NCBI GenBank assembly: GCA_002686265.1
Contig: NZBA01000120.1
Coordinates: forward strand, 124,001-188,000
DNA: 64,000 bases
From: Planctomycetota bacterium
GTDB taxonomy: Bacteria > Planctomycetota > UBA1135 > GCA-002686595
Direction: 5' to 3'
Shown here: positions 1 to 64,000 of the stretch, piece by piece
How positions within the stretch are numbered: the first letter of the stretch is position 1
Layout: the number at the start of each line of letters is the position of its first letter
Program-made: the position numbers and the translations under genes
Notes under the pieces: model-generated
Told to the model about the DNA's origin: nothing
Seen by the model: the letters and a program-made list of their open reading frames with translations, nothing else
The model's database searches: none

Positions 1-1392
1 GCCGAGGGGGAGGAGGAACCAGAGGGCCGCGAGGGCCGTCAAGCTGATGCCGATTCCGACGGGCGCCATGGCGAGGTTCTTGCCGCGCAGGATGCGGTGG
101 CGTGGGAGCGGGGCGAGCAGGAACGAACGAACTCCGTTCCGGTCCAAGCCGAAGGAGTTGGCGATCATCGAACTGGCGCTGAGCTGTACGATCAGGCTGG
201 AGCCGAGGGTCATCAGCGGCGCGAATGCCCCCAGGCTCTCGCCCCTTCCACTCCTCGAGAGCAGGAACCCGAACATCAGCAGAATGACCAAGGGGCTGAG
301 AAGCGACAGCTTCACCTCCGGCGCTCGCAGGAGGTAGCGCAGACTGGCGAGGGCGATGCCGGCCTCGCGGTCGTCCACGAAGGGCAGGCGGCGCTCCCCG
401 AATTGGAGTCCGTGGCGCTCACCGCGCTCGGCCGAGGAGTCGGCGCGCGCGGCGGCGGAGCGGCGCCGGCGCACGGGCTTCTCGCGGCCCAGGGCCGCGG
501 CCAGGGTCGAACGAAAGGAACGGCGCAAGCTCCAGGCGCCGATCGAGAACATCCCGACGAAACAGGCGACGCCCTGCAGCGCGTGGCCGGCGAACACCGA
601 GCTCGCGCCGAAGGCGAGCCAGCCGATAGGCAGGATCTGGACGGTGAGCGTGATCGTCTGTTTCAACCTCGCCTTGGTGTGCTCCTCGCGCGCGAGGGGA
701 AGAGCGTCGCGCTCCTCGTCGCCGGACGATTGCTCGATTCCCGTCATCTCGACCGTGGTCCGGTCGGAACCCAACTCGCTCATGTTGATCAGGTTCGGCA
801 CCTGGATGAGCAGCACGAACAGGAAGGTCAGGAGAGCGATGACGTTCCGGCCGCGCCGCTTGTTCTGCATGAGACCTGCCAGCCAACCGCGCAGTTGGTA
901 GGTCAGGGCCGTGATCATCCCCAAGAAGGCCAGCACCAGCGGGATGCACCAGAGCATGCGCGGGCCGTGGACGATCACCATCGCCAGGCAGAGACCGGCC
1001 ATCGCCGGCAGGCAGATGGCGACCGCGACGCTCACGAACGAGCTCAGGTAGTTGTAGAGGAACACCCCGTGCGAGGAGACCGGCAGGTGCAGCAGTTGCT
1101 CGAGGGACATCACCTCGGAGTGCTGTAGATCCGTCATCAGGCCGGTGAGCCAGATGAAGAGGAACAGGGTGGAGAGGGCGGCCCAGGCCGCCAGCAGGTG
1201 AAAGGGCCGTGCCTCGGGCAGCGTTTCGATTCCGATGGCGAAGGCGGTGAGGAACCCGGCGACACACAGCAGCCCGCCGAAGGCGAGGAGGATCGTGAAG
1301 ACGGCGTTGCTCAGTCTTCCGGCGCGGACGGTGCGGTTGACCAAGATGCGCCAGCGCAGCCAGAGCACGGCTCTGAGGTGAAGGCGATTCAC
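1..1392 (-). CDS. ABC-2 type exporter permease, C-terminus cut by window edge
   Basis: Membrane subunit of an ABC exporter, paired with the ATPase encoded just upstream. It starts at GTG 1392, overlapping the ATPase stop in a GTGA junction, so the two are translationally coupled. Reading from that GTG gives an open frame of 464 codons to the window edge with no stop. Hydrophobic segments are clear, for example VFTILLAFGGLLCVAGFLTA near residue 30, and further ones near residues 60, 120-190 and 290. A charged, Arg-rich loop (about residues 305-340) is followed by the sequence FGLDRNGVRSFLLAPLPR, which I recall from multi-domain ABC-2 permeases of this kind, although I cannot name the exact family. 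The end lies outside the window. Substrate is unknown. Confidence 0.8.
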   Translation of the reverse strand, partial: MNRLHLRAVLWLRWRILVNRTVRAGRLSNAVFTILLAFGGLLCVAGFLTAFAIGIETLPEARPFHLLAAWAALSTLFLFIWLTGLMTDLQHSEVMSLEQLLHLPVSSHGVFLYNYLSSFVSVAVAICLPAMAGLCLAMVIVHGPRMLWCIPLVLAFLGMITALTYQLRGWLAGLMQNKRRGRNVIALLTFLFVLLIQVPNLINMSELGSDRTTVEMTGIEQSSGDEERDALPLAREEHTKARLKQTITLTVQILPIGWLAFGASSVFAGHALQGVACFVGMFSIGAWSLRRSFRSTLAAALGREKPVRRRRSAAARADSSAERGERHGLQFGERRLPFVDDREAGIALASLRYLLRAPEVKLSLLSPLVILLMFGFLLSRSGRGESLGAFAPLMTLGSSLIVQLSASSMIANSFGLDRNGVRSFLLAPLPRHRILRGKNLAMAPVGIGISLTALAALWFLLPLG

Positions 1393-2159
1393 GAGGCGTC
1401 CTCTTCGAGCCAGCTGAGGTGGTTCTGCGCGCCGGCGTCGGCACCGACGACTTCGAGGAAGCGCTCCTCGAGCGAGCCTCCGCTGCCCAGGGCCGCCAGG
1501 GCCGTCTGCTCCACGAGCTCACCTCCGACGATGATGCCGACGTGATCGCACACGCGCTCGACGATCTCGAGCACGTGAGAGGTCAGGAACACCGTCGATC
1601 CGCGCTCCACGAAGGTGGTCAGGATGTGGCGGATCGTCCGCGAGGCGATGGCGTCCACGCCCTCGAAGGGCTCGTCGAGGAAGAGGAGGTCGGGGTCGGG
1701 CAGCAGGGCGCCGGCGAGGGCGAGCTTCTTCTTCATTCCGTGGGAGTACTCGATGGTCAGCTTCGCCTCCTCATCCTGGAGGCTCAACAGCCCCAGCAGC
1801 TCGTCGATGCGCTTGCGCAGGAGGTCTCCTGGCATCGAGTGCATGCGACCCACGAAGATCAGGTACTCGCGGGCGGTCAGGTTGTCGAAGAGGGCCAAGT
1901 CCTCGGGGACCACGCCGATGCGGCTCTTCATCTCCAGCGCCTGCGAAGGCACGCGCGGATCCTGACCGAGGACTTCCATGCGTCCGGACGTCGGCTCGAG
2001 CAGGCCCGTCAGCATCTTGATCGTCGTCGATTTCCCCGCACCGTTGGGTCCGAGGAAGCCGTAGAACGAGCCCGCTTCCACCCGCAGGTCCACACTCTCG
2101 ACGGCGCGGGAGGTTCCGAAGGAGCGTGAGAGTGCGTTCGTTTCTATGGCGAGGGCCAT
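1389..2159 (-). CDS. ABC transporter ATP-binding protein
   Basis: Cytoplasmic ATPase subunit of an ABC-2 exporter, 256 aa, the usual length for this class. Walker A is GPNGAGKST near residue 38, followed by a Q-loop-like region (RIGVVPEDLALF). The signature is degenerate, YSHGMKKKLAL instead of LSGGQ. Walker B is LLFLDEPFEGVD and the H-loop is LTSH. The form resembles the DrrA/CcmA-type subfamily used with ABC-2 permeases. The ATG at 2159 starts directly with a normal N-terminus (IETNALSRSFG). It is followed by the coupled permease gene, so the two probably form a simple two-gene exporter. Substrate cannot be told from sequence. Confidence 0.9.
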   Translation of the reverse strand: MALAIETNALSRSFGTSRAVESVDLRVEAGSFYGFLGPNGAGKSTTIKMLTGLLEPTSGRMEVLGQDPRVPSQALEMKSRIGVVPEDLALFDNLTAREYLIFVGRMHSMPGDLLRKRIDELLGLLSLQDEEAKLTIEYSHGMKKKLALAGALLPDPDLLFLDEPFEGVDAIASRTIRHILTTFVERGSTVFLTSHVLEIVERVCDHVGIIVGGELVEQTALAALGSGGSLEERFLEVVGADAGAQNHLSWLEEDAS

Positions 2160-2402
2160 GGGCGGGGGCGTGGGGTAGGGAGGCGGCGTGTCCCGCGAGT
2201 GAGGGACCCGCGGCGAGGGGAACGGGGGAATGCGGCGCGCGAGAGAGGATAGCGTCCGCCCGCTGCGTCCGTGCGGCCCGGGCGCGGAGGGGTCGGGAGC
2301 GTAGGGAGTTGTGGACTCGCGGCGTCGCGTGCCGCCTCCTCCGGAATCACCCGATCCGGAGATCTGGAATCCCTCGCGCGTCCCAGCCTCGGCGGGTGGC
2401 GC

Positions 2403-3515
2403 TCACCAGATCCTGCCTTGTCGGTAGCGCCATGACTGCACCGGGTCGTCGCACTTCCAGGGGACCTGGTTCAGCGCCGATCGCCCTGCCTGTTTCTCGG
2501 ATGTGAGCGCGGGCTCGTCGAGCTCGAGGGTCAGCAGCTCGATGCAGGCTCGCTGCTGGGAATCGGCGCTGAGCAGGCTCACCTCGAGCCAGGGCCTGAC
2601 GACCTCGCCGAGGGCGTAGAGGGCCTCCATGCTCATCAGGGCGTCATCGCGGATACCGTTGTCACGCAGGTGGCCGACGAGCTCTGGGGCGATCTGATCG
2701 ACGAGGTGCCGCCGTTCTCCCCAGCCCAGGAGAAAGGCGAAAACGAAGCGCTTGTCGGGAGGCTGGGAGACCAGCCGTTGTGTCAGGCTTCGTTCCATGC
2801 GGCCGAGGTGGGCCATGGCGAACGGCAGGCTCTTCGAGTCCTGCGAATCACCCATGATCCACATGGGATCGTCGATCGTCGTCCAGTCATCCAACTGCTC
2901 GACCGTGAGGTCCAGCAGGATCTCCGGCGGCGAGTAGGGAGCCAACCGCGGGTCCGCGGCGAGGGCCGCCGATTGCAGGAGGCCGATGGCGATCCTCTTC
3001 TCCTGCCAGTCGTCGGAGCGCAGCGACGCCTCGAGGTGTCGCCGGGCTTCGTAGGCCTCGGCGGGATCCGAGAGGCGCCGGGAGAGCTCCCGCCCGGCGC
3101 AAGTAGCGTTCCATTTCTCGTCATCGTCCCGCAGGTCCTCGGTGAGCTCGGCGTAGGGGAGCTCCTCGATCGGGATGTCCTCCGTGAGCGCGGCGCCCTC
3201 CGCCAGGCCACCGGCGGCAAGGGCGCGCGCCGAGCCTCGCGGGGGAGGAGCGATCGAACGCACGGCGCCAACCGATCCGGCGGCCACTGGTCTCCGGAGT
3301 CGTTCGCTGGACAGTGGCGTGGAGAGCGCCTCGTCCGCCGCACCGACGCGCTGGGCGCGCTCGGGAGGACACGGCGGCGGGCCGAGCGCCGCGGGACCCG
3401 CGGCCTGGGCGGTTCGCGGCGGGCCCTCGACTCCGCCCGGGCCGCCGCCCCCGAGGAGCACGGCGCCCGCGAGAGCCGCGACCACCACGAGCGATCCTGC
3501 GAGCCGACTCCCCAT
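2403..3515 (-). CDS. secreted protein, HEAT-like helical repeats
   Basis: 370 aa with an N-terminal hydrophobic stretch (LAGSLVVVAALAGAVLLGG) that reads as a signal peptide or anchor. It is followed by about 90 residues of Pro/Ala/Gly-rich linker and then a helical region from about residue 130. Pieces such as DDALMSMEALYALGEVVRPWLEVSLL look like HEAT or armadillo helical pairs. I do not recognise a catalytic motif or a named family. The gene stands alone between the ABC exporter and the sulfatase, 156 bp downstream of the latter on the same strand. Function is unknown; a protein-interaction scaffold outside the cytoplasm is the most that can be suggested. Confidence 0.65.
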   Translation of the reverse strand: MGSRLAGSLVVVAALAGAVLLGGGGPGGVEGPPRTAQAAGPAALGPPPCPPERAQRVGAADEALSTPLSSERLRRPVAAGSVGAVRSIAPPPRGSARALAAGGLAEGAALTEDIPIEELPYAELTEDLRDDDEKWNATCAGRELSRRLSDPAEAYEARRHLEASLRSDDWQEKRIAIGLLQSAALAADPRLAPYSPPEILLDLTVEQLDDWTTIDDPMWIMGDSQDSKSLPFAMAHLGRMERSLTQRLVSQPPDKRFVFAFLLGWGERRHLVDQIAPELVGHLRDNGIRDDALMSMEALYALGEVVRPWLEVSLLSADSQQRACIELLTLELDEPALTSEKQAGRSALNQVPWKCDDPVQSWRYRQGRIW

Positions 3516-3671
3516 GAGCCCATCCGAGCGCGGTGGGGGCGTTGCCGCAAGCGTGCACGCCCGCCGCCGGCCGGTCTTCCCACCCGTGGGAGCGCCGTTC
3601 CACCGTTGCCCGTCACCCGCGTTCCCGAGGGTAGGACGGCCGGGCCAGCGTCTCCGCCATCCGCGCGCACG

Positions 3672-5369
3672 TCAGCGGGATGGTCGGTCGGCGTCCGCCG
3701 TCCCCCGCGCTCGGCTCCGCCTGGCGGCTGCGCTCTTCCACGGGGAAACGCCGGGCTCGAGTCCGCCGTCCCCCGCGCCCGCCTCCATCGGCGCGCTGCC
3801 CCACCAGCGCGGCCCGGGCCGGAAGTCGTCCTCGAGGTAGCGCTCGTGCTGCCGTTCCAACCGCGCCATGCCCTCCCGTGCAAGGCGGCGCCAGCGCGCG
3901 GCGCGTGCGTCCCGGGCGAAGCGTGGGAATGGCGTGGGCATGCGCGCTCCGCTCGCCGCCAACCAACTGTCGAGGGTCGCGCGCAGCTTCGCCGCGCGCT
4001 CGCCGTGCGCGGCGACCACATCCGTGCGTTCCCCGGGATCCGTCCCGAGATCGTAGAGCTCGTCCCGCCCGTCCTCGTGGTAGTGGATCAGCTTCCAGTC
4101 GCCCTCCAGGACGATCGACGAGGGCTCGCCGCCCTGGTTGCCGTAGTGCGGGTAGTGCCAGAAGAGCGGGCGCGGGGCGAGGGCTCCGCCCGCGAGCAGG
4201 GGGACGAGGCTCGTGCCGTCGACCTCCTGCGCGGCGGGTACGTCCGCTCCGGCGAGCTCGAGCAGGGTTGGGTACCAATCGATGCCGCTGACTGGCGTGG
4301 AGGAGGTCGTTCCCGGTCGGGTCCGGCCCGGGGCGCGGAGGTAGAACGGTTCGCGCAGGCCACCCTCCCACTGGCGCCCCTTGCCGCCGCGCAGGGGCAG
4401 GTTGCTCGTCGAGAAGGCGTCACCCGAGGCGACGCCGCCGTTGTCCGAGGTGAAGCAGACGATCGTGTCCTCGGTCAGGCCGAGCTCCTCGAGCTTCGCG
4501 AGCACGATCCCCACCGCATCATCCATGGCCTCGATCATGCCGGCGTAGATGGGACAGTCTTGAACCTGGCGCACCGCGAGGCGGCGGTCGAAGGCGAAGC
4601 GGTGCTCGGCCGGGCCCGCTTCCACCGCCTTGTCGCGGTACTTCCGCCACAGCTCCCGTGTGGTCTGGATCGGCCCGTGCACCGAGTAGAACGAGAGGAA
4701 CGCCAGGAAGGGCTCCTCGCGGTGCTCCTCGATGAACGTGGCCGTCTCCCGGGCCAGGCGCAGGGGGAGCGACTCGCCGGCGGGGCCCGACTCCAGGTTG
4801 GGATTGGTGTAGGGGCTGAAGTACCCGCCGCGCGGGCTGCCCGAGTCCCAGCCGCCGACGTTGCGCTCGAAGCCGTGGTCGCCAGGCCATGACCCGCGTC
4901 CGCCCAGGTGCCACTTCCCCGCGAAGAAGGTCCGGTAGCCCGCGTCGCGCAGGGCTTCGGCGAGGGTGTGCTCCTCGGCGCGCAGGGCGCGCGCGTACTC
5001 CGGCGGCATGTGGCTGTCGTGGCGCCCGTTCGTGCACCACTGCTCTCCCGCAGCGTCACCGATCCAAGTCGTGATCCCGTGCTTGGGAGGGGTTTTCCCG
5101 GTCAGGATGCTCGCCCTCGACGGGCTGCATACTCGGCACGCGGCGTAGCCGCGCGTGAACTTCATCCCCCCAGCGGCGATCGAGTCGATGTGCGGGCTCT
5201 CGTAGAAGGTCGAGCCTTCGTTGGAGAGATCACGCCAGCCGAGGTCGTCGGCCAGGATGAAGACGATGTTCGGCCGGCGCGGCGCGGTCTGGGCCGGCGC
5301 GGCGGCGGCGCATGCGGCGAGGAGCGCGAAGCCGACGGCGACGAGGAGTGCGGCGCGCGCCCAGTTCAT
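3672..5369 (-). CDS. secreted sulfatase (type I, formylglycine-dependent)
   Basis: 565-aa sulfatase with signal peptide (residues 1-27, ending APAQT). The N-terminal metal site is NIVFILADDLGW (Asp41, Asp42). The CSPSRASILTG motif puts the Cys that is oxidised to formylglycine at residue 81, so this is a true catalytic sulfatase. Later metal and active-site segments are GKWHLGG, SFYSVHGPIQ and FTSDNGG. The start is ATG 5369; the frame is open further upstream, but that part only reads as antisense of the neighbour, while the signal peptide begins here. The last ~45 residues are low-complexity and Arg/Ala-rich. Likely exported, cleaving sulfate esters of algal or other polysaccharides; the exact substrate is not evident. 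Confidence 0.92.
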   Translation of the reverse strand: MNWARAALLVAVGFALLAACAAAAPAQTAPRRPNIVFILADDLGWRDLSNEGSTFYESPHIDSIAAGGMKFTRGYAACRVCSPSRASILTGKTPPKHGITTWIGDAAGEQWCTNGRHDSHMPPEYARALRAEEHTLAEALRDAGYRTFFAGKWHLGGRGSWPGDHGFERNVGGWDSGSPRGGYFSPYTNPNLESGPAGESLPLRLARETATFIEEHREEPFLAFLSFYSVHGPIQTTRELWRKYRDKAVEAGPAEHRFAFDRRLAVRQVQDCPIYAGMIEAMDDAVGIVLAKLEELGLTEDTIVCFTSDNGGVASGDAFSTSNLPLRGGKGRQWEGGLREPFYLRAPGRTRPGTTSSTPVSGIDWYPTLLELAGADVPAAQEVDGTSLVPLLAGGALAPRPLFWHYPHYGNQGGEPSSIVLEGDWKLIHYHEDGRDELYDLGTDPGERTDVVAAHGERAAKLRATLDSWLAASGARMPTPFPRFARDARAARWRRLAREGMARLERQHERYLEDDFRPGPRWWGSAPMEAGAGDGGLEPGVSPWKSAAARRSRARGTADADRPSR

Positions 5370-5389
5370 GTTGGCCCCCCCCGAGCCGC

Positions 5390-6007
5390 CTAGAAGTACC
5401 AGCGCAGGGCGACCAACCCGAGCATCCCGTTGAACTCCTCGCGGGCATCGAAGGTGCCCGCGGTGGTCTCGGCCTTGCCGAGCAAGTCCTTGTGCTTGAG
5501 CTGCACTTCGAGCCCGTAGTTGTCGCCGAGCGGGTAGATCAAGCCGACGCCGAAGCCGACGAAGGTCATCGGATCGCGGTCGGGCTCGTCCTCCACCTCC
5601 AACTCGTCCATGTGGGACAGTTCGAGGAAGACGAAGGGCTCGGTGCGGTGGAACGGGGTGAGGTAGTAGCGACCGCCAACCGTCGCCTGCCAGGAGTCGC
5701 CGATGTCGAGGTCGATCTCCTCGACCGCGACGTAGCCCGAGGTCGATCCGGTCAGGGGGAACTCGACGTCCAGTCCGGTGGTTTTCACCTCGATGGCGTG
5801 ATCGCGCTCCTCGACCACTTCCTCCTCGGTGATCTCGCCCTCGTAGTCGAAGGAAGTGAACAGCCACTGCCGGAGCCCAACGCTGCGCCGCAGGTTGGGT
5901 GCGCGGGCCGTGCCGCCCTGCTTCGTCCAGGCCGCGCTCGGGGTCGCGCTGCAAGCGCCTGCGAGGCCCAGTACCAAGAGGCCTGGAACCGTCTTCCACC
6001 ACTGCAT
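5390..6007 (-). CDS. outer-membrane beta-barrel-like lipoprotein
   Basis: 205 aa. The signal peptide ends LVLGLAGACSATPS, with a plausible lipobox Cys at residue 19. The rest alternates short amphipathic strands with acidic loops and contains typical barrel stretches (ATVGGRYYLTPFHRTEPFVFLEL, split by turns; VGFGVGLIYPLGDNYGLEVQL). The C-terminus is ALRWYF, ending in an aromatic residue as outer-membrane barrels do. ATG 6007 was chosen because the signal peptide begins there. It lies 20 bp upstream of the sulfatase on the same strand and may be co-transcribed. Function is not assigned; an OmpW/OprF-like small barrel is the closest general description. Confidence 0.65.
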   Translation of the reverse strand: MQWWKTVPGLLVLGLAGACSATPSAAWTKQGGTARAPNLRRSVGLRQWLFTSFDYEGEITEEEVVEERDHAIEVKTTGLDVEFPLTGSTSGYVAVEEIDLDIGDSWQATVGGRYYLTPFHRTEPFVFLELSHMDELEVEDEPDRDPMTFVGFGVGLIYPLGDNYGLEVQLKHKDLLGKAETTAGTFDAREEFNGMLGLVALRWYF

Positions 6008-6117
6008 TGAATCCTCCGCGTCTCCGGTCGTTCGTCGTCGGGCGCCATTGGAGCCTCTGGATGGGCTCTCAACCAAGGAAAAGCCGCCGGCGTCCGCCAC
6101 GCCCTCCGCTCGCGGTC

Positions 6118-7863
6118 TCAGCGAGGCGGGGGAGCGAGTCGCTCTAGACGCGCACGGTACTCGCTCGCCTCGGAGCCGCGACCGCTGCGCTCGAGACAGT
6201 CGACGAGATAGCGCAGGATCGGCGCGCGCGAAGGGGCCAGTTCGTGCGCCTCGCGCAGGGGACCGACGGCCTCGGCCGCGCGCCCGACCTCCATCAGGGA
6301 GATGCCGAGGTTGTAGTGCATGCTCGCGCCGCGCCGGCCGTCGCGGATCAGGCGCGTGAAGGTCTCCACCGCCTCCGCGTAACGCTTGGACTGGATCAGG
6401 CACGAGCCGAGCATGTTGCGGGCGTAGGCGTTCGCGTCATCGGCGGCCAGGACCTCGCCGAACAACCCGGCGGCTTCGCTCCAATCGCCGGCGTTCATGC
6501 GCGCCGCCCCGGTCATCAGCTTGCGGTGCAGAGGCGCGGTCTCCAGCGGCCCCGGCAGGTCGCTGGGGGCGAGGGGGTGTGGCCACTCGTCGGCCTCCTC
6601 CTCCCCGGCGCCGGCGTAGCCCAGGGCGCGGATGCGCGCGAGGAGCTCGTCGTCGACGGCATCGCCCGCACCGGGATCGAGAGCCGGCAGGCCGACCGCG
6701 CGGGCGATTGCGGCACGGTAGGGACCGACGTCGGCATCGCCCCCCGCCAGGAGGTCGCGTGTCTCGTCTGGATCGGCGGCGGGATCGAAGAGCTGGGGCT
6801 TGGAGCTGTGGATGTACTTGGCCCGCGCGTCGAGCCAGCCCGCCAGTGGGCTCCAACCGTAGTAGTAGAAGCCGTTGTAGGATTCGAAGTACATGCCGCG
6901 CTCCTGCGGCGGGTCGGCGCGGAACAGGCTCACGCCGTCGAGGCCGCCCGGCGCGCTCTCCGCGGCGAGGCCGAGGGCGTCGGCCAGGGTCGGGTGGACG
7001 TCCGTCACGCTGACGATGCTCGTGCTGCGCTCGCCCGCGCGCGCCAGGTCCGCCCGCCGCAGGAGCATCGGCACGCGCAGAGTAGGCTCGTAGCAGTAGG
7101 TGGCGTGCGAGAGCTCCTCGTGCTCGCCGAAGGCCTCGCCGTGGTCGGCCACCACCAGCACGGTCGTCTCGCCCAGGGCGTCCTCCTCGCGCAGGGCGTC
7201 GAGGAGGCGCCCGACTTCCGCGTCCATCGAGGCGACCTCCCCGAGGTAAGGGTCGCCGGCCGCGGCTCCTCCGTCGAAGGCCGCCGGGGGCGCGTAGGGA
7301 GCGTGTGGATCGAACAGGTGAACCCACAGGAAAAAGGGACGCCCCCGGTCGCGCGCCGTTAGCCAGGCCAGGGCGCCCTCGACTACCTCGCGTGCCTCGC
7401 GTGCCGAGAAGTGCGCGTCGGCGGTGATCCCCCGCTGGGCCGGTGCGTCGTAGCGCTCGAAACCCTGGTCCAGGCCGAAGTCCGGATCGAGCACCGCCGC
7501 GGCGATGAAGGCCGCGGTCTGCACGCCGGCCTCCCGCGCCCGCTCGGCGAGGGTACGCGCGGACTGGGGGAGGGGACTCACTCCGTTCTCGCGCACCGAG
7601 TGCCGGGGCGGGGTGAGCCCGGTCATCATCGACGAGTGCGCGGGCAGGGTGATGGGCGTCACCGTGTGTGCCCGGTCGAAAACCACCGATTCGCGCGCCA
7701 GGCGGTCGAGGTTGGGGGGGACGCTAGGCGAGCGCCCGTAGCAGCCGAGGGCGTCGGCGCGCGTCGTGTCGAGGGTGACGAGCAGGGCCGAGCCCCTCGC
7801 GGGCGCGTCCGCGGCGGGGCCGCAGGCGGCGAGGGATGCGAGCAGGACTGAGAGGACGGGCAG
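6118..7863 (-). CDS. sulfatase-fold lipoprotein with C-terminal TPR repeats, start codon unresolved
   Basis: Alkaline-phosphatase-superfamily hydrolase followed by TPR repeats. The metal site LLVTLDTTRADALGCYGR and a lipoprotein signal (VLLASLAAC) are encoded between about 7735 and 7863, upstream of the first ordinary start (GTG 7686). The protein must therefore begin above 7686, yet the frame has no ATG, GTG or TTG up to the stop at 7984-7986. I put the start at CTG 7863 only as a placeholder. The nucleophile motif is TLPAH, with Thr where sulfatases have the formylglycine Cys. Later metal motifs are VVADHGEAFGEH and HATYCY. Residues after about 390 (from GTG 7686) contain about three TPRs (ARNMLGSCLIQSKRYAEAV). 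It is probably a phosphodiesterase or phosphotransferase rather than a sulfatase. Confidence 0.75.
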   Translation of the reverse strand: MPVLSVLLASLAACGPAADAPARGSALLVTLDTTRADALGCYGRSPSVPPNLDRLARESVVFDRAHTVTPITLPAHSSMMTGLTPPRHSVRENGVSPLPQSARTLAERAREAGVQTAAFIAAAVLDPDFGLDQGFERYDAPAQRGITADAHFSAREAREVVEGALAWLTARDRGRPFFLWVHLFDPHAPYAPPAAFDGGAAAGDPYLGEVASMDAEVGRLLDALREEDALGETTVLVVADHGEAFGEHEELSHATYCYEPTLRVPMLLRRADLARAGERSTSIVSVTDVHPTLADALGLAAESAPGGLDGVSLFRADPPQERGMYFESYNGFYYYGWSPLAGWLDARAKYIHSSKPQLFDPAADPDETRDLLAGGDADVGPYRAAIARAVGLPALDPGAGDAVDDELLARIRALGYAGAGEEEADEWPHPLAPSDLPGPLETAPLHRKLMTGAARMNAGDWSEAAGLFGEVLAADDANAYARNMLGSCLIQSKRYAEAVETFTRLIRDGRRGASMHYNLGISLMEVGRAAEAVGPLREAHELAPSRAPILRYLVDCLERSGRGSEASEYRARLERLAPPPR

Positions 7864-7967
7864 GACTCCCGCGCGCGGTCCCCACCTCCCCGCGCTTCGC
7901 CGGCGCGGGCGAGCGCGGGCAGCCCCGAGCGGGTCCGCTCCCGGCCGCGGCGCGCTGTCGACGCTCC

Positions 7968-9296
7968 TCAGGATCCGCCGCCTTCACCGGAGTCCGCCGC
8001 CTCGACGGGCTCCTCCTCGGTGACGATCTCGTCCACGATCACTTCGTCCTCCAGGACGGGATCGTCCGCGAGGTTCGTTCCGGGCTGGGTGCCCGTGTCG
8101 AACAGGCCCGCTTCCTCGATCGCCGGCACGCTATCAGGTAGCGCCGCGGAGTCCGGCGGGGTGGTTTCCCCGGACTCCAGCTCGGCGGGAGGCTCGACCG
8201 GCTTGACCATGTCGGTCATGCGCTTGGTGAAGTTCGCCTGGTTGTAGAGGGCGATTTCGTACACCCACGGGCCGAGGTGTTCATTCAGCTCCGCGGCTGC
8301 GGCCTTCGCGGCCTCGGGATCGAGAGTCACCGCCGGTTCCTCGCCTCCGTCCTCGCCGCCGTCGGTCGCGGGGAGCGGCCCCACCGAGGCCAGGACCGCG
8401 GGCCCCTCCTCGTCGAAGGAGGCGCGGAAGGTGGCGAAGTGCTTCTCCTCGATCGTGTGTACCGTCGCGTCCACGCGCAGCCCGTCGAAGGTCCAGAAGG
8501 TCGCCTTCGTCGGCTCGGCGGAGCCGGCGAAGCCCTCGGCCGGCAGGACGTCTTGGAGGTTGAGGTACTCGAGCGCGCCGCACAGGCCGTTCGCCACCGA
8601 GGCGTACTTCAGCTCGTGGTCGGCGGGGATGCCATGGACCTCGTACTCGCCATCGCCGCGCGAGGCCTTGGAGACCGACAGACGCTCGCCGTCGGAGTGG
8701 GCGATCTCGACCGCCTGCACCGCGTCGCGCTCGACCTTGAGGATCTCCTTGTCGAGCCAAGCGGCGGCATCGGCGGGCAGGGCGAGATCGCCCGCGGCGA
8801 GCCACGAACGTGTCTCTCCCGCGACGCGCACGTAGGTCGAAGCGGCGCCCGCTCCCTCGCGCGCGTGACCGACGAGCAGTGCGGCCAGGGTCCCGCCGGT
8901 CCCGTCGGCCAGGACCAGCAGCTTCGATTCGGCCTCCCCGGCGTCCACATCTTCGACGCCCAGGCGTGAGTAGCGCTCGGGGACGTTGGTCTTGGCCTCG
9001 ATCTTCTTCAGCTCGGCGGCGGCGAGGATCGTCTTGCGCACTTCCTCCATGCGCACCGGGTAGCTCGCCTTCTGTTCCAAGCCCCAGGCGCCGTCCCTGG
9101 TGGAGACGGTGTAGCTGCCCTCGGCGTCGGTCACCGTGATGGCCGCGACGTCGTTGATCGAGCTCATCAGCTCGGGGAATACGAGTCCGAGCTCCTCGCT
9201 CGCACGCGTCTCGCCGCGCCTCGAGGCCACGGCGGCGAAGATGAGGATCAGGGCTGCGGCGGCCGCGACGGCGAGGGACTTCACGTTTCGGTTCAT
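7968..9296 (-). CDS. DUF4340 protein of a GldG-type ABC system
   Basis: 442 aa. One N-terminal membrane segment (VKSLAVAAAAALILIFAAVA) is followed by a large extracytoplasmic domain with the DUF4340 pattern: repeated units such as AAITVTDAEGSYTVSTRDGAWGL and a second copy beginning VQAVEIAHSDGERLSVSKA. The last 60 residues are Pro/Glu-rich and disordered. It directly follows the GldG-like gene (12 bp apart). In many phyla DUF4340 genes close an operon made of an ABC ATPase, a permease and a GldG protein, as here. The role is unknown but probably structural or regulatory in the same membrane complex. Confidence 0.85.
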   Translation of the reverse strand: MNRNVKSLAVAAAAALILIFAAVASRRGETRASEELGLVFPELMSSINDVAAITVTDAEGSYTVSTRDGAWGLEQKASYPVRMEEVRKTILAAAELKKIEAKTNVPERYSRLGVEDVDAGEAESKLLVLADGTGGTLAALLVGHAREGAGAASTYVRVAGETRSWLAAGDLALPADAAAWLDKEILKVERDAVQAVEIAHSDGERLSVSKASRGDGEYEVHGIPADHELKYASVANGLCGALEYLNLQDVLPAEGFAGSAEPTKATFWTFDGLRVDATVHTIEEKHFATFRASFDEEGPAVLASVGPLPATDGGEDGGEEPAVTLDPEAAKAAAAELNEHLGPWVYEIALYNQANFTKRMTDMVKPVEPPAELESGETTPPDSAALPDSVPAIEEAGLFDTGTQPGTNLADDPVLEDEVIVDEIVTEEEPVEAADSGEGGGS

Positions 9297-9308
9297 TTCA
9301 GCACCTCA

Positions 9309-11207
9309 CTAGGCGCGGGAGCGCGCACGCATCAGCGCCAGGACGGCGATCAGCGCGGGGAGCACGAGGGGGAGGATGAAGATGTTCAGGAACTTCAAGC
9401 GCGAGCCGAGCCGCTCGATGTCCTGTTTGAGTTGGTGTTTGACGTCGCGCAGCTCCTTGCGCGTGTCCAGGCGCTCGGCGCGGAAGGCCTCGATCTCGGC
9501 CTGTTGCTCGGGCGAGAGGATGATGGAGCTCACGCCGCCTTCCTTCTGGCTCTGGAGTCCGCTGATCTTCTCCTCGGTCTCGCGCAGCTTCTGTTCGAGC
9601 GCCTGCTCCTTGTTGCGGAAACGGTCTTCCGCGTCGCGGCGGATCTCGACGACCCGGTCGAAGGGCCGGTTGAAGCGCGCTCGGCTGCGCAGACCGATCA
9701 GGTCGTTGCTTCCCGAGAGGTTGTCGAGCACGTTGATCACCAGGTCGGCGTTGTTGGCCGAGGGGACCGCGATGCGATTGCCGAAGAAGTTCTGCACGTT
9801 GACCCACCAGCGGTCCTCGAGCATGTCGGCGTCTGCGATCAGCACCAGGTTGATGTTGGCTTCGGAGGCGGAGCGGTGGGGGGCCGAGGCTCCCTCGTCC
9901 GGCGCCACTTCACCCTCGGGCGTCGGCGCCGCCGGCTTGCCGTCGGGGTAGGCGCTCTTCGCCGGGCCGCTGACGCGGGCCGCGACGGCGAGCGGCGTGC
10001 CGTTGGGCAGGAAGCTCTCGAGAAGACCCGAGGGGTTGGGCTGTAGGGCAACCTGCATGCGGTCGATTTCCATCGATTCGGCGCTGGTCTCGATGATCGG
10101 CGTGAAGCTCGTCTCGGCGTCGGCCAGCGCCCGCAAGGAGCCTGCCGTGGCCATGTTGATCTCCTTGGTGAGGTCGCTCGTCACCGGGTCGTCGGCGTTG
10201 ACCTCGCCTTCACCGAGGTGCAGCCAGGCGACGTACTCGATCGGCTGGTTACCCATCACCACGCGCTGGGCGTTGAGACGGTCGCCGACGATCTTCTCGC
10301 TCACCAGCTCGACACCCCAGGCCTCGAGCAGCGGACCGAGGCTCGAGCTGCGATCCGCGGTCAGGGCCGCCAGCTGGTTGTTGGGGTCCTGCGGCACCTG
10401 CTGCGCCTCGCAGTGCGGGTCGAGGAACGCCAGTACGCGCCCGCCGCCGAGGACGAACTGGTCGATCGAGTACAGGAGCTGCTCGCCGAGTCCTTGCGGG
10501 TGGACGAGCATCAAGACGTCCACGTCCTCGGGGATCTCGGTCGCCGCCGCGTGCAGGGAGCGCACCTCGAAGACCTCGCGGATCTGGTCCACGATCAGCC
10601 ACGGCTCGGGTACTGCGCGCGGGTTCATCGGGTTGAACGGCCCGCCGTCCAGCGGCAGGGTGCTCAGCAGTCCGACGACCGTGCGTTCGGGAAAGGCGAG
10701 GTTGTGAATGAGCTTGGTCAGGTCGTACTCGAGGAACTCCTCGCGTCGCACCTGGAAGAAGGGGATGACCTCCTCCTCGTCGGTGCTGTTGGTGCCCGAC
10801 AGCCCGAAGTAGAGCAACTCGCCGGCCGCATTGACCGGGACGCCCTGCATCCCGAACGAGACCGCGCGGTCCTCCTCCTCCGAGAAGGGCTCGGGGTCGC
10901 TCACGAACAGCTTGAGCATCCCGCTGGAGCGGCTCGTGTACTCCTCGAGCAACTCCTCTACGCGCTGGGCGTAGCGCTTGAGGTCGGGGTAGTCGGTGGC
11001 CAGCCCGCTCGAGAAGTACAGGCGCAGAGTGACCTCCTCGTCCATCGTCGCGAGGATGTTCTCGGTGCCCTCCGAGAGGGTGTAGAGGCCGTTCTCCGTC
11101 AGGTCCATGCGCGCGCCGCGCAGCAGCGCGCCGCTGGCCATGTTGACTGCGAAGAACAGGACCAGGGTGACCGCCAGCCCTGCCAGGGAGATGCGTTTCT
11201 TGTCCAT
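9309..11207 (-). CDS. GldG-like auxiliary protein of an ABC exporter
   Basis: 632 aa. N-terminal membrane segment LAGLAVTLVLFFAVNMASGA, then the family hallmark DLTENGLYTLSEGTENIL near residue 35 and an extracytoplasmic IFT52/GldG-like Rossmann region (DVDVLMLVHPQGLGEQLLYS, then GGGRVLAFLDPH). A long coiled-coil stretch rich in Glu, Lys and Gln (about residues 530-600) precedes a C-terminal membrane helix (FILPLVLPALIAVLALM). ATG 11207 begins MDKKRISL, a good membrane-protein start. It sits between the permease and the DUF4340 gene. Homologues are associated with Flavobacterium gliding, but the same set occurs in many non-gliding bacteria, so motility is not implied. Confidence 0.88.
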   Translation of the reverse strand: MDKKRISLAGLAVTLVLFFAVNMASGALLRGARMDLTENGLYTLSEGTENILATMDEEVTLRLYFSSGLATDYPDLKRYAQRVEELLEEYTSRSSGMLKLFVSDPEPFSEEEDRAVSFGMQGVPVNAAGELLYFGLSGTNSTDEEEVIPFFQVRREEFLEYDLTKLIHNLAFPERTVVGLLSTLPLDGGPFNPMNPRAVPEPWLIVDQIREVFEVRSLHAAATEIPEDVDVLMLVHPQGLGEQLLYSIDQFVLGGGRVLAFLDPHCEAQQVPQDPNNQLAALTADRSSSLGPLLEAWGVELVSEKIVGDRLNAQRVVMGNQPIEYVAWLHLGEGEVNADDPVTSDLTKEINMATAGSLRALADAETSFTPIIETSAESMEIDRMQVALQPNPSGLLESFLPNGTPLAVAARVSGPAKSAYPDGKPAAPTPEGEVAPDEGASAPHRSASEANINLVLIADADMLEDRWWVNVQNFFGNRIAVPSANNADLVINVLDNLSGSNDLIGLRSRARFNRPFDRVVEIRRDAEDRFRNKEQALEQKLRETEEKISGLQSQKEGGVSSIILSPEQQAEIEAFRAERLDTRKELRDVKHQLKQDIERLGSRLKFLNIFILPLVLPALIAVLALMRARSRA

Positions 11208-11216
11208 GTCAGATTC

Positions 11217-11951
11217 CTACGCGGCCTTCTTGAGGTCGATGATGATCGCGTTGGCGACCAGGAAACACCCGATCAACGAGCCGAAGAACACGATGTCGCG
11301 CGTGTCGATGACGCCGCGTGTGATGTCGTTGAAGTGGGTCAGGAAGCTGAAGGAGGCGACCGTCTCGGTCAGCACCTCCGGCGCCCAGCCCGAAACCCAG
11401 TCGAGCACGACCGGGAAGCCGCTCAAGACGAAGCCGAGCAGCACGAAGACGGTCGTGACGAAGGCGATCACCTGGTTGCGTGTGACCGCCGAGATGCAGG
11501 CCCCCACCGCCAGGCAGGCGCCGGCCATCAGGAAGCTGCCGATGTAGCCGGCGACGATCACACCGTTGTCGGGCTGGCCGAGGTAGGCGGCGGTGATCCA
11601 GGTCGGGACCGTCAGCGCCAGGGCGATGCCCGTGAAGCACCACGCCGCCAGGAACTTGCCGCCCACCGCCTGGGCCATCGAGATCGGCTGGGTCATGAGC
11701 AGCTCGATCGTCCCGGACTTGCGTTCCTCCGCCCACAGGCGCATGGAGATGGCCGGGATCAGGAACAGGTACAGCCAGGGGTGGAAGGCGAAGAACGGTT
11801 GCAGGTCGGCCTGCTCGCGCTCGTAGAAGCCTCCGATGTAGAAGGTGAACACCCCGGTCAGGACCAGGAAGAAGAACAAGAAGACGTAGGCGACCGGCGT
11901 GGCGAAGTAGCCGCCGAGCTCGCGCTTGAAGATCGAGGTCGTGATGCGCAT
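11217..11951 (-). CDS. ABC-2 permease, GldF-like
   Basis: 244 aa with six predicted membrane segments: VAYVFLFFFLVLTGVFTFYI, PWLYLFLIPAISMRL, FLAAWCFTGIALALTVPTWI, VIVAGYIGSFLMAGACLAVG, VIAFVTTVFVLLGFVLSGF and IVFFGSLIGCFLVANAIII. The cytoplasmic motif LWAEERKSGTIELLMTQPIS is typical of GldF/NosY-type permeases. ATG 11951 was chosen because it gives the standard N-terminus MRITTSIFKRELGGYF; the same frame is open further upstream but only as antisense of the ATPase. It lies 14 bp downstream of the ATPase and 9 bp upstream of the GldG-like gene, so all form one operon. Confidence 0.9.
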   Translation of the reverse strand: MRITTSIFKRELGGYFATPVAYVFLFFFLVLTGVFTFYIGGFYEREQADLQPFFAFHPWLYLFLIPAISMRLWAEERKSGTIELLMTQPISMAQAVGGKFLAAWCFTGIALALTVPTWITAAYLGQPDNGVIVAGYIGSFLMAGACLAVGACISAVTRNQVIAFVTTVFVLLGFVLSGFPVVLDWVSGWAPEVLTETVASFSFLTHFNDITRGVIDTRDIVFFGSLIGCFLVANAIIIDLKKAA

Positions 11952-11965
11952 GGTCGAAACCGCTC

Positions 11966-12757
11966 TCAGCTCGCGGTCACGGTGTCGGGGTTTGGGTTGG
12001 GGGATGCGACGGCCTTGGAGTCCGCGGGGAAGTCGGGCGTCGAGTTGCCGGTGGTGATCTCGCGGAAGACGTCGTCGAGGCGCCCCTCGGGTGAGCGCGC
12101 CTTCAACTCGGCGGGCGTGCCGTCGAAGAGGATGCGGCCGCGGGCGATGATGATCGCACGCGTGCAGACCGCGTCGACTTCCTCGAGAATGTGGGTCGAG
12201 AGCACGATCACCTTGTCCTTCGCCATCTGGCCGATCAGGGCGCGCACCTCGTGCTTCTGGTTGGGATCGAGGCCGTCGGTCGGTTCGTCGAGGATCAGCA
12301 CTTCGGGATCGTGCAGGATCGCCTGGGCGAGGCCCACGCGGCGCTTGAAGCCCTTCGAGAGGGTCTCGATGCGCTGGTGCAGCACCTCCTCGATGTGGAC
12401 CTTGCGCACGACCTCCGCCAGCCGGCCGGCGCGCTCGGCGGCGGGGATGCCGCGCACCTCGGCGATGAACCCGAGGAAGCCGTGGGGCGTCATGTCCGCG
12501 TAGAGCGGCGCGCCTTCGGGCAGGTAGCCGACCCTCCGCTTGACCTCGATCGGCTGCGCGCCGACCTCGAAGCCGGAGATCGAGGCGCTGCCGGCCGAGG
12601 GGTCGAGGAACCCCGTCAGCATCTTCATGGTGGTGGACTTCCCGGCACCATTGGGGCCGAGGAAGCCGAGCACCTCGCCCTTCTTCACGGAGAAGCTGAT
12701 GTCGTCGACGGCCTTGAGGTCGCCGAAGGACTTGGAGAGGTTTCTGATCTCGATCAT
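11966..12757 (-). CDS. ABC transporter ATP-binding protein, GldA-like
   Basis: 263-aa ABC ATPase. Walker A GPNGAGKSTTMKMLTG near residue 36, Q-loop region RVGYLPEGAPLYADMT, signature LSKGFKRRVGLAQA, Walker B VLILDEPTDGLD, and H-loop LSTHILEEV. This pattern, especially YLPEGAPLY and LSKGFKRRVGLA, is that of GldA/NatA-type exporters. It is the first gene of the minus-strand operon ATPase-permease-GldG-DUF4340. The last ~30 residues are Pro/Asn/Ser-rich with no domain. Its divergent neighbour starts 277 bp away, leaving space for the operon promoter, though no clear -35/-10 pair stands out. Confidence 0.92.
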   Translation of the reverse strand: MIEIRNLSKSFGDLKAVDDISFSVKKGEVLGFLGPNGAGKSTTMKMLTGFLDPSAGSASISGFEVGAQPIEVKRRVGYLPEGAPLYADMTPHGFLGFIAEVRGIPAAERAGRLAEVVRKVHIEEVLHQRIETLSKGFKRRVGLAQAILHDPEVLILDEPTDGLDPNQKHEVRALIGQMAKDKVIVLSTHILEEVDAVCTRAIIIARGRILFDGTPAELKARSPEGRLDDVFREITTGNSTPDFPADSKAVASPNPNPDTVTAS

Positions 12758-13034
12758 GGCGCGAGGTCGCGGGGGACGATTCGGTGGCGGGGACGCGAGT
12801 TTTCCCGGGGTAGGCGGGAGCAGTGCTCACGGGAAGGCGGCGAGGATTCTACGGACCGGCCCGCGCCGGACAAGGGGCAAGGGGTGCGAGACGTCGTGCG
12901 GCGGTCCTACGGGGGGGCGCGGGCGCAGTTGGGGACCCTCGGGTGAATCCCCCCGCGGCGCTCGCCGTGCGTCCGCGCCCTTGCTAGGTTTCCCGCGGCT
13001 CGCCCGCCCTTCGACCTCCCAGCCGCCGCCAGCC

Positions 13035-13808
13035 ATGCACGCTCTCCTAGCGACAGCCGCTCTCGCCCTGTTCTCCGCGCCGCCTTCGGGGGCCGACGAC
13101 GTCGTCGCGCGCACGATCCCGCCTCTCGCGGAAGACGCCGAGGTGCCGGCCTGGACGGGCGGCGTGACCCTCGGCCTGTTCGACGCCAGCGGGAACACGG
13201 TACGAAGCAGCGCCAACCTGACCGCCGAGGCCGAGCGGCGGCGCGAGGAGGACCGCACGACGTTCGGCGCCTGGTGGAGCTGGGCGGAGGAGGAGGGCGA
13301 CGCGGGCGCGTCGAGCGTCAGCGAGCGCCGGGTCGGCGGCAAGGCCCAGTACGACCACTTCTTCACGGAAGAGACCTACGCCTACGGAAACGGGACGGCC
13401 GAGATGGACCACAAGGCCAACCTCGACCTGCGCTGGACCGTCGGTGCCGGCTACGGCCGCCAGTTCCGCGAGGAAGAGGACCTGAAGGTCTCGGCCGAGG
13501 TCGGGTTGAGTTGGTTCAACGAGGACTTCGGCGCCGCTCCCGGCGACGAGTATGCCACGGTGCGCGCGGCCTACAGCGTGGACTGGGTGCCGCGGGAGAA
13601 ATGGACCCTCTCCCAGGGTGCGGAGGTCTTTCCGAGCATCGAGGAGACCGACGACGTCTACACCAAGCTGGACTCGCGCGTGCGCTACGACGTGAGCGGA
13701 TCCATGTACGCCCAATTCCAATGGGTCTGGGATTGGGACAACACGCCCGCCGCGGGCCTAGAGCGCTCCGATCACCGTCTGTTCGTGACCGTCGGCTGGA
13801 CCTTCTGA
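13035..13808 (+). CDS. DUF481-like outer-membrane protein
   Basis: 257 aa. Signal peptide MHALLATAALALFSAPPSGA, then a beta-rich region with the DUF481/YdiY pattern: WTGGVTLGLFDASGNTVRS, strands alternating with charged turns (TEETYAYGNGTAEMDHKANL, LDLRWTVGAGYGRQF, DLKVSAEVGLSWFNEDF) and a C-terminal strand ending LFVTVGWTF with the terminal Phe of outer-membrane barrels. ATG 13035 begins the signal peptide; the frame is open for about 500 bp upstream, but that part is antisense of the ABC ATPase. The next gene follows after 15 bp, so the two may be co-transcribed. The family is usually annotated only as salt-induced outer membrane protein. Confidence 0.75.
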   Translation: MHALLATAALALFSAPPSGADDVVARTIPPLAEDAEVPAWTGGVTLGLFDASGNTVRSSANLTAEAERRREEDRTTFGAWWSWAEEEGDAGASSVSERRVGGKAQYDHFFTEETYAYGNGTAEMDHKANLDLRWTVGAGYGRQFREEEDLKVSAEVGLSWFNEDFGAAPGDEYATVRAAYSVDWVPREKWTLSQGAEVFPSIEETDDVYTKLDSRVRYDVSGSMYAQFQWVWDWDNTPAAGLERSDHRLFVTVGWTF

Positions 13809-13823
13809 CGTCCAGAGCCTCCA

Positions 13824-15713
13824 ATGGCGAGGCGGCCAGCCCCGCCGTGCGTCATGGATGTGAGTCCCATCGAGTTGAGCCTGGCCCTGGTCGCCGCGAG
13901 CCTGGGCGGCGCCCTCCTGCCCCTCGCGCGCCGCTGGAGCGCGGGCGGCCTGCACCTGTTCGCCGCGGTCTCGGCGGGCATCTTCCTCGGCACGGTTTTC
14001 CTGCACCTCCAGCCCGAGCTGGCCGAGCTCGGAGCCGAGCACGATTCGGCTCCCTGGCTCGCGGCCCTGGGCGGGTTCTTGGGCCTGTTCCTCCTGGAGA
14101 AGGTCTGGCTGCGCGGCGGCGGCGCGAATCTGGAGCTCGACGGTCACACCGTCCTGTGGGTCTCGCTCCTCGTCGGCCTGAGCGTGCACGCCCTCGCCGC
14201 CGGCGTCGCCCTCTCGGCCCTGCTCGGTGCCTCGGCCGGGGCGGGTGTCCTGCTGCTGCCGCTGCTGTGGCACAAGATGACCGAGTCCTTCTCCCTCGCG
14301 ACCGTCATGAAGCTGGCTGGGGTGGGGAACGGGCGCGGTCTGTGGGTGCAGCTCCTGTTCGCGGCCGTCACGCCCGCTGGTTTGCTCCTCGGGGCGCGCT
14401 TCGCCGACGGGGCGGCCGCCCAGCCGATCCTGCTCGGCTTCGCCAGCGGGACCTTCCTCTACGTCGCCGTCTGCGATCTCCTGCCGGAAGTCTTCCACGA
14501 CCTCGACCGGGCCCGTGACCGCGTCCTCGGGCTCCTCGCCGGCGTGGTCGCCGTCGCCGCCCTGCCTCACCACCTCGACGGTGATCCCAGCTTCGTGCCC
14601 GTCTTCCTCGCGAGGAGCCTCGACGTCTTCGTCGCGATGGCGCCCTACCTGCTCGGCGGATTCCTGTTGGCCGGGTTCATCAGCCAGCTGATCCGTCCCG
14701 CCTGGCTCGCCCGCCACCTCTCGGGAAACGACCTCTCCTCGGTCGGCATCGCCTCGGTCGTCGGAGCGCCCCTACCCTTGTGCTCCTGCTCGGTGATCCC
14801 CCTCGCCGTGGCCCTGCGGCGCTCGGGGGCGAGCAAGGGCTCGACGAGCGCCTTCCTGATCTCGACTCCCGAGACCGGCATCGATTCGGTCAGCGTGACC
14901 TACGCTCTGCTCGATCCTCTGATGGCCCTCGTGCGCCCTCTGGCCGCCGTGGCGAGCGCGCTCTTCACGGGCATGGCGGTCAGCCTCTTCGCCCGCAGCC
15001 GCCACGACGACACGCCGCGCGCGGGACTTGGCGACGGGGGAGGCGGCGGCTCGTGCTGCAAGAAGGCGGCGGCCTTGACCGCGCCGGTGGAGGAGCGTCC
15101 ACCCGAGGCCGGCAACCTGGTCGTGCGCGCCCTGCGCTACGCCTTCGTGGAGATGCTCGACGACCTCGCGGGCGCCCTGCTGGCGGGCATCCTGCTTTCT
15201 GGGCTGATGACGGCGGTGATCCCCGACGCTTGGTTCGACGGCGCGCTGTTCTCCGGCGCCATGGGCCTGGTGGTGATGCTGATGATCGGCGTGCCGATCT
15301 ACGTCTGCGCGGCGGCCTCCACACCCCTGGCGGCGGCGATGGTGCTCAAGGGACTCAGCCCGGGGGCGGCGCTCGTGTTCCTTCTGGCCGGCCCGGCGAC
15401 GAACATGGCCACCCTGGCGGTCATGGCGCGCACCCTCGGCGCTCGCGTGGTGGCCGTGCACATCGCCGGATTGGCGAGCGTGACCCTCGCGCTGGGGTTC
15501 GCGGTCGACTGGCTCTACAGGAGCCTGGGGCGCGAGCTCGTCGCGCGCGCCGGCGAGCACCACGCGGCCCACGGCGGCGGGCTCGGACCCGCGTGCGCGG
15601 TGGTCTTCGGCCTGCTCCTGGCCGCGGCCCTGTGGCGCCCCCGCGCTCGCAAGGACGCGCCTGCGTCTTCGGGAGCCGGCGGTGCGGGGAGCGCCGCCCT
15701 CAGGACCCCATGA
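13824..15713 (+). CDS. fused ZIP-family metal transporter and CSCS-motif permease (SO_0444-like)
   Basis: 629-aa membrane protein made of two transporters. Residues about 10-255 are ZIP-like: helices LALVAASLGGALLPLARR, GIFLGTVFLHLQPELAEL, and the metal-site helices HALAAGVALSALL and LLWHKMTESFSLATVM. Residues about 270-585 match the UPF0718/ArsP-like permeases annotated as SO_0444-type Cu/Zn efflux, with the hallmark LPLCSCSVIPLA (Cys320, Cys322), ISTPETGIDS and later GVPIYVCAAASTPLAA. A cytoplasmic loop between the permease halves carries GGGSCCKK (Cys411, Cys412), a likely metal-binding site. ATG 13854 (MDVSPIELS) is an equally possible start. Its 3' end overlaps fabI tail to tail by 14 bp. 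Metal export or buffering is inferred. Confidence 0.85.
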   Translation: MARRPAPPCVMDVSPIELSLALVAASLGGALLPLARRWSAGGLHLFAAVSAGIFLGTVFLHLQPELAELGAEHDSAPWLAALGGFLGLFLLEKVWLRGGGANLELDGHTVLWVSLLVGLSVHALAAGVALSALLGASAGAGVLLLPLLWHKMTESFSLATVMKLAGVGNGRGLWVQLLFAAVTPAGLLLGARFADGAAAQPILLGFASGTFLYVAVCDLLPEVFHDLDRARDRVLGLLAGVVAVAALPHHLDGDPSFVPVFLARSLDVFVAMAPYLLGGFLLAGFISQLIRPAWLARHLSGNDLSSVGIASVVGAPLPLCSCSVIPLAVALRRSGASKGSTSAFLISTPETGIDSVSVTYALLDPLMALVRPLAAVASALFTGMAVSLFARSRHDDTPRAGLGDGGGGGSCCKKAAALTAPVEERPPEAGNLVVRALRYAFVEMLDDLAGALLAGILLSGLMTAVIPDAWFDGALFSGAMGLVVMLMIGVPIYVCAAASTPLAAAMVLKGLSPGAALVFLLAGPATNMATLAVMARTLGARVVAVHIAGLASVTLALGFAVDWLYRSLGRELVARAGEHHAAHGGGLGPACAVVFGLLLAAALWRPRARKDAPASSGAGGAGSAALRTP

Positions 15714-16473
15714 TGTGGTATCCGGCATCGACGTAGACCGTCGAGCCGGTGATGCCGCGGCTGAGGGGGCTGGCGAGGAACAAGCAGGTGTCCCCGACCT
15801 CGTCGGCGGTCACGTTGCGGCGCAGGGGCGCCTTCTCGGCGATGTTGTCGAGCATGGAGCTGAAGCCGGTCACTCCGGCCGCCGAGAGGGTGCGGATCGG
15901 TCCGGCGCTGATGGCGTTGACGCGGATGCCGAGGGGGCCGAGGTCGGCGGCCAGGTAGCGCACGCTGGCCTCCAGGGCGGCCTTGGCGATGCCCATCACG
16001 TTGTAATTGGGGATCACCCGCTCCCCGCCGAGGTAGCTGAGGGTGATGATCGAGCCCTCGCGCCCCTCCATCAGCGGCAGGGCGCGGCGGGCGACGGCCG
16101 TCAGGGAGTAGGCCGACACCTCGTGGGCGATCATGTAGCCCTCCTTCGTCGTGTCGAAGAAGTTGCCTTGCAGCTCCTCGCGGCGCGCGAAGGCGACGGC
16201 GTGCACGACGGTGTCGAGCGATGTGAACTCGTGGCGCACCTCGGCGAAGGCCTCGTCGATGGTCTCGGGCGCGGTCACGTCGCAGGGCAGGACGAGCGAA
16301 CCGGGGCAGTCGGCCGCCAGCTCGCGCACCGTCTTCTCCATGCGCTCGCCCATGTAGGTGAAGCACAGCCGCATGCCCTCGCGCGCGAGGGAGCGGGCGC
16401 AGCCCCAGGCCAGGGAGCGCTTGTTGGCGACGCCGAGGACGAGTCCGGTCTTGCCTTCGAGGGAGATCTGCAT
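15700..16473 (-). CDS. fabI: enoyl-[acyl-carrier-protein] reductase FabI
   Basis: Last reductive step of fatty-acid elongation, NAD(P)H-dependent, cytoplasmic. 257 aa, the usual length. The nucleotide-binding start is GKTGLVLGVANKRSLAWG. The catalytic set fits the FabI spacing of Tyr-x6-Lys, with Tyr157 and Lys164 in NYNVMGIAK and the second conserved Tyr147 in LSYLGGERVIPNY. SAGPIRTLSAAGVTGF is the substrate-loop region and the C-terminus (ITGSTVYVDAGYHIMG) is standard. ATG 16473 gives the normal N-terminus MQISLEGKTG. It is transcribed alone and divergently from the regulator at 16806. Confidence 0.96.
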   Translation of the reverse strand: MQISLEGKTGLVLGVANKRSLAWGCARSLAREGMRLCFTYMGERMEKTVRELAADCPGSLVLPCDVTAPETIDEAFAEVRHEFTSLDTVVHAVAFARREELQGNFFDTTKEGYMIAHEVSAYSLTAVARRALPLMEGREGSIITLSYLGGERVIPNYNVMGIAKAALEASVRYLAADLGPLGIRVNAISAGPIRTLSAAGVTGFSSMLDNIAEKAPLRRNVTADEVGDTCLFLASPLSRGITGSTVYVDAGYHIMGS

Positions 16474-16805
16474 GATGGGCGGTGGGGTGCATCGCAGGCG
16501 CCCGACCGAGCGCGGGATGGTAGCGGCGGTGAGGGGCGATTGCAGGTTCCGGCGGCATCGCCGTCGGCGAGAATGGGGAATCGGCTCTCCCGGCGCGAAG
16601 GACCGGCGTGCGGCGGGGGTTTCCCCACTCCGGGAAAACGGACCCTCGGCCCCGGAGACGGCGTCCCGAGACGCTCTCGTTCCCGATCCCCCCGCATTCC
16701 GGGCACGACCAGGTCCACCGTTCCTCCAGATCACCTCTAGAATTGTGTTCGTGGGCGGTGCGAGGGTCGCACCGCCGGAGGCCCGGAGCGAGGAGAGACT
16801 CTGGT
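16474..16805. other. divergent intergenic region between fabI and the regulator pair
   Basis: 332 bp without a convincing gene; the open frames here are antisense-like. It must hold the fabI promoter (minus) and that of the 16806 gene (plus). A TAGAAT sequence at 16738-16743 could be a -10 box for the plus-strand genes, but no good -35 box stands at the right distance. An AGGAGA Shine-Dalgarno sequence lies just before the TTG start at 16806. I see no strong hairpin or repeat. Confidence 0.4.
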
Positions 16806-17387
16806 TTGACTCGCGCAAAGACCGAAACGACAGCGCCCGGAGTTCTGCTCGGGGGAGACCCGCGCACGGTGCTCGCTCGCATCACGCCCGGAGACCCCCT
16901 GGGTTTGAGGGGCCTCCTGGCCGGGCGCGCGGAGGCGCGCCATCTCCTGCTCGACGCAGATGCGGTGCACTTGCGGAGCCTGGCTTACTGCGCTCGCCAC
17001 GCGCGCACTTGTCCCGACAGCGCGCGCCCGGTCGGCTGGCTCGAGGCGCAGGTCGAGGAGGTGCTCGATCAGTGGTGCGCGGAAGAGGGGCGTCGGGCGG
17101 GGAGGACGGAGGGCGAGGAGTGCTCCCAGACCACCGGCGGCGTCTGGGCTGAGTTCGCGGGGCCCCTGGGCCTCGAGCCCGAGCAAGTGCGTCGCGCCTG
17201 CGGGCGCTTCAACCTCCTCCCGGACGCTGAGCGAGCAGCGTTCTTCGCCCTGGTGCTCGATCGGCGCGAGGCCGAGGAGTACGCGGTTGCGGCCGGTCGG
17301 CCGCTGGTCGAGCTCGCCAGGGAGGCGCGGCGGGGGCTGGAGGTGCTCTTGCGCGCTTCGGGCGATGGTGCGGAGGAGGCCCGGTGA
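16806..17387 (+). CDS. small regulator with sigma-region-4-like C-terminus
   Basis: 193 aa, TTG start. TTG 16806 was chosen because AGGAGA lies about 8 nt upstream and the sequence before it is not protein-like. The N-terminal ~90 residues are Leu/Ala/Arg-rich and unrecognised. The C-terminal ~70 residues (LPDAERAAFFALVLDRREAE, then a helix ending LAREARRGLEVLL) have the layout of sigma-70 region 4 or a related helix-turn-helix, although residues are degenerate. Its stop overlaps the GTG of the next gene (GTGA), so the two proteins are made together. I suggest a divergent sigma-like factor or DNA-binding partner of the downstream regulator; this is inference, not a family match. Confidence 0.55.
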   Translation: MTRAKTETTAPGVLLGGDPRTVLARITPGDPLGLRGLLAGRAEARHLLLDADAVHLRSLAYCARHARTCPDSARPVGWLEAQVEEVLDQWCAEEGRRAGRTEGEECSQTTGGVWAEFAGPLGLEPEQVRRACGRFNLLPDAERAAFFALVLDRREAEEYAVAAGRPLVELAREARRGLEVLLRASGDGAEEAR

Positions 17388-20182
17388 GTTGCTGTGCGCA
17401 TGACGGAGGCGGAGCGGGGGTCGGCGTCGGGCGGCCCGAGAGTGGGCGGCGCGCCGCCGCGGGCGGGAGGAAGGCGGGCGGAACCGGAGAAGCGGTGCAC
17501 CTCTCGCGCACCTTGGGCTCCGAGCCCCTGGAGGTCCTGCTGCCCGAGGTCTCCAGCGCGGTCCGCGCCGAGGTTGGCCGGATCGTAAACGTCCTGCGCT
17601 TGCTGCGCGCCGACACCTCCGCCTCGGCCTCGCCGCGCGCGGCGATCCCGTTCGATCGCGCGCGGGGCGAGCTCTCCCGCCAGGATGGCGAGCAGCAGGC
17701 CCGTGCCCTCGAGGACCTCCTGCGCCACCACCTCGCGGCCCACTTCGGGTCCGGGAGCTTCGCCTGGCTTGGCGAGCCCCTGCTCGGAGTGCAGGCCGCC
17801 TGGCGCGCCCTGGCGGTTCCCTCCGCTCCCGATCTCCTCTCTCCCGTGTCCTTGCCCGAACCGGGAGAGAGAGCCTTGTCGGTCGCTCGCCGCCTCGTCG
17901 GCGCTCTCGAACGCCTCGGCCGGCGCCCGGGACTGAGCTTGTGGCGCGCGCGCCTTGAGCACGCCGGCGCTGGCCCGCGGGCGGGGGCGGCGGCCTTCCA
18001 GGCTCTGCTCGGGGAGGCGTCGGAGGGCGAGGCTCTCGCGGTTCCCGAGGGGCCGGCCGCGCTCGCCGGTGCGTGTGAGTGCTTGCTCGACCGCGGCGCC
18101 GTGGGAGAGGCATTCGGCCTGCTGAGCGATCACTCCGAGTGGTTCGCGTCGGACGAGCGCCTGCGCTGGCTGTGGGTTTGGACCCTCCTGGCCCGCGGCG
18201 AGGTCTCCGCCGCCGAAGACACCTCCGCGGGCCTCGAACCCTGGCGTGGGCCCCTGCCCGCCGCCCTGATCGACTTGCGGTCGGTCTTCCCCGAGGCGGC
18301 GGCGGCGCTGCCCGGGCGCGGGAGCCTGCCCTCGTGTGCCCCCCCCGTTCCCGCCCGAGCGGTCCGCAGCCGGCGAGAGTTCGGCGCCGGCGTTCTCGCT
18401 CTCTTCCGCTTCGAGGCCGACGGCGGCGCACGCGCCGTGTGGCTCGACGCGGCCCCCGGCTTGCGGGAGGACCTCGAGGAGTGGCTCGCCGACCGCTTCG
18501 ATGCCCACCAGGATGCGCACCAGCCCGAGCACGCCCTGGTGATCGAGGCGGCGGTCCAAGTCGCCCATGGCGCCCGCGGCCGGCCTCCGGCGGGAGCCTT
18601 GGGCGCGCGCGCCCTGGCCCTGGCCCTCGTCCCGTTCCTCGATGGAGCGGGAGACGTCGCGGGCTGGCTGCACGTGGAGTGCGAGCACCATCTGCTGCCC
18701 TCCCGCGAGCGCCTGGAGCGGCTGGCGGAGGCTTGGCGCGGGGAGCTCGCGATGTCGGCATCGGTCTCGCCCAACGGTGTCTCCCCGTGGGCCCCGATCC
18801 TCCCACAGGAACCCGGCGGCGAGGGGCTGGAGAGTGTCCCCGATCCCGACCGCGCCCTGTTGAGCGGGGTCTTCCGGCGGCTCGTGGGCGCCGCGTGCTT
18901 CAAGACCGCGCGGCGCCACTGGTGGGGCATCGACTTCGGCGCGGGTGAGCCGCGCGCCGTGTGCGAGGGGGGCGATGGGCTCTCCGCTCTGGGGCGGGGC
19001 GCCGGCTGCGGGCGGGCCTTGGAGCGCTGCCGTGCGACCGGCGGAGTCGTTCGCTTCGACGACGCCGACGAGCGCCTGCGCCTTCACTCCGAAGCCGTCT
19101 CCGGGGTGGCCTTGCCGATCGGCGTGCGCGGGGAGGTACACGGCGTCCTGGTGATCGAGTCATCGCGCCGGCGCGACTTCACGGACCGGGACGTCGAGCG
19201 CATGGCGGCAATCGCGGCGGACTTCGGCCTGGCCCTACGCGCCGGGCAGTTCCGGGCCTGGCATCTGGCGCGCTTCGGCGTCGACCTGCACTTCGATGCT
19301 TCCCTGTGCGGCTTGACGCGCTTCCTCGAGCACCTGATCGCCGCCGGCCGCTCCCGCGAGCCGGTCGTCCTGAGCGGAGAGCGGGGGGTCGGTAAGCTCG
19401 TCCTTGCTCGCTGGGTGCACTTCGAGCGGGGCGGCGGCGCGGGCGCTCTGCGCGGCGTCTCCTGTCGCGGGCCTGCGGCCGCGGAGCTGTCATTGGACTC
19501 CAAGTCCGCCACGGGTAGCTGTCTCCTGGAAGGTCTGGACGAGTTGCCCGCCGCCGGCCAGGCGCAGCTCGCGGCGCACCTCGCCGTGCGCGGCGACGCC
19601 GGAGAGCGCGGCGCTCCGTTGATCGCCACCAGCCGCCGGTCCCTGGCCGCCGCGGCGAACCTCGGACTCTTGCGCGTCGAGCTGGCGGACGAGCTGGCGC
19701 GCATGGAGGTGCTCGTACCTCCCCTGCGCCTTCGGCGCGAGGAGATCCCCGGGATCGTGAGCTTCCTGTCGCGGCGCTTCGCGGCGGATGAGCACGCGAG
19801 CGTCGCGGAGTTCGACGAGTCCGCCATGGGCCTGCTCTGGCGTCAGGCGTGGGAGGGCAACTTGCGCGAGTTGGAGAGCTTGATCTTCAAGCTGGTCCTG
19901 GCGGCCGACGGCGAGGTGGTGTGCGCCCGGACCGTGCGCGCGACCGCGGCACGGGCCGGGCAGACGCTTCAGGGCAAGCTCCCCTCGCGCCACCCCGCGC
20001 GCGCGGATCTCGTCGCCGCCTTGCGCAGTACCCTCACAGGCGGCGGGCGCACCAACAAGTCTCGGGCCGCGGCCTACTTGGGTTGGGATCCCGACACGCT
20101 CTGCGCGCGCATGGCCGAGGCGCCCCTCGACGAGGCGTGCTTGGCCGCGGAGCCTTCCCCCTGGGACGCTCCCCTCGGGTAG
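17384..20182 (+). CDS. degenerate NtrC-like regulator: GAF, AAA+ without GAFTGA, Fis-type HTH
   Basis: 932 aa, GTG start coupled to the preceding stop. Residues 1-500 are helical and Leu/Ala-rich with no recognised domain. About 545-625 reads as a GAF domain (SEAVSGVALPIGVRGEVHGV, then LVIESSRRRDFTDRDVERM). About 640-845 is an AAA+ domain of the bacterial enhancer-binding type: Walker A GERGVGK (665-671), Walker-B-like CLLEGLDELPAAGQAQL, sensor ATSRRSL, and the WEGNLRELESLI motif near its end. The GAFTGA loop that contacts sigma-54 is missing; the segment between Walker A and B is shortened. The C-terminus (NKSRAAAYLGWDPDTLCARM) fits a Fis-type helix-turn-helix. It probably regulates transcription without sigma-54. 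Confidence 0.75.
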   Translation: MSCCAHDGGGAGVGVGRPESGRRAAAGGRKAGGTGEAVHLSRTLGSEPLEVLLPEVSSAVRAEVGRIVNVLRLLRADTSASASPRAAIPFDRARGELSRQDGEQQARALEDLLRHHLAAHFGSGSFAWLGEPLLGVQAAWRALAVPSAPDLLSPVSLPEPGERALSVARRLVGALERLGRRPGLSLWRARLEHAGAGPRAGAAAFQALLGEASEGEALAVPEGPAALAGACECLLDRGAVGEAFGLLSDHSEWFASDERLRWLWVWTLLARGEVSAAEDTSAGLEPWRGPLPAALIDLRSVFPEAAAALPGRGSLPSCAPPVPARAVRSRREFGAGVLALFRFEADGGARAVWLDAAPGLREDLEEWLADRFDAHQDAHQPEHALVIEAAVQVAHGARGRPPAGALGARALALALVPFLDGAGDVAGWLHVECEHHLLPSRERLERLAEAWRGELAMSASVSPNGVSPWAPILPQEPGGEGLESVPDPDRALLSGVFRRLVGAACFKTARRHWWGIDFGAGEPRAVCEGGDGLSALGRGAGCGRALERCRATGGVVRFDDADERLRLHSEAVSGVALPIGVRGEVHGVLVIESSRRRDFTDRDVERMAAIAADFGLALRAGQFRAWHLARFGVDLHFDASLCGLTRFLEHLIAAGRSREPVVLSGERGVGKLVLARWVHFERGGGAGALRGVSCRGPAAAELSLDSKSATGSCLLEGLDELPAAGQAQLAAHLAVRGDAGERGAPLIATSRRSLAAAANLGLLRVELADELARMEVLVPPLRLRREEIPGIVSFLSRRFAADEHASVAEFDESAMGLLWRQAWEGNLRELESLIFKLVLAADGEVVCARTVRATAARAGQTLQGKLPSRHPARADLVAALRSTLTGGGRTNKSRAAAYLGWDPDTLCARMAEAPLDEACLAAEPSPWDAPLG

Positions 20183-20533
20183 TACTCACGCTCCACGAGG
20201 ACGAGTGCCGGATCCGTCGCTCGGACGCCGAGATGGGATCTCGGGCAGGTCGGCTGCGCGGGCGGGTGGAACGAGTCGTCGCCGGACGGGCGTTGCGTGG
20301 AATGCCGGCGGGCCCGCCCGTGGAGGCAGGCCGGCGAGTTCGTGGAGGCCCGTGATCACGGGGCCTTCCGCTCGGTGCGGATTCCGGAGAAACAAGGCGA
20401 CCCAAGCGGCCCGGGTGCGTTCAGGATGGGGAGGACCCTCAGGCCTCGACGATCCCTGATCTCCCCCTCCCGAACGGCTCTCCCGCCCTAGAGTCCACTA
20501 TCATTCTTTCGAGAACATTCTTTCGAGAATCCG
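20183..20533 (+). other. intergenic region upstream of the deacetylase-like gene
   Basis: 351 bp with no convincing gene. The last 32 bases carry a tandem 14-base repeat described separately (20502-20529). The rest is GC-rich, with short inverted repeats such as GCCGGC and GGGCCCGC but no terminator-like run of T. Transcription of the 20534 gene must start within or before it. Confidence 0.4.
20502..20529 (+). repeat. two tandem 14-bp repeats, operator-like
   Basis: The unit CATTCTTTCGAGAA occurs twice without spacing (20502-20515 and 20516-20529), ending four bases before ATG 20534. Each unit contains TTCT-N4-AGAA, an interrupted palindrome. The low GC content contrasts with the surroundings. 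Two direct copies of a palindrome at a start site are what a repressor or a translational regulator would bind. A simple local duplication is the alternative. Confidence 0.5.
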
Positions 20534-22288
20534 ATGAACGTGACACCGATTGGATCCGTCGCCCTCCTCCTGGCCGCTCCCGCTCTCGCCCAGCAGGGGC
20601 CGATCCGCATGCACTTCGACATGCACGTCGACCCACTGCCGCAGATACCCCTGCCGCAGAAGATGCAGGTCTTCGATCTGCGCGTTTCGAACATGGAGTG
20701 GGTCCTCGACCAGGTAGAGCCCCTCGACGTCGACATCTCGTTCATGGCTGTCGGGGAGTTCGGGGAGCTCGTCGTGAACCAGGGTCCCGCGGGCGCCGGC
20801 GCGGACGTGCTGAGGCGGTTGTACGACGCGGGGGGGCAGATCGGCTCTCACTCCCACAGCGAGTGGCGCGTCGGCGCTTTCAACTGGCCGTCCGTGCCCC
20901 CCGGACCGACCCTCGATGAGTGTCGCCAGAGCTGGCAGCACAACATCGACTGGGTCAACGCCGCCATCGACCTCGTCTACGGAGGCAGTCCTCCCGAGCC
21001 ACTCGCGACGATCAATGCCGTCAAGGGTTCGCACTTGCCGAACAACGAGCCGGACTACCACACCCTGATGACCGAGTTCGGGATCGAGGTGCGCCAGCCA
21101 GGTCCGGAGGAGGACTACTACGGATGGTACGACCACCACATCTGGCATCCGTTCCGTCCCTCGGCCGCCAACTACATGGGCGAGGATCTCGGCGCTCCGT
21201 TCGTGCAGGTCACCCAGGGATCGGTGATCGGGGTGGCCGGAATCCACCACGGCGTGATGCAGGACATGACCGCCGCGAGCGTGAAGCGTCAGTTTCTGCA
21301 GCTGTACGTGAACTGGCGCTTTGCCGACCGCACCGGGGCCGATGAGAAGGCCTGGTGTTGGGGGTGGGGCAGCCACGCCAAGGACTTCGATCCTGGCTCT
21401 CCCAGCCGGACGGACATGGTCGATGTCGTGAACTGGCTGGACGCTCACTTCGCCTCGCGCACCGAGCCCACCGGCTCCGACGCGATGGTCTGGTCGACCC
21501 ACCAGGCCACGCGCGACGCTTATCTCACCTGGGAAGCCGCCAACCCGGGTTCCTCGTCGTTCTCCTTCGATTCCCTGACCGTGGACTGGAACGAGTACCC
21601 CTGGCTGCGGCCGGTGGCGGAGGAGATGGCCGAGTTCACCTGGGCGGCGGATCTGTCACTGGGGAGCGGAATCGAGGCCTACCTGCTCGAGGACCTCGCC
21701 GGGGACGCGGCCGTGATCGCTTGGACCGACGCTGGGGACACTCTCGTCGATCTCTCGGCCTGGGTCGGTCCGGCGGTACGCGTGGTGGGCCTGGAGACGG
21801 GCACGCTGTACGCGGTGAACAACCCGGCGGCGGTCGAGGTCGGCGCGGAGCCGGTGATCGTCACCGAGCGCGGTGCGGTCTGCTCCGCTCCGCAGAACTA
21901 CTGCCTCTCGCTGCCCAACTCGAGCGGCGTCCCAGCGGTCATGAGCTGGAGCGGCGCGCCCGGTGTGGGCGCGAACCACTTCTCGCTCGTCGTCTCCGAC
22001 GCCGCCGCGGGGCAGTTCGGCATCTTCTACTACGGTGCCCAGCAGGTTTCGATCCCCTTCGGCAACGGCTACCGCTGCGTGGGCGGCTCGGTCTTTCGCC
22101 TGCCGGTCATCACGACCGACGGTGCTGGGGGAGCGGTCTTCCCCCTCGACCTGACCGCTCCGCCCCAGCCCCAGGGTCAGATCGAGGCCGGGCAGACTTG
22201 GTTCTTCCAGTTCTGGTTCCGGGATCCCCCGGCCGGGGGAGCGGGGTTCGACCTCTCCGACGGGCTCGAGGTGGGGTTCTGTCCGTGA
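20534..22288 (+). CDS. secreted polysaccharide-deacetylase-like protein with planctomycete-type C-terminal domain
   Basis: 584 aa. Short signal peptide MNVTPIGSVALLLAAPALAQ. Residues ~30-450 resemble the NodB/polysaccharide-deacetylase superfamily: an early acidic segment (VDISFMAVGEFGEL) and the histidine motif GGQIGSHSHSEWR, which corresponds to the H-x3-4-H metal site, plus later conserved-looking WSTHQATRDAYL. The match is remote, so the reaction is not certain. Residues ~455-584 form a C-terminal domain (YCLSLPNSSG at its start, FGIFYYGAQQVSIPFGNGYR in the middle, ending VGFCP) that recurs in the next gene and, more weakly, at the end of the 42760 gene. A strong hairpin follows 40 bp after the stop. 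Confidence 0.7.
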   Translation: MNVTPIGSVALLLAAPALAQQGPIRMHFDMHVDPLPQIPLPQKMQVFDLRVSNMEWVLDQVEPLDVDISFMAVGEFGELVVNQGPAGAGADVLRRLYDAGGQIGSHSHSEWRVGAFNWPSVPPGPTLDECRQSWQHNIDWVNAAIDLVYGGSPPEPLATINAVKGSHLPNNEPDYHTLMTEFGIEVRQPGPEEDYYGWYDHHIWHPFRPSAANYMGEDLGAPFVQVTQGSVIGVAGIHHGVMQDMTAASVKRQFLQLYVNWRFADRTGADEKAWCWGWGSHAKDFDPGSPSRTDMVDVVNWLDAHFASRTEPTGSDAMVWSTHQATRDAYLTWEAANPGSSSFSFDSLTVDWNEYPWLRPVAEEMAEFTWAADLSLGSGIEAYLLEDLAGDAAVIAWTDAGDTLVDLSAWVGPAVRVVGLETGTLYAVNNPAAVEVGAEPVIVTERGAVCSAPQNYCLSLPNSSGVPAVMSWSGAPGVGANHFSLVVSDAAAGQFGIFYYGAQQVSIPFGNGYRCVGGSVFRLPVITTDGAGGAVFPLDLTAPPQPQGQIEAGQTWFFQFWFRDPPAGGAGFDLSDGLEVGFCP

Positions 22289-22329
22289 TCGAACGGGGCT
22301 GAACCGGCGCCCGAGCGCGCGCGGAGACC

Positions 22330-22360
22330 GACAGACGGCCGGTTTCGCCGGCCGTCTGTC
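22330..22360 (+). terminator. hairpin terminator after the deacetylase-like gene
   Basis: Perfect 13-bp stem (GACAGACGGCCGG with its complement) and a 5-nt loop TTTCG, beginning 42 nt after the stop at 22288. There is no long T run after it (CATTTCGG follows), so it would be an atypical intrinsic terminator or an RNA-stabilising hairpin. Confidence 0.65.
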
Positions 22361-22429
22361 CATTTCGGAGCGGACGCAATTGACGGACGCGGGCCGGCTA
22401 ACCCCCAGGGGAAACGCCAACAGGCTGCC

Positions 22430-22525
22430 AGCAGCCCGTTGGAAAGCGGCCTGCCGCGATTTCGCCCTCTCTTGGAGCGACGAAGATGTCCTCGTCTCGC
22501 TACGGCCCTTTTCCAACGGGCTGCT
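22430..22525. repeat. palindromic repeat element, copy A
   Basis: 96-nt element with a perfect 16-bp outer inverted repeat (22430-22445 with 22510-22525, AGCAGCCCGTTGGAAA and its complement) and an inner stem around GCGACGAAGA/TCCTCGTCTCGC. It aligns nearly base for base (one gap) with copy B at 29190-29284. Differences in the outer stem are compensated (A-T here, C-G in copy B), and in the inner stem an A-T pair alternates with a G-T/A-C type change, which indicates a conserved fold. It lies between two unrelated secreted-protein genes. Confidence 0.75.
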
Positions 22526-22707
22526 ACGATAGAGCCTCGTGGACCCGGAATCGGGGGGCTCGACCGCTCCCCGTAGCCGGGCCCCGATCCGCTCGGGCTC
22601 GCGCTGTTCCGCCCGGCTACGCCACCATGCCCCCCAGGATCCCGCCCCGCGGGGTGCGAGACCCGCTCACCCGGCTCCGAGCCCGAGCCGGACCCCAGGA
22701 TGACTCC

Positions 22708-24492
22708 ATGACGCGATCACTCCTCGAGATGGCGCTCCACGGGATTCCGCTGAGCGGGACTCGGCTCGAAGACGATCAGCAGCACCAAAGGCAGGGCCAT
22801 CAGCAGCACCAAAGGCGGGGCCATCAGCAGCACCGAAGGCGCGGCCGGGCTCCCCGCTCCGGGGGCGCGCGCCGGGCGGCGGCCGCCCCGTGCCGGCTCG
22901 TCGCTGCGTTCCTCGCCCTGTGGGCCGTGAGCCCCCCCGCCGCGGCCCAGTGGGATCCGAACAACGGGGAGTGGGGCAAGGTGGCTCCCGAGGACGTGCG
23001 CGTGATGACCTGGAACGTCCACGACACCCTCTGCAGCTCCAACAACAAGGTCGAGGGCATGAACGACTGGACGGCCCTCGCGCGCATCTTGGCCGCGATA
23101 CGCCCCGACGTCCTGCTGCTCCAGGAGTGCGGCGACAACGGCGGAAACGGTACGGGATCGGGGGTGGACAGTATCCCCGAACTCCTGACGACGGTGCAGT
23201 TGCTCTTCTTCGGTGGAACGGACCCCTTCAACGGCGGCGAGGTGACCGCCTACGTGCGGAAATATGCGCCGGACTACAATCTGACCTTCCGCTTCGTCAG
23301 CTCGGAAACGGACAACTTCAACCGCAACGTCATCCTGACCAACATCCCCTTCTCCGACTTGAACGGGGACGGCTCGAGCGCCTACTCGGACCTGCCGTTC
23401 ATCACGGCGGACGAGTACGCCCCGGGCGGTAGGGGCGGGATCCGCGGCGTGCAGCTGTTGGAGCTGAACCTCCCCGATTCCATCTACGCCGGCGATCTGG
23501 TCGTGACGAACGCGCATTTCAAGGCGGGCTTCGAGCAATCGGATCACTTCGACCGCGTCGAGGCGGCCCAGAACACGGCCTACATCGTCGATTACTGGTA
23601 CGGCGGCGCCGGGACCTCCCAGCCCGATCCCAACGGGCGCATCAGCGACAGTCCGGCCGCGACGCAGGTGCTCACCCCGGACACGCCGGTGATCCTCGGG
23701 GGTGATTGGAACGAGCAGGAGGGCAGCGGCGGGAACAAGGGCCCGGCGGGTTGGATTTCCAAGGCCGAGAGCGCCGACCCGGGAGGGAACGACGGCACGG
23801 ACCGCGACCGCACCGACAGCACCTACGACAGCGCCCAGCACTTCTTCACCGGGGATTCCGACACCCTGGGGAACTCCAAGCTCGACTACATCACCTGGCA
23901 GGACAGCATCGTCACCGAGCGTCTGTCCTTCGTCTTCGACACCGACGGGACGCCGACCAACTCCTTGCCGCCGGAGGTCCTCGGTTTCCCCAGCCCCAAC
24001 GCGGTCAGCGCCTGGGCTTCGGACCACCTGCCCGTGATCGTGGACGTGATCCTGCCCCAGGGTTGCAGCGACCCGGCCGCCTACTGCGTGGCCGCGCCCA
24101 ACTCCGTCGGGCCGGGCGCGCACATGCTCTCGCTGGGATCGACGAGCGTCTCCATCAACGATCTCTCGCTCGTGGCGCAGTCGGCGGTGCCCTCCCAGTT
24201 CGGCCTGTTCTACTACGGCCCCCAGCCGACCCAGGTTCCCTTCGGCGACGGCTACCGCTGCGTGGGCGGCGGGAGCACGGGCACTTTTCGCCTGAACCCG
24301 CCCTTGATGACCGACGCCTTCGGCGACGCGCTCCGCGCCCTCGACTTCACCCAGCCGCCCATGGGCTCGGGGGGCGGCCAGGTCACCGGCGGCTCCACTT
24401 GGTACTTCCAGTTCTGGTACCGCGACCCTCAGGGCCCCCTCGGCAGCGGCTTCAACTTCTCCGACGGCCTGAGAGTGGATTTCTGTCCGTGA
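22708..24492 (+). CDS. secreted endonuclease/exonuclease/phosphatase-family protein with shared C-terminal domain
   Basis: 594 aa. EEP-fold hydrolase (DNase I/sphingomyelinase-like phosphodiester chemistry) for export. ATG 22708 has AGGA 7 nt upstream. The hydrophobic signal segment (LVAAFLALWAVSPPAAAQ) is unusually far in, near residues 64-81, after a basic Gln/His/Arg-rich stretch made by 24-bp DNA repeats. Catalytic motifs in order: VRVMTWNVHD, LLLQECGDNG, VVTNAHFKAG, VILGGDWNEQEG, SKLDYITW and WASDHLPVIVDV. From about residue 465 the C-terminal domain matches that of the 20534 gene (YCVAAPNSVG at its start, FGLFYYGPQPTQVPFGDGYR, ending VDFCP). Substrate is unknown: extracellular nucleic acid or phospholipid are both possible. 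Confidence 0.85.
   Translation: MTRSLLEMALHGIPLSGTRLEDDQQHQRQGHQQHQRRGHQQHRRRGRAPRSGGARRAAAAPCRLVAAFLALWAVSPPAAAQWDPNNGEWGKVAPEDVRVMTWNVHDTLCSSNNKVEGMNDWTALARILAAIRPDVLLLQECGDNGGNGTGSGVDSIPELLTTVQLLFFGGTDPFNGGEVTAYVRKYAPDYNLTFRFVSSETDNFNRNVILTNIPFSDLNGDGSSAYSDLPFITADEYAPGGRGGIRGVQLLELNLPDSIYAGDLVVTNAHFKAGFEQSDHFDRVEAAQNTAYIVDYWYGGAGTSQPDPNGRISDSPAATQVLTPDTPVILGGDWNEQEGSGGNKGPAGWISKAESADPGGNDGTDRDRTDSTYDSAQHFFTGDSDTLGNSKLDYITWQDSIVTERLSFVFDTDGTPTNSLPPEVLGFPSPNAVSAWASDHLPVIVDVILPQGCSDPAAYCVAAPNSVGPGAHMLSLGSTSVSINDLSLVAQSAVPSQFGLFYYGPQPTQVPFGDGYRCVGGGSTGTFRLNPPLMTDAFGDALRALDFTQPPMGSGGGQVTGGSTWYFQFWYRDPQGPLGSGFNFSDGLRVDFCP
22774..22845 (+). repeat. three tandem 24-bp repeats inside the N-terminal coding region
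   Basis: Units at 22774-22797, 22798-22821 and 22822-22845 share the core ATCAGCAGCACC(A/G)AAGGC. The length is a multiple of three, so copy-number change keeps the frame. They encode Gln-Gln-His-Gln-Arg-rich octapeptide repeats placed before the hydrophobic part of the signal peptide. Confidence 0.85.
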
Positions 24493-24493
24493 T

Positions 24494-24517
24494 CGCCCCG
24501 CCCCTCGGGGGGGGGCG
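24494..24517 (+). terminator. GC-rich hairpin right after the EEP gene
   Basis: CGCCCC-G-CCCC pairs with GGGG-G-GGGGCG around a TC loop, directly after the stop codon at 24490-24492, with one G-G mismatch. It has no T run. It separates the EEP gene from the trp operon and may end transcription, but C- and G-runs can also give such a fold by chance. Confidence 0.4.
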
Positions 24518-24674
24518 CGGCGTCCGGTGTGCGAGGGTGAGCGACACCTGGCAGGTTCGGGCGTGCGAGATCCGGTCCGCAGCCGTGCCGCTGTGTCTGG
24601 AGCGGTTCATCGTGAATAATGCGGGCTGACGGGCCGCTGCGCGGTCCCTCGCCTTTCCCGACCCACCACCCGCC

Positions 24675-26156
24675 TTGACTGCTCACCTCTACCTCTCTAC
24701 GCCGGCCCAAGCCGATGCCGCCCGCCTCGTCTGGCTGGACATCCCCTCGGACCTGCTCACCCCCGTGCGCGCGTTTCTCGCCCTGCGCGCCGCCGGCCAT
24801 CACCTGTGCCTGTTGGAGTCGGCGGAGGGGCCCAACCGGATCGCGCGCTTCTCGTTCCTCGGCGTCGATCCCACGGCCCGCGTGCGTGCCGGCGAGGACT
24901 CCGCCGTGCTCAGCGACGCCGGCGGTGACGAACGTCTGGAAGGCACGCCGCAAGAGGTCATGGCCGAGCTCGTCGCTCGCCACGCCCAACCCCTCGCGCC
25001 CGCCGGCCTGCCGCCGTTCCGCGGCGGATGGGTCGGTTGGTTCGCCTACGAGTGGGCCGGCCTGATCGAGCCCACCGTGCGCCGCGCCCGGAACGATCCC
25101 TGGGGCTTGCCTCTGGCCGAGTTCCACCTCTACACGACCGTCGTCGCCTTCGACCACGCGACCCAGCGCGCCGTCCTGCTGACGGCCTGTCCCGACGGCG
25201 CCGGGGGTTTCGAGCAGGCGGCGGCCGCCCTGGAGACCTTGGCCGCGGAGCTCGGCGGCGAGCCGGCGGGAGACACGAGCTTCTCTCTTCACGGCGGCGA
25301 GCCGCGCTGCTCGATGACCCGCGAGCAGTTCCTCGAGGGCGTGGAGTCCCTCAAGGAGTCGATCGCCGCCGGCGACGCCTTCCAGGCGGTCCTCGCCCAG
25401 CGCTTCGAGCACGACTTCACCGGCGACGGCTTCAGCCTCTACCGGGCCCTGCGCCTTACCAACCCCTCGCCGCACATGTTCTTCTTCCAAGGCGCGGACC
25501 TGACACTGGTCGGCTCGTCGCCCGAGCGGCTCGTGGCCGTGGAGGGACGGCGCGTACAGAATCGGCCCATCGCCGGCACGCGCGCCCGCTCCGCCGACCC
25601 CGATGAAGACGATCGTCTGGCCGCCGAGCTGCTCAGCGACCGAAAGGAGCGCGCCGAGCACGACATGCTCGTCGATTTGGCCCGCAACGACCTGGGCCGC
25701 GTGGCGCGCGCGGGAAGCGTTCTCGTCAAGGAGCACGCGGCGCTCGAGAAGTTCGCCCAGGTGCAGCACCTCGTCAGCCGGGTGGAGTGCGAGCTCGCCG
25801 TAAACCGGACGCCGCTGGACGCCTTGGTGGCCTCCTTCCCGGCCGGTACCGTCTCCGGCGCGCCCAAGGTCAAGGCCATGGACCTCGTCGCCCAGCTCGA
25901 GCCCGACACCCGCGGACCCTACGCTGGAAGCTTCGGCTATCTTGACACCTCGGGGAACTTCGACATGGCGATCACCATTCGGACCTTCGCCATCAAGGGC
26001 TCGACCGTTTCCGTCCAGGCTGGCGCCGGCATCGTCTTCGACTCCGACCCCGAGCGCGAGTACACGGAGACGCTGGAGAAGGCACAGGCCCTGTTCGAGG
26101 CCCTGCGTCTAGCGGACTCGGGGGCCTTCACCGCCGGCGGAGGAGGTGCGAGATGA
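24675..26156 (+). CDS. trpE: anthranilate synthase component I
   Basis: Converts chorismate plus ammonia (or glutamine with TrpG) to anthranilate, the first committed step of tryptophan synthesis. 493 aa, normal length. The N-terminal region has the LLESAEGPNRIARFSFLG segment that carries the tryptophan-feedback site in this family. The C-terminal chorismate-binding domain shows IAAGDAFQAVLAQRF, NPSPHMFFF, RPIAGTRARS, DEDDRLAAELLSDRKERAEH, DLARNDLGRVA, FPAGTVSGAPK and AGAGIVFDSDPERE. The best start is TTG 24675, as no ATG or GTG in frame precedes the conserved N-terminus. The stop overlaps trpG by ATGA. It is the first gene of trpEGDCF-BA. Confidence 0.96.
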   Translation: MTAHLYLSTPAQADAARLVWLDIPSDLLTPVRAFLALRAAGHHLCLLESAEGPNRIARFSFLGVDPTARVRAGEDSAVLSDAGGDERLEGTPQEVMAELVARHAQPLAPAGLPPFRGGWVGWFAYEWAGLIEPTVRRARNDPWGLPLAEFHLYTTVVAFDHATQRAVLLTACPDGAGGFEQAAAALETLAAELGGEPAGDTSFSLHGGEPRCSMTREQFLEGVESLKESIAAGDAFQAVLAQRFEHDFTGDGFSLYRALRLTNPSPHMFFFQGADLTLVGSSPERLVAVEGRRVQNRPIAGTRARSADPDEDDRLAAELLSDRKERAEHDMLVDLARNDLGRVARAGSVLVKEHAALEKFAQVQHLVSRVECELAVNRTPLDALVASFPAGTVSGAPKVKAMDLVAQLEPDTRGPYAGSFGYLDTSGNFDMAITIRTFAIKGSTVSVQAGAGIVFDSDPEREYTETLEKAQALFEALRLADSGAFTAGGGGAR

Positions 26157-26743
26157 TCCTGCTGATCGACAACTACGACTCCTTCACCTACAACCTCTAC
26201 CAGTCCCTGGCGGCGGCCGGCGCCCAGGTCGAGGTCGTGCGCAACGACGCCATCACGATCGTCGAGGCGCTCGCGCCGGCCCCGGCTGGGGTCGTGATTT
26301 CCCCGGGCCCGGGCAATCCCGACAGCGCCGGCATCTGCCTCGAACTCGTGCGCTCTCTGCCCGCCGAGACGCCCCTGCTCGGCGTCTGTCTGGGCCATCA
26401 GACCTTGGTTCAGGCCCTGGGCGGCACCATCGATCGCTCCGCCGTGCCCGTTCACGGCAAGCCCGCCATGGTCCACCACGACGGCTCCTGCCCCCTGTTC
26501 GCCGGCCTGCCCAACCCCTTCTCGGCCGGGCGCTACCACTCGCTCTACGCCCGCCGCGAGGAGCTGCCCGAGTGCCTGCGCCTGACAGCCTGGGTCGAGG
26601 ACGGAACGGTCATGGCCGTGCGTCACGTGAAGCGCCCCTGGGTCGGTTTGCAGTTCCACCCCGAGTCTATCCTGACTCCCCAAGGCGACCGCATGCTGCG
26701 GCGCTTCCTGGCGGCTACCGGAGAGGGTGTCTCGGCCCGATGA
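26153..26743 (+). CDS. trpG: anthranilate synthase component II (glutamine amidotransferase)
   Basis: Class I glutaminase that supplies ammonia to TrpE. 196 aa. Begins MILLIDNYDSFTYNLYQ; oxyanion and nucleophile segment LLGVCLGHQTLVQALGG with the catalytic Cys; His and Glu of the triad in GLQFHPESILT. It has no fused phosphoribosyltransferase domain. Coupled to trpE (ATGA at 26153) and to trpD (ATGA at 26740). Confidence 0.96.
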   Translation: MILLIDNYDSFTYNLYQSLAAAGAQVEVVRNDAITIVEALAPAPAGVVISPGPGNPDSAGICLELVRSLPAETPLLGVCLGHQTLVQALGGTIDRSAVPVHGKPAMVHHDGSCPLFAGLPNPFSAGRYHSLYARREELPECLRLTAWVEDGTVMAVRHVKRPWVGLQFHPESILTPQGDRMLRRFLAATGEGVSAR

Positions 26744-27762
26744 GCCTGCGCGCCGAGGCGGATCGCGTCATGGCCGGCGAGCGGCTCACGCGCGCCGAGA
26801 GTCGCGAGCTCTTCGGCGGCGCGCTGATCGAGGGAGCCGACCAGCGAGCCTTGGCCGACCTGCTCGTCGCCCTAGCCGAACGCGGAGAGACCGTCGAGGA
26901 GATCATCGGGGGCGCCCAGGCCCTGCGAGCCGCCATGGTGCCCTTCGATCACGACGCTCTCGAGGCGGTCGATACCTGCGGAACCGGCGGCGACGGACTC
27001 GGCTCGTTCAACCTCTCCACGGCCGCCTCCCTGGTGGCCGCCGCGGCGGGCGCGCGGGTCGTCAAGCACGGAGCGCGCTCGGTGTCATCGAAGTGCGGCT
27101 CTGCGGACCTGCTCGAGGCCGCGGGCGTGCGCCTGGAGCTGAACCCGGAGCAGGCCCGCACGGTCTTCGACGAGGTCGGCATGGTCTTCCTGTTCGCGCC
27201 GGCCTTCCACCCGGCCATGCGCTTCGTCGCGCCCGTGCGGCGCGAGCTCGGAATCCGCACGATCTTCAATTTCCTCGGCCCGCTGTGCTCGCCGGGCGGC
27301 GTCCGGCGGCAGCTCCTCGGCGTCGGCGTCGAGGCGCAGCTCGGGCCCTTCGCGGCGGCCCTCGCCGCCCTCGGCGCCGAGCGCGCCTACGTCGTCCACG
27401 GGGCGGGCGGCGCCGACGAGCTGACCCTGTCCGGGCCCAACCAGGTGCGTACCGTCGGGGCGTTGCCAGAGTCGTCCTTCGAGGCCGTCGCCCTCGGCCT
27501 GGAGGCGGCCGACATCGGCGCGCTCTCGGGGGGCGAGGCGAGCGAGAACCTGGCCCTGCTGCACGGCGTCCTGGGCGGCAAGGTCGGACCGCTGCGCGAT
27601 GCCGTGCTCTTGAACGCCGGCGCGACGCTGGTGGTGGCGGGGATCTGCGAGACGCCCGCCGAGGGCCTGGAGCGCGGGCGCGCCGCCATCGACTCCGGCG
27701 CCGCCGGCCGCGTGCTCGAGGGGCTGGTGCGCGTCAGCCGGCAGGTGGAGGGCCAGGCCTGA
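26740..27762 (+). CDS. trpD: anthranilate phosphoribosyltransferase
   Basis: Joins anthranilate to PRPP. 340 aa, normal length. PRPP-binding and family motifs: DTCGTGGDGLGSFNLSTAAS, VVKHGARSVSSKCGSADLLE, FLFAPAFHPAMRFVAPVRRE, RTIFNFLGPLCSP, and VVHGAGGADELTLSG. ATG 26740 overlaps the trpG stop; the upstream frame is not TrpD-like. The stop and the trpC start share TGATG. Confidence 0.96.
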   Translation: MSLRAEADRVMAGERLTRAESRELFGGALIEGADQRALADLLVALAERGETVEEIIGGAQALRAAMVPFDHDALEAVDTCGTGGDGLGSFNLSTAASLVAAAAGARVVKHGARSVSSKCGSADLLEAAGVRLELNPEQARTVFDEVGMVFLFAPAFHPAMRFVAPVRRELGIRTIFNFLGPLCSPGGVRRQLLGVGVEAQLGPFAAALAALGAERAYVVHGAGGADELTLSGPNQVRTVGALPESSFEAVALGLEAADIGALSGGEASENLALLHGVLGGKVGPLRDAVLLNAGATLVVAGICETPAEGLERGRAAIDSGAAGRVLEGLVRVSRQVEGQA

Positions 27763-28571
27763 TGCGACCGGGCGTGCTGCACACGCGAACGCGCTTGGAC
27801 GGGATCCTCGCGGCGGTGGAGGAGCGTCTGGATCACAGGCGCGCCCGCGCGCCGCTGGCGGAGTTGCAGGCTCGTACCGCAGAGCGGCCCGGCGGCGGTC
27901 GGGAGCGGTTCGTTGCGGCCCTGGGCACTCGCGAGCTGGCCGTCATCGCCGAGTGCAAGCGACGCTCACCCTCCGAGGGAGCGATCGCCGAGGCGCGGAA
28001 CATGTCGGAGCTCGCCCACACCTACGCCACCTTTGGCGCGGCGGCGCTCTCCGTCCTGACCGAGCAGGATCACTTCGGCGGCAACCTCGAGGATCTCGTG
28101 CGCACCGAGAGCGCGGGCCTGCCGCGGCTGCGCAAGGACTTCGTCATCGACGAGTACATGGTGCTGGAGTCCGCCGCCCACGGCGCGGACGCCGTGCTCC
28201 TACTCGCGATCTGCCTCGACGATCACCTGCTGCGCGACCTGCGCGAACAGGCGCGCGAGCTGGGGCTGGCCGTGCTGCTCGAGGTCCACGACGAGGCGGA
28301 GCTCGCACGCGCCCTCCCCCTGGCCCCCGACTGCCTGGGCGTGAACGCCCGCGACCTGCGCAGCTTCGAGGTGGACCTGGGCACGGTCGAGCGCCTGTTG
28401 CCGTTGGCGGGGGAGGCGTGCCTCAAGGTCGCCGAGTCGGGCATCCACGGCTGGGCGGAGCTCGAGCGCGTGCGCAGGGCCGGAGCCGATGCGGTCCTGT
28501 GCGGGACAGCCCTCATGCGCTCCCCCCCCCGCCTGGCCGAGTGGACGGCGCGTCTGGAGGCGGGCGCATGA
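27762..28571 (+). CDS. trpC: indole-3-glycerol-phosphate synthase
   Basis: Decarboxylating ring closure to indole-3-glycerol phosphate. 269 aa, TIM barrel. Family motifs: VIAECKRRSPSEGAI (catalytic Lys), AALSVLTEQDHFGGNLEDL, LRKDFVIDEYMVLESAAHGAD, LLEVHDEAEL, LGVNARDLRSFEVDL (the usual Asn is present), and VAESGIHGWAEL. A monofunctional enzyme; trpF is separate. Overlaps trpD by one base and trpF by four. Confidence 0.96.
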   Translation: MRPGVLHTRTRLDGILAAVEERLDHRRARAPLAELQARTAERPGGGRERFVAALGTRELAVIAECKRRSPSEGAIAEARNMSELAHTYATFGAAALSVLTEQDHFGGNLEDLVRTESAGLPRLRKDFVIDEYMVLESAAHGADAVLLLAICLDDHLLRDLREQARELGLAVLLEVHDEAELARALPLAPDCLGVNARDLRSFEVDLGTVERLLPLAGEACLKVAESGIHGWAELERVRRAGADAVLCGTALMRSPPRLAEWTARLEAGA

Positions 28572-29191
28572 AGGCGCTGCCGCGCGTCAAAGTCTGTGGG
28601 CTCACTACGGCGGAGGACTCGCAAGCCGCCCGCGAGGCCGGTGCGGAGGCGCTCGGCTTCGTAGCCGTCCGCGATTCGCCGCGGGCGGTCGGGGCCGCGC
28701 ACGTGGCCGGGATCTGCGCCGACCTGCCCGCCCGGACCGTGCGGATCGGCGTCTTCGTGGACAGCAGCCCCCAGGAGGTGCAGGCCTTCGCCCGCGAGGC
28801 CAGCCTGACCGCCGTGCAGTTGTGCGGTGCCGAGCGGGTTGCGGACTTCAGCGACTTCCCCCTGCCGATCCTGCGACGCGTGGCAGCGGACGGGACCGGT
28901 CTGGAGGAGATCGTCTCCTGGCGCGCGCTGGCCTGGGGATTCGTCATCGACCATCCCGCCAGCGCCGGTGGCAGCGGCAGGCGCGTGGACGAGGCCGTGG
29001 CGCGCATCTTGGCCGAGACCGCCCCCTGCCTGCTGGCCGGCGGCCTAGACGAGGACAACGTCGCTGCCGCCGTGCGGGCCGTCAAACCACGCGGAGTCGA
29101 CGTGTCCTCGCGCCTAGAGCGGAGCCCAGGACGCAAGGACCACGCTCGCCTGCGCTCGTTCGTCACCCGGGCCATCGAGGAGTTGCCCTAG
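28568..29191 (+). CDS. trpF: phosphoribosylanthranilate isomerase
   Basis: Amadori isomerisation between TrpD and TrpC products. 207 aa. KVCGLTTAEDSQAA has the catalytic Cys; FVAVRDSPRAV corresponds to the usual F-x-p-x-S-p-R segment; VGVFVD-like IGVFVDSSPQEV; LTAVQLCGAE; FVIDHPASAGGSGRRVD has the catalytic Asp; LLAGGLDEDNVAAAV and GVDVSSRLERSPGRKDHARL end the barrel. The C-terminal Asp-Val-Ser-Ser corresponds to the phosphate site. The TAG stop lies at the first bases of the repeat element copy B. Confidence 0.95.
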   Translation: MKALPRVKVCGLTTAEDSQAAREAGAEALGFVAVRDSPRAVGAAHVAGICADLPARTVRIGVFVDSSPQEVQAFAREASLTAVQLCGAERVADFSDFPLPILRRVAADGTGLEEIVSWRALAWGFVIDHPASAGGSGRRVDEAVARILAETAPCLLAGGLDEDNVAAAVRAVKPRGVDVSSRLERSPGRKDHARLRSFVTRAIEELP

Positions 29192-29284
29192 CCGCCCGTT
29201 GAAGAACGCCCAACTACGACTTCGCCCTCCTTGCAGCGACGAAGAGGTCTTCGTCTCGCAACGGCCCTTTTCCAACGGGCGGCT
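29190..29284. repeat. palindromic repeat element, copy B, between trpF and trpB
   Basis: 95-nt copy of the element at 22430-22525. It overlaps the trpF stop and ends six bases before the trpB ATG. Outer stem GCCGCCCGTTG with its complement, then a mismatch and weaker pairs; inner stem GCGACGAAGA-GG-TCTTCGTCTCGC with a 2-base bulge. In the operon transcript it would fold immediately before the trpB ribosome-binding site (GGAG at 29285-29288). Confidence 0.75.
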
Positions 29285-29290
29285 GGAGCC

Positions 29291-30475
29291 ATGAACGAAC
29301 GAGAGAGTGGGCCCTGGTTCGGCGAGTTCGGCGGCAGCTTCGCGCCGGAGACCCTGATGGCCTCCTTGAACGAGCTCGACGAGGCCTGGCGGACCGACGG
29401 GCAGTCGGCGGGATTCCGAGCCGAGCTCGCCGGCCTGCTGCGGGACTACGCAGGCCGCGCCACGCCCCTGACCCCGGCGCGCCGCCTGTCGGCGGAGCTC
29501 GGCTGCGAGGGGTGGCTCAAGCGCGAGGACCTCCTGCACACCGGGGCTCACAAGCTGAACAACGCTCTCGGACAAGCGCTGCTCGCCAGTCGCATGGGGA
29601 AGACACGCATCCTGGCGGAGACCGGCGCCGGCCAGCACGGCGTGGCCACGGCCACGGCTTGCGCCCTGCTGGGGCTGGAGTGCGTGGTCTTCATGGGCTC
29701 GGTGGACGCCGATCGTCAGCGTCCGAACCTGCTGCGCATGGAACTGCTCGGGGCGCGCGTGGAACTCGTCGAGCACGGCCAGCGGACGCTCAAGGATGCG
29801 ATCAACGAGGCCCTGCGAACCTGGGTCGGCGATCCCGCGGCGCACTACCTGCTCGGCTCGGCCCTGGGGCCCCATCCCTTTCCGGCGCTCGTTGCCGGCT
29901 TCCAGCAAGTGATCGGCGTGGAGGCGCGGCGCCAAGTGCTGGAGCAGGCCGGCGCCTTGCCGCAGGTCGTCGTCGCCTGTGTGGGCGGCGGCTCGAACGC
30001 CATCGGCCTCTTTCGCGCATTCGTGGATGACGAGGGCGTGGAGCTCGTCGGCGTCGAGGCCGGCGGCGAGGGGATCGCCGGCGGGCGGCATGCGGCGCGT
30101 TTCCAAGGCGGTCTGCCCGGCGTGCTGCACGGCTGCCACACCTGGCTGCTCCAAGACGAGGACGGTCAGATTCTGCCGACCCACTCGGTCAGCGCCGGAC
30201 TCGACTACCCGGCCGTCGGGCCCGAGCACGCCCAGCTGCAGGCCGACGGACGGGCTACCTACTCCGCCTGCGAAGACGCACAGGCGCTGGAGGCCTTCGA
30301 CACTCTGGCGCGCCTGGAGGGCATCATCCCGGCCCTCGAATCGAGCCACGCGCTCGGTTGGGTGATGGAAGAGCGCGCGGAGCTGGCCGGTAAGCGCGTG
30401 CTGATCAACCTCTCCGGCCGCGGTGACAAGGACCTGGCGAGCGTCTTCGCCCTGCGCGGGAAGGGCAACCCGTGA
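29291..30475 (+). CDS. trpB: tryptophan synthase beta chain
   Basis: PLP enzyme that condenses indole with serine. 394 aa. Starts WFGEFGGSFAPETLMASL; PLP Lys88 in LKREDLLHTGAHKLNNALGQ; AETGAGQHGVATATACALLG; catalytic-site GSVDADRQRPNLLRMELLGA; PLP-phosphate loop ACVGGGSNAIGLF; THSVSAGLDYPAVGPEH; and NLSGRGDKD at the end. The usual Glu (LAETGAGQHG) is present. ATG 29291 follows GGAG; the upstream extension of the frame is only the repeat element. Coupled to trpA by GTGA. Confidence 0.97.
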   Translation: MNERESGPWFGEFGGSFAPETLMASLNELDEAWRTDGQSAGFRAELAGLLRDYAGRATPLTPARRLSAELGCEGWLKREDLLHTGAHKLNNALGQALLASRMGKTRILAETGAGQHGVATATACALLGLECVVFMGSVDADRQRPNLLRMELLGARVELVEHGQRTLKDAINEALRTWVGDPAAHYLLGSALGPHPFPALVAGFQQVIGVEARRQVLEQAGALPQVVVACVGGGSNAIGLFRAFVDDEGVELVGVEAGGEGIAGGRHAARFQGGLPGVLHGCHTWLLQDEDGQILPTHSVSAGLDYPAVGPEHAQLQADGRATYSACEDAQALEAFDTLARLEGIIPALESSHALGWVMEERAELAGKRVLINLSGRGDKDLASVFALRGKGNP

Positions 30476-31317
30476 GCGCGGCCGACGAGACACCGCCGAC
30501 AGACGAGCTCCTCGCGGGCAATCGCCTCGTGCGCGCGACACAGGCCCTGCGCGAGCGGGACGCGCGCGGCATCGCACCCTACCTCACCGCGGGCGATGGG
30601 GGATTGGAGAGCACGCTGGCTGTCCTCCACGCCCTCGACCAGGGCGGAGCCCACTGCATCGAGCTCGGGCTGCCCTTCTCGGATCCGATCGCCGACGGTC
30701 CCGTGCTCCAGGCCGCCAGCGCCCGCGCCCTGGACACGGGCACGACCCTGCCCGAGACCCTCGAGATGCTGCGCGCCTTCCGCGCCGCCGGCGGGGGCGT
30801 GCCCGTGGCGCTGATGTCCTACGCCAACCCGCTCCTGCGCCATGGGCTGGACGAGACGGTCGAGCGCGCGGCCGCGGCCGGGGCCGACGCGCTCATCGTG
30901 CCCGACATCCCACTCGAGGAGGGCGCCTTGCTCGTCGGAGCCTGCGCCACCGCCGGTGTGTGTCCCGTGTTCTTCGCCGCACCAACCTCTAGCGACGAGC
31001 GCATTCGCAGGGCCGGGGCTCGCTCCCGAGGTTTCCTCTACGTCGTGGGCCGCACCGGCGTCACAGGCGGCGGCACTACCTTCGATGCCCACACCCAGAG
31101 CTTCCTGGCCCGCGCCCGCGGACTCTCCGCCGCACCCATCGCCGTTGGCTTCGGCATCGCCACCCCCGCCGACGTGCGCGCCGCCACGACTCACGCGGAT
31201 CTGGCCATCGTCGGGACGGCCCTCGTGCGCCGCCTGCACCGCACCGAGGCCGCGCCGGATGCCCGGGCTGGGGCCGCGGCGGCGTTCCTCGCCGAGCTGC
31301 AGGCCGGCCTCGCTTGA
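30472..31317 (+). CDS. trpA: tryptophan synthase alpha chain
   Basis: Releases indole from indole-3-glycerol phosphate and channels it to TrpB. 281 aa, GTG start coupled to the trpB stop. The catalytic pair is Glu64 and Asp75 in IELGLPFSDPIADGPVLQ. Other motifs are IAPYLTAGDG, VALMSYANPLLRHGL, LIVPDIPLEEG, FLYVVGRTGVTGGG (the usual loop 6 is present), IAVGFGIATPADV and AIVGTALVR. Last gene of the trp cluster; the aro genes follow on the same strand after 147 bp. Confidence 0.96.
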   Translation: MSAADETPPTDELLAGNRLVRATQALRERDARGIAPYLTAGDGGLESTLAVLHALDQGGAHCIELGLPFSDPIADGPVLQAASARALDTGTTLPETLEMLRAFRAAGGGVPVALMSYANPLLRHGLDETVERAAAAGADALIVPDIPLEEGALLVGACATAGVCPVFFAAPTSSDERIRRAGARSRGFLYVVGRTGVTGGGTTFDAHTQSFLARARGLSAAPIAVGFGIATPADVRAATTHADLAIVGTALVRRLHRTEAAPDARAGAAAAFLAELQAGLA

Positions 31318-31464
31318 ACCCGCGCTGCCGATGAGGGCGCGCGGCGGATTCCGTGGACGACCGCCCTCGGCTTCAGCGCGCCCCTTCGGGGCACTCCTGA
31401 ACTCCCGCCGCACTCGGCCACTCGCCGGGGTAGCCTGCGGGGCCGAACTCCCAGGAGCTCCGCC

Positions 31465-31740
31465 ATGTCACGGACCTGCGCTTTCTCGAACGCACCCGCG
31501 AGAACCAAGCCCTCTGAACAGCGAACCATGCACCCTGCCCTCCGCAATCAGCTGACCCACCTCGACGGCGCCCTGGTGAACCTCCTGCAGGAGCGCGCGC
31601 GCCTCTTGGCGAGCGTCGAGGCGGATGATCCCGAACGCCACCCACGGGTGGACGACCTCCTGCGCCGCACCAGCGGCGACTTCGACCCGCAGGTTCTGGC
31701 GGAGATCCTCGACGCCGTCGAGCGGGGGACGCGCCCGTGA
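31465..31740 (+). CDS. degenerate chorismate-mutase-like (AroQ) small protein
   Basis: 91 aa. ATG 31465 has AGGAG 7 nt upstream; ATG 31528 (MHPALRNQL) is an alternative. The helical core LRNQLTHLDGALVNLLQERA resembles the first helix of AroQ chorismate mutases (LR..I..LD..LL.LL.ER), including the Arg near its start and the Arg after LLQE. The Lys and the Arg-Glu pair of helix 2 that bind chorismate are not recognisable, so activity is doubtful. Its stop overlaps the DAHP synthase start (GTGA). In Bacillus an AroQ domain is fused to the type I-beta DAHP synthase as a regulator, so a regulatory role is a reasonable guess. Confidence 0.6.
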   Translation: MSRTCAFSNAPARTKPSEQRTMHPALRNQLTHLDGALVNLLQERARLLASVEADDPERHPRVDDLLRRTSGDFDPQVLAEILDAVERGTRP

Positions 31741-32753
31741 TCGTCCGCCTCGCGCCGGGGACCTCGGCCGAGATCGTCCAGGCCCTGCGCAATCGTCTCG
31801 AGAGCGAGGGCGTGCGCACGATCCTCTCGCCCGAGCCGGAGCGCCCGATCTTCGCAGCCGTGGACCGCGTGCCCGACGCCTTGGCGGACGAGGTGAACGC
31901 CCACCCGCACGTCGACGACACCGTGATTCCACGGGGCGCCTGGCGCCTAGCCGACCTCGCCTTCAGGGCGGGCCCCAGCGTGGCCGATGTGGGCGGCGTC
32001 AAGATCGGCGCCGGCGAGGTCAGTATCTGCGCCGGGCCTTGCTCGGTCGATCACCTGATGAGCGAGGCGGCCTCGCAGGTCAAGCGCGCCGGAGCCCACC
32101 TGCTGCGCGGCGGCGCCTACAAGCCGCGCACCTCTCCGTGGGCGTTCCAGGGCTTCGGCAAGGAGGGCCTGCGTCAGTTGAAGGACGCCGGGGAGACCGT
32201 CGGCCTGCCGGTCGTCTCGGAGATCATGGACGCGGCCCACCTGCCAGCCTTCCGCGACCACGCCATCGATTGCTTGCAGGTCGGTGCGCGCAACATGCAG
32301 AACTTCACGCTCCTCAAGGCTATCGCGGAGTCGGGCACGCCGGTCATGCTCAAGCGCGGCTTGGCGGCGACCGTGGAGGAGTGGCTCTACAGCGCCGAGT
32401 ACCTGCTCGCCGGCGGATGTCCCGGCGTCGTGCTCTGCGAGCGCGGGATCCGCACCTTCGAGCGCGCCACGCGCAACACCCTGGATCTCACCATCCTGCC
32501 GCTCCTGCGCCAGTGGACCCACCTGCCGATCATCGTCGATCCGTCGCACGCCTGCGGCGTCGCCGCTCTGGTGGCTCCTCTCGCGCGGGCCTCGGTGGCC
32601 GTGGGGGCCGACGGTCTGGCGGTCGAGGTCCACCCCGATCCGGCCCAGGCGCGCTCGGATGCGGATCAGGCCCTACTCGAGGGCGAGCTGGCGGCCATCG
32701 TCGCCGAGGCGCGCGTAATGGCGGCGGTGACGGGGCGCTCCCTGCCCCCTTGA
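31737..32753 (+). CDS. aroF: 3-deoxy-7-phosphoheptulonate (DAHP) synthase, type I-beta
   Basis: First enzyme of the shikimate pathway: PEP plus erythrose-4-phosphate. 338 aa, GTG start. Residues 1-70 form the ferredoxin-like N-terminal domain (MIVRLAPGTSAEIVQALRNR) that gives feedback control in the Thermotoga-type enzyme. The catalytic barrel shows ICAGPCSVDHL (metal Cys), LRGGAYKPRTSPWAFQG, VVSEIMDA, LQVGARNMQNF, VMLKRG, GVVLCERGIRTFE, PIIVDPSHACG and GLAVEVHPDPAQA. Its place after trpA fits joint control of aromatic flux and tryptophan. Confidence 0.95.
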   Translation: MIVRLAPGTSAEIVQALRNRLESEGVRTILSPEPERPIFAAVDRVPDALADEVNAHPHVDDTVIPRGAWRLADLAFRAGPSVADVGGVKIGAGEVSICAGPCSVDHLMSEAASQVKRAGAHLLRGGAYKPRTSPWAFQGFGKEGLRQLKDAGETVGLPVVSEIMDAAHLPAFRDHAIDCLQVGARNMQNFTLLKAIAESGTPVMLKRGLAATVEEWLYSAEYLLAGGCPGVVLCERGIRTFERATRNTLDLTILPLLRQWTHLPIIVDPSHACGVAALVAPLARASVAVGADGLAVEVHPDPAQARSDADQALLEGELAAIVAEARVMAAVTGRSLPP

Positions 32754-32820
32754 GTCCGGTCGCTGCCCTGTCCGAGGACCGCCCACCTCGGTCGTGGATC
32801 GCTTGGAGTAGGCTGGCGGC

Positions 32821-35142
32821 ATGAGACACCGAGCCCTCGCACACCTTCCGCCAACGATGCCCTCCTCGGTTGGGCGCCTGTGCGCGCCGCTCTTCCTTTT
32901 TCAGCTGGCGGCCTCCGCCCAGGATCACGCGCCCACCGGCCTCCTCCCGCCCGTGCGCCTCGAGGCGGGCGGTGCGCCCATCGACGTAACCGTCGGCCAC
33001 GCGGCACCTGTGGTGATCGACTTCGACGGCGATGGACTGCGGGACCTGCTGGTGGGGGAGTTCGGGGAAGGGACCTTCCCTCCCGAGCGCCTGCCCGAGG
33101 ACGTCGGCGGGCTCGCCCGCGACTCCTTCAGCCTGGGGAAGCTGCGCGTCTACCGCAACGTGGGTAGTGCCGAGGTTCCGCGCTTCGAGGACTTCGAGTA
33201 CCTGCGTGCGGGCAAGGAAGACGCGTCGATCCCGACGACATGATGCATCAGCTTCTGTCCACAGTTCGTGGACTACGACGCTGACGGTGACATCGACGTT
33301 CTGTCCGGCTCCTACACGGGTGAGATCTACCTCTTCGAACGCAGCGCCAACGGCGAGCTCGCACAGGGGCGCTATCTCGAGGACGAGGGCGGAGGGGTGC
33401 TGCAGACGGGGAACTCGGTCACCCCCGAGGCGGTCGACGTCGACGGGGACGACGACCTCGACTTGGTCATCGGCACTCGCTCCTCGGGGGTGTTCGTCGT
33501 CATCAACCGCGGGACGCGGGCCGAGCCGCGCTGGGCTGGGGAGCCGGTGCTCCTGAAGACCCGCGACGGCTCGCGCATCGAGGGCTCGAACGCTCACCAC
33601 GCGGACTGGGACGGTGACGGCGTGCGCGACCTGATCGTGGGCTCCGAGCGCGGCGGCGCTGGCTGGCACAGGAACCTCGGCTCGAACGACACCCCCGCCT
33701 ACGGCGAGGCCGCGGACCTCGTCGCGCGCCTGCCCTTCGAGGAGCGCGAGGAGGCCGACGGGCCGGTGGCTCCCGGATCCCGTACCAAGGTGCACGTGAG
33801 CGACTGGAACGGCGACGGCCTGGCGGACCTCTTGATCGGCGACGTGCAGTGGCTGTGGGAGACCCTGCCGCCCCTGACCGCCGAGCAGGAGGCTCGCAAG
33901 GCGGAGATCGAGCCGGAGTATGAGGCCCTCTCCGACGCCTACGAGACGGCGGTCGCGGAGCGCAACAGCTACGTGGGCAAGCCGGGCGGGATCCCCGAGG
34001 AAGCGCTCGCTCTCTACCGGGCGGCCTGGGATGCGCTCAAGCCGCTGTCGCGCGAGATGGCGTCCTTCGAGCGGCGCAAGCCCAATACGCACGGCTGGGT
34101 CTGGCTCTACCTGCGCGCAGGCCCGGCGACGTCAGAGGGCGTGGAGGCCGCCGCCGATGAGCAGCCGCAGGGAGCGACCACGCACGCGGGGTCCGCGCGC
34201 GAACCCCGCGTGCGACAGGTGCTCGGCCCGGCGACCCTGGAGCTCTTCGCCAGGCCAGTCTCCGCCGCCGAGCCCCTGGTGCGCCTGCGGCTCGTCCTGT
34301 CGCTGGAGCGGGGCTGGCACGTCTACGAGTCGGTGCCCGCCCCAAGCGCCTACCGCGCCTTCGAGCCGCGGCTGGACCTGCCCGCCGGCGTGGAGCAGGC
34401 CCGCGAGTGGCGCTCGGAGTCCTTCGGCGTGCCCTCGCGGACGGAGCCTGGAGCGACGTGGTTCGTGGACGAGGCCGTCTTCACCTGCGAGCTGCGCCTC
34501 TCCGAGCCCACCGGAGGCGAGGTCGCCGTGACCTTGGACCTGCAGGTCTGCGACGATCGGGTCTGTCTCCCGCCGAAGACGGCCCGCCTGTCCCTGGGGA
34601 AGGTGACGCGCGAGGCGGGCTCGCGGGCCCTGCGGCTTGGTAGCCTGGACGCCATGCTCCCTCGATTCATCAAGCGCTGGCTCCCCAGCCCCGGCTCCTC
34701 GATCCTGACCCCGGGTGCCGAGGCCCCCGAGTTCACCCTGACCGACGACCGCGGTGTCGCACGCAGTTCGACCGACTTCGCCGGCGAGCGCTACCTCTTG
34801 TGGTTCTACCCGATGGCGGGTACGCCCGGATGAACGGCCCAGGGCCAGGGGTTCCGTGATCGAACCCCCCGCTACGAGGAGCTCGGAATCCGCATCCTCG
34901 GCGTCTCCTTCGACCCGCCCGAGAAGAACCGCGCCTTCGCCGAGAAGCAGGACTTCTCCTTTCCCCTGCTCACCGACGCGAGTCGCGAGTTGGCCATGGC
35001 CTACGGCGCCTGCGAGGACGCGGGCGCGCGCTTTCCCGCGCGCCTGACCTTCGTCGTCGGCCCCGACGGCCTGATCGAGCAGTCCATCGAGACCTCCGAC
35101 CCCGCCGGCCAGGCCCAGGCGATCCTCGACGCCCTGGAGTGA
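32821..35142 (+). CDS. predicted exported selenoprotein: VCBS repeats, DsbD-like domain and Sec-peroxiredoxin
   Basis: One reading frame of 774 codons interrupted by two TGA codons (33241-33243, codon 141; 34831-34833, codon 671). Signal peptide LCAPLFLFQLAASAQ; FG-GAP/VCBS calcium-loop repeats (DFDGDGLRDLL, DYDADGDIDVLSGS, DVDGDDDLDLVIG, DWDGDGVRDLIVG, DWNGDGLADLLIG) to ~residue 350; a charged helical insert; a DsbD-N-like domain ~460-600 with GWHVYESVP and QVCDDRVCLPP (Cys577, Cys582); and an AhpC/TSA-BCP-type peroxiredoxin from ~612. There, LLWFYPMAGTPG is followed by TGA and then TAQGQGFRD, so TGA sits exactly at the peroxidatic Cys. At codon 141 TGA precedes Cys (SIPTT-TGA-CISFCPQFVD). 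Each site has a downstream hairpin. A separate start at ATG 34654 for the peroxiredoxin cannot be excluded. Interpreted as thiol/selenol peroxidase outside the cytoplasm. Confidence 0.8.
33257..33273 (+). promoter_or_regulatory. SECIS-like hairpin for TGA 33241
   Basis: Perfect 6-bp stem GTCCAC/GTGGAC with loop AGTTC. The loop starts 19 nt after the TGA and has G among its first two bases, as bacterial SECIS elements usually do. It lies inside the coding sequence (PQFVD), as is normal for bacteria. Confidence 0.55.
34848..34868 (+). promoter_or_regulatory. SECIS-like hairpin for TGA 34831
   Basis: Perfect 7-bp stem GGGGTTC/GAACCCC with loop CGTGATC. The loop begins 21 nt after the TGA that replaces the peroxidatic Cys codon and has G at its second base. 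The spacing matches that of the hairpin after 33241. Confidence 0.6.
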
Positions 35143-35509
35143 GCGAGCGCTCACGCTCGATCCAGCATTTGTGTTGGCTGCCCCGACCGCGTGTCCACCG
35201 GCGGACGGCGGAGCGGAACGGGTGCCAGAGAGCGGGGAGGTGACCTCTCTTACCGAATCCTTTCCGACTGGAGTTCCCCGGCCTCCAGCACCGCCGACAC
35301 GGGCTCGGACGGCATGTTCGGGGAGGGGGAACGGGCTGTGCGTGGGCGTTCTCGGGGCTTGGGGAGCTCCGGGCGCGAACTCGGCTACCGCGCGCACTTC
35401 ACCCCCGGCGAGCCATCGCCTATCCTGAACGCTCACCGGATCGCTGCGCGGCCCCCGCCGCGCGATTGATGTCGAGCCAGTCGGACCCACCTGACAGGGA
35501 ATGTAATCG
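35143..35509 (+). other. intergenic region between two predicted selenoprotein genes
   Basis: 367 bp without a supported gene. A short hairpin (GTGAGC-GAGC-GCTCAC, 35139-35154) spans the stop codon of the upstream gene and could help end transcription. The last 40 bases carry ACAGGGA, about 10 nt before ATG 35510, as a weak ribosome-binding site. No promoter pair is convincing. Confidence 0.4.
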
Positions 35510-36499
35510 ATGAAGAAGACCAAGCTGCTCACGGGCGCCCTCGGCGCTCTGATCCTGGTCGGTACGGGCATCCCCGCGGGTGCCCTGCCGGGGTGATGAA
35601 GTGCCCCCCCTGCGTCATCCGGTCCGGGTGGCAGTGGCGGTAGAGGTGGCGGCGGCGGCGGCGGCCCGGTGGGGCCCTCGGTCCCCGGAAGGGGAGGAGG
35701 CGCTTCGACTCCGGGCGGAGCGGGCGCCGGAGCGGCGCCCCAGGTGCCCAGCACCCCGCGCAGCGCCAGCTCACGCAAGTACCTCGAGATCGAGTGGACC
35801 TACCCGGTCCACCAAGAGGAAGCGGAAGCCCCGGCGGCGGGCACGGTCGCGCGGCGCGCACGTCGGGCTCTGACCCGCGAGGAGTCCCTGCGGCTCATCG
35901 CCGGCGACGATCCGCGTCCCCTGCTCGTCCTACGCGAGTGCAAGTGGTGCAACGGGACCGACAAGGCCCTGCTCGGCGAGGGCGGCGACAACGAGAAGAC
36001 CTTCCTTCTCTCGCGCTGGTTCCACTGCGTGAAGCTGCCCCAGGATGTGCTGGAGGACAATCATCCCTTCCGCAACCTGTTCGGCGAGAAGAACGTCGAG
36101 CACCTGTTCGTCAGCACCCACGATGGCCAGAACCACATCGCCCTGGAGTCCGAGCGCTCGCGCGCCGAGCTCTGGGAGGCGATGACGGATCTGCTCGAGG
36201 TGGACTACAAGCAGAAGCACCGCACCTCCCTCAAGGAGGTCACGAAGCTCCTCGACACGTTTGACGTCGTGGACGCCCGCTACCAGGATCTCGTGGCCCG
36301 GCGGGACGAGATCCTCGAGGAAGAGGGACCGAAGTCGCGCAAGTTGAGGAAGGTCTACCGTGACCTGGCGAAGAGCGAGGCGGACCTGAGGGACCTCCAC
36401 GCGCAATTCGCCAAGGCCTCGAAGATGGACCTCAGGCGGCCCGTGGTCGCTCCCGCGCCCGCGGAAGCTCCCGCGAACGAGGGGCAAGTCGGCCTCTGA
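35510..36499 (+). CDS. predicted exported selenoprotein with tandem Sec codons, thioredoxin-like CKWC domain
   Basis: 330 codons in one frame with tandem TGA TGA at codons 29-30 (35594-35599). ATG 35510 starts a clear signal peptide, MKKTKLLTGALGALILVGTG, ending IPAGA. The two TGA codons follow at once (LPG-TGA-TGA-SAPP), then a Gly-rich linker (~60 residues) and a domain from ~residue 95. That domain contains PLLVLRECKWCNGTDKALL, a thioredoxin-like CxxC motif, then strand/helix pieces (WFHCVKLPQDVL, VEHLFVSTHDGQNHIAL). The C-terminal ~100 residues are a charged coiled coil. A later GTG (35669) exists, but starting there drops the signal peptide. A hairpin with a GGTCC loop lies 21 nt after the second TGA. 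I infer a Sec-Sec redox or metal-binding N-terminus on an exported protein. Confidence 0.72.
35614..35632 (+). promoter_or_regulatory. SECIS-like hairpin for tandem TGATGA 35594
   Basis: 7-bp stem GTCATCC/GGGTGGC (two G-T wobbles) with loop GGTCC. The GGU at the start of the loop is the E. coli-type SelB-binding signature. The loop begins 21 nt after the second TGA and 24 nt after the first, the same spacing as the two hairpins in the upstream gene. Confidence 0.6.
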
Positions 36500-36585
36500 G
36501 TCGGATCTTCCTCGAGAGCGTGATTGCACAGGCAGCGGGCGCCCGGAGGCGTCCGCTGCCGGTCATGTGTAGGGTCATGTGTAGG

Positions 36586-37806
36586 ATGGTGCTCGTGATC
36601 CACAGGCGCTCGACAGCGGCGCTGTTCCTGGCTACCGCCTGCGCGGTCCTCGACTCGCCGGACGCCATCGCGCTCCAGGGGGAGGGCGGTGAGGCCGAGG
36701 AGGAGCAGTTCGAGGAGGTCGACCCCTACACCAAGGGCGACCGCGAACTGGAGCGGCGTCTGGGATACGAGCGCCTCGGGTTCTTCCCTTGGGCCGCCGG
36801 CCAGACCACCGCCGATGTGTGCGAGATGATGGGCGGGGTCGAGATCCTGTGGGTCGAGACCGCGAACTTCCGCATCGGCTCGAGCCTCAAGACCTACGAC
36901 CTCTCTGGCGACAAGCGGGAGAAGGCGCTGCTGAAGAAGGAGCTGGCGCGCTTGAAGAAGCGCCTCGGCAAGCTGAAGGCCCCGCGCAGGGAGCTCGATC
37001 CCTGGTTGCGCCTACACCTGTACGCCCAGCGCATGGAGGAGCTCTACGCGCACTTCCTGGAGCGCTTCGGCCTGTCCGCGGCCGACTTTCCCGAGGGAGC
37101 GCCCTACCTGGGCTACCGCGAGAAGTTCCTGGTCCTGATCTGCGAGCGCAAGAGCAGCTTCGGCCGCTACACGCGCATCTACCACGGCTCCGACCAGAGC
37201 TGGTCCTTCCGCACCGGGTTCACCGACGGTGCCATGTTCACCGGGTTGAGCTCGGAGGCGCTCAGCGAGACCTCCTTCAAGCTGGACTCGGCACTCTACT
37301 GCCAGCTCGTCTCAGACATGGTGCTCAACTTCAACGACGCCTACCGCGTCAACTACTTCAACTCGCCGATCTGGTGGAAGTACGGCCTGGCCCACTGGTA
37401 CTCGCGGCGCATCGATCCGCGTTGGACCTCCTCCGCCGGGGTGCCCTCCGGAAGGAACTGGCGCGAGGAGGATGCGGAGTGGAGACCGCGCGTGGGCAAC
37501 CTGGTCAAGAACGACTTCTTCATCTCCACCGAGAAGCTCTTCGCCTGCTCCGACTACGAGGACCTGAACACCCGAGACCACATGGTCGCCTGGTCGCGCA
37601 TCGAGTTCCTCCTCGAGCGCGAGGAAGCCGACTTGAAGGGATTCCTGGACGCGATCAATCGGCGCAAGCCCGAGGGTGACGAGGCGGCGGTGACCGCCAA
37701 GCTCGTGGAACGCCAGCGCGCCGCTCTCGAACAGTGCTTCGGCCTGAGCTCCGCCGAGCTGGACGAGCAGTGGGCTAGCTACGTCAGGAAGCAGTACCGC
37801 AAGTAG
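36586..37806 (+). CDS. conserved secreted protein of unknown function
   Basis: 406 aa. ATG 36586 precedes a signal peptide (MVLVIHRRSTAALFLATACA). The ORF could be extended upstream, but that part contains a duplicated 12-mer (GGTCATGTGTAG at 36561-36584) and does not look coding. The mature protein has VCEMMGGVEILWVETANFRI, a basic helix (KALLKKELARLKKRLGKLKA), and later GLAHWYSRRIDPRW, an H-W-Y segment like that of some gluzincin-related DUFs but without HExxH. It resembles a family I recall only as hypothetical proteins of planctomycetes. It follows the thioredoxin-like selenoprotein by 86 bp and precedes queA by 23 bp. Confidence 0.7.
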   Translation: MVLVIHRRSTAALFLATACAVLDSPDAIALQGEGGEAEEEQFEEVDPYTKGDRELERRLGYERLGFFPWAAGQTTADVCEMMGGVEILWVETANFRIGSSLKTYDLSGDKREKALLKKELARLKKRLGKLKAPRRELDPWLRLHLYAQRMEELYAHFLERFGLSAADFPEGAPYLGYREKFLVLICERKSSFGRYTRIYHGSDQSWSFRTGFTDGAMFTGLSSEALSETSFKLDSALYCQLVSDMVLNFNDAYRVNYFNSPIWWKYGLAHWYSRRIDPRWTSSAGVPSGRNWREEDAEWRPRVGNLVKNDFFISTEKLFACSDYEDLNTRDHMVAWSRIEFLLEREEADLKGFLDAINRRKPEGDEAAVTAKLVERQRAALEQCFGLSSAELDEQWASYVRKQYRK

Positions 37807-37829
37807 GCGGTGGGTCGACTCCCGAGCCC

Positions 37830-38936
37830 GTGGACCTCAGCGACTTCGACTACGACCTTCCGCGCGGGCGCATCGCGCAGGAACCGGCGGCTCGGCGGGA
37901 CGAGGCGCGGCTGCTCGTCGCCGCCCGAGCAGAGCGCCACCGACGCATCGCGGATCTGCCCGAGCTGCTCGAGCCGGGGGACCTCTTGGTGCTGAACGAC
38001 ACGCGGGTCGTCCCCGCGCGTCTGTTGGGCAGGCGTCCGAGCGGCGGCGCCCTCGAGCTCCTGCTCGTCGAGGCCGTCGCCGGCGACGTGTGGCGGGCCC
38101 TCGCTCGCCCTGCGAAGAAGCTGCGCGCGGGTGACGTCTGCACTCTCGACGGCGGGCTCCTGACGGCGACCGCTCTCGAACGCGAGCGGGACGGCGCGGG
38201 CGAGGGGGGAGCGGGCTGGACGGTCTTGCTCGAAGCCCGCGGGCCGGGCGGGGGAATCGCCGAGCGCATCGAGGCCTGCGGGCGCATGCCCCTGCCACCC
38301 TACGTACGGCGCAGCCCCGACGACGCGCGCGGCGAGGCCGACCGGCAGCGCTACCAGACCGTCTTCGCGCGGGAGATCGGCGCCGTGGCCGCGCCCACGG
38401 CGGGCTTGCACTTCACTCCCGAGCTGCTCGAGCGCCTCGAGGAGGGTGGCGTCGAGCGCGCCTTCGTGACCCTGCACGTCGGTCCGGGGACCTTCCGGCC
38501 CGTCGAGGCCGAGCGCATCGAGGATCATCGCATGCACGCCGAGCGTTTCGTCCTGCCGCAGGCCTGCGCCGACGCCGTGGCCCGCTGCCGCGAGCGCGGT
38601 GGACGCGTGATCGCCGTGGGCACGACGGTGGTGCGCACCCTGGAGGCCTGCGCCGACGAGCGCGGAGCCCTACTGCCGCGAGCGGGCTCCACCGACCTCT
38701 TCATCCTCCCCGGCTACCGCTTCCGCGTGGTCGACGCTCTGCTGACCAACTTCCACCTGCCCAAGAGCACGCTCCTGATGCTCGTCTGCGCCTTCGCGGG
38801 GCGCGGTGTCGTGCTCGATCTCTACCGCGTCGCTCTCGAGGCCGGCTACCGCTTCTACAGCTACGGTGACGCGATGCTGCTCGAGGACGGAGGCCGGAGC
38901 GTGGCGCGGGTGGCTCAGGGAGGCCGCGCGACATGA
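37830..38936 (+). CDS. queA: S-adenosylmethionine:tRNA ribosyltransferase-isomerase
   Basis: Transfers and isomerises the ribosyl of SAM onto 7-aminomethyl-7-deazaguanine in tRNA to give epoxyqueuosine. 368 aa, GTG start. Family motifs: DLSDFDYDLPRGRIAQEPA, DLLVLNDTRVVPARLLG, GRMPLPPYVRR, RYQTVFA, AVAAPTAGLHFT, LHVGPGTFRPVEAERIEDH and FILPGYRFRVVDALLTNFHL (end of the core), then GYRFYSYGDAMLL. The next enzyme of the pathway, QueG, is at 49552-50679. The stop overlaps the next gene by ATGA. Confidence 0.96.
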   Translation: MDLSDFDYDLPRGRIAQEPAARRDEARLLVAARAERHRRIADLPELLEPGDLLVLNDTRVVPARLLGRRPSGGALELLLVEAVAGDVWRALARPAKKLRAGDVCTLDGGLLTATALERERDGAGEGGAGWTVLLEARGPGGGIAERIEACGRMPLPPYVRRSPDDARGEADRQRYQTVFAREIGAVAAPTAGLHFTPELLERLEEGGVERAFVTLHVGPGTFRPVEAERIEDHRMHAERFVLPQACADAVARCRERGGRVIAVGTTVVRTLEACADERGALLPRAGSTDLFILPGYRFRVVDALLTNFHLPKSTLLMLVCAFAGRGVVLDLYRVALEAGYRFYSYGDAMLLEDGGRSVARVAQGGRAT

Positions 38937-40759
38937 TCGCCGGCGCGGGCCTCGCCTTGGCGCTGACCGCCGCGTTCCCGGCGGGCCGCGCCCCCGCGCA
39001 CGAGCTGGAGGTGGTCGTGCTCGCCGCGGGCGCCGTCGAGTTGTCGGCGGCCGAGCTGCGGGGAGCCTCCCTGGCCCTCCATCCCACCGTCCCCGACCTT
39101 GCCGGAGGATTCACCGTGCTCCCCGGCGAAGCGCGCGCCCTCCCCGAGGGAGGCGTGGCGCGCCTGTATGTGGAGCCCGGCACCTACGCCGTTGCCGTCA
39201 CCCTGCGCGGGCGCCCCGCGGGCTTGTTCGAGGGGGGCGTGGAGGTGCTCGAGAGCTTGGTGGAGGTCCGGGCCGGGGAGGCGCCGACGCACCTCGTCCT
39301 GCGCTCCCGCCCTCCCGACGCCCCCCGTGGTCGATTGCGCGTCACCATGCGCGCCGCCGGCCGCGTGCTGCCCTCGGGTGGCTTCCATCTCGCCTCGCCG
39401 CTGACCGGCACCCTCCTCGATCCCCGCCCGCACCACGAGGGCCCGCGCGGCGTGGCGCAGCTCGAGCCCCTGCCCTGCTTCGAGTGGATCGACTTGCCCG
39501 TCGGTGCCTACTTCGTTCTCGCCGCGGCGCCGGCGGCGGACCTGAGCGGGATCGACTGGTCGCGGCTGGCCGCGCCGCGCGTGCAGGTCGAGATCGATCC
39601 TCGCATCGACCGGATTGCGACCCTGGCCCACCTGCCCGGTGGAGAGCTGCGCCTGACTCTGGGCGCCGGGGGGGCCCCAGGCGCGGGCGTGGGCGCGAGT
39701 GCCGCCAGGGTGTGCTTCCAGCGCCAGGGTGAAGCCGTCGCCTGGCCGCTCTTCGGCGCCCTGGCGCTCGGCGAGTCCGTCCGCTCGCCGCTCCTGACCG
39801 CGGGCGATTACCAGCTCTTCGTGCGTCGGGCCGGGGAGGCGACGGGGCGGATCGCGGCCCGGATTGCGCCGGGAAGCGTCGTGGAGGTCCGGTACGCGCC
39901 GGGAGGATCGGAGGAGGCGAGGATGGCGCGCTTGCGCGAGGGGACCGAGGGAACCGATGGGGCCGAGCTCCGCCTCCACGCGCGCCGCCGCGTGGCGCTC
40001 GGGGGCGCGGAAGCCCGAGCGCGTGAGGAGCTGCTGCGCTGGGAGCCCACGCGCACGGCACTGGTGATCTGCGATATGTGGGACGACCATTGGTGCGCCG
40101 GTGCCGCCCGTCGCGTGGCGGAGATGGCGGGCGCGGTGAACGAGATGGCGGCGGCCGCGCGCGCCCGCGGCGTGGCGATCCTCCACGCCCCCAGCTCGGT
40201 GGTCGCCTTCTACGACGGCACGCCCCAGCGCGAGCGCGCCCGCGCCGCTCGCTTCGCCCCGACGCCGCGGCCGCTCTCGACCGACGAGCGCTGGGGGACG
40301 ACCTGGTGCTGGCCGGACCCGGCCCGCGAGGCGGCCATGCCGATCGACGACTCCAACATGGGCTGCGACTGCGATCCGCGTTGCGAGATCCGCGACGTGT
40401 GGACGCGCCAGATCGCCTCGATCGAGATCGCCCCGCGGGACTTCATCACCGACGACGGTCAGGAGACCTACAACGTCCTGGCCGAGCGCGGGATCGACCA
40501 CGTGGCGATCGCCGGCGTGCACCTCAACATGTGCGTCCTCGGGCGCCCGTTCGGGATCCGGCAGCTGGTACACATGGGCAAGGAGGTCGTGTTGGTGCGC
40601 GACCTGACGGACTCGATGTACGACCCGCGCATGGCGCCCTTCGTCTCCCACTTCGAGGGCACCGACCTGGTGGTCGCCCACGTCGAGCGATACTGGTGTC
40701 CGACGATCCTGAGCACCGACTTCACCTGCCGGCGCTCGGGCTTCCGATTCCCCCGTTGA
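38933..40759 (+). CDS. exported protein with C-terminal isochorismatase-like cysteine hydrolase domain
   Basis: 608 aa. Signal peptide (MIAGAGLALALTAAFPAGRA). Residues ~25-360 are a beta-rich region with repeated carboxypeptidase-regulatory-like units (LEVVVLAAGAVELSAAELRG, VEPGTYAVAVTLRGRPAGLF, LPVGAYFVLAAAPAADLSG). Residues ~375-608 are an isochorismatase-fold cysteine hydrolase: catalytic Asp in TALVICDMWDDHWC and nucleophile Cys in VAIAGVHLNMCVLGRPFGIR, with QETYNVLAERGIDHV between. It also has a Cys cluster (MGCDCDPRCEIR). Start overlaps queA by ATGA. Its last 38 bp overlap the convergent 40722 gene. Substrate unknown; a signal peptide is unusual for this family. Confidence 0.75.
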   Translation: MIAGAGLALALTAAFPAGRAPAHELEVVVLAAGAVELSAAELRGASLALHPTVPDLAGGFTVLPGEARALPEGGVARLYVEPGTYAVAVTLRGRPAGLFEGGVEVLESLVEVRAGEAPTHLVLRSRPPDAPRGRLRVTMRAAGRVLPSGGFHLASPLTGTLLDPRPHHEGPRGVAQLEPLPCFEWIDLPVGAYFVLAAAPAADLSGIDWSRLAAPRVQVEIDPRIDRIATLAHLPGGELRLTLGAGGAPGAGVGASAARVCFQRQGEAVAWPLFGALALGESVRSPLLTAGDYQLFVRRAGEATGRIAARIAPGSVVEVRYAPGGSEEARMARLREGTEGTDGAELRLHARRRVALGGAEARAREELLRWEPTRTALVICDMWDDHWCAGAARRVAEMAGAVNEMAAAARARGVAILHAPSSVVAFYDGTPQRERARAARFAPTPRPLSTDERWGTTWCWPDPAREAAMPIDDSNMGCDCDPRCEIRDVWTRQIASIEIAPRDFITDDGQETYNVLAERGIDHVAIAGVHLNMCVLGRPFGIRQLVHMGKEVVLVRDLTDSMYDPRMAPFVSHFEGTDLVVAHVERYWCPTILSTDFTCRRSGFRFPR

Positions 40760-41807
40760 TCCCGACGGTCAGGGCGATTGGGCGCTCGAAGCGCTCGGCC
40801 GCCTCCACCAGGGCGCGCTGGTCGAGGGGGACGACCAGTCCCAGGGTCAGGTGGGAGGAAGAGCCGAGTTTCCAGCTGGCTCCGGCCAGCAGCTCCAGGG
40901 ACTCCACGCCCGAGTCGGGGTCCAGGACGCCGTCCCAGCGCGCGCCCTGTTGGCGGAAGGCGTTCAGACCGAGGTAGAGCGCGAGACGCTCCCTCATCCC
41001 CCAGATCACCAGCGCTCCCGCGGAGACCTGGAGGGGAGGGAAGTACTCCCGGTCGTTCTCGTAGAGCGGGAAGCGCCCGGTTGCGAAGGCGGAGACGCGC
41101 AGGTCATCGGCGAGCGGGCGCACGTAGTACGCCTCGAGGATCGGATCGAACGTCCCGCTGCCGAACTGCACGTGCGAGTGCTCTTCGCCCTCCGCTCCGA
41201 GCTCGAAGGGGTTGTGCTCGGTGCGGCCTAGGGGGAGGGTCGTCCCCACGGCGGTGGTCAGGACGTCGCCGTCCGTGAAGACGCCTTCGGCTCGGTGGGC
41301 AGCCAGGGCGCTCGCGTCCCCGAAGCCGGTCAGGGTGCCGGGCGGGTGGTGGATCTGCATGTCGCGCTCCATCTGTTCCCGCTCCTCGTCCGTGGCATCC
41401 CCGTCGGGTTCGACGGAGGCGGCGCGCTCCTTGGTGTCGTAGGGGAGGCGCAGCCAGCCGGTCCAGTCCTCGCCCAGTCGTCGGCGCGCGATCAACTCGA
41501 GGCGCAGGAGATCGAGGCGCACCCGGTGTCGGTAGGGCGGGACTTCGACCGTCTCGCCGCTCGAGTCGATGCCCTGGGTGGACGGGTGGCCGCCGTCCAT
41601 GTCGAACGCGCGCACCAAGCGCAGCTCGAGGTTCCACTTCCCGACTCGGTCCGAGGTCGCACCGACCTCGAGCGCCGCCGTGCCGGGCACGACGGGGTTG
41701 CTTCAGGCCGGTCAGCTCTGGGCCTCGCCGCGGCCTCCCAGGCCGATCACGGCCAGGAGTGCGACGAGCGGACGCGCGAGGGCGCGGTCGGTTTGGTCGG
41801 ACGGCAT
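40722..41807 (-). CDS. predicted outer-membrane-like selenoprotein with Sec-x-x-Sec N-terminus
   Basis: 362 codons in one frame with TGA at codons 32 (41714-41712) and 35 (41705-41703). ATG 41807 begins a signal peptide (RPLVALLAVIGLGGRGEAQ), followed by S-TGA-P-A-TGA-SNP, then VVPGTAALEVGATSDRVGKW. The remainder is beta-strand rich with DUF-like barrel features (WNLELRLVRAFDMDGGHPS, RVRLDLLRLELIARRRL, LTTAVGTTLPLGRTEHNPFE, LALYLGLNAFRQQG, HLTLGLVVPL). Starting at GTG 41690 would lose the signal peptide. ATG 41867, overlapping the thiE stop by ATGA, is an in-frame alternative start. Families of this barrel type often have CxxC right after the signal peptide; here it would be UxxU. A 9-bp hairpin follows the second TGA. 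Convergent with the 38933 gene (38-bp overlap). Confidence 0.75.
41675..41695 (-). promoter_or_regulatory. SECIS-like hairpin for TGA-N6-TGA at 41714-41703
   Basis: 9-bp stem CCGTCGTGC/GCACGGCGG (one G-T wobble) with loop CCG. The loop starts 17 nt after the second TGA and 26 nt after the first. The loop lacks the GGU of E. coli and has its G last, so this is the weakest of the four hairpins by sequence, though the strongest by stem. Confidence 0.45.
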
Positions 41808-41863
41808 CGCCCCGTGATACCGGATCGAGGGCGCGGGCGCCCTTCCTCGCCGGCTTCTCTCCG

Positions 41864-42535
41864 TCATGGCAGGTGATCGCGCAGGGCCGCCGCGGCCGCG
41901 GCGGGGGCCTCGGCCCCGAGGATCGCGCCGGCCACGGCCACGCGGGCGCCGGGGTGGAGCTCCGTCACACGTGCGCGGGTGACGCCCCCGATGGCGAAGA
42001 CGGGCACACCCGCGGCGGCCGCCGCGACCCAGGCCGCTTCCGGCCCGACGCCGGACGCGTACCCCTTGGTGGCCGTCGGGAAGAGCGGGCCGAAGCCGAG
42101 GTAGTCGACCGGCAGTTCCGCCGCGCGCACGACGTCGGCGGCACAGTGGGTCGAGAGGCCGATCAGCGGTTCGGGACCGAGGAGCGCGCGCGCTTCGGCG
42201 GGCGGGAGGTCGTCGCAGCCGAGGTGGACCCCCGCGAGGCCGCGCCCGGCCAGGGCCAAGGCCACGTCCACGCGGTCGTCGGCGAGGACGAGAGGCGGCG
42301 CGGGGAGGTCGGCGCAGAGCTCGAGCACGGCCAGGGCCAGCTCGAAGGTCGAGCGCGCCGGCGCCGGGGCGGCGCCGGCGTCGCCGCCGGCCTTGGGCCG
42401 CACCTGGACGGCATCGACGTGGGGCAGGACGGCGGCGGCGACGGCCAGGGGGTCGCGGCCGCCGCACACCTCGGGCGAGAGGATCAGCATCAGCCGGGCC
42501 CGGGAGAGCCGCTCGCGCAGGGAGTCGCCGTCCAT
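41864..42535 (-). CDS. thiE: thiamine-phosphate synthase
   Basis: Joins HMP-PP and THZ-P to thiamine phosphate. 223 aa, TIM barrel. LMLILSPEVCGG; VDAVQVRPKAGG (usual Q-x-R-x-K); LVLADDRVDVAL; GVHLGCDDLPPAEARALLG; LIGLSTHCAADVVRA; VDYLGFGPLFPTATKGYA; VFAIGGVTRARV; GAILGAEAP. ATG 42535 was chosen to give a normal-length enzyme; the frame is open upstream, but that part is not ThiE-like. Its stop overlaps a possible start of the following minus-strand gene, so the two may share a transcript. Confidence 0.88.
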   Translation of the reverse strand: MDGDSLRERLSRARLMLILSPEVCGGRDPLAVAAAVLPHVDAVQVRPKAGGDAGAAPAPARSTFELALAVLELCADLPAPPLVLADDRVDVALALAGRGLAGVHLGCDDLPPAEARALLGPEPLIGLSTHCAADVVRAAELPVDYLGFGPLFPTATKGYASGVGPEAAWVAAAAAGVPVFAIGGVTRARVTELHPGARVAVAGAILGAEAPAAAAAALRDHLP

Positions 42536-42759
42536 CGTGTCGCGGACCAGGCGCCCGCCGTCCACATCACAACATCCCACCGGCCCCGAAGGCGAGGGCC
42601 GTTGCCAGTCCACGCTCCCAATCACCACATCCCTGTCGAGGCGAGAGATCCGGGCTAGAATGGACTGCAGGCGGCGGGCGAGTCCCTCGAACGAGGGACC
42701 GCGCGGCCGCCGGACGATTTCCGCCGGCCCCTGTCCCGGCGCCTTCCCCCCCATCCTGG

Positions 42760-45045
42760 ATGTCTTCCATGTCGCGTCTCCTTCGCGCGGGCTGCGCCGC
42801 CGCTCTCCTGGCTCCCGCCTTGACCGCCCAGCAGTTCCAGTACCAAGCCGGCCTGATCCCCGGCCCCAACCGTTGGACCGAGGGCATGGAGCTGGCAGAC
42901 GTCGATGGCGACGGCGACCTCGACTTGTTCGTGGCCGACGGCGAGGGCTTCGCCAGCCCCGGTGCCCAGCGCCAAAACGTGCTGTTGATCAACCAGCTCG
43001 TCGAGACTGGCAGCGTCGGCTTCAGCGACGAGTCGGTGGCGCGCCTGGGCGTGCACCTCTCCCACGCCAAGGGCGTCACTACCGGGGACGTGGACGGCGA
43101 CGGTTGGGTGGACGTGATGTTCACCAACGCCTTCAACTCCGATCCGCCGTTCCTGTACATCAATCGCGGCGCCGCGCAGCCGGGCTACTTCGACGAGGAG
43201 GGTCTCACCCGCGGCTTCACCCAGAACCTGAGCGCCGCCGGCGCCCAGTTCGGCGACCTCGATGACGACGGGGACCTCGACCTGATCGTCTGCGACTCGG
43301 GGCCGAGCTACCTCGGGGCTCCCGGCGGGAGGCCGCACCTGTACTTCAACGACGGCAACGGCGTGTTCACCGAGGCCGCCTCGGGCTGGAGCCCGCTCCA
43401 GAAGCGCGCGCACATGGACGTGCAGCTCGTCGACGTCGACCACGATTGGGACCTCGACTTCGTCGGGATCAACCGCTCGAACAACTCGAACGGCACCCAC
43501 TACCTGATGCTGAACGACGGCTCGGGGAGCTTCAGCGACGCCTCGACGACCATCCCGAACACCTCGAGCAGCGTCTACGAGGCGGAGGTCGGCGACCTCG
43601 ACGACGACACCGACCTCGATCTCTTCTTCGTCAGCCTGGCGAGCTTCCAGGAGGGTGTGCAACGCAACGACCTCGTGCAGACCGGGAACCTCGGCTTCAC
43701 CTCGATGGGCGGGCTGGGCATCTCCGAAGACGACAACGAGATCGCGCTGTGCGACTACGACAACGACGGCGACCTCGACGCCTTCGTGGGCTCCCTCGGG
43801 TCCCGAGAGCGGATCTGGCGCAACGACGGCGGCCTCACCTTCTCCGGTGACCACGGCAACGTGCAGGCGGTCAGCGACTCGACCCTCGACTGTACCTTCG
43901 GCGACGTCGACAACGACGGCGACTACGACTTCCTCACGGGTCAGGGCGAGTCGAACTCCTCCCAGTGGGTGAACAAGGTCTTCGTGAACGGCGGCGGCGC
44001 CGACACCCTGCCGCCGGTGATCGTCGCCCTCGACCACGTCGGCGGCCTCGACAGCACGACCGGGCCGTGGATCGCCCACGGGAAGATCCGCGACCAGGTC
44101 ATCGACGACGGCGTGAACTACGTGGACGCCACGGTGCGCTACGTGGTGAACCCCGCCGGACAGACCGGCGCGATCGACATCACCGCCGGCGGGTTCGTTC
44201 CCGGCGTGCTGAACGTCGCGGCGGGGACGACGGTGACCTGGACCAACCAGACCGCGGCCTCGGAGACCGTGGAGTCGACGACGGCGCCGTACACCTACTC
44301 CTCGGGCGCGCTCGGCGCGGGGGACACCTTCGCCTACGCCTTCGTCGCGCCGGGGACCTACGACTACCGGGGACTCTCCGGCGGGATCGCGGGCCGGGTC
44401 GTGGTGACGGGGGCGATCAGCGAGAGCGAGGGGCTGTACATGCGCGGCGGCATGTACCGCTTCGCGATGAGCGGGGACGCCGGCGCGCCCGGGGCGGAGC
44501 TGGTCTACGAGCTCTCCTTCGTGGACTACGCGGGCAACGAGAGCGTCAGCGAGGGTCGGGTCGAGAAGCCCGCCGTGCCCGTGGGGACGCCGTTCTGCTT
44601 CGGAGACGGTTCGGGGACCCTGTGTCCCTGCCTCAACCTGGGTCTGCCGGGCAACGGCTGCGAGAACGGCACGTTCTTCGGCGGGTGTCGGCTCTCCGCG
44701 TTCGGGGATCCCTCGGTGTCGGGCGACACCGTCGTCCTGGCGGCGGCTTCCTCGACGCCCGGCCAGCCGGGCCTGTTCTTCCAGGGTGACGCCGACGTCA
44801 ACGGCGGCAACGGCGTGACCTTCGGCGACGGCCTGCGCTGCGCGGGCCAGAGCGTGGTGCGCCTGGAGATCGTGGCGGCCGACGGTGGGGGCGCGGCCTC
44901 GAGCGCGGGCGCCATCGCCGCCTCCGGCGGCGTCTCGCCGGGCCAGACCCGCCGCTACCAATGGTGGTACCGCGATCCCGTCCTGACCGTTTGCGGAACC
45001 GGTTTCAACCTCTCCAACGGCCTGCGGATCACCTGGGCGCCCTGA
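42760..45045 (+). CDS. secreted FG-GAP/VCBS protein with cupredoxin-like domain and shared C-terminal domain
   Basis: 761 aa. Signal peptide (RAGCAAALLAPALTAQ). Residues ~30-420 hold about seven FG-GAP/VCBS calcium loops (DVDGDGDLDLFVADG, DVDGDGWVDVMFTN, DLDDDGDLDLIVCD, DLDDDTDLDLFFVS, DYDNDGDLDAFVGS, DVDNDGDYDFLTGQ). About 475-550 is cupredoxin-like (ITAGGFVPGVLNVAAGTTVT, WTNQTAASETV, VAPGTYDYRG) but without copper ligands. From ~610 a Cys-rich segment (PFCFGDGSGTLCPCLNLGLP) leads into a C-terminal domain related to those at 20534 and 22708 (VTFGDGLRCAG, WYRDPV, GFNLSNGLRITWAP). Exported, probably cell-surface; function unknown. Confidence 0.82.
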   Translation: MSSMSRLLRAGCAAALLAPALTAQQFQYQAGLIPGPNRWTEGMELADVDGDGDLDLFVADGEGFASPGAQRQNVLLINQLVETGSVGFSDESVARLGVHLSHAKGVTTGDVDGDGWVDVMFTNAFNSDPPFLYINRGAAQPGYFDEEGLTRGFTQNLSAAGAQFGDLDDDGDLDLIVCDSGPSYLGAPGGRPHLYFNDGNGVFTEAASGWSPLQKRAHMDVQLVDVDHDWDLDFVGINRSNNSNGTHYLMLNDGSGSFSDASTTIPNTSSSVYEAEVGDLDDDTDLDLFFVSLASFQEGVQRNDLVQTGNLGFTSMGGLGISEDDNEIALCDYDNDGDLDAFVGSLGSRERIWRNDGGLTFSGDHGNVQAVSDSTLDCTFGDVDNDGDYDFLTGQGESNSSQWVNKVFVNGGGADTLPPVIVALDHVGGLDSTTGPWIAHGKIRDQVIDDGVNYVDATVRYVVNPAGQTGAIDITAGGFVPGVLNVAAGTTVTWTNQTAASETVESTTAPYTYSSGALGAGDTFAYAFVAPGTYDYRGLSGGIAGRVVVTGAISESEGLYMRGGMYRFAMSGDAGAPGAELVYELSFVDYAGNESVSEGRVEKPAVPVGTPFCFGDGSGTLCPCLNLGLPGNGCENGTFFGGCRLSAFGDPSVSGDTVVLAAASSTPGQPGLFFQGDADVNGGNGVTFGDGLRCAGQSVVRLEIVAADGGGAASSAGAIAASGGVSPGQTRRYQWWYRDPVLTVCGTGFNLSNGLRITWAP

Positions 45046-45182
45046 CCGGGGAGGGCGGGCCGCCCCGGCGGCCGAGAGCGCCTTTCGCGGCCTCGGGGGG
45101 ACGGTCCCGGTGCGGCCGTGCCGGTGACGCGCGGGCGCTGAGCGCCCTGGAGTGCCGTGCGGATCGGCGTAGGATCGATGCG

Positions 45183-46820
45183 ATGGCCTGCTGTCTCCCG
45201 ACGAGCCTGGGGCTCTTGGCGGCACCCCTGCTCCAGGGGCCGCTCTTCGAGGACGTGAGCGAGCGCTGGTTGCCCGGAGTGCGGACCACCTGCGGAGGTG
45301 CGGCGACGAAGGAGTCGATCCTGGAGATCAACGGCGGGGGCCTGGTCGTCGAGGACTTCGACGGCGACGGCCGCCCCGACCTGGTCGTCGTGGACGGCTC
45401 GACCCTCGAGCGCGCGGAGGAGGGCGAGCCCGGGTTCCCGCCGCGCCTGTTCCTGGGCAGGGCGGGCGGCGGCTTCGAGCCCGCCGGCGAGTCCTGGGCC
45501 ATGGCCGGCGGCCGCTGGGGGATGGGGGGCTGTGCGGGGGACGTGAACGGGGACGGCTGGCCGGACCTGCTCGTCACCGAGTGGGGCCCCGACCGGCTGT
45601 TCGTGAACGAGGGGGGCGCGGGGTTCGTCGAGGCGACCGGGGGATCGGGGCTGGTAGGGGACCGCTGGGGGACGAGCGCTGCCTTCGGCGACTTCGACGG
45701 TGACGGACACCTGGACCTCGTCGTGGTGAACTACCTCGACTTCGACCTCTCCCGCTCGCCGCGTCGCGATTCCGGGTGCACCTGGAAGGGCCACGAAGTG
45801 CTCTGCGGGCCCGAGGGATCTGAGGCGGGCGCCGATCGGCTCTACCGGGGCCGCGGCGACGGGACCTTCGAGGAGGTCTCCGCCGCGTGGGGCCTCGTGC
45901 CGCGCCGAGCCGCCTTCGGTCTGGGGGTCGTGACCCTCGACTACGACCTCGACGGCGACCTCGACCTGTACGTCTCCAACGACTCGACGCCCAACCACTT
46001 GTGGGAGAACGACGGCGAGGGCGCCTTCGCCGAGGTCGGCTTCCGCCGCGGCGTCGGCCACGACGCCAACGGCAAGGAGCAGGCGGGGATGGGCATCGCC
46101 TGCGGGGACGTGAACGGAGACCTGCGGCCCGATCTGGTGGTGACGAACTTCTCGGGCGAGCACAACGCCTTCTATCGCTCGTCGGCGGGCCTGGGGTTTC
46201 GGGAGCGGTCCCACGCGGCGGGCCTGGGCGGTCCGAGTCAGGCGCTGTTGGGCTGGGGAACGGGGCTGTTCGACTTCGATCACGACGGCGAGGTGGACCT
46301 GTTCGTGCTGAACGGCCACGTCTACCCCGAGGCGGACCGGCCGGGGACGGACACGGCCTACGCCCAGCCCGACCTGTTGTTCCGTGGCACGGCCGGCTCG
46401 TTCGTGCCCGAGCCCCTGTGGGCCGGCGAGCCGGCGGTCAGCCGCGCGGGGGTGGCGGCCGACCTCGATGGGGACGGAGACCTCGACCTCGTGTCGATCG
46501 AGCTGGACGGCCGCGTGCGCGTCCTGCGCAACCGGCTCTCGGGCGGGGGGCACTGGCTCCGCGTGCACCTTCGGGGCGCGGGCGCGAACACCTTCGCCGT
46601 CGGCGCGCGGGTCACGGCCGCTTGCGGTGACCGCCGGTTCACCTCCGAGGTGCGCACCGGCGCCGGGTTCCAGGTCGGCGGGCCGGCGGAGGTTCACCTG
46701 GGCCTGGGCACCGCCGAACGCATCGACCGCCTGGAAGTGCGCTGGCCCTCCGGGCGGGTCCAGCTCGTCGACGCAGTGGCGGTCGACCGCGTGCTCACGG
46801 TCGGGGAGGAGGAGCGGTGA
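45183..46820 (+). CDS. CRTAC1-family secreted protein (FG-GAP repeats, ASPIC/UnbV domain)
   Basis: 545 aa. ATG 45183 precedes a short signal-like stretch (LPTSLGLLAAPLLQGPLFED). Typical CRTAC1 series: GGLVVEDFDGDGRPDLVVVD, DVNGDGWPDLLVTE, DFDGDGHLDLVVVNYLDFDL, YKGHE-like WKGHEVLCGPEG, DYDLDGDLDLYVSNDSTPN, GMGIACGDVNGDLRPDLVVT, FDFDHDGEVDLFVLNGHVYP. The C-terminus has the ASPIC/UnbV pattern (GAGANTFAVGARVTAACGDR, EVRTGAGFQVGGPAEVHLG, LEVRWPSGRVQ). In this family the next gene is often a TPR protein, as here (GTGA overlap). Role unknown. Confidence 0.9.
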   Translation: MACCLPTSLGLLAAPLLQGPLFEDVSERWLPGVRTTCGGAATKESILEINGGGLVVEDFDGDGRPDLVVVDGSTLERAEEGEPGFPPRLFLGRAGGGFEPAGESWAMAGGRWGMGGCAGDVNGDGWPDLLVTEWGPDRLFVNEGGAGFVEATGGSGLVGDRWGTSAAFGDFDGDGHLDLVVVNYLDFDLSRSPRRDSGCTWKGHEVLCGPEGSEAGADRLYRGRGDGTFEEVSAAWGLVPRRAAFGLGVVTLDYDLDGDLDLYVSNDSTPNHLWENDGEGAFAEVGFRRGVGHDANGKEQAGMGIACGDVNGDLRPDLVVTNFSGEHNAFYRSSAGLGFRERSHAAGLGGPSQALLGWGTGLFDFDHDGEVDLFVLNGHVYPEADRPGTDTAYAQPDLLFRGTAGSFVPEPLWAGEPAVSRAGVAADLDGDGDLDLVSIELDGRVRVLRNRLSGGGHWLRVHLRGAGANTFAVGARVTAACGDRRFTSEVRTGAGFQVGGPAEVHLGLGTAERIDRLEVRWPSGRVQLVDAVAVDRVLTVGEEER

Positions 46821-48079
46821 GCCCGCGCCCGATCGCGGGAGGTGCGCTGGTCGTGGCCTGGGCGTTCGCGGCGCCGTCGCTGTTCGCACACTCCGCCTCG
46901 CGCCTGGGGGAGGCCGGCCCAGACGCGGTGGCCGGGCGGTCGCGGCGCGCGGCGCAAGCCGATCCCGCCGTGGCGGTCGGGCTGGTGCGGCGCCCGGCGC
47001 GAGGCGAGGCCGAGCAGGCGGCCCCGGGCGGGCCGCGGGCGTCGTCCTCCCGCCAGGGCGGCGGCGGTGTCCTCGCCCGGGATCCCTCGACCCTCCCCGT
47101 GGCGCCCGCGGGACGCTGGGCCGGCTGGACCCCGGCCTCGCCGGCTCCCGAGGAGTTGCAGGCGGACCTCGCGAGGGCGGCCGTCGCCTGGAGCCGGCGG
47201 GACGCGCCGGCGTCCCTCGCGGCCCTCTTCGCCGTCCTCGAGACCCGTCCCGACTATCCGCCGGCCTGGCACCAGTGCGGTGTGATCTACTTCCGCCTGC
47301 AGCGCTACGGCGACGCGATCCGTGCCTTCGAGCGCTACCTCGGTGCCGCGCCCGGGCGCGTCGGTGACACGCGGGCTCTGGGCCACGGCCTCTACTCCCT
47401 CGGACGCTACGCCGAGGCACGCGCGCACTACGAGCGGGTGCTGGAGGTGCAGCCGGACAGCGTCGAGGCCCTGCGCGGTCTCGCTCTCGCGCGCCTTCGC
47501 ACGGGCGCGCCGAAGCGCGCCCTCGAGCTCCTCGAGCGCGTGGTCTCGCTCGCCCCCGACCACGCCTCGGCCCACGCCTGGATCGCCCAGGTGCACTTCG
47601 ACGCCGGGCGTCTCGACGAGGCCCTGGCCGCCGCCGACCGGGCCCGTGCCCTGGCGCCCTTCTCCGCCCGGGCCTGGTTCCTGGCGAGCCGCGTCCTGTT
47701 CGAGTCGGGCCGCGACGAGGAGGGCGAGGCCGCCCGCGCCCGCTTCGAGCTCCTCGCCCGTGCCGAGGCGGAGCGCCGGACCCTCGAAGCGCGGCTGCTG
47801 CTCGACCCCGCCCGGCCCGCGCTGTTGGCGAAGCTCGTGGACTGGTGCCGCCGCATCGGCGACGGGGATGGGGCGCGCTCGGCCCTCGGGCGCTGGTTGG
47901 CGCTGGAGCCTACGGATGTCCCCCTGCGCATCCTCGTCCTCGACGTCGAGGCGGCCCTGGGCGAGGCCGCCTCGGCCTCGCGCGCGGCCGCGGACCTGGC
48001 GCGCGTGGGCGCCGAGGACCCGCGCGCCCGGCGGCGCCTCGTCCGCTACTACACGCGCACGGGCGAATACGACCGCTAG
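46817..48079 (+). CDS. secreted TPR-repeat protein coupled to a CRTAC1 protein
   Basis: 420 aa, GTG start overlapping the CRTAC1 stop. Signal peptide GALVVAWAFAAPSLFA, a low-complexity stretch to ~residue 110, then about six TPRs: HQCGVIYFRLQRYGDAIRAF, GLYSLGRYAEARAHYERVLE, GLALARLRTGAPKRALELLE, WIAQVHFDAGRLDEALAAAD, ASRVLFESGRDEEGEAARAR. The last part (~330-420) has weaker repeats. CRTAC1 and TPR proteins occur as pairs in many planctomycetes and acidobacteria; a shared extracytoplasmic role is inferred. Confidence 0.85.
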   Translation: MSPRPIAGGALVVAWAFAAPSLFAHSASRLGEAGPDAVAGRSRRAAQADPAVAVGLVRRPARGEAEQAAPGGPRASSSRQGGGGVLARDPSTLPVAPAGRWAGWTPASPAPEELQADLARAAVAWSRRDAPASLAALFAVLETRPDYPPAWHQCGVIYFRLQRYGDAIRAFERYLGAAPGRVGDTRALGHGLYSLGRYAEARAHYERVLEVQPDSVEALRGLALARLRTGAPKRALELLERVVSLAPDHASAHAWIAQVHFDAGRLDEALAAADRARALAPFSARAWFLASRVLFESGRDEEGEAARARFELLARAEAERRTLEARLLLDPARPALLAKLVDWCRRIGDGDGARSALGRWLALEPTDVPLRILVLDVEAALGEAASASRAAADLARVGAEDPRARRRLVRYYTRTGEYDR

Positions 48080-48475
48080 AAGGGCGGCCGAGGAAGGGCC
48101 ATCTGCGGGACGGGAGCCTCGATGCCCTCGCTCGCGTGGGACTGCGAGCCGCTCCACCCATCTCCCCCCCGCGCGGTGACTCCCTCGCCGCCCTCGGGGG
48201 ATGGGGAACCCGCCTCGGAGCGCACAGCTCGGAGACCCCGGTGCCGTTTGCTGCTGCACCTACCCTCCAGCCCCCACCGAGTCTCGCCTTCCCGGGGGTC
48301 GTCTTGGGGTCGTGCTACCAGGAGCACGCGGCATCCGAACGGGTGCCCTGCCCCCAGAGGCCAAGAACGGAATCCCGGCTTGCACGGGCACCGATCCGCG
48401 AGTGTCCTGCCATGGTCCCGATACCTCGCTGACGTCGCCTCGTAGCGATGCGCCACCAAGACAAGGAGTTCGCAA
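48080..48475. other. intergenic region
   Basis: 396 bp with no supported gene; frames here are Arg/Pro/Ser-rich noise. A strong AAGGAG at 48463-48468, 7 nt before ATG 48476, belongs to the next gene. No repeat or clear hairpin seen. Confidence 0.4.
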
Positions 48476-48949
48476 ATGGCTGTCTGGCATGGGGCTCGAT
48501 CTGCCCTGGCCCTGGTCTTCGGCTTGCTGACCGCCGCTACGGGTGCAGCTCAGGATTGCGATGGCTGCGCGTGCAACGTCGCTTCGAAGGAAGAGTGCGC
48601 TACGGATACCAGCGGGCGAACTACGAGGCTGGAGACGACTCCGCCACCCCGGTGGAGCCGGGGGCGCCATGGCCGAAGGTGCCGTGGAACCGTTCCTCGG
48701 GGAAGTACCCCGGCTGGCTCGTCACCTGGCCCGCGATCCCCTTCGAAGACCACCCTGAGCTGCGGGCCGCGCAGGACCTCATGCGTGACCTCGAGAGCGA
48801 GCGCGCGGAGATCGTCCGGGGGTTCCTGGCGGGGCACCGAGGAGCAGGGCGCGGCGGGGGCTCCGTCGCAGCGGCCTGGGTGTGCCGTGCCCGAGGAAGA
48901 AGGCCCCGCCCCCCCCTCGCGCGAGAGAGGGAACGAGGCCAGCGGGTGA
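48476..48949 (+). pseudogene. small secreted protein gene with apparent frameshifts
   Basis: ATG 48476 has a strong Shine-Dalgarno (AAGGAG) and a signal peptide (RSALALVFGLLTAATGAAQ), followed by a Cys-rich start (DCDGCACNVASKEECA). After about 48600 this frame becomes Arg/Ser/Thr-rich, while the frame starting one base off reads sensibly (PWPKVPWNRSSGKYPGWLVT, then FEDHPELRAAQDLMRDLESE). From about 48835 the first frame again looks coding and ends with TGA at 48947-48949. This suggests two compensating frameshifts, either a decaying gene or two assembly errors. Family not recognised. Confidence 0.5.
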
Positions 48950-48982
48950 TGGTCGGTGGCGGCCCGGCGGGGGCCGCCTAGC

Positions 48983-49201
48983 TCAGGCCGACTCCTTGCC
49001 GCGCTGCTTGCGCGGACGGCCGCCCTTGGGGCGGCGCTCCTGGAGGGACTGGTTGAAGCTCTCCCAATCCTCGCGCGAGAACAGGTGCACCCGCTCGCCG
49101 CAGTGGATGCAGTAGGAGGCCTCGACGCTCATCAAGTACTGGACGTACTGCCCGCATCCGGCGCAGTACTTCTGGTCCTCGTAGTAGCTGGTGCGTTCCA
49201 T
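48983..49201 (-). CDS. small zinc-ribbon protein
   Basis: 72 aa. Two CxxC knuckles (Cys13, Cys16 in KYCAGCGQ; Cys31, Cys34 in SYCIHCGERVHLF) make one zinc ribbon, followed by REDWESFNQSLQ and a basic tail (RRPKGGRPRKQRGKE). ATG 49201 starts right at the domain; the frame is open far upstream, but that part is antisense of queG. A cytoplasmic nucleic-acid- or ribosome-associated role is possible from the basic tail; nothing else is known. A hexanucleotide repeat lies directly upstream. Confidence 0.75.
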   Translation of the reverse strand: MERTSYYEDQKYCAGCGQYVQYLMSVEASYCIHCGERVHLFSREDWESFNQSLQERRPKGGRPRKQRGKESA

Positions 49202-49551
49202 GCTGTCGGTGTCGGTGTCGGTGTCGGGTGGAAGGCGGGGCGCGGTCGTCAGCCGCTGGACGAGCAAGGGAGCAAGGCCGATGCCAAGCGCCTGCCAGAG
49301 GCCGGATAGCGATTGCAAACTGCTAGTTGTCAGGAGCTTAGAGGCGATTCCCGGTCCCCCTCGGGCGCGCCGTGGGGGGGGCGCGAGGTCGAGGAACGTG
49401 AACGTGCCTTCCAAGGACACAGACGCGCCCCAGAGGGGCCCATGTTCCCTCGGAGCCGCCTTTATCGCCCGCGAAGGGGGCGGGAAGGGCGTGTCGACGA
49501 AGGTGAACGCCCGCGCGGCGTGTCGCGGATCGTGAACACCACGCCCGGCGC
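49202..49551. other. intergenic region upstream of the zinc-ribbon gene
   Basis: 350 bp between queG (ends at 49552) and the zinc-ribbon start. It contains the hexamer repeat at 49205-49228 and otherwise no gene, strong hairpin or recognisable promoter. Confidence 0.4.
49205..49228. repeat. tandem hexanucleotide repeat at a start codon
   Basis: GTCGGT three times and a fourth imperfect GTCGGG, beginning four bases upstream of the zinc-ribbon ATG on the minus strand (read there as CCGACA units). It occupies the place of a ribosome-binding site, and no purine-rich Shine-Dalgarno is visible there. Changes in copy number could alter translation. Confidence 0.7.
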
Positions 49552-50679
49552 CTACTGGGCCAGGTCGCGGTCGATAGCCAAAGCCACGCCCCCGTCCTCC
49601 TCGCGGCCTCGGGCGCGTTCGAGGGCCGCGCGCACGCCGCGATCCGCGCCGTGGGCGCGGCCCAAGGACCAGGAGCTCGCCTCGCGCACCAAGGGCGAGG
49701 GGTCGAAGGAGAGGGCCCGCAGCAAGGCCCGCCGGCCTTCCTCCGAGGGGCGGTTGCCCAAGACGATCGCGGCGTTGCGCGCCAGTCCCGCGCGGCGCGG
49801 GCGCTGGAGCGGAGAGCCGCGGAAGCGGGTGGAGAAGTCCTCGCCCACGGTGAGCCAACTCACCAGACCCTCGTCCCGCAGGGCCGGGTGCGCGCCGAAG
49901 CGCTCGGCCAGATCGGGGGTCCCCGCCCCGAAAGGGCAGACCTCCGAGCACACGTCGCATCCGAAAGCCCAGTCTCCGAGCCGCTCGCGCAGCTCGCGCG
50001 GCACCGGACCGCGATTCTCGATCGTCTGGTAGCTGATGCAGTCGGGTGCGTGCAGGCGCCCGGGCGCGAAGAGAGCGCCGGTCGGGCAGGCATCGAGGCA
50101 AGCCCGACAGGTGCCGCAGGAGCCGGGCACCGGCGCCTCGGTCGGGACCAGGTCCTCCTCGATGAGCAGCTCGCCCAGGAAGAACCAAGGCCCGAACTCG
50201 GGGTGCAGCAGATTCGCGGCGCGGGACTCGAAGCCCAAACCCGCGCGCGAGGCGTGGGAGCGCTCCAGGAGCGGACCGGCGTCCACGACCTTGCGCCAAG
50301 GGCCGCCGAACCCTTCGGCCGCAAGGCGCCGCGCCAGCTTCTCGAGGCGCTTGCCGACCACGTTGTGGTAGTCACGCCCCGCCGCGTAGCGTGCCACGCG
50401 CGCGCCGTCGGGCAGGGCGAAGGCGGGACGCGAGTGGCCCAGGCCGACGCACAGGATGCTGTGGCCCTCTGGCAGCAGGCTGCGCGGATCGACGATCCGC
50501 TCGCGGTTGCGCTCGAGGTACTCCATCGAGCCGTGGCGGCCTTCCGCCAGCCAACCCTCGAAACGCTCGGCGGCCGGCGGCGGGGCCAAGGGTGCGATGC
50601 CGGCCAGGTCGAAGCCCACCTCTCGGGCGACGTCCAGAGCGAGCGCGGCGCGGTCCATGGGCCCATCCTGATCCGTCAT
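49552..50679 (-). CDS. queG: epoxyqueuosine reductase
   Basis: Cobalamin and 4Fe-4S enzyme that reduces epoxyqueuosine in tRNA to queuosine. 375 aa. N-terminal GFDLAGIAPL; WLAEGRHGSMEYLERNRERI; ILCVGLGHSRP; ARYAAGRDYHNVVGKRLEKL; VDAGPLLERSHASRAGLGF; two ferredoxin-type clusters, CGTCRACLDACPTGA and CDVCSEVCPFG, with CISYQTIENRGPVP between; a HEAT-like C-terminus (ALSFDPSPLVREASSWSLGR). Pairs functionally with queA at 37830. Confidence 0.95.
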   Translation of the reverse strand: MTDQDGPMDRAALALDVAREVGFDLAGIAPLAPPPAAERFEGWLAEGRHGSMEYLERNRERIVDPRSLLPEGHSILCVGLGHSRPAFALPDGARVARYAAGRDYHNVVGKRLEKLARRLAAEGFGGPWRKVVDAGPLLERSHASRAGLGFESRAANLLHPEFGPWFFLGELLIEEDLVPTEAPVPGSCGTCRACLDACPTGALFAPGRLHAPDCISYQTIENRGPVPRELRERLGDWAFGCDVCSEVCPFGAGTPDLAERFGAHPALRDEGLVSWLTVGEDFSTRFRGSPLQRPRRAGLARNAAIVLGNRPSEEGRRALLRALSFDPSPLVREASSWSLGRAHGADRGVRAALERARGREEDGGVALAIDRDLAQ

Positions 50680-51194
50680 CGGCGAGAAGCCCAGTCCGCT
50701 CCTGTCGCGAGGCTTCGCGGCGGAGCGCGGGAATCGCCCGCTGGAGGCACTCGCCGCTCCCTCGGCGCCCTCGCAGGATCGCCCGCGGGGCTGACGGAAC
50801 GAAGCCCCGGCCGGCGAGCCTGCACACTCGGGGGCGAAGCTCCGCGGGCGGAGCGGGCCCGCCTGGGAGCGCGTTCGCCTCGCCGGGTCTTCCGGCTCAC
50901 TCCCCCGCGGACGAATCTCGGGCCAGGAGGCCTCCAGCGAGGTCGGAGAGGGCCGAACCGTGCGTTGGGCAGGGGTTGAAGAGAAATCGCAAGCTGTTGT
51001 AAGAACAAGGGTTACGGGATTCTCGCGGATCCCGGTGGGGGTCGGGTCGGGATCCGTGCGTACCGGAACCGTAACCGGGAACCGTCGCTGCCCCTAGAAT
51101 GGCATTCGAGGGTGCGTTCCGACTGCACGATCCCCCCAGGAAGGCCGGCCCTCGCCTCCCGGTTCCTCCGTCCCCCGTTCCAGGCCCCCGTTTG
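50680..51194. other. divergent intergenic region, queG / ECF sigma operon
   Basis: 515 bp. Mostly GC-rich with no supported gene. Around 50970-51010 it becomes AT-richer. A candidate promoter is listed separately. Several short inverted repeats (GATCCC/GGGATC near 51030-51050) lie between it and the sigma-factor ATG. Confidence 0.4.
50976..51003 (+). promoter_or_regulatory. candidate promoter of the ECF sigma operon
   Basis: TTGAAG (50976-50981), a 16-nt spacer and TGTAAG (50998-51003), in the only AT-richer stretch upstream of the sigma gene, about 190 bp before its ATG. The boxes are imperfect and the distance long, so this is tentative. Confidence 0.25.
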
Positions 51195-52115
51195 ATGCAG
51201 GCGATCGACCCGTACAGCTCCGGTCTTGCCACCCTGGGGGAGGAGACTCTGCAGCGCATCGCCGACCGCATGGGGGAGCTGCAAGGTGAGGCCGGCCGGC
51301 GGGAGCGGGCGGCCATCGCCGCCCTGCTGACGGACGGCGAGCGCACCATCGAAGCGCGCCGCGATGCCGCCTCGACGCGCCTGATGGAGGCCTTCCGCAA
51401 CGACCGCGGGCGCGGCAGCTTCGGTCTGCTCTATGAGCTCAACGGCCAGCACCTGTTCACCCAGGTCGTCGGGCGCCTGCGCCGCTACGGGAGCCACGCG
51501 GATCCGCGCGACGTCCTGCAAGAGGTGTTCTTCAACGTCTACCGCTATCCGCACCGCTTCAACGCCGCGCGCGAGGACGCCTTTCGGGTGTGGTCGGCGA
51601 TGATCGTGCGCAACACGGTCCTCAAGCACCTGCGCTCCAACTCCCGCGGCGGGCGTCAGGAGGTGAACTTCGACGAGCTGCCCGACCAGCCCAACGAGAA
51701 GGCTCAGAGCCCCCTCGGCGGAGCGATCGAGAGCGAGAGTACCGACGAGTGCGCCCGCACCTACCTCACCTACCTCCAGCTCTACCTCGAGTTCTACTCG
51801 ATGCTCTCCGAGCGCGAGCGCCGGGCGCTGCACCTCGTCGAGGTCGAGGACAAGAGCTACCGCGAGGCGGCGACCGAGCTCGAGATCAAGCTGGAGAACC
51901 TCAAGATGGTCATCTTCCGAGCCCGTCGCAAGATCCACCGCTCCATGCGGCGTATCTTCGACGGACTCTCTCCCGACTGCCGGCCGGCTCGCGAGCCCCA
52001 GGCCGGCACCTCCGTTCGCAGTGGAGGAGTGGATGTCGGTCGCGGCGGCCTCGAGGCCACCGGGAGCGACGAGCCAACCCCTGACCGCGACCCCGCGGCC
52101 GAGGAGGGTCACTAA
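51195..52115 (+). CDS. ECF-type RNA polymerase sigma factor
   Basis: 306 aa, longer than usual because of an N-terminal helical extension (~90 residues) and a disordered C-terminal tail. Region 2: LYELNGQHLFTQVVGRLRRY, DPRDVLQEVFFNVYRYPHRF, FRVWSAMIVRNTVLKHLRSN. Region 4: YSMLSERERRALHLVEVEDK, SYREAATELEIKLENLKMVI, FRARRKIHRSMRR. ATG 51195 avoids a Pro-rich upstream extension. The downstream gene encodes a zinc-finger, anti-sigma-like protein two bases away, so the pair is likely a regulatory unit. Confidence 0.9.
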   Translation: MQAIDPYSSGLATLGEETLQRIADRMGELQGEAGRRERAAIAALLTDGERTIEARRDAASTRLMEAFRNDRGRGSFGLLYELNGQHLFTQVVGRLRRYGSHADPRDVLQEVFFNVYRYPHRFNAAREDAFRVWSAMIVRNTVLKHLRSNSRGGRQEVNFDELPDQPNEKAQSPLGGAIESESTDECARTYLTYLQLYLEFYSMLSERERRALHLVEVEDKSYREAATELEIKLENLKMVIFRARRKIHRSMRRIFDGLSPDCRPAREPQAGTSVRSGGVDVGRGGLEATGSDEPTPDRDPAAEEGH

Positions 52116-52117
52116 TC

Positions 52118-53176
52118 ATGAAAACGAAACAGAACTGGCTGGAGGGAGCTGAGCCCCACGCTGAGTTCCAGCTCGACTTGTCCTGCATGTTGGACGGAGA
52201 GCTGGACGAGGCGCGTGCGGGGCGCGTGATGCTCCACATCGAGGGCTGCGATTGCTGCCGCGACTTCCTCGAGGACCTGCGCACCCAGGTGCGACTGCAC
52301 CGGGACATGACCGACCCCGATCGGCTCTTCGCGCGCGTCGCGATGCTGACGGGTACCGACCTCGGCGAGGAAGCCGAGGCGATCGACCTGATCCACAAGC
52401 TGGCCACGGTCTTCTACCAGCTCGGCAAGTCCTACGTGCTCTCCGCCATCGACCCCGACTTCCGCACGCGCGTCTTCGAAGCGGCCGTGCCCGTCGGCGA
52501 GACCCAGTCCCAAGGTCGCGGTTTTGTCGACGGCGTCTTGATGAGGGGCTCCGATCACACCGGCGGCGTCGACTGGACCCACGCCCGCCACATGCTCAAC
52601 GGGCGCCTCGAGCGCATCGAGGACCCGATCGAGAAGGGACGGCGCCTGCTCGAGGAAGCCGTCTCCGCCGACGCCGCCCACGAGGAGGCGCGCCTCTATC
52701 TGGCCTTCCTGCACGCCCACGAGGGCCGCACGCTCAAGGCCGCCGAGGAGTACCGCCTGGTCTTTCACACGGCGCTCTGCGAAGAGAACCGCGGCCACGC
52801 CGCGATGCAGCTCGGCCGCCTGTTCGCGGGCGAGGAGGACTTCCGCAAGGCCACCCTCTACTTCCGCTGGATCACCATCAGCGGGCTCGAGCGACGCGAC
52901 GCACGGTTCTTTGGCGCCCGCTTCAACCTCGGCAAGGCCTACGCGATGCTCGGCGACCGCAAGCGGTCGGTGGGCACCTTCAGGACCTTGCTCGACGAAC
53001 ACCCCGATCATGTAGCCGACGTCGCCCGCCTCTTCGCGGGCGCGCCGAAGCTCAGGCAGGTGATCGAGGAGAAACCAGGATTCATCGAGGAGCTCGTGGC
53101 CGGTTGCCCCGAGCTGTTCAGTGCACCTTCTGCGGCCGGATCCGCCGAGGGTGACGAGTTCAAGGAGGACTTCTGA
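52118..53176 (+). CDS. putative anti-sigma factor: ZAS zinc finger with TPR-like repeats
   Basis: 352 aa. The N-terminus has a zinc-binding anti-sigma motif H-x3-C-x2-C (His40, Cys44, Cys47 in LHIEGCDCCRDFL). Unlike classic anti-sigma factors it shows no membrane segment. From ~170 it has TPR-like helices (EEARLYLAFLHAHEGRTLKA, LFAGEEDFRKATLYFRWITI, FNLGKAYAMLGDRKRSVGTF). It directly follows the ECF sigma gene (Shine-Dalgarno GGAGGG) and precedes a secreted protein by TGATG. It is probably a cytoplasmic sigma-binding protein whose TPRs receive a signal. Confidence 0.78.
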   Translation: MKTKQNWLEGAEPHAEFQLDLSCMLDGELDEARAGRVMLHIEGCDCCRDFLEDLRTQVRLHRDMTDPDRLFARVAMLTGTDLGEEAEAIDLIHKLATVFYQLGKSYVLSAIDPDFRTRVFEAAVPVGETQSQGRGFVDGVLMRGSDHTGGVDWTHARHMLNGRLERIEDPIEKGRRLLEEAVSADAAHEEARLYLAFLHAHEGRTLKAAEEYRLVFHTALCEENRGHAAMQLGRLFAGEEDFRKATLYFRWITISGLERRDARFFGARFNLGKAYAMLGDRKRSVGTFRTLLDEHPDHVADVARLFAGAPKLRQVIEEKPGFIEELVAGCPELFSAPSAAGSAEGDEFKEDF

Positions 53177-53787
53177 TGACTGCATGGACGAAACGAAACG
53201 GGATCGGCCGCCACCGCCGGTGGACCTCCCTACTCCTGGGCGGCCTGCTCGTCGGCCTGGGATCGATGGCCGTGGGCAATGGAGGCTACGACGACGAGAT
53301 GGTCGGCACCATGCCCATGACCGCCGGCTTCATCATCGGCGAGCCCGGTCAGGACTTTCAGCGCGACACCGCTTTCTACATCCACGGCCCGACCTCACGC
53401 GTGTTGCGCGGCATTTCCGGCAGCCTCGGCGAGGGCGTGATCACCGTGCAGGACGGGGACGGGAAGCACTCTCTGGTGCTCTTCCACGGTACCTTGGCCG
53501 CGGATCTCGACGCGACCTTGTTCCTCGACCCCGAGGTGGAGGCCGGCCTGGCGACGGGTGCGGGCTTGGGCCCGGTGGCCGTCGCCCTCGGGACGGACGA
53601 GCGCATCGTCTCCGTCTCCGCCCTCGCGCCCCTCTCCCGCCGGGCCCTGCCGATCGGGGCCTACTACGAGAGCGGCCACCTGTCCGACGGCGTGCACCTG
53701 TTCACGCGCACCGCGGCCGGTGAGCGGAGCCACATCGTGCTCGACGCCATCGGCGGCATCGTGAGCCTGCGCCAGATCACCGACTGA
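53176..53787 (+). CDS. small exported protein in the ECF operon
   Basis: 203 aa. Start shares TGATG with the preceding stop and has a strong AAGGAGG. N-terminal signal peptide (SLLLGGLLVGLGSMAVGNG-like stretch, residues ~16-36). The mature part is beta-rich and Gly/Asp-rich (FIIGEPGQDFQRDTAFYIHG, GVITVQDGDGKHSLVLFHGT, LFTRTAAGERSHIVLDAIGG). No family recognised. It could be the effector or sensor output of the sigma/anti-sigma pair. A long hairpin terminator follows. Confidence 0.7.
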   Translation: MTAWTKRNGIGRHRRWTSLLLGGLLVGLGSMAVGNGGYDDEMVGTMPMTAGFIIGEPGQDFQRDTAFYIHGPTSRVLRGISGSLGEGVITVQDGDGKHSLVLFHGTLAADLDATLFLDPEVEAGLATGAGLGPVAVALGTDERIVSVSALAPLSRRALPIGAYYESGHLSDGVHLFTRTAAGERSHIVLDAIGGIVSLRQITD

Positions 53788-53827
53788 GAGAGCCGCCCAG
53801 ACCGGCGACTTGGATCGCCGGGAGTAC

Positions 53828-53874
53828 GAGGAGAGGCCCCGTCGCCGCTGTCCGCGGTGACGGGGCCTCTCCTC
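53828..53874. terminator. 21-bp-stem bidirectional terminator between convergent genes
   Basis: GAGGAGAGGCCCCGTC (53828-53843) is the exact complement of 53859-53874, and the inner GCCGC/GCGGT pairs extend the stem to 21 bp with one G-T wobble and loop TGTCC. It lies between the plus-strand gene ending at 53787 and the minus-strand gene ending at 53900. No T run follows; it works equally in both directions by symmetry. Confidence 0.8.
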
Positions 53875-53899
53875 GCCTCCCGCGGCGGGCGGCGCGCTC

Positions 53900-55513
53900 T
53901 CAGTCCGGCCAGACACAGCCGTCGATGCACGGCCGATCGGGGTCGGCACCGCCGTTGTTGCCCCGGGCCTCGCCGGCTCCCGCGTAGCCCATCGCCTCCA
54001 GCTCCGCGATCTCCGCGGGAGTGAGCCCCGGCGTGGCGTCATCCGCCAGGCGCGCGGGCAGGAGCTCGCGCGCCGGGCCGAGGGCGGCGCGCAGCTCCTC
54101 GAGGCGGGCGGCCCAGCGGGGGCCGGGACCCTCCTCGATGCGGAAGCGCTCGCCGAAGCCGCGCTCGGTCGGGTCGAGGGAGAGGTCGATGTGCTGACCG
54201 ATCCAGGGTTCCATCCCGCGGGCTCCCAAGAGGGCGTGCTCCTCGCCGCGGTGCAGGCCGACCATGCGCAGGGGAGCGCCGGGGCGGTCGAACAGCAGCA
54301 GCTCCGAGAGGTAGGTGGCGGGCTCGTTCGGCGCTTGGCCGCCGGCCACGGCGGAGAGATCGCGCCCCATGGCTCCCGGCGGCGGCGCGAGGCCGCACAG
54401 GCCGCTGATCGTCGGCGCGAGGTCGACCAGCCCGACCGGGCCGGCGATGCGCAGGCCGGCGGGCAGGCCCGCGGGCCAGCGAACGATCCAGGGCACGTGC
54501 ACGCTCTCGCGGTAGAGGGAACGGCGGTGCTGCTTCTCGCCGTGCTCGAAGAACTCCTCGCCGTGGTCGGAGACGACGACCACCAGCGTGTCCCGCGTCA
54601 GGTCGCGCGCCTCCAAGGCGTCGAGCAGGCGCCCGACCTGGGAGTCCACCCAGGCGATCTCGCCGTCGTAGAGGGCGACGAGGTGACGCAGGTCGGCCTC
54701 CGCCATCCCGCGCCCCACCGGTGTGCCCGCGCCCATCACGTTGCGGCCGGTGATGGGGCCGTCGTAGGCGGGGTCGGCGAAGCGCTCGTGGAAGGGCTCC
54801 GGCGCCCGGTAGGGGTCGTGGACGTCGAACAGGTGCAGGAAGCAGAAGAACGGGCGTTCGGGCGTCCGCTCGCGCGCTCCGTCGATCCAGGCCAGGGCGC
54901 GGTCAACCGCCTCGGGGGAGGAGGGGCGCGTGTCGTCGAAGAGCTCGGGGTGCTCCTGTGCCAGGCGCCGCTGGCCCTCGGTGTCGCCCCGCGCCCGCAG
55001 GGCTTCGAACTGCTTCGAGACGACGGGGTGCGAGTAGAAGGTGTGGCCGAGGCGCTCGTAGACCTCGAACCCCGGGCCGAAGCCGAAGGTCGGCTCGAGG
55101 TACTTCCAGGTGTAGAACCCGCCCGTGCGATAGCCCGCGCTGCGCAGGACCTCGGGCAGGAAGAGCCCGCGCAGGGACACGGACAGGGGGCCGCCGTCGG
55201 GCGCGGGCCGAGACCAGAGGCGGTCATCGCAGATGCCGTGGGCGCTGATCGGCAGGCCGGTCAGCATCGAGACGTGGGCGGGCAGGGTCCAGGAGGTCGT
55301 GGAGGTGGCGCTCTCGAAGAGGACGCCCTCGCTCGCCAGGGCGTCGAGTCGCGGCGAGGTTTCTCGCTCGTAGCCGTAGCACGAGAGGTGGTCCGCCCGC
55401 AGGGTGTCGATGCTGATGAGCAGCACGTTCGGCGGCGGCGTCTCGGGGACGCCGGGGGCACAGGCGAAGGCCGCGGCCGCGGCGAGGAGGACTCGGAGGC
55501 TCGGGGAGAACAT
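53900..55513 (-). CDS. sulfatase-fold (alkaline phosphatase superfamily) exported hydrolase
   Basis: 537 aa. Signal peptide or lipoprotein signal (LLAAAAAFACAPG). Metal site VLLISIDTLRADHLSCYGYE; the nucleophile motif is TSWTLPAHVSMLTG, with Thr76 where sulfatases have the Cys of C-x-P-x-R. Other sites: FLHLFDVHDPY, VVVSDHGEEFFEHGEKQHRR and VHVPWIVRWP. The C-terminus ends in a disordered, Cys-containing tail (PCIDGCVWPD). ATG 55513 begins the signal peptide. By its Thr it should act on phosphodiesters or phosphonates, or transfer phospho-groups, rather than on sulfate esters. Close in type to the 6118 gene but without TPRs. 23 bp downstream of moaA on the same strand. Confidence 0.85.
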   Translation of the reverse strand: MFSPSLRVLLAAAAAFACAPGVPETPPPNVLLISIDTLRADHLSCYGYERETSPRLDALASEGVLFESATSTTSWTLPAHVSMLTGLPISAHGICDDRLWSRPAPDGGPLSVSLRGLFLPEVLRSAGYRTGGFYTWKYLEPTFGFGPGFEVYERLGHTFYSHPVVSKQFEALRARGDTEGQRRLAQEHPELFDDTRPSSPEAVDRALAWIDGARERTPERPFFCFLHLFDVHDPYRAPEPFHERFADPAYDGPITGRNVMGAGTPVGRGMAEADLRHLVALYDGEIAWVDSQVGRLLDALEARDLTRDTLVVVVSDHGEEFFEHGEKQHRRSLYRESVHVPWIVRWPAGLPAGLRIAGPVGLVDLAPTISGLCGLAPPPGAMGRDLSAVAGGQAPNEPATYLSELLLFDRPGAPLRMVGLHRGEEHALLGARGMEPWIGQHIDLSLDPTERGFGERFRIEEGPGPRWAARLEELRAALGPARELLPARLADDATPGLTPAEIAELEAMGYAGAGEARGNNGGADPDRPCIDGCVWPD

Positions 55514-55536
55514 GGAAGGCGGGCGCGGGGAGGTTC

Positions 55537-56550
55537 TCAGCCCCCTCGCGTGTGCATCTCCAGGTGAGGATCGTCGCGGCCCGACTCGGCGGTCAGCGCC
55601 GCATCGCGCCGGGCGAGGGCCTTGCGCTCCTCGGCGCCGCGGTCGGCGCGCGATTTCCAGCCGGCCAGGATCAGCGCCTCTAGCTGGGCGCGCGATGCGC
55701 CGGCCCGCAACGGCCCGCGCAAGTCGGTGCCCTCGAGCGCGTACAGACAGCGGAACCACTGCCCGTCGGCGGTCAGGCGGCTGCGGTCGCAGGACGAGCA
55801 GAAGGGCGCGCTGACCGAGGCGACGATCCCGAAGACCGTGCCGTCGCTCAGGCGGTAGCGCGCGGCGGGCGCCGGACCGTCGGGGGCGATGGCCTCGATG
55901 GCGCCCAGCTCGGTGCTCACGAGCTCCAGAATGCGCTCGCGCCCGACGACCTCCTCGGGAGACCAGCGGTTGGCGCCGCCCACGTCCATGTACTCGATGA
56001 AGCGCACCTCCGCCCCGATGTCGCAGCCGAAGCGGATCAGGTCGCAGAGCTCGTCCTCGTTCACGCCGCGCAGGACGACCGTGTTCAGCTTGAGCCGAGG
56101 GGAGTGCGCCACCGCCCGCAGGCCGGCGAGGACACTCCGCAGGTCGTCGCGGCGGGTCAGCACCTTGAAGCGGTCCGGGCGCAGGGTGTCGAGGCTGACG
56201 GTGAAGCGGTCCAGGCCTGAGGCCAGCAGGCCGGGGCCCTCCGCGGCCAGGCGCAGGCCGTTGGTCGTCAAGGCGATCTCGCGCAGGTCGCCTCGGGCGG
56301 CGAGGGAGGACACCAGGGCGGGGAGGTCGCGGCGCAACAGCGGCTCGCCGCCGGTCAGGCGCAGCTTGTCCACGCCCTGGGCCACGAAGACGTCCACGAG
56401 GGTGCAGATCTCCTCGAAGGACAGCAGGTCGTCGCGCTGGAGCCAGATGTAGTCCTCCTCGGGCATGCAGTAGGTGCAGCGCAGGTTGCAGCGGTCCGTC
56501 ACGGACAGGCGCAGGTTGCGGAGCGGGCGCTCGAGGATGTCGGCCAGCAT
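55537..56550 (-). CDS. moaA: GTP 3',8-cyclase MoaA (molybdenum cofactor synthesis)
   Basis: Radical SAM enzyme that starts molybdopterin synthesis from GTP. 337 aa from ATG 56550; a longer start at 56607 adds a non-conserved Pro/Gly-rich stretch. The SAM cluster is Cys21, Cys25, Cys28 in SVTDRCNLRCTYCMPEED; KLRLTGGEPLLRRDL; TTNGLRL; FTVSLDTLRPDRF; LKLNTVVLRGVN; VRFIEYMDVG. The second cluster is CSSCDRSRLTADGQWFRC. The C-terminus ends in Gly-Gly, the tail needed for MoaA activity. Confidence 0.95.
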   Translation of the reverse strand: MLADILERPLRNLRLSVTDRCNLRCTYCMPEEDYIWLQRDDLLSFEEICTLVDVFVAQGVDKLRLTGGEPLLRRDLPALVSSLAARGDLREIALTTNGLRLAAEGPGLLASGLDRFTVSLDTLRPDRFKVLTRRDDLRSVLAGLRAVAHSPRLKLNTVVLRGVNEDELCDLIRFGCDIGAEVRFIEYMDVGGANRWSPEEVVGRERILELVSTELGAIEAIAPDGPAPAARYRLSDGTVFGIVASVSAPFCSSCDRSRLTADGQWFRCLYALEGTDLRGPLRAGASRAQLEALILAGWKSRADRGAEERKALARRDAALTAESGRDDPHLEMHTRGG

Positions 56551-56687
56551 GGCGTCGGGACATTGTGCCCCCCCGGCGCCGGGGGAGGTAGGGGATGCGT
56601 TCCCCATCCGCGGAGCGCTCTCGGGCCTCGCGACAATCCGCTAGGATGTCGCCCCGTCGCCCGCCGATCGCAGACCCCCGCCCAGCC

Positions 56688-59360
56688 ATGACCGAGACGA
56701 CCACCACTCCGCCGCGCAGCGCGACCGTCCACTACCGCGCGGACTACCGCATCCCCGACTTCCTGATCGACACGGTCGATCTGCGCTTCGACCTCCACGA
56801 GGACCACGCGCTCGTCACGGCGCTCGCCAGGGTGCGCCGCAATCCCGAGGCCGAGGACCAGAGCGCGCCGCTCGTGCTGGTCGGCGAGGAGCTCGAGCTG
56901 ATCTCGGTCGCTCTCGACGGCAAGCGCCTGACGGAGACCGCCTACACGCTCGACGAGGAGAGCCTGACCTTGACCGCCGTCTCCGACGCCTTCACCCTCG
57001 AGACGGTCGTTCGCGTCAGACCCCAGGACAACACCTCCTGCGAGGGCCTCTATCGCTCCAGCGGGACCTTCTGCACCCAGTGCGAGGCGGAGGGTTTCCG
57101 CAAGATCACCTACTTCCTCGACCGGCCGGACGTGATGGCGGTCTACACGGTCACCATCGAGGCGGACCGAGAGGGGGCTGCGGTGCTGCTCTCCAACGGC
57201 AACCGAATCGACTCGGGCGACGCGGGGGGCGGGCGTCATTGGGCGCGCTTCGAGGACCCCTTCGCCAAACCGAGCTACCTCTTCGCCCTCGTCGCGGGTG
57301 ACCTCGGCAGCGTCGAGGACACCTTCACGACCGCCTCGGGGCGCGTCGTGCGTCTAGCGATCTACGTCGAAGCCGAGAATCTCGACCGCTGCGCCCACGC
57401 GATGGAATCGCTCAAGCGGGCCATGGCCTGGGACGAGCAGATGTACGGCCTCGAGTGCGATCTCGACGAGTACAAGATCGTCGCCACCAATGACTTCAAC
57501 ATGGGCGCGATGGAGAACAAGGGGTTGAACGTCTTCAACTCGCTCTTCGTGCTCGCGCGGCCGGACACGGCGACCGACGACAACTACGAGGGCATCGAGG
57601 GCGTCATCGCCCACGAGTATTTCCACAACTGGACCGGGAACCGGGTCACCTGTCGCGACTGGTTCCAGCTCAGCCTCAAGGAGGGGCTGACGGTCTTCCG
57701 TGACCAGGAGTTCAGCGCTGACATGGCGTCGCGGGCGGTCAAGCGCATCGCGGACGTGCGCGTCCTGCGCGCCGCGCAGTTCGCCGAGGACGCCGGCCCG
57801 ATGGCGCACCCGGTGCGGCCGGAGTCGTACATCGAGATGAACAACTTCTACACCCTGACGGTCTACAACAAGGGTGCCGAGGTGGTGCGGATGATCCACA
57901 CGCTGGTGGGCGCCGAGGGGTTTCGCAAGGGCATGGACCTCTACTTCGAGCGGCACGACGGCCAGGCGGTGACCTGCGACGACTTCCGCGCGGCCATGGC
58001 CGACGCCAACGGCGTGGACCTCGAGCCGTTCGAGCGCTGGTACCTCCAGGCGGGCACTCCCGTCCTCGAGGCGCGCGGCGTGCACGATGAACGGCGGCGG
58101 ACCTACACCCTCAGCCTCGTTCAGTCCTGCCCTTCCTCACCGGGGCAGGAAACCAAGCAGCCCTTCCACGTGCCCGTGGCCGTGGGCTTGCTGGGCGCGG
58201 ACGGGAGAGACCTGCCCCTGCGCCTGGAGGGAGAGGCGGCCGCGGCGGGGACGACCCGCGTGCTCGAGCTGCGCGAGGCCGAGCAGACCTTCACTTTCGT
58301 TGACGTCGACGCGCCGCCGGTGCCCTCGCTGTTGCGCGGGTTCTCCGCGCCGGTGCGCTTGGAATGCGAGCGCCCGCGCTCCGAGCTGGCCTTCGCCATG
58401 GCCCACGACAGCGACTCGTTCAACCGCTGGGACGCGGGGGAGCGCTTCGCGACCGAGATGCTCCTGGAGATGGTGGCGGCGCGCTCCGCGGGAGCGGAGA
58501 TGGAGCTCGATCCCGCCTACCTCGAGGCCTTCGCCGGGGTCCTGGCGGACGCTGAGCTCGATCCGTCTCTGAAGGCCTTGGCCCTCACCCTGCCGGTGGA
58601 GACCTGGCTGGCGGAGCAGATGGAGGTCGTCGATCCCGATGGCATCCACGCCGCGCGCGACGCCGCGCGGACGAGCATCGCGACGGCCCTGCACCACGAG
58701 CTGCTCGCGGTCTTCCACGCCTGCGCCGCCGAGGGTCCGGCGACGATGGACCAGGCCTCGAGCGGCCGCCGCCGCCTGCGCGCGATGGCCCTCTCCTACC
58801 TCGTGCGCTCCCAGGTCGCCGACCTCGTCCCCCTGTGCGCCGAGGCCTTCGAAGAGGCGGACAACATGACCGACTCGCAGTCGGCGCTCGCCCTCCTGTG
58901 CCATTTCGATCGGCCGGAGCGCGAGCGCGCCCTGGAGGCCTTCTACCGGCGCTGGGAGACCAACCCGCTGGTGATCGACAAGTGGTTCAGCGTCCAGGCC
59001 TTCTCCGACCTCCCCGACGCCCTGGAGCGGGTCGAGCGCTTGTGCGTCCACTCCGCCTTCACCTTGGCCAACCCCAACCGTGCGCGCAGCCTGCTCTACA
59101 CCTTCTGCGCGGGCAACCAGGCGCGCTTCCACGACGCCTCGGGCGGAGGCTATCGTCTGCTCGCCGAGCAGGTGACCGCGCTCGACGCCCTCAACCCCCA
59201 GGTGGCGGCGCGCCTCGTCACGCCGCTGTTGCGCTGGGATCGGTTCGACGCCGAGCGCCGGAGGGCCATGCGCGGATGCCTCGAGGGGCTCGGGGCTGTG
59301 GAGTCACTCTCCAAGGACGTCTTCGAGAAGGTCTCCAAGAGCCTCGCGCGCGCCGATTGA
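56688..59360 (+). CDS. pepN: aminopeptidase N (M1 zinc metallopeptidase)
   Basis: Cytoplasmic aminopeptidase, 890 aa, as in E. coli PepN. Substrate-binding GAMEN at 273-277; zinc site H309-E310-x-x-H313 with Glu332 (HEYFHNWTGNRVTCRDWFQL, then SLKEG). N-terminal RPDVMAVYTVTIEADRE; LYFERHDGQAVTCDDF; C-terminal domain DNMTDSQSALALLCHFDRPE. ATG 56688 gives the usual short N-terminus before the YRIPDFLIDTVDL strand. Followed at 5 bp by pdxA. Confidence 0.95.
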   Translation: MTETTTTPPRSATVHYRADYRIPDFLIDTVDLRFDLHEDHALVTALARVRRNPEAEDQSAPLVLVGEELELISVALDGKRLTETAYTLDEESLTLTAVSDAFTLETVVRVRPQDNTSCEGLYRSSGTFCTQCEAEGFRKITYFLDRPDVMAVYTVTIEADREGAAVLLSNGNRIDSGDAGGGRHWARFEDPFAKPSYLFALVAGDLGSVEDTFTTASGRVVRLAIYVEAENLDRCAHAMESLKRAMAWDEQMYGLECDLDEYKIVATNDFNMGAMENKGLNVFNSLFVLARPDTATDDNYEGIEGVIAHEYFHNWTGNRVTCRDWFQLSLKEGLTVFRDQEFSADMASRAVKRIADVRVLRAAQFAEDAGPMAHPVRPESYIEMNNFYTLTVYNKGAEVVRMIHTLVGAEGFRKGMDLYFERHDGQAVTCDDFRAAMADANGVDLEPFERWYLQAGTPVLEARGVHDERRRTYTLSLVQSCPSSPGQETKQPFHVPVAVGLLGADGRDLPLRLEGEAAAAGTTRVLELREAEQTFTFVDVDAPPVPSLLRGFSAPVRLECERPRSELAFAMAHDSDSFNRWDAGERFATEMLLEMVAARSAGAEMELDPAYLEAFAGVLADAELDPSLKALALTLPVETWLAEQMEVVDPDGIHAARDAARTSIATALHHELLAVFHACAAEGPATMDQASSGRRRLRAMALSYLVRSQVADLVPLCAEAFEEADNMTDSQSALALLCHFDRPERERALEAFYRRWETNPLVIDKWFSVQAFSDLPDALERVERLCVHSAFTLANPNRARSLLYTFCAGNQARFHDASGGGYRLLAEQVTALDALNPQVAARLVTPLLRWDRFDAERRRAMRGCLEGLGAVESLSKDVFEKVSKSLARAD

Positions 59361-59365
59361 GCTCG

Positions 59366-60364
59366 ATGTCGGGGTCCGATCTAGAGCGACCGCTGCTGGC
59401 CCTGACCGTGGGCGATCCGGCGGGCATCGGCCCCGAGATCGCGGCCGCGGCGCTGGCCGACCGGCGCGTGGGAGCCGCCGCGCGGGTCGTGGCCGTCGGC
59501 CCGGCCAGCGCGCGCCCGCAGGGCGTGGAGGTCCTCACGCCGGCCGAGGGGCCGGCTTGGCGCGCCGCGGGCGCCGACGTGGGCTGGATCGAGAGCGACG
59601 ACCCCGGCGGCTGGGTCCTCGGGCGCGCCCAGGCCGCCTCCGGTCGTGCCGCCCTGACGGCCCTGCGTACCGGCCACGACCTGGCCCACGCCGGCCTGGT
59701 CGATGGCTTGGTCACCGGTCCCGTCTCCAAGGAGGCCATGCACCTCGCCGGCGAGGAGGTCGAGGGGCAGACCGAGCTCCTCGGTCGTTGGTGCGGCGTG
59801 GACGACCATCAGATGCTGGGCGTGGCCGGCAAGCTGCGCGTGCTGCTCCTCAGCCGCCACCTGCCCCTGCGCGAGGCCCTCGAAGAGGTCAGCGCCGAGC
59901 GAGTCCACGCGCACCTGCACCTGCTGCACGGCGCTCTGGGAGAGCTCGGATTCCCCGCGCCACGCCTCGCCCTGGCGGGGCTCAATCCTCACGCGGGGGA
60001 GGCGGGTCTGGTCGGTCACGAGGAACGCGAGGCCCTCGAGCCCGCCGTGCGCGCGGCCCGCGCCGAGGGTTTGGCGGTCAGCGGCCCGCTCCCGGCGGAC
60101 ACGGTCTTCGCTCGGGCCGCCGCCGGCGAGTTCGACGGGGTCCTGGCCCTCTATCACGACCAGGCCTTCATCCCGCTCAAAGCCCTCGGCGTCGATCGCA
60201 CCCTGACCTGGATCGCCGGCCTGCCCTACCTGCGCGTCAGCCCGGCCCACGGCGTGGCCTTCGACATCGCCGGCCGCGGCCTGGCCCGGCCGGAGAATCT
60301 GGTGTTCGCCCTCGTGCAAGCCGCCGAGTGGGCCCAGAGCCGCCGCGGCGCCGCGGCGAGCTGA
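59366..60364 (+). CDS. pdxA: 4-hydroxythreonine-4-phosphate dehydrogenase
   Basis: NAD-dependent oxidation in the DXP-dependent pyridoxal-phosphate pathway. 332 aa. LTVGDPAGIGPEIAAAAL at the start; LVTGPVSKEAMHLAGE; GQTELLGRW; LLLSRHLPLREA; LAGLNPHAGEAGLVGHEE with the metal His; GPLPADTVF; LALYHDQAFIPLKAL; YLRVSPAHGVAFDIAG; ARPENLVFAL. ATG 59366 is preferred; a TTG at 59357 overlapping the pepN stop is possible. Confidence 0.95.
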   Translation: MSGSDLERPLLALTVGDPAGIGPEIAAAALADRRVGAAARVVAVGPASARPQGVEVLTPAEGPAWRAAGADVGWIESDDPGGWVLGRAQAASGRAALTALRTGHDLAHAGLVDGLVTGPVSKEAMHLAGEEVEGQTELLGRWCGVDDHQMLGVAGKLRVLLLSRHLPLREALEEVSAERVHAHLHLLHGALGELGFPAPRLALAGLNPHAGEAGLVGHEEREALEPAVRAARAEGLAVSGPLPADTVFARAAAGEFDGVLALYHDQAFIPLKALGVDRTLTWIAGLPYLRVSPAHGVAFDIAGRGLARPENLVFALVQAAEWAQSRRGAAAS

Positions 60365-60549
60365 GCGCGAGCCGCCGCGCACGCCCGTCCTCTCGGGAGC
60401 GAGCGCCGCGTCGCCGCATGGGGGCGAGGGAGGATGAGCGACCGGGCGCTGGCGAGGGGACCGGAGCGGGAGGGCACCGATCGACTCGGCGCGGGCGGCG
60501 GCGTTCGGTCGGGAGGTCGCCGGGGACCACCCCGCACTCCGCGCGTGGC

Positions 60550-62040
60550 TCAGGAGTCGCGGCGGCGACGCTCCTCTTCGCCGCCGAAGAGGCGCTCGCG
60601 GGCGATCTCGTCTCGGCAGGCGCGGGTGAGGGAGTCCTCGATGGGCTCGAGGTCGCCGCCCTCGAGGACGGCCTTCGCGCCGGTACGGGCGGCCTCGAGG
60701 CTCTTGTCGTTTTCCTTCTCGGCGGCGGCGACGGCCTCGAGGACCTCCAGCCATTCCTTCTCGCGCGTCAGGGCGACGGCGCAAGTGGCGGCCACCCGGT
60801 CATCGGGATCGCCGCCCTCGAGCAACTCGCGCAGGCGTTCGTCAACGTCCTCGTGGCGCGTCAGGTATCCGAGGGCGACGATCGCGTTGGAGCGCAGAAC
60901 GAGGTCCTTCTCCTTCTTGACGCGGGACAGCAGGGTCTGGCGCACCTTCTTGTCCGCGGCGCCGGCGCTGCCGAGGGCGCGCAGCAGGTTCTTCTCGATC
61001 TCGGGGACCTCTTCGCGCTTGAGGGCCGAACTGATCCCGCGCACCGACTCGGGTGCGGCGAGCTGCTCGAGGGCGACCACGGCCTCGGCCCGCAGAGCGG
61101 GATTGGAGCCGGTCGCGGCCTCGAGCACGACCTCCCAGTAGGAGACGGGAGAGCGGACTCCGATGGCGTGCAGCAGCAGGTCGCGGTTGTCGCGCCGGTC
61201 GCCGCCGGCCCGGCCGCCGCCCCCGCCTCTTCGCCCGCCCCCGCCGCGGCCGACCGCGGGCCCGCGACGCAGCTCGGTGCCGATGAAGTCGATCGCTTCC
61301 GGCTCGTCGGCGAGCAGGATCCGCCGCACGGCGGCCATGCGCTCCGCGCCGCGCAGGTTTCCTTTCTTGACCTCCGAGATCAGCTCCCCGACCTCTTCGC
61401 GTGTCGGCGGCGGCTGCCCAGCGCCGGCGCCGGTGACCGCGCCCATGATCAGCCGCCGCGGCGCGCGCGCGCCGGGAGAGAGGCGGTGGGAGAACTCGGA
61501 GTCGACGGTCTTCAGGGCGGTGAAGAAGCACCACTCGAGCTCGGCGGCGGAGACCTCGTAGGGAACGGAGAGGATCACCTCGCCGTTCGGTGCGAGGAAG
61601 ACGTGCTGCGGCGCGATGACGAAGCCCTCGTCGTCGGGGGCGAGGACGCGCTCGCGCACGTCGATGTCGACCCTGCGGTGCTCGGCGCAGGTCAGGTCGC
61701 CGAAGCGCGGGCAGGGGCGCTCGGGTTTGGCGTGCTCGCTCACCGATGCGACCAGGTTCAGCGTGTGCTCGGCGAGACCCACGACCGTCTTGTCGTGGTA
61801 GGTCTTCTCGGCCATGCGGTCGTTGGCCCGCTCGCCATCCATGTTCACGGCGACGAAGATCACCCGCTGCTCGTCGTCGGCGCGCAGCAGGGCCGTCTCG
61901 TAGTCGGTCTGCCAGTCGATGTCCGCGACGGGGGAGGTGCCCGGGGTCCGGCCGAGGATCGGCTGGGAGGCCGGGGACGAGACGAGTATCGGAGAGATCA
62001 GCGGGAGGGAGAGTCCGGCCAGGAGGAACGGGGTGCCCAT
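60550..62040 (-). CDS. secreted thioredoxin-like protein with HEAT repeats
   Basis: 496 aa. ATG 62040 begins a signal peptide (LLAGLSLPLISPILVSSPAS). Residues ~35-190 have a thioredoxin-fold-like layout (DYETALLRADDEQRVIFVAV, NMDGERANDRMAEKTYHDKT, FVIAPQHVFLAPNGEVILSV), where the usual CxxC is absent (NMDGERAND); a Cys pair occurs later (PCPRFGDLTCAEH). A Gly/Arg-rich linker near 280 separates it from HEAT-like repeats (LRAEAVVALEQLAAPESVRG, LVLRSNAIVALGYLTRHEDV, DDRVAATCAVALTREKEWLE). Function unknown; related proteins occur in planctomycete exoproteomes. Confidence 0.75.
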   Translation of the reverse strand: MGTPFLLAGLSLPLISPILVSSPASQPILGRTPGTSPVADIDWQTDYETALLRADDEQRVIFVAVNMDGERANDRMAEKTYHDKTVVGLAEHTLNLVASVSEHAKPERPCPRFGDLTCAEHRRVDIDVRERVLAPDDEGFVIAPQHVFLAPNGEVILSVPYEVSAAELEWCFFTALKTVDSEFSHRLSPGARAPRRLIMGAVTGAGAGQPPPTREEVGELISEVKKGNLRGAERMAAVRRILLADEPEAIDFIGTELRRGPAVGRGGGGRRGGGGGRAGGDRRDNRDLLLHAIGVRSPVSYWEVVLEAATGSNPALRAEAVVALEQLAAPESVRGISSALKREEVPEIEKNLLRALGSAGAADKKVRQTLLSRVKKEKDLVLRSNAIVALGYLTRHEDVDERLRELLEGGDPDDRVAATCAVALTREKEWLEVLEAVAAAEKENDKSLEAARTGAKAVLEGGDLEPIEDSLTRACRDEIARERLFGGEEERRRRDS

Positions 62041-62055
62041 GAAGTCCTTGAAAGC

Positions 62056-62088
62056 TGGAGGTGGAAGAACGGGATTCGAACCCCGTGC
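62056..62088 (-). other. tRNA 3'-end-like fragment
   Basis: On the minus strand the sequence reads like the T-arm and 3' acceptor strand of a tRNA: ACGGG, loop GTTCGAAT, CCCGT, then TCTTCCACCTCCA. The loop is one base too long, and no matching 5' half (acceptor, D-arm, anticodon) is found on the higher-coordinate side. It could be a remnant left by integration next to a tRNA, or chance. Confidence 0.3.
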
Positions 62089-62238
62089 CGGGTTGAGGGT
62101 AGCGCTCGGATTGGCCGATAGGAGGGGGTGAACGGAAACGGAACTCACCGGTCGGCTCCGGGGCGCTCCCAAGCCCTCACCCACATCCGGTAGACTCTGA
62201 GCGCCCGGATCGCACGCCGGTACCATCCCCTCATCCTC

Positions 62239-63894
62239 ATGATCGGCCGCAAGAAGAAGATCGTCCTCTACCAGCCGCAGCAGGTCGACGAGAGCCTCGG
62301 GCTCCCGTCCAGCAAGGACATGTTGCCGCTCGAGATGCTCGCCATCTCCGCCTTCCCGCTCCAGGAGGGATGGGAGATCGAGATCATCGACGGCAGCCTC
62401 TATCCCCAGGACGAGGCCCACCGGCGCGTGGTCGAAGCCTGCGAGGGCGCGATGATCTACGGCACCACGGGCATCCTCGGGTTCATGGTCACCGACGGGT
62501 TCCGTTGCTCGACGCGCGTGCGCCAGGCCCACCCCGAGCTGAAGATGGTGATCGGGGGCTGGTTCGCCTCCGTGCGCCCCGACCTCCAGTTGCACACGGG
62601 GCTTTACGACGCGGTGGTCCACGGACAGGGGGAGCACACCTTTCTCGACATCCTGCACGCCGTAGAGGCAGGCGAGCCGCTAGACGACATCGCCGGCCTG
62701 TCGCTCTTGCGTGACGGCGAGATCGTGCGCACGCCGCCGCGCCCGGTCGTGGGCTGGGACGGGATCCCTCGCATGCCCTGGGGCATGCTCGACATCGAAC
62801 CCTACAAGCGCCACCAGCTGCGCGCCGGTAGTCCTGGCGATGTCCTGCGCATGCCGTCGCCGCGCGTGATGGGCTCCGACCGCGCGCCGTACTTCGGGAT
62901 CACCTACTACTCGAGCTACGGCTGCCCGGAACCGTGCACCTTCTGCTGCTCTCCGATCGTCACGAACCGGCGCTGGAAGGCGATGGAGGCCGAGCGCATG
63001 CTCGACGACCTCGAGGAGCTGCACGAACGCTGGGGCTTCGACGCCGTCCGCTTCCACGATGCGAACTGGGGCGTCAAGGAGAAGCGCGTTCGGGCCTTCG
63101 CGGAGGGCAAGCTCGAGCGCGGCTTGGACTTCCAGTACAACGCTTTCCTCGAGACTCACTCGATCCTGCACTACGACCAGGAGACGCTCGACGCTCTCGC
63201 CAAGTCCGGCCTCTACATCGCCGAGATCGGGGCCGAGGCGGGCACCGACGAGATGATGAGCCTGATCGGCAAGCCCATCGAGGGTGACGACAACATCGAC
63301 GCCGCGGTGCAGATGGATCGGCGCGGCGTGTGTGCCTCGGTGACCTACATCATCGGCTACCCCAACGAGGATCCCGATTCGATGCTGGCCACGATCGACC
63401 AGTGCCGGCGCCTGCACGTGGCCGCGCCCTCCGCGCGGCCGACGGTCTGGCCCTACCGTCCGATTCCAGGGACGGTCATGTGGGACCAGGCGCTCGAGCT
63501 CGGTTACCAACCGCCGGCGGCCCTGATCGATTGGGGTTCGATCGGCGAGTACCACCTCGAAGAGACCTGGCCGGGCAAGATCCCGGTGAACGTCGCCGAC
63601 GCGCGCAAGATGTACCAGCACTACGTGACCCTCGACTACGGCCTGGCGCGTGGCCGGCGCGGGTTCTGGGAGAAGCGTGCCGGACGTCGCCTACGAGACG
63701 GGAGCATCTACGGCGGTGCCGCGCGTTTCGAGGCGAGGGCTTTCAGCGTCTTCAACCGCATCGAGAAGAAGCTCACGCGACGCTCGGAGGTCGCGCGCAC
63801 GTTCATCGACCCGGGACACAAGACCGGCACGGCGGGGAACCGCTCGTCGAAGTCTCGGGACGCGATGACCGAGGCGACGGCCGCCCGCGAGTGA
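62239..63894 (+). CDS. B12-binding domain radical SAM protein
   Basis: 551 aa. N-terminal cobalamin-binding-like domain (~1-150: LPLEMLAISAFPLQEGWEIE, MIYGTTGILGFMVTDGFR, VIGGWFASVRPDLQ) and a radical SAM core from ~215, with the 4Fe-4S motif Cys229-x3-Cys233-x2-Cys236 (YGCPEPCTFCCSP). Barrel motifs: DAVRFHDANWGVKEKRVRAF, IAEIGAEAGTDEMMSLIGKP and SVTYIIGYPNEDPDSMLATI. The DxHxxG cobalamin motif is not evident, so B12 binding may be lost. The C-terminal ~80 residues are basic. Such enzymes methylate or modify lipids and natural products; substrate unknown. Confidence 0.85.
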   Translation: MIGRKKKIVLYQPQQVDESLGLPSSKDMLPLEMLAISAFPLQEGWEIEIIDGSLYPQDEAHRRVVEACEGAMIYGTTGILGFMVTDGFRCSTRVRQAHPELKMVIGGWFASVRPDLQLHTGLYDAVVHGQGEHTFLDILHAVEAGEPLDDIAGLSLLRDGEIVRTPPRPVVGWDGIPRMPWGMLDIEPYKRHQLRAGSPGDVLRMPSPRVMGSDRAPYFGITYYSSYGCPEPCTFCCSPIVTNRRWKAMEAERMLDDLEELHERWGFDAVRFHDANWGVKEKRVRAFAEGKLERGLDFQYNAFLETHSILHYDQETLDALAKSGLYIAEIGAEAGTDEMMSLIGKPIEGDDNIDAAVQMDRRGVCASVTYIIGYPNEDPDSMLATIDQCRRLHVAAPSARPTVWPYRPIPGTVMWDQALELGYQPPAALIDWGSIGEYHLEETWPGKIPVNVADARKMYQHYVTLDYGLARGRRGFWEKRAGRRLRDGSIYGGAARFEARAFSVFNRIEKKLTRRSEVARTFIDPGHKTGTAGNRSSKSRDAMTEATAARE

Positions 63895-64000
63895 GGGAGA
63901 CCGTGGGCGGCCGGTTCCTAGGGGCGTTCCTCATCGCCCAGCTCGCGTCCGGCTGCGCCGAGGGCGGCGGCGCAGGCGTGCCGGCGACGTACGCCGAGCC
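63891..64000 (+). CDS. lipoprotein gene, cut by window edge
   Basis: GTG 63891 overlaps the radical SAM stop (GTGA). The frame gives a lipoprotein signal (RFLGAFLIAQLASGC, lipobox ASGC) followed by AEGGGAGVPATYAE and runs off the right end. GTG 63903 is an in-frame alternative start. Only 36 codons are visible, so no function can be given; coupling suggests a link to the radical SAM enzyme. Confidence 0.55.
   Translation, partial: MRETVGGRFLGAFLIAQLASGCAEGGGAGVPATYAE

Follow-up and report, generated by a model that had tools for sequence, protein, structure and literature searches.

Three genes with in-frame TGA codons

The window analyzed here, a 64,000-nucleotide stretch of DNA from a Planctomycetota bacterium, contains six TGA codons spread over three neighboring genes, and all six reported by the initial annotation were verified to be present and in frame. 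In gene 1 (32821..35142, plus strand), the first bases of the TGAs are 33241 and 34831, in gene 2 (35510..36499, plus strand) 35594 and 35597, and in gene 3 (40722..41807, minus strand) 41714 and 41705. When TGA is treated as a stop, the listed open reading frames (ORFs) are 33268-34833, 35669-36499, and 41690-40722, all without the signal peptides that were assigned by eye to genes 1–3. Reading LPG-U as a lipobox was rejected, since A-P-Q-U departs from the lipobox rule. The sequence beyond the TGAs is conserved in relatives, which agrees with the earlier view that the same protein continues after each of these codons. It was also correct that TGA serves elsewhere as an ordinary stop: it is the usual stop of the window, ending 26 of 32 high-GC3 ORFs with at least 200 aa, a count that takes in ORF 33268-34833, whose end is a selenocysteine (Sec, U) site.

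The predicted gene 1 product of 773 aa with two Sec residues comprises a signal peptide, an FG-GAP/VCBS propeller, a DsbD_N-like domain, and an AhpC-TSA peroxiredoxin domain. The domains score above the Pfam cut-offs (FG-GAP_3: 61.1 bits, cut-off 26.9; PF00578, AhpC-TSA: 92.1 bits, cut-off 26, with the peroxidatic TPGU present). The first putative Sec codon (33241..33243, plus strand) lies in the propeller in the context TTUCISFCPQF, with UC[IV][SG]F found in 14/14 sites, and the second (34831..34833, plus strand) occupies the peroxidatic position in TPGUT, where TPGU stands in 20 sites and TPGC in 5. The protein reached 88.9 bits against NF006960 (BCP thiol peroxidase; equivalog cut-off 140) with a query lacking the last 26 residues, and 15.3 bits against NF040769 (SelL-related redox proteins), below the family cut-off of 120. 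In the sister genome G014, gene 1 is 79% identical and has the same two TGAs. Counting gene 1, 7 of the 19 AhpC-TSA matches of the genome carry an active-site TGA. Another UC propeller is located on contig C37 of the same genome; a five-pattern scan of stretches of this genome missed it and therefore says little about density.

Gene 2 is predicted to encode a signal peptide, a UU pair, a low-complexity linker, and a thioredoxin-like domain with a CxxC motif and a helical hairpin. Its tandem codons (TGATGA, 35594..35599, plus strand) directly follow the signal peptide, and at least one TGA is present at this place in 76 of the 77 loci covering the N-terminus (56 UU, 14 UC, 4 CU, 2 spaced U..C, and 1 C). 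The CxxC is invariant in the closest relatives (19/19), while five distant relatives retain the N-terminal U and have no CxxC. The domain matches the DsbD-gamma/thioredoxin fold weakly (best Foldseek E-value 0.049, none ≤0.001). Searches with the window protein gave no match among Pfam or NCBIfam models, nothing in PHROGs, and only coiled-coil matches among PDB sequences (E-value 0.0097 or worse); neither gene 2 nor gene 3 matched NF040769.

Gene 3 encodes a predicted signal peptide, a UPAU motif, and an outer-membrane-type β-barrel. The UxxU codons (41703..41714, minus strand; 41714-41712 and 41705-41703) lie in a disordered N-terminus, and the motif was found in 25 of 27 loci of the family, as UxxU in 24 and as UxxC in one. 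Several His residues are invariant. The barrel fold is supported by a match to 4rl8 (E-value 1.9e-10, TM-score 0.52 by query). PF13557, the sequence model for COG4313/MetA-type outer-membrane channels, was matched by 2 of 16 relatives (best E-value 2.2e-4) and not by the window protein, which matched no Pfam or NCBIfam model and no PDB sequence.

In a codon-position scan that served as a check against chance, all window TGAs with 30 open codons on either side (n = 963) were compared with one contig of G014. Spanning matches were obtained for 589 of them and six passed on both sides; among these six, TGA or Cys was kept only at 33241 and 34831, the two sites of gene 1. The TGAs of genes 2 and 3 did not pass this pairwise test: at 35594 there was no spanning match in the contig, at 35597 the upstream changes were too few (0, 1, 0), and the gene 3 barrel showed changes at all three codon positions. 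For these sites the test is uninformative, and they rest on the wider family comparison, in which TGA or Cys is kept in the respective columns of homologues in all three families. An unfiltered version of the scan was discarded because frames were not separable in the GC-rich DNA of the window.

Downstream hairpins, Sec machinery, and distribution

Hairpin loops had been annotated 17-26 nt from a TGA; we found distances of 19, 21, 22/25, and about 16/25 nt, close to this claim. In gene 1, hairpin 1 (33257..33273, plus strand; loop AGTTC, 19 nt after TGA) and hairpin 2 (34848..34868, plus strand; loop CGTGATC, 21 nt after TGA) both show covariation, with scores matched by 0 of 500 shuffles at either site. 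The loop codons CGT GAT CGA of hairpin 2 occur in 19 of 20 Sec peroxiredoxins and are changed in the Cys forms (0/5). The gene 2 hairpin (35606..35640, plus strand) has its loop 22 nt past the second and 25 nt past the first TGA, so that both codons are within the published UGA-to-SECIS-loop range of 16-37 nt. Constraint on it is visible at the family level: its own arms are fully paired in 25 of 37 cases compared to 10.7% for swapped arms, and Ser codon 7 is AGT in 29/32 versus 26/589 elsewhere. For gene 3, a hairpin (41675..41695, minus strand) lies downstream of the Sec codons and its loop starts approximately 16/25 nt after the TGAs; a model-conforming alternative is located further on, and the support is weaker than at genes 1 and 2.

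A candidate bSECIS hairpin 16-37 nt downstream was present in 14/14 and 20/20 sites of gene 1, 68/75 of gene 2, and 5/5 of gene 3 (23/25 in a larger gene 3 set). The gene 2 set consisted of 74 loci plus the window; two loci read by eye (L146 and L150) were left out of the RNA tests. Few sites outperformed at least 29 of 30 shuffles (gene 1: 10/14 and 8/20; gene 2: 17/75; gene 3: 0/5). Compared with shuffled and same-gene controls, the hairpins are stronger on average; the difference is clear for gene 1 and, at the level of single sites, modest in genes 2 and 3.

A search of the rest of the genome for the Sec machinery revealed all four components, namely selA, selB (62.6 bits, cut-off 23.2), selD, which itself has a TGA, and tRNA-Sec with the anticodon UCA. 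A second tRNA-Sec gene on contig C3 was excluded from the organism's own machinery because the GC content of its contig differs. In three incomplete genomes (G032, G033, G045), gene 2 was present without a selA match.

Two isolates whose genomes are finished, Saltatorellus ferox Poly30 and strain Pla86, both of which grow aerobically, also carry the UU form of the gene 2 family. According to a 2026 review, selenoproteins are rarely kept by aerobic bacteria. Motifs of gene 1 were detected in the flanks of one of 79 gene 2 loci, from the same genus, and one further locus was flanked by a TPGU peroxiredoxin. The annotated cluster of three exported selenoproteins hence holds for the window and not beyond the genus, within which alone the predicted three-gene neighborhood is conserved.

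Probable decoding and possible function of the Sec pairs

The three genes, seemingly broken by stops, almost certainly encode exported selenoproteins. We consider it very probable that the six TGAs are Sec codons read by the organism's own SelA, SelB, SelD, and tRNA-Sec with the help of downstream SECIS hairpins, a confidence that covers decoding and not function. The grounds are that TGA and Cys codons interchange in fixed columns, that the hairpins of genes 1 and 2 are under selection at the RNA level, and that the machinery is complete. Each of the three outcomes that the initial annotation named as refuting it was looked for, and none was observed. That the TGAs are ordinary stops, and the genes pseudogenes, assembly errors, or pairs of short genes, would suit the usual role of TGA here and the standard gene calls ending or starting at these sites; this is very improbable given that many genomes, two finished ones among them, carry TGA or Cys in the corresponding columns, and that conservation persists beyond TGA. 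Read-through in itself is not specific for Sec, and partial reassignment or a suppressor tRNA inserting, e.g., Trp might be considered instead. It is Cys, however, that replaces TGA in these columns, the genome has a tRNA-Sec and the full set of sel genes, and most long ORFs terminate at TGA, which leaves this explanation equally far-fetched.

Termination competes at each UGA, as is generally known, and in the UU and UxxU pairs one UGA might be decoded efficiently while the other mostly terminates, so that the pair throttles expression. The UC and CU forms (18/77 gene 2 loci) indicate that a single Sec can suffice, but UU is the commonest form, and both codons of gene 2 lie at a published distance from the loop; we regard throttling as unlikely. 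A stronger contender, though still the less probable one, accepts the same decoding and gives UU and UxxU a role in binding soft metals or metalloids (Cu, Hg, As) instead of in electron transfer. The N-terminal U without CxxC in the five distant gene 2 relatives, the invariant His residues of gene 3, and a UxxU "metal-binding protein" entry in the review table point in this direction, whereas the invariant CxxC in the thioredoxin-like domain of the closest gene 2 relatives and the peroxiredoxin nature of gene 1 point away from it.

With Sec decoding as the preferred reading, a SECIS hairpin just 3′ of each site would direct insertion, and the spacing suggests a single SECIS for the two UGAs in tandem. 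By homology, the gene 1 product would be a Sec-peroxiredoxin joined to both a DsbD-N-like domain and a VCBS propeller, and from this make-up we infer an exported peroxide or thiol enzyme. At the N-terminus of the gene 2 product, Sec-Sec (or Sec-Cys) may form a free, flexibly linked arm that exchanges electrons with the CxxC of the same protein or with partner molecules. Gene 3 may place a UxxU pair at the N-terminus of an outer-membrane channel, and jointly the proteins would deal with oxidants, disulfides, or soft metals in the envelope; we propose these roles tentatively, at slightly less than even confidence. For the set as a whole, envelope peroxide, thiol, or soft-metal chemistry is the function we infer.

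Judged from the sequences, paired Sec in two of the three proteins (genes 2 and 3) is conserved in many related bacteria, and Sec decoding belongs to a Planctomycetota clade including Poly30 and Pla86. It is an evenly balanced question whether much of the Planctomycetota, isolates included, possesses envelope proteins with N-terminal Sec-Sec, one SECIS, and a diselenide or soft-metal arm, together with a UxxU channel and tethered Sec-peroxiredoxins. If so, a vicinal diselenide or soft-metal arm would be a protein chemistry that we found listed nowhere. The finished genomes with UU make the claim testable at once, and the naturally occurring UU, UC, CU, and C variants offer a system for studying how two consecutive UGAs share a single SECIS and what advantage selenium has over sulfur outside the cytoplasm.

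Comparison with known selenoproteins

Periplasmic formate dehydrogenases are exported bacterial selenoproteins. The review table already lists an outer-membrane barrel and a TonB-dependent receptor as bacterial selenoproteins; the annotated rarity of extracytoplasmic selenoproteins is therefore to be qualified, with three predicted here and the exported type as such not being new. What is added are two families, neither of which has a Pfam or NCBIfam match for its member in the window. Their motifs, adjacent UU in one and UxxU on an outer-membrane-type barrel in the other, are lost from standard gene calls along with the signal peptide.

Like the Sec-peroxiredoxins (AhpC-TSA, PF00578; PxxxTxxU in the review), gene 1 has Sec at the peroxidatic position (TPGU), but its peroxiredoxin domain is preceded in the fusion by a signal peptide, by a VCBS propeller that carries another Sec, and by a DsbD_N-like domain. 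Two Sec residues per bacterial protein are also known from several families (MbdU with the motif CU, TsoB with UxxxxU, and others); adjacent Sec-Sec appears in no motif of the table (119 families). For some two-Sec entries the table lists no motif for the pair, so identity with one of these is a small possibility. The CxxC-bearing domain of gene 2 resembles the DsbD-gamma/thioredoxin fold by a weak fold match and differs by belonging to no Pfam family, by a long C-terminal helical hairpin, and by the N-terminal UU arm. Gene 3 shares two Sec residues in UxxU with the SelL/UxxU families (Prx-like UxxU, the NF041115 metal-binding protein, FmdB), whereas it is an outer-membrane-type barrel without NCBIfam match that bears UxxU in a disordered N-terminus. 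It is similar to the GSU2204 (MtrB/PioB-type) barrel and the TonB-dependent receptor (FCYXU) in being of outer-membrane type with Sec, but these have one Sec each in the table, while the fold of gene 3 is nearest to COG4313/FapF channels.

In-frame TGA codons and their conservation

The window (64 kb, GC 0.71) derives from a draft genome of 5.07 Mb in 135 contigs. All six in-frame TGA codons that the initial annotation had reported for three genes were confirmed with the reading frame kept. With U for a TGA read as selenocysteine (Sec), they lie in the contexts TTUCISFCPQF and TPGUTAQG in gene 1 (32821–35142, + strand), LPGUUSAPP in gene 2 (35510–36499, +) and AQSUPAUSNP in gene 3 (40722–41807, − strand). 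Table-11 ORFs truncate each of these genes and lose the signal peptide, which was assigned by eye in all three. An exported-looking protein adjoins gene 3 (38933–40759, +); its C-terminal part resembles isochorismatases by eye, and it contains the Cys cluster NMGCDCDPRC.

Interchange of Sec and Cys at fixed columns is the classic hallmark of selenocysteine. Gene 2 was matched in 39 of 81 family genomes, with exactly two TGAs at 24 of the 45 listed places. A scan of named genomes, in which the relatives mostly bear the label Planctomycetota and include the finished genomes Pla86 (CP036296.1) and Poly30 (CP036434.1), yielded 79 distinct gene 2 loci among the best 80 of 85 relatives, some genomes contributing two loci and many being shared with the family search. 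Two loci were without the N-terminus, leaving 77 to be scored (L146 and L150 were read by eye). In these 77 loci from the best 80 of 85 relatives, the signal peptide is directly followed by UU (56), UC (14) or CU (4); of the three remaining loci, two have a Cys spaced from the U by a few residues and one has Cys only. In the phylum search the gene 2 domain was found in 55 of 392 genomes, and U follows the signal peptide in all 11 fetched places. Five distant relatives from other planctomycete families (L219–L223) keep U or UC there and have lost the CxxC of the domain. Because all 11 places keep U and five are without CxxC, the N-terminal Sec seems to be better conserved than CxxC.

Gene 3 was matched in five of the 81 family genomes, each time with two TGAs, and in 24 of the 392 phylum genomes. 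Its motif is present in 25 of 27 fetched loci including the window's, as UxxU in 24 and as UPACSNP in one (L180); in L176 and L179, which show no motif, the match starts only at residue 175. Aligning 16 sequences revealed no variation at either U, at P33, P38 or P41, or at several His. The FG-GAP, DsbD_N and AhpC-TSA domains of gene 1 each scored above cut-off, and since such domains are common, its matches in 80 of 81 family genomes are little informative. Its peroxiredoxin site reads TPGU in 20 fetched sites (window and 19 loci) and TPGC in five relatives, namely the stop-free ones that the 81-genome search listed with E values under 1e-30; the propeller site reads UC[IV][SG]F in 14 of 14 fetched sites. 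TGA or Cys at the respective columns of homologues, proposed earlier as a check, was thus found for all three genes. The clustering itself holds within the genus, the sister genome G014 carrying all three genes on a single contig (L077 in the named set). At L078, a TPGU peroxiredoxin lies near gene 2.

Selenocysteine machinery and further candidates

The search for sel genes in the rest of the genome, also suggested by the initial annotation, detected all four components: selB on contig C111 (PF09107, 62.6 bits versus a cut-off of 23.2), selA (C63:103836), selD, which itself contains a TGA (CAGUAAK; C63:110183), and tRNA-Sec with anticodon UCA (C63:113107). Within the family, selA scored above cut-off in 74 of 81 genomes and was matched in all 29 genomes with a completeness of 90% or more and a contamination of 5% or less; three less complete genomes (G032, G033, G045) have gene 2 and no selA match. 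The selA, selD and tRNA-Sec genes lie within about 10 kb of one contig (G000:C63:103836–113200; L156, L067, L200), with selB elsewhere. A second tRNA-Sec gene (G000:C3:17984–18079; L068, L201) is located on a 31-kb contig with a GC of 0.61 versus about 0.71 for the genome and with transposase-like ORFs, recognized by eye; this region may be mobile or a contamination.

A PF00578 search of the genome gave 19 matches; in seven of them, gene 1 included, a TGA occupies the column of the active-site Cys (FVUPSE, TPGUT, three times WUGPC, WUAPC, WUASC). The six besides gene 1 (L181, L184, L185, L186, L187, L190) comprise one AhpC-like FVUPSE and five TlpA-like WUxxC proteins. A second exported VCBS propeller with TGA in the same UC motif as in gene 1 (WUCIGMGSQF) lies around G000:C37:41573–42865 (L202). 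Adding genes 2 and 3 and selD brings the selenoprotein candidates noted short of a full search to 11. Scanning 11 of 12 own-genome stretches and the window (270,859 bases) with five motif patterns gave nothing beyond the three window genes; the patterns overlooked the C37 propeller present in the scanned stretches and are therefore narrow.

Hairpins downstream of the TGA codons

Hairpins were scored against the published bacterial SECIS model, which 14 of 14 propeller, 20 of 20 peroxiredoxin, 68 of 75 gene 2 and 5 of 5 gene 3 sites passed. In the same order, the passing fractions were 0.33, 0.50, 0.75 and 0.67 for dinucleotide shuffles, 0.30, 0.49, 0.71 and 0.63 for codon shuffles, and 0.48, 0.46, 0.56 and 0.43 for control places in the same gene. 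At least 29 of 30 shuffles were surpassed by 10/14, 8/20, 17/75 and 0/5 sites, so that folding at single sites supports genes 2 and 3 only modestly. In an enlarged gene 3 set, 23 of 25 sites passed, versus 0.52 of codon shuffles and 0.33 in the same gene.

Tests at the family level provide stronger evidence. Covariation in the peroxiredoxin hairpin (14 cells with both sides changed) scored 0.295, reached in none of 500 shuffles and at most 0.087 when slid; the propeller hairpin (12 distinct of 14 sequences) scored 0.201, again with 0/500 shuffles and at most 0.104 when slid. The bare count of pairs with both sides changed was matched in 171/500 (peroxiredoxin) and 26/500 (propeller) shuffles, and for either hairpin related sequences can score above such shuffles. 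The peroxiredoxin loop codons are CGT GAT CGA in 19 of 20 Sec forms (CGT GAC CGA in the other) and in none of the five Cys forms, which serve as a natural control. For gene 2, Ser at codon 7 past the last UGA is encoded by AGT in 29 of 32 cases versus 26 of 589 Ser codons further downstream, 37 of 75 sites have AGTT at an offset of 18 or 21 versus 0–2 of 75 in six control windows, and full pairing of the hairpin arms is seen for 25 of 37 own combinations versus 10.7% of swapped ones. The hairpins are thus backed by covariation in gene 1 and constraint in gene 2; their single-site strength in genes 2 and 3 is modest.

Proposed function and comparison with known systems

We propose that the three proteins take part in envelope redox or soft-metal chemistry, in which gene 1 would provide a Sec-peroxiredoxin, gene 2 a Sec-Sec arm and gene 3 a UxxU channel. 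That distant gene 2 relatives are without CxxC argues that this arm could act independently of it, so that a metal role of the arm may apply as well as a redox one.

These proteins were not met in the literature searched; Haft and Tolstoy 2025 (PMC12013261) may cover them, and a word search of PMC12013277 found none of the terms sought. A 2026 review (PMC13188914) tabulates 119 selenoprotein families; in its text, 'planctomyc' does not occur and adjacent UU is absent from the motif entries, some two-Sec entries having no pair motif. According to further papers, selenoproteins of two other planctomycetes include formate dehydrogenase and FmdB (PMC4807772), UxxU occurs in a Prx-like family (PMC2398784), and genes of Poly30, there termed more distantly related, have been used in the laboratory (PMC10896814). 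No Pfam or NCBIfam family was found for the gene 2 protein, and Pfam gave nothing but scattered weak matches on 19 relatives. Its AF2 model (pLDDT 81.9), which ends in a helical hairpin, weakly resembles Trx2 and DsbD-gamma (best E 0.049), and the 12- or 13-stranded barrel modelled for gene 3 (pLDDT 78.5) is similar to the COG4313 channel.
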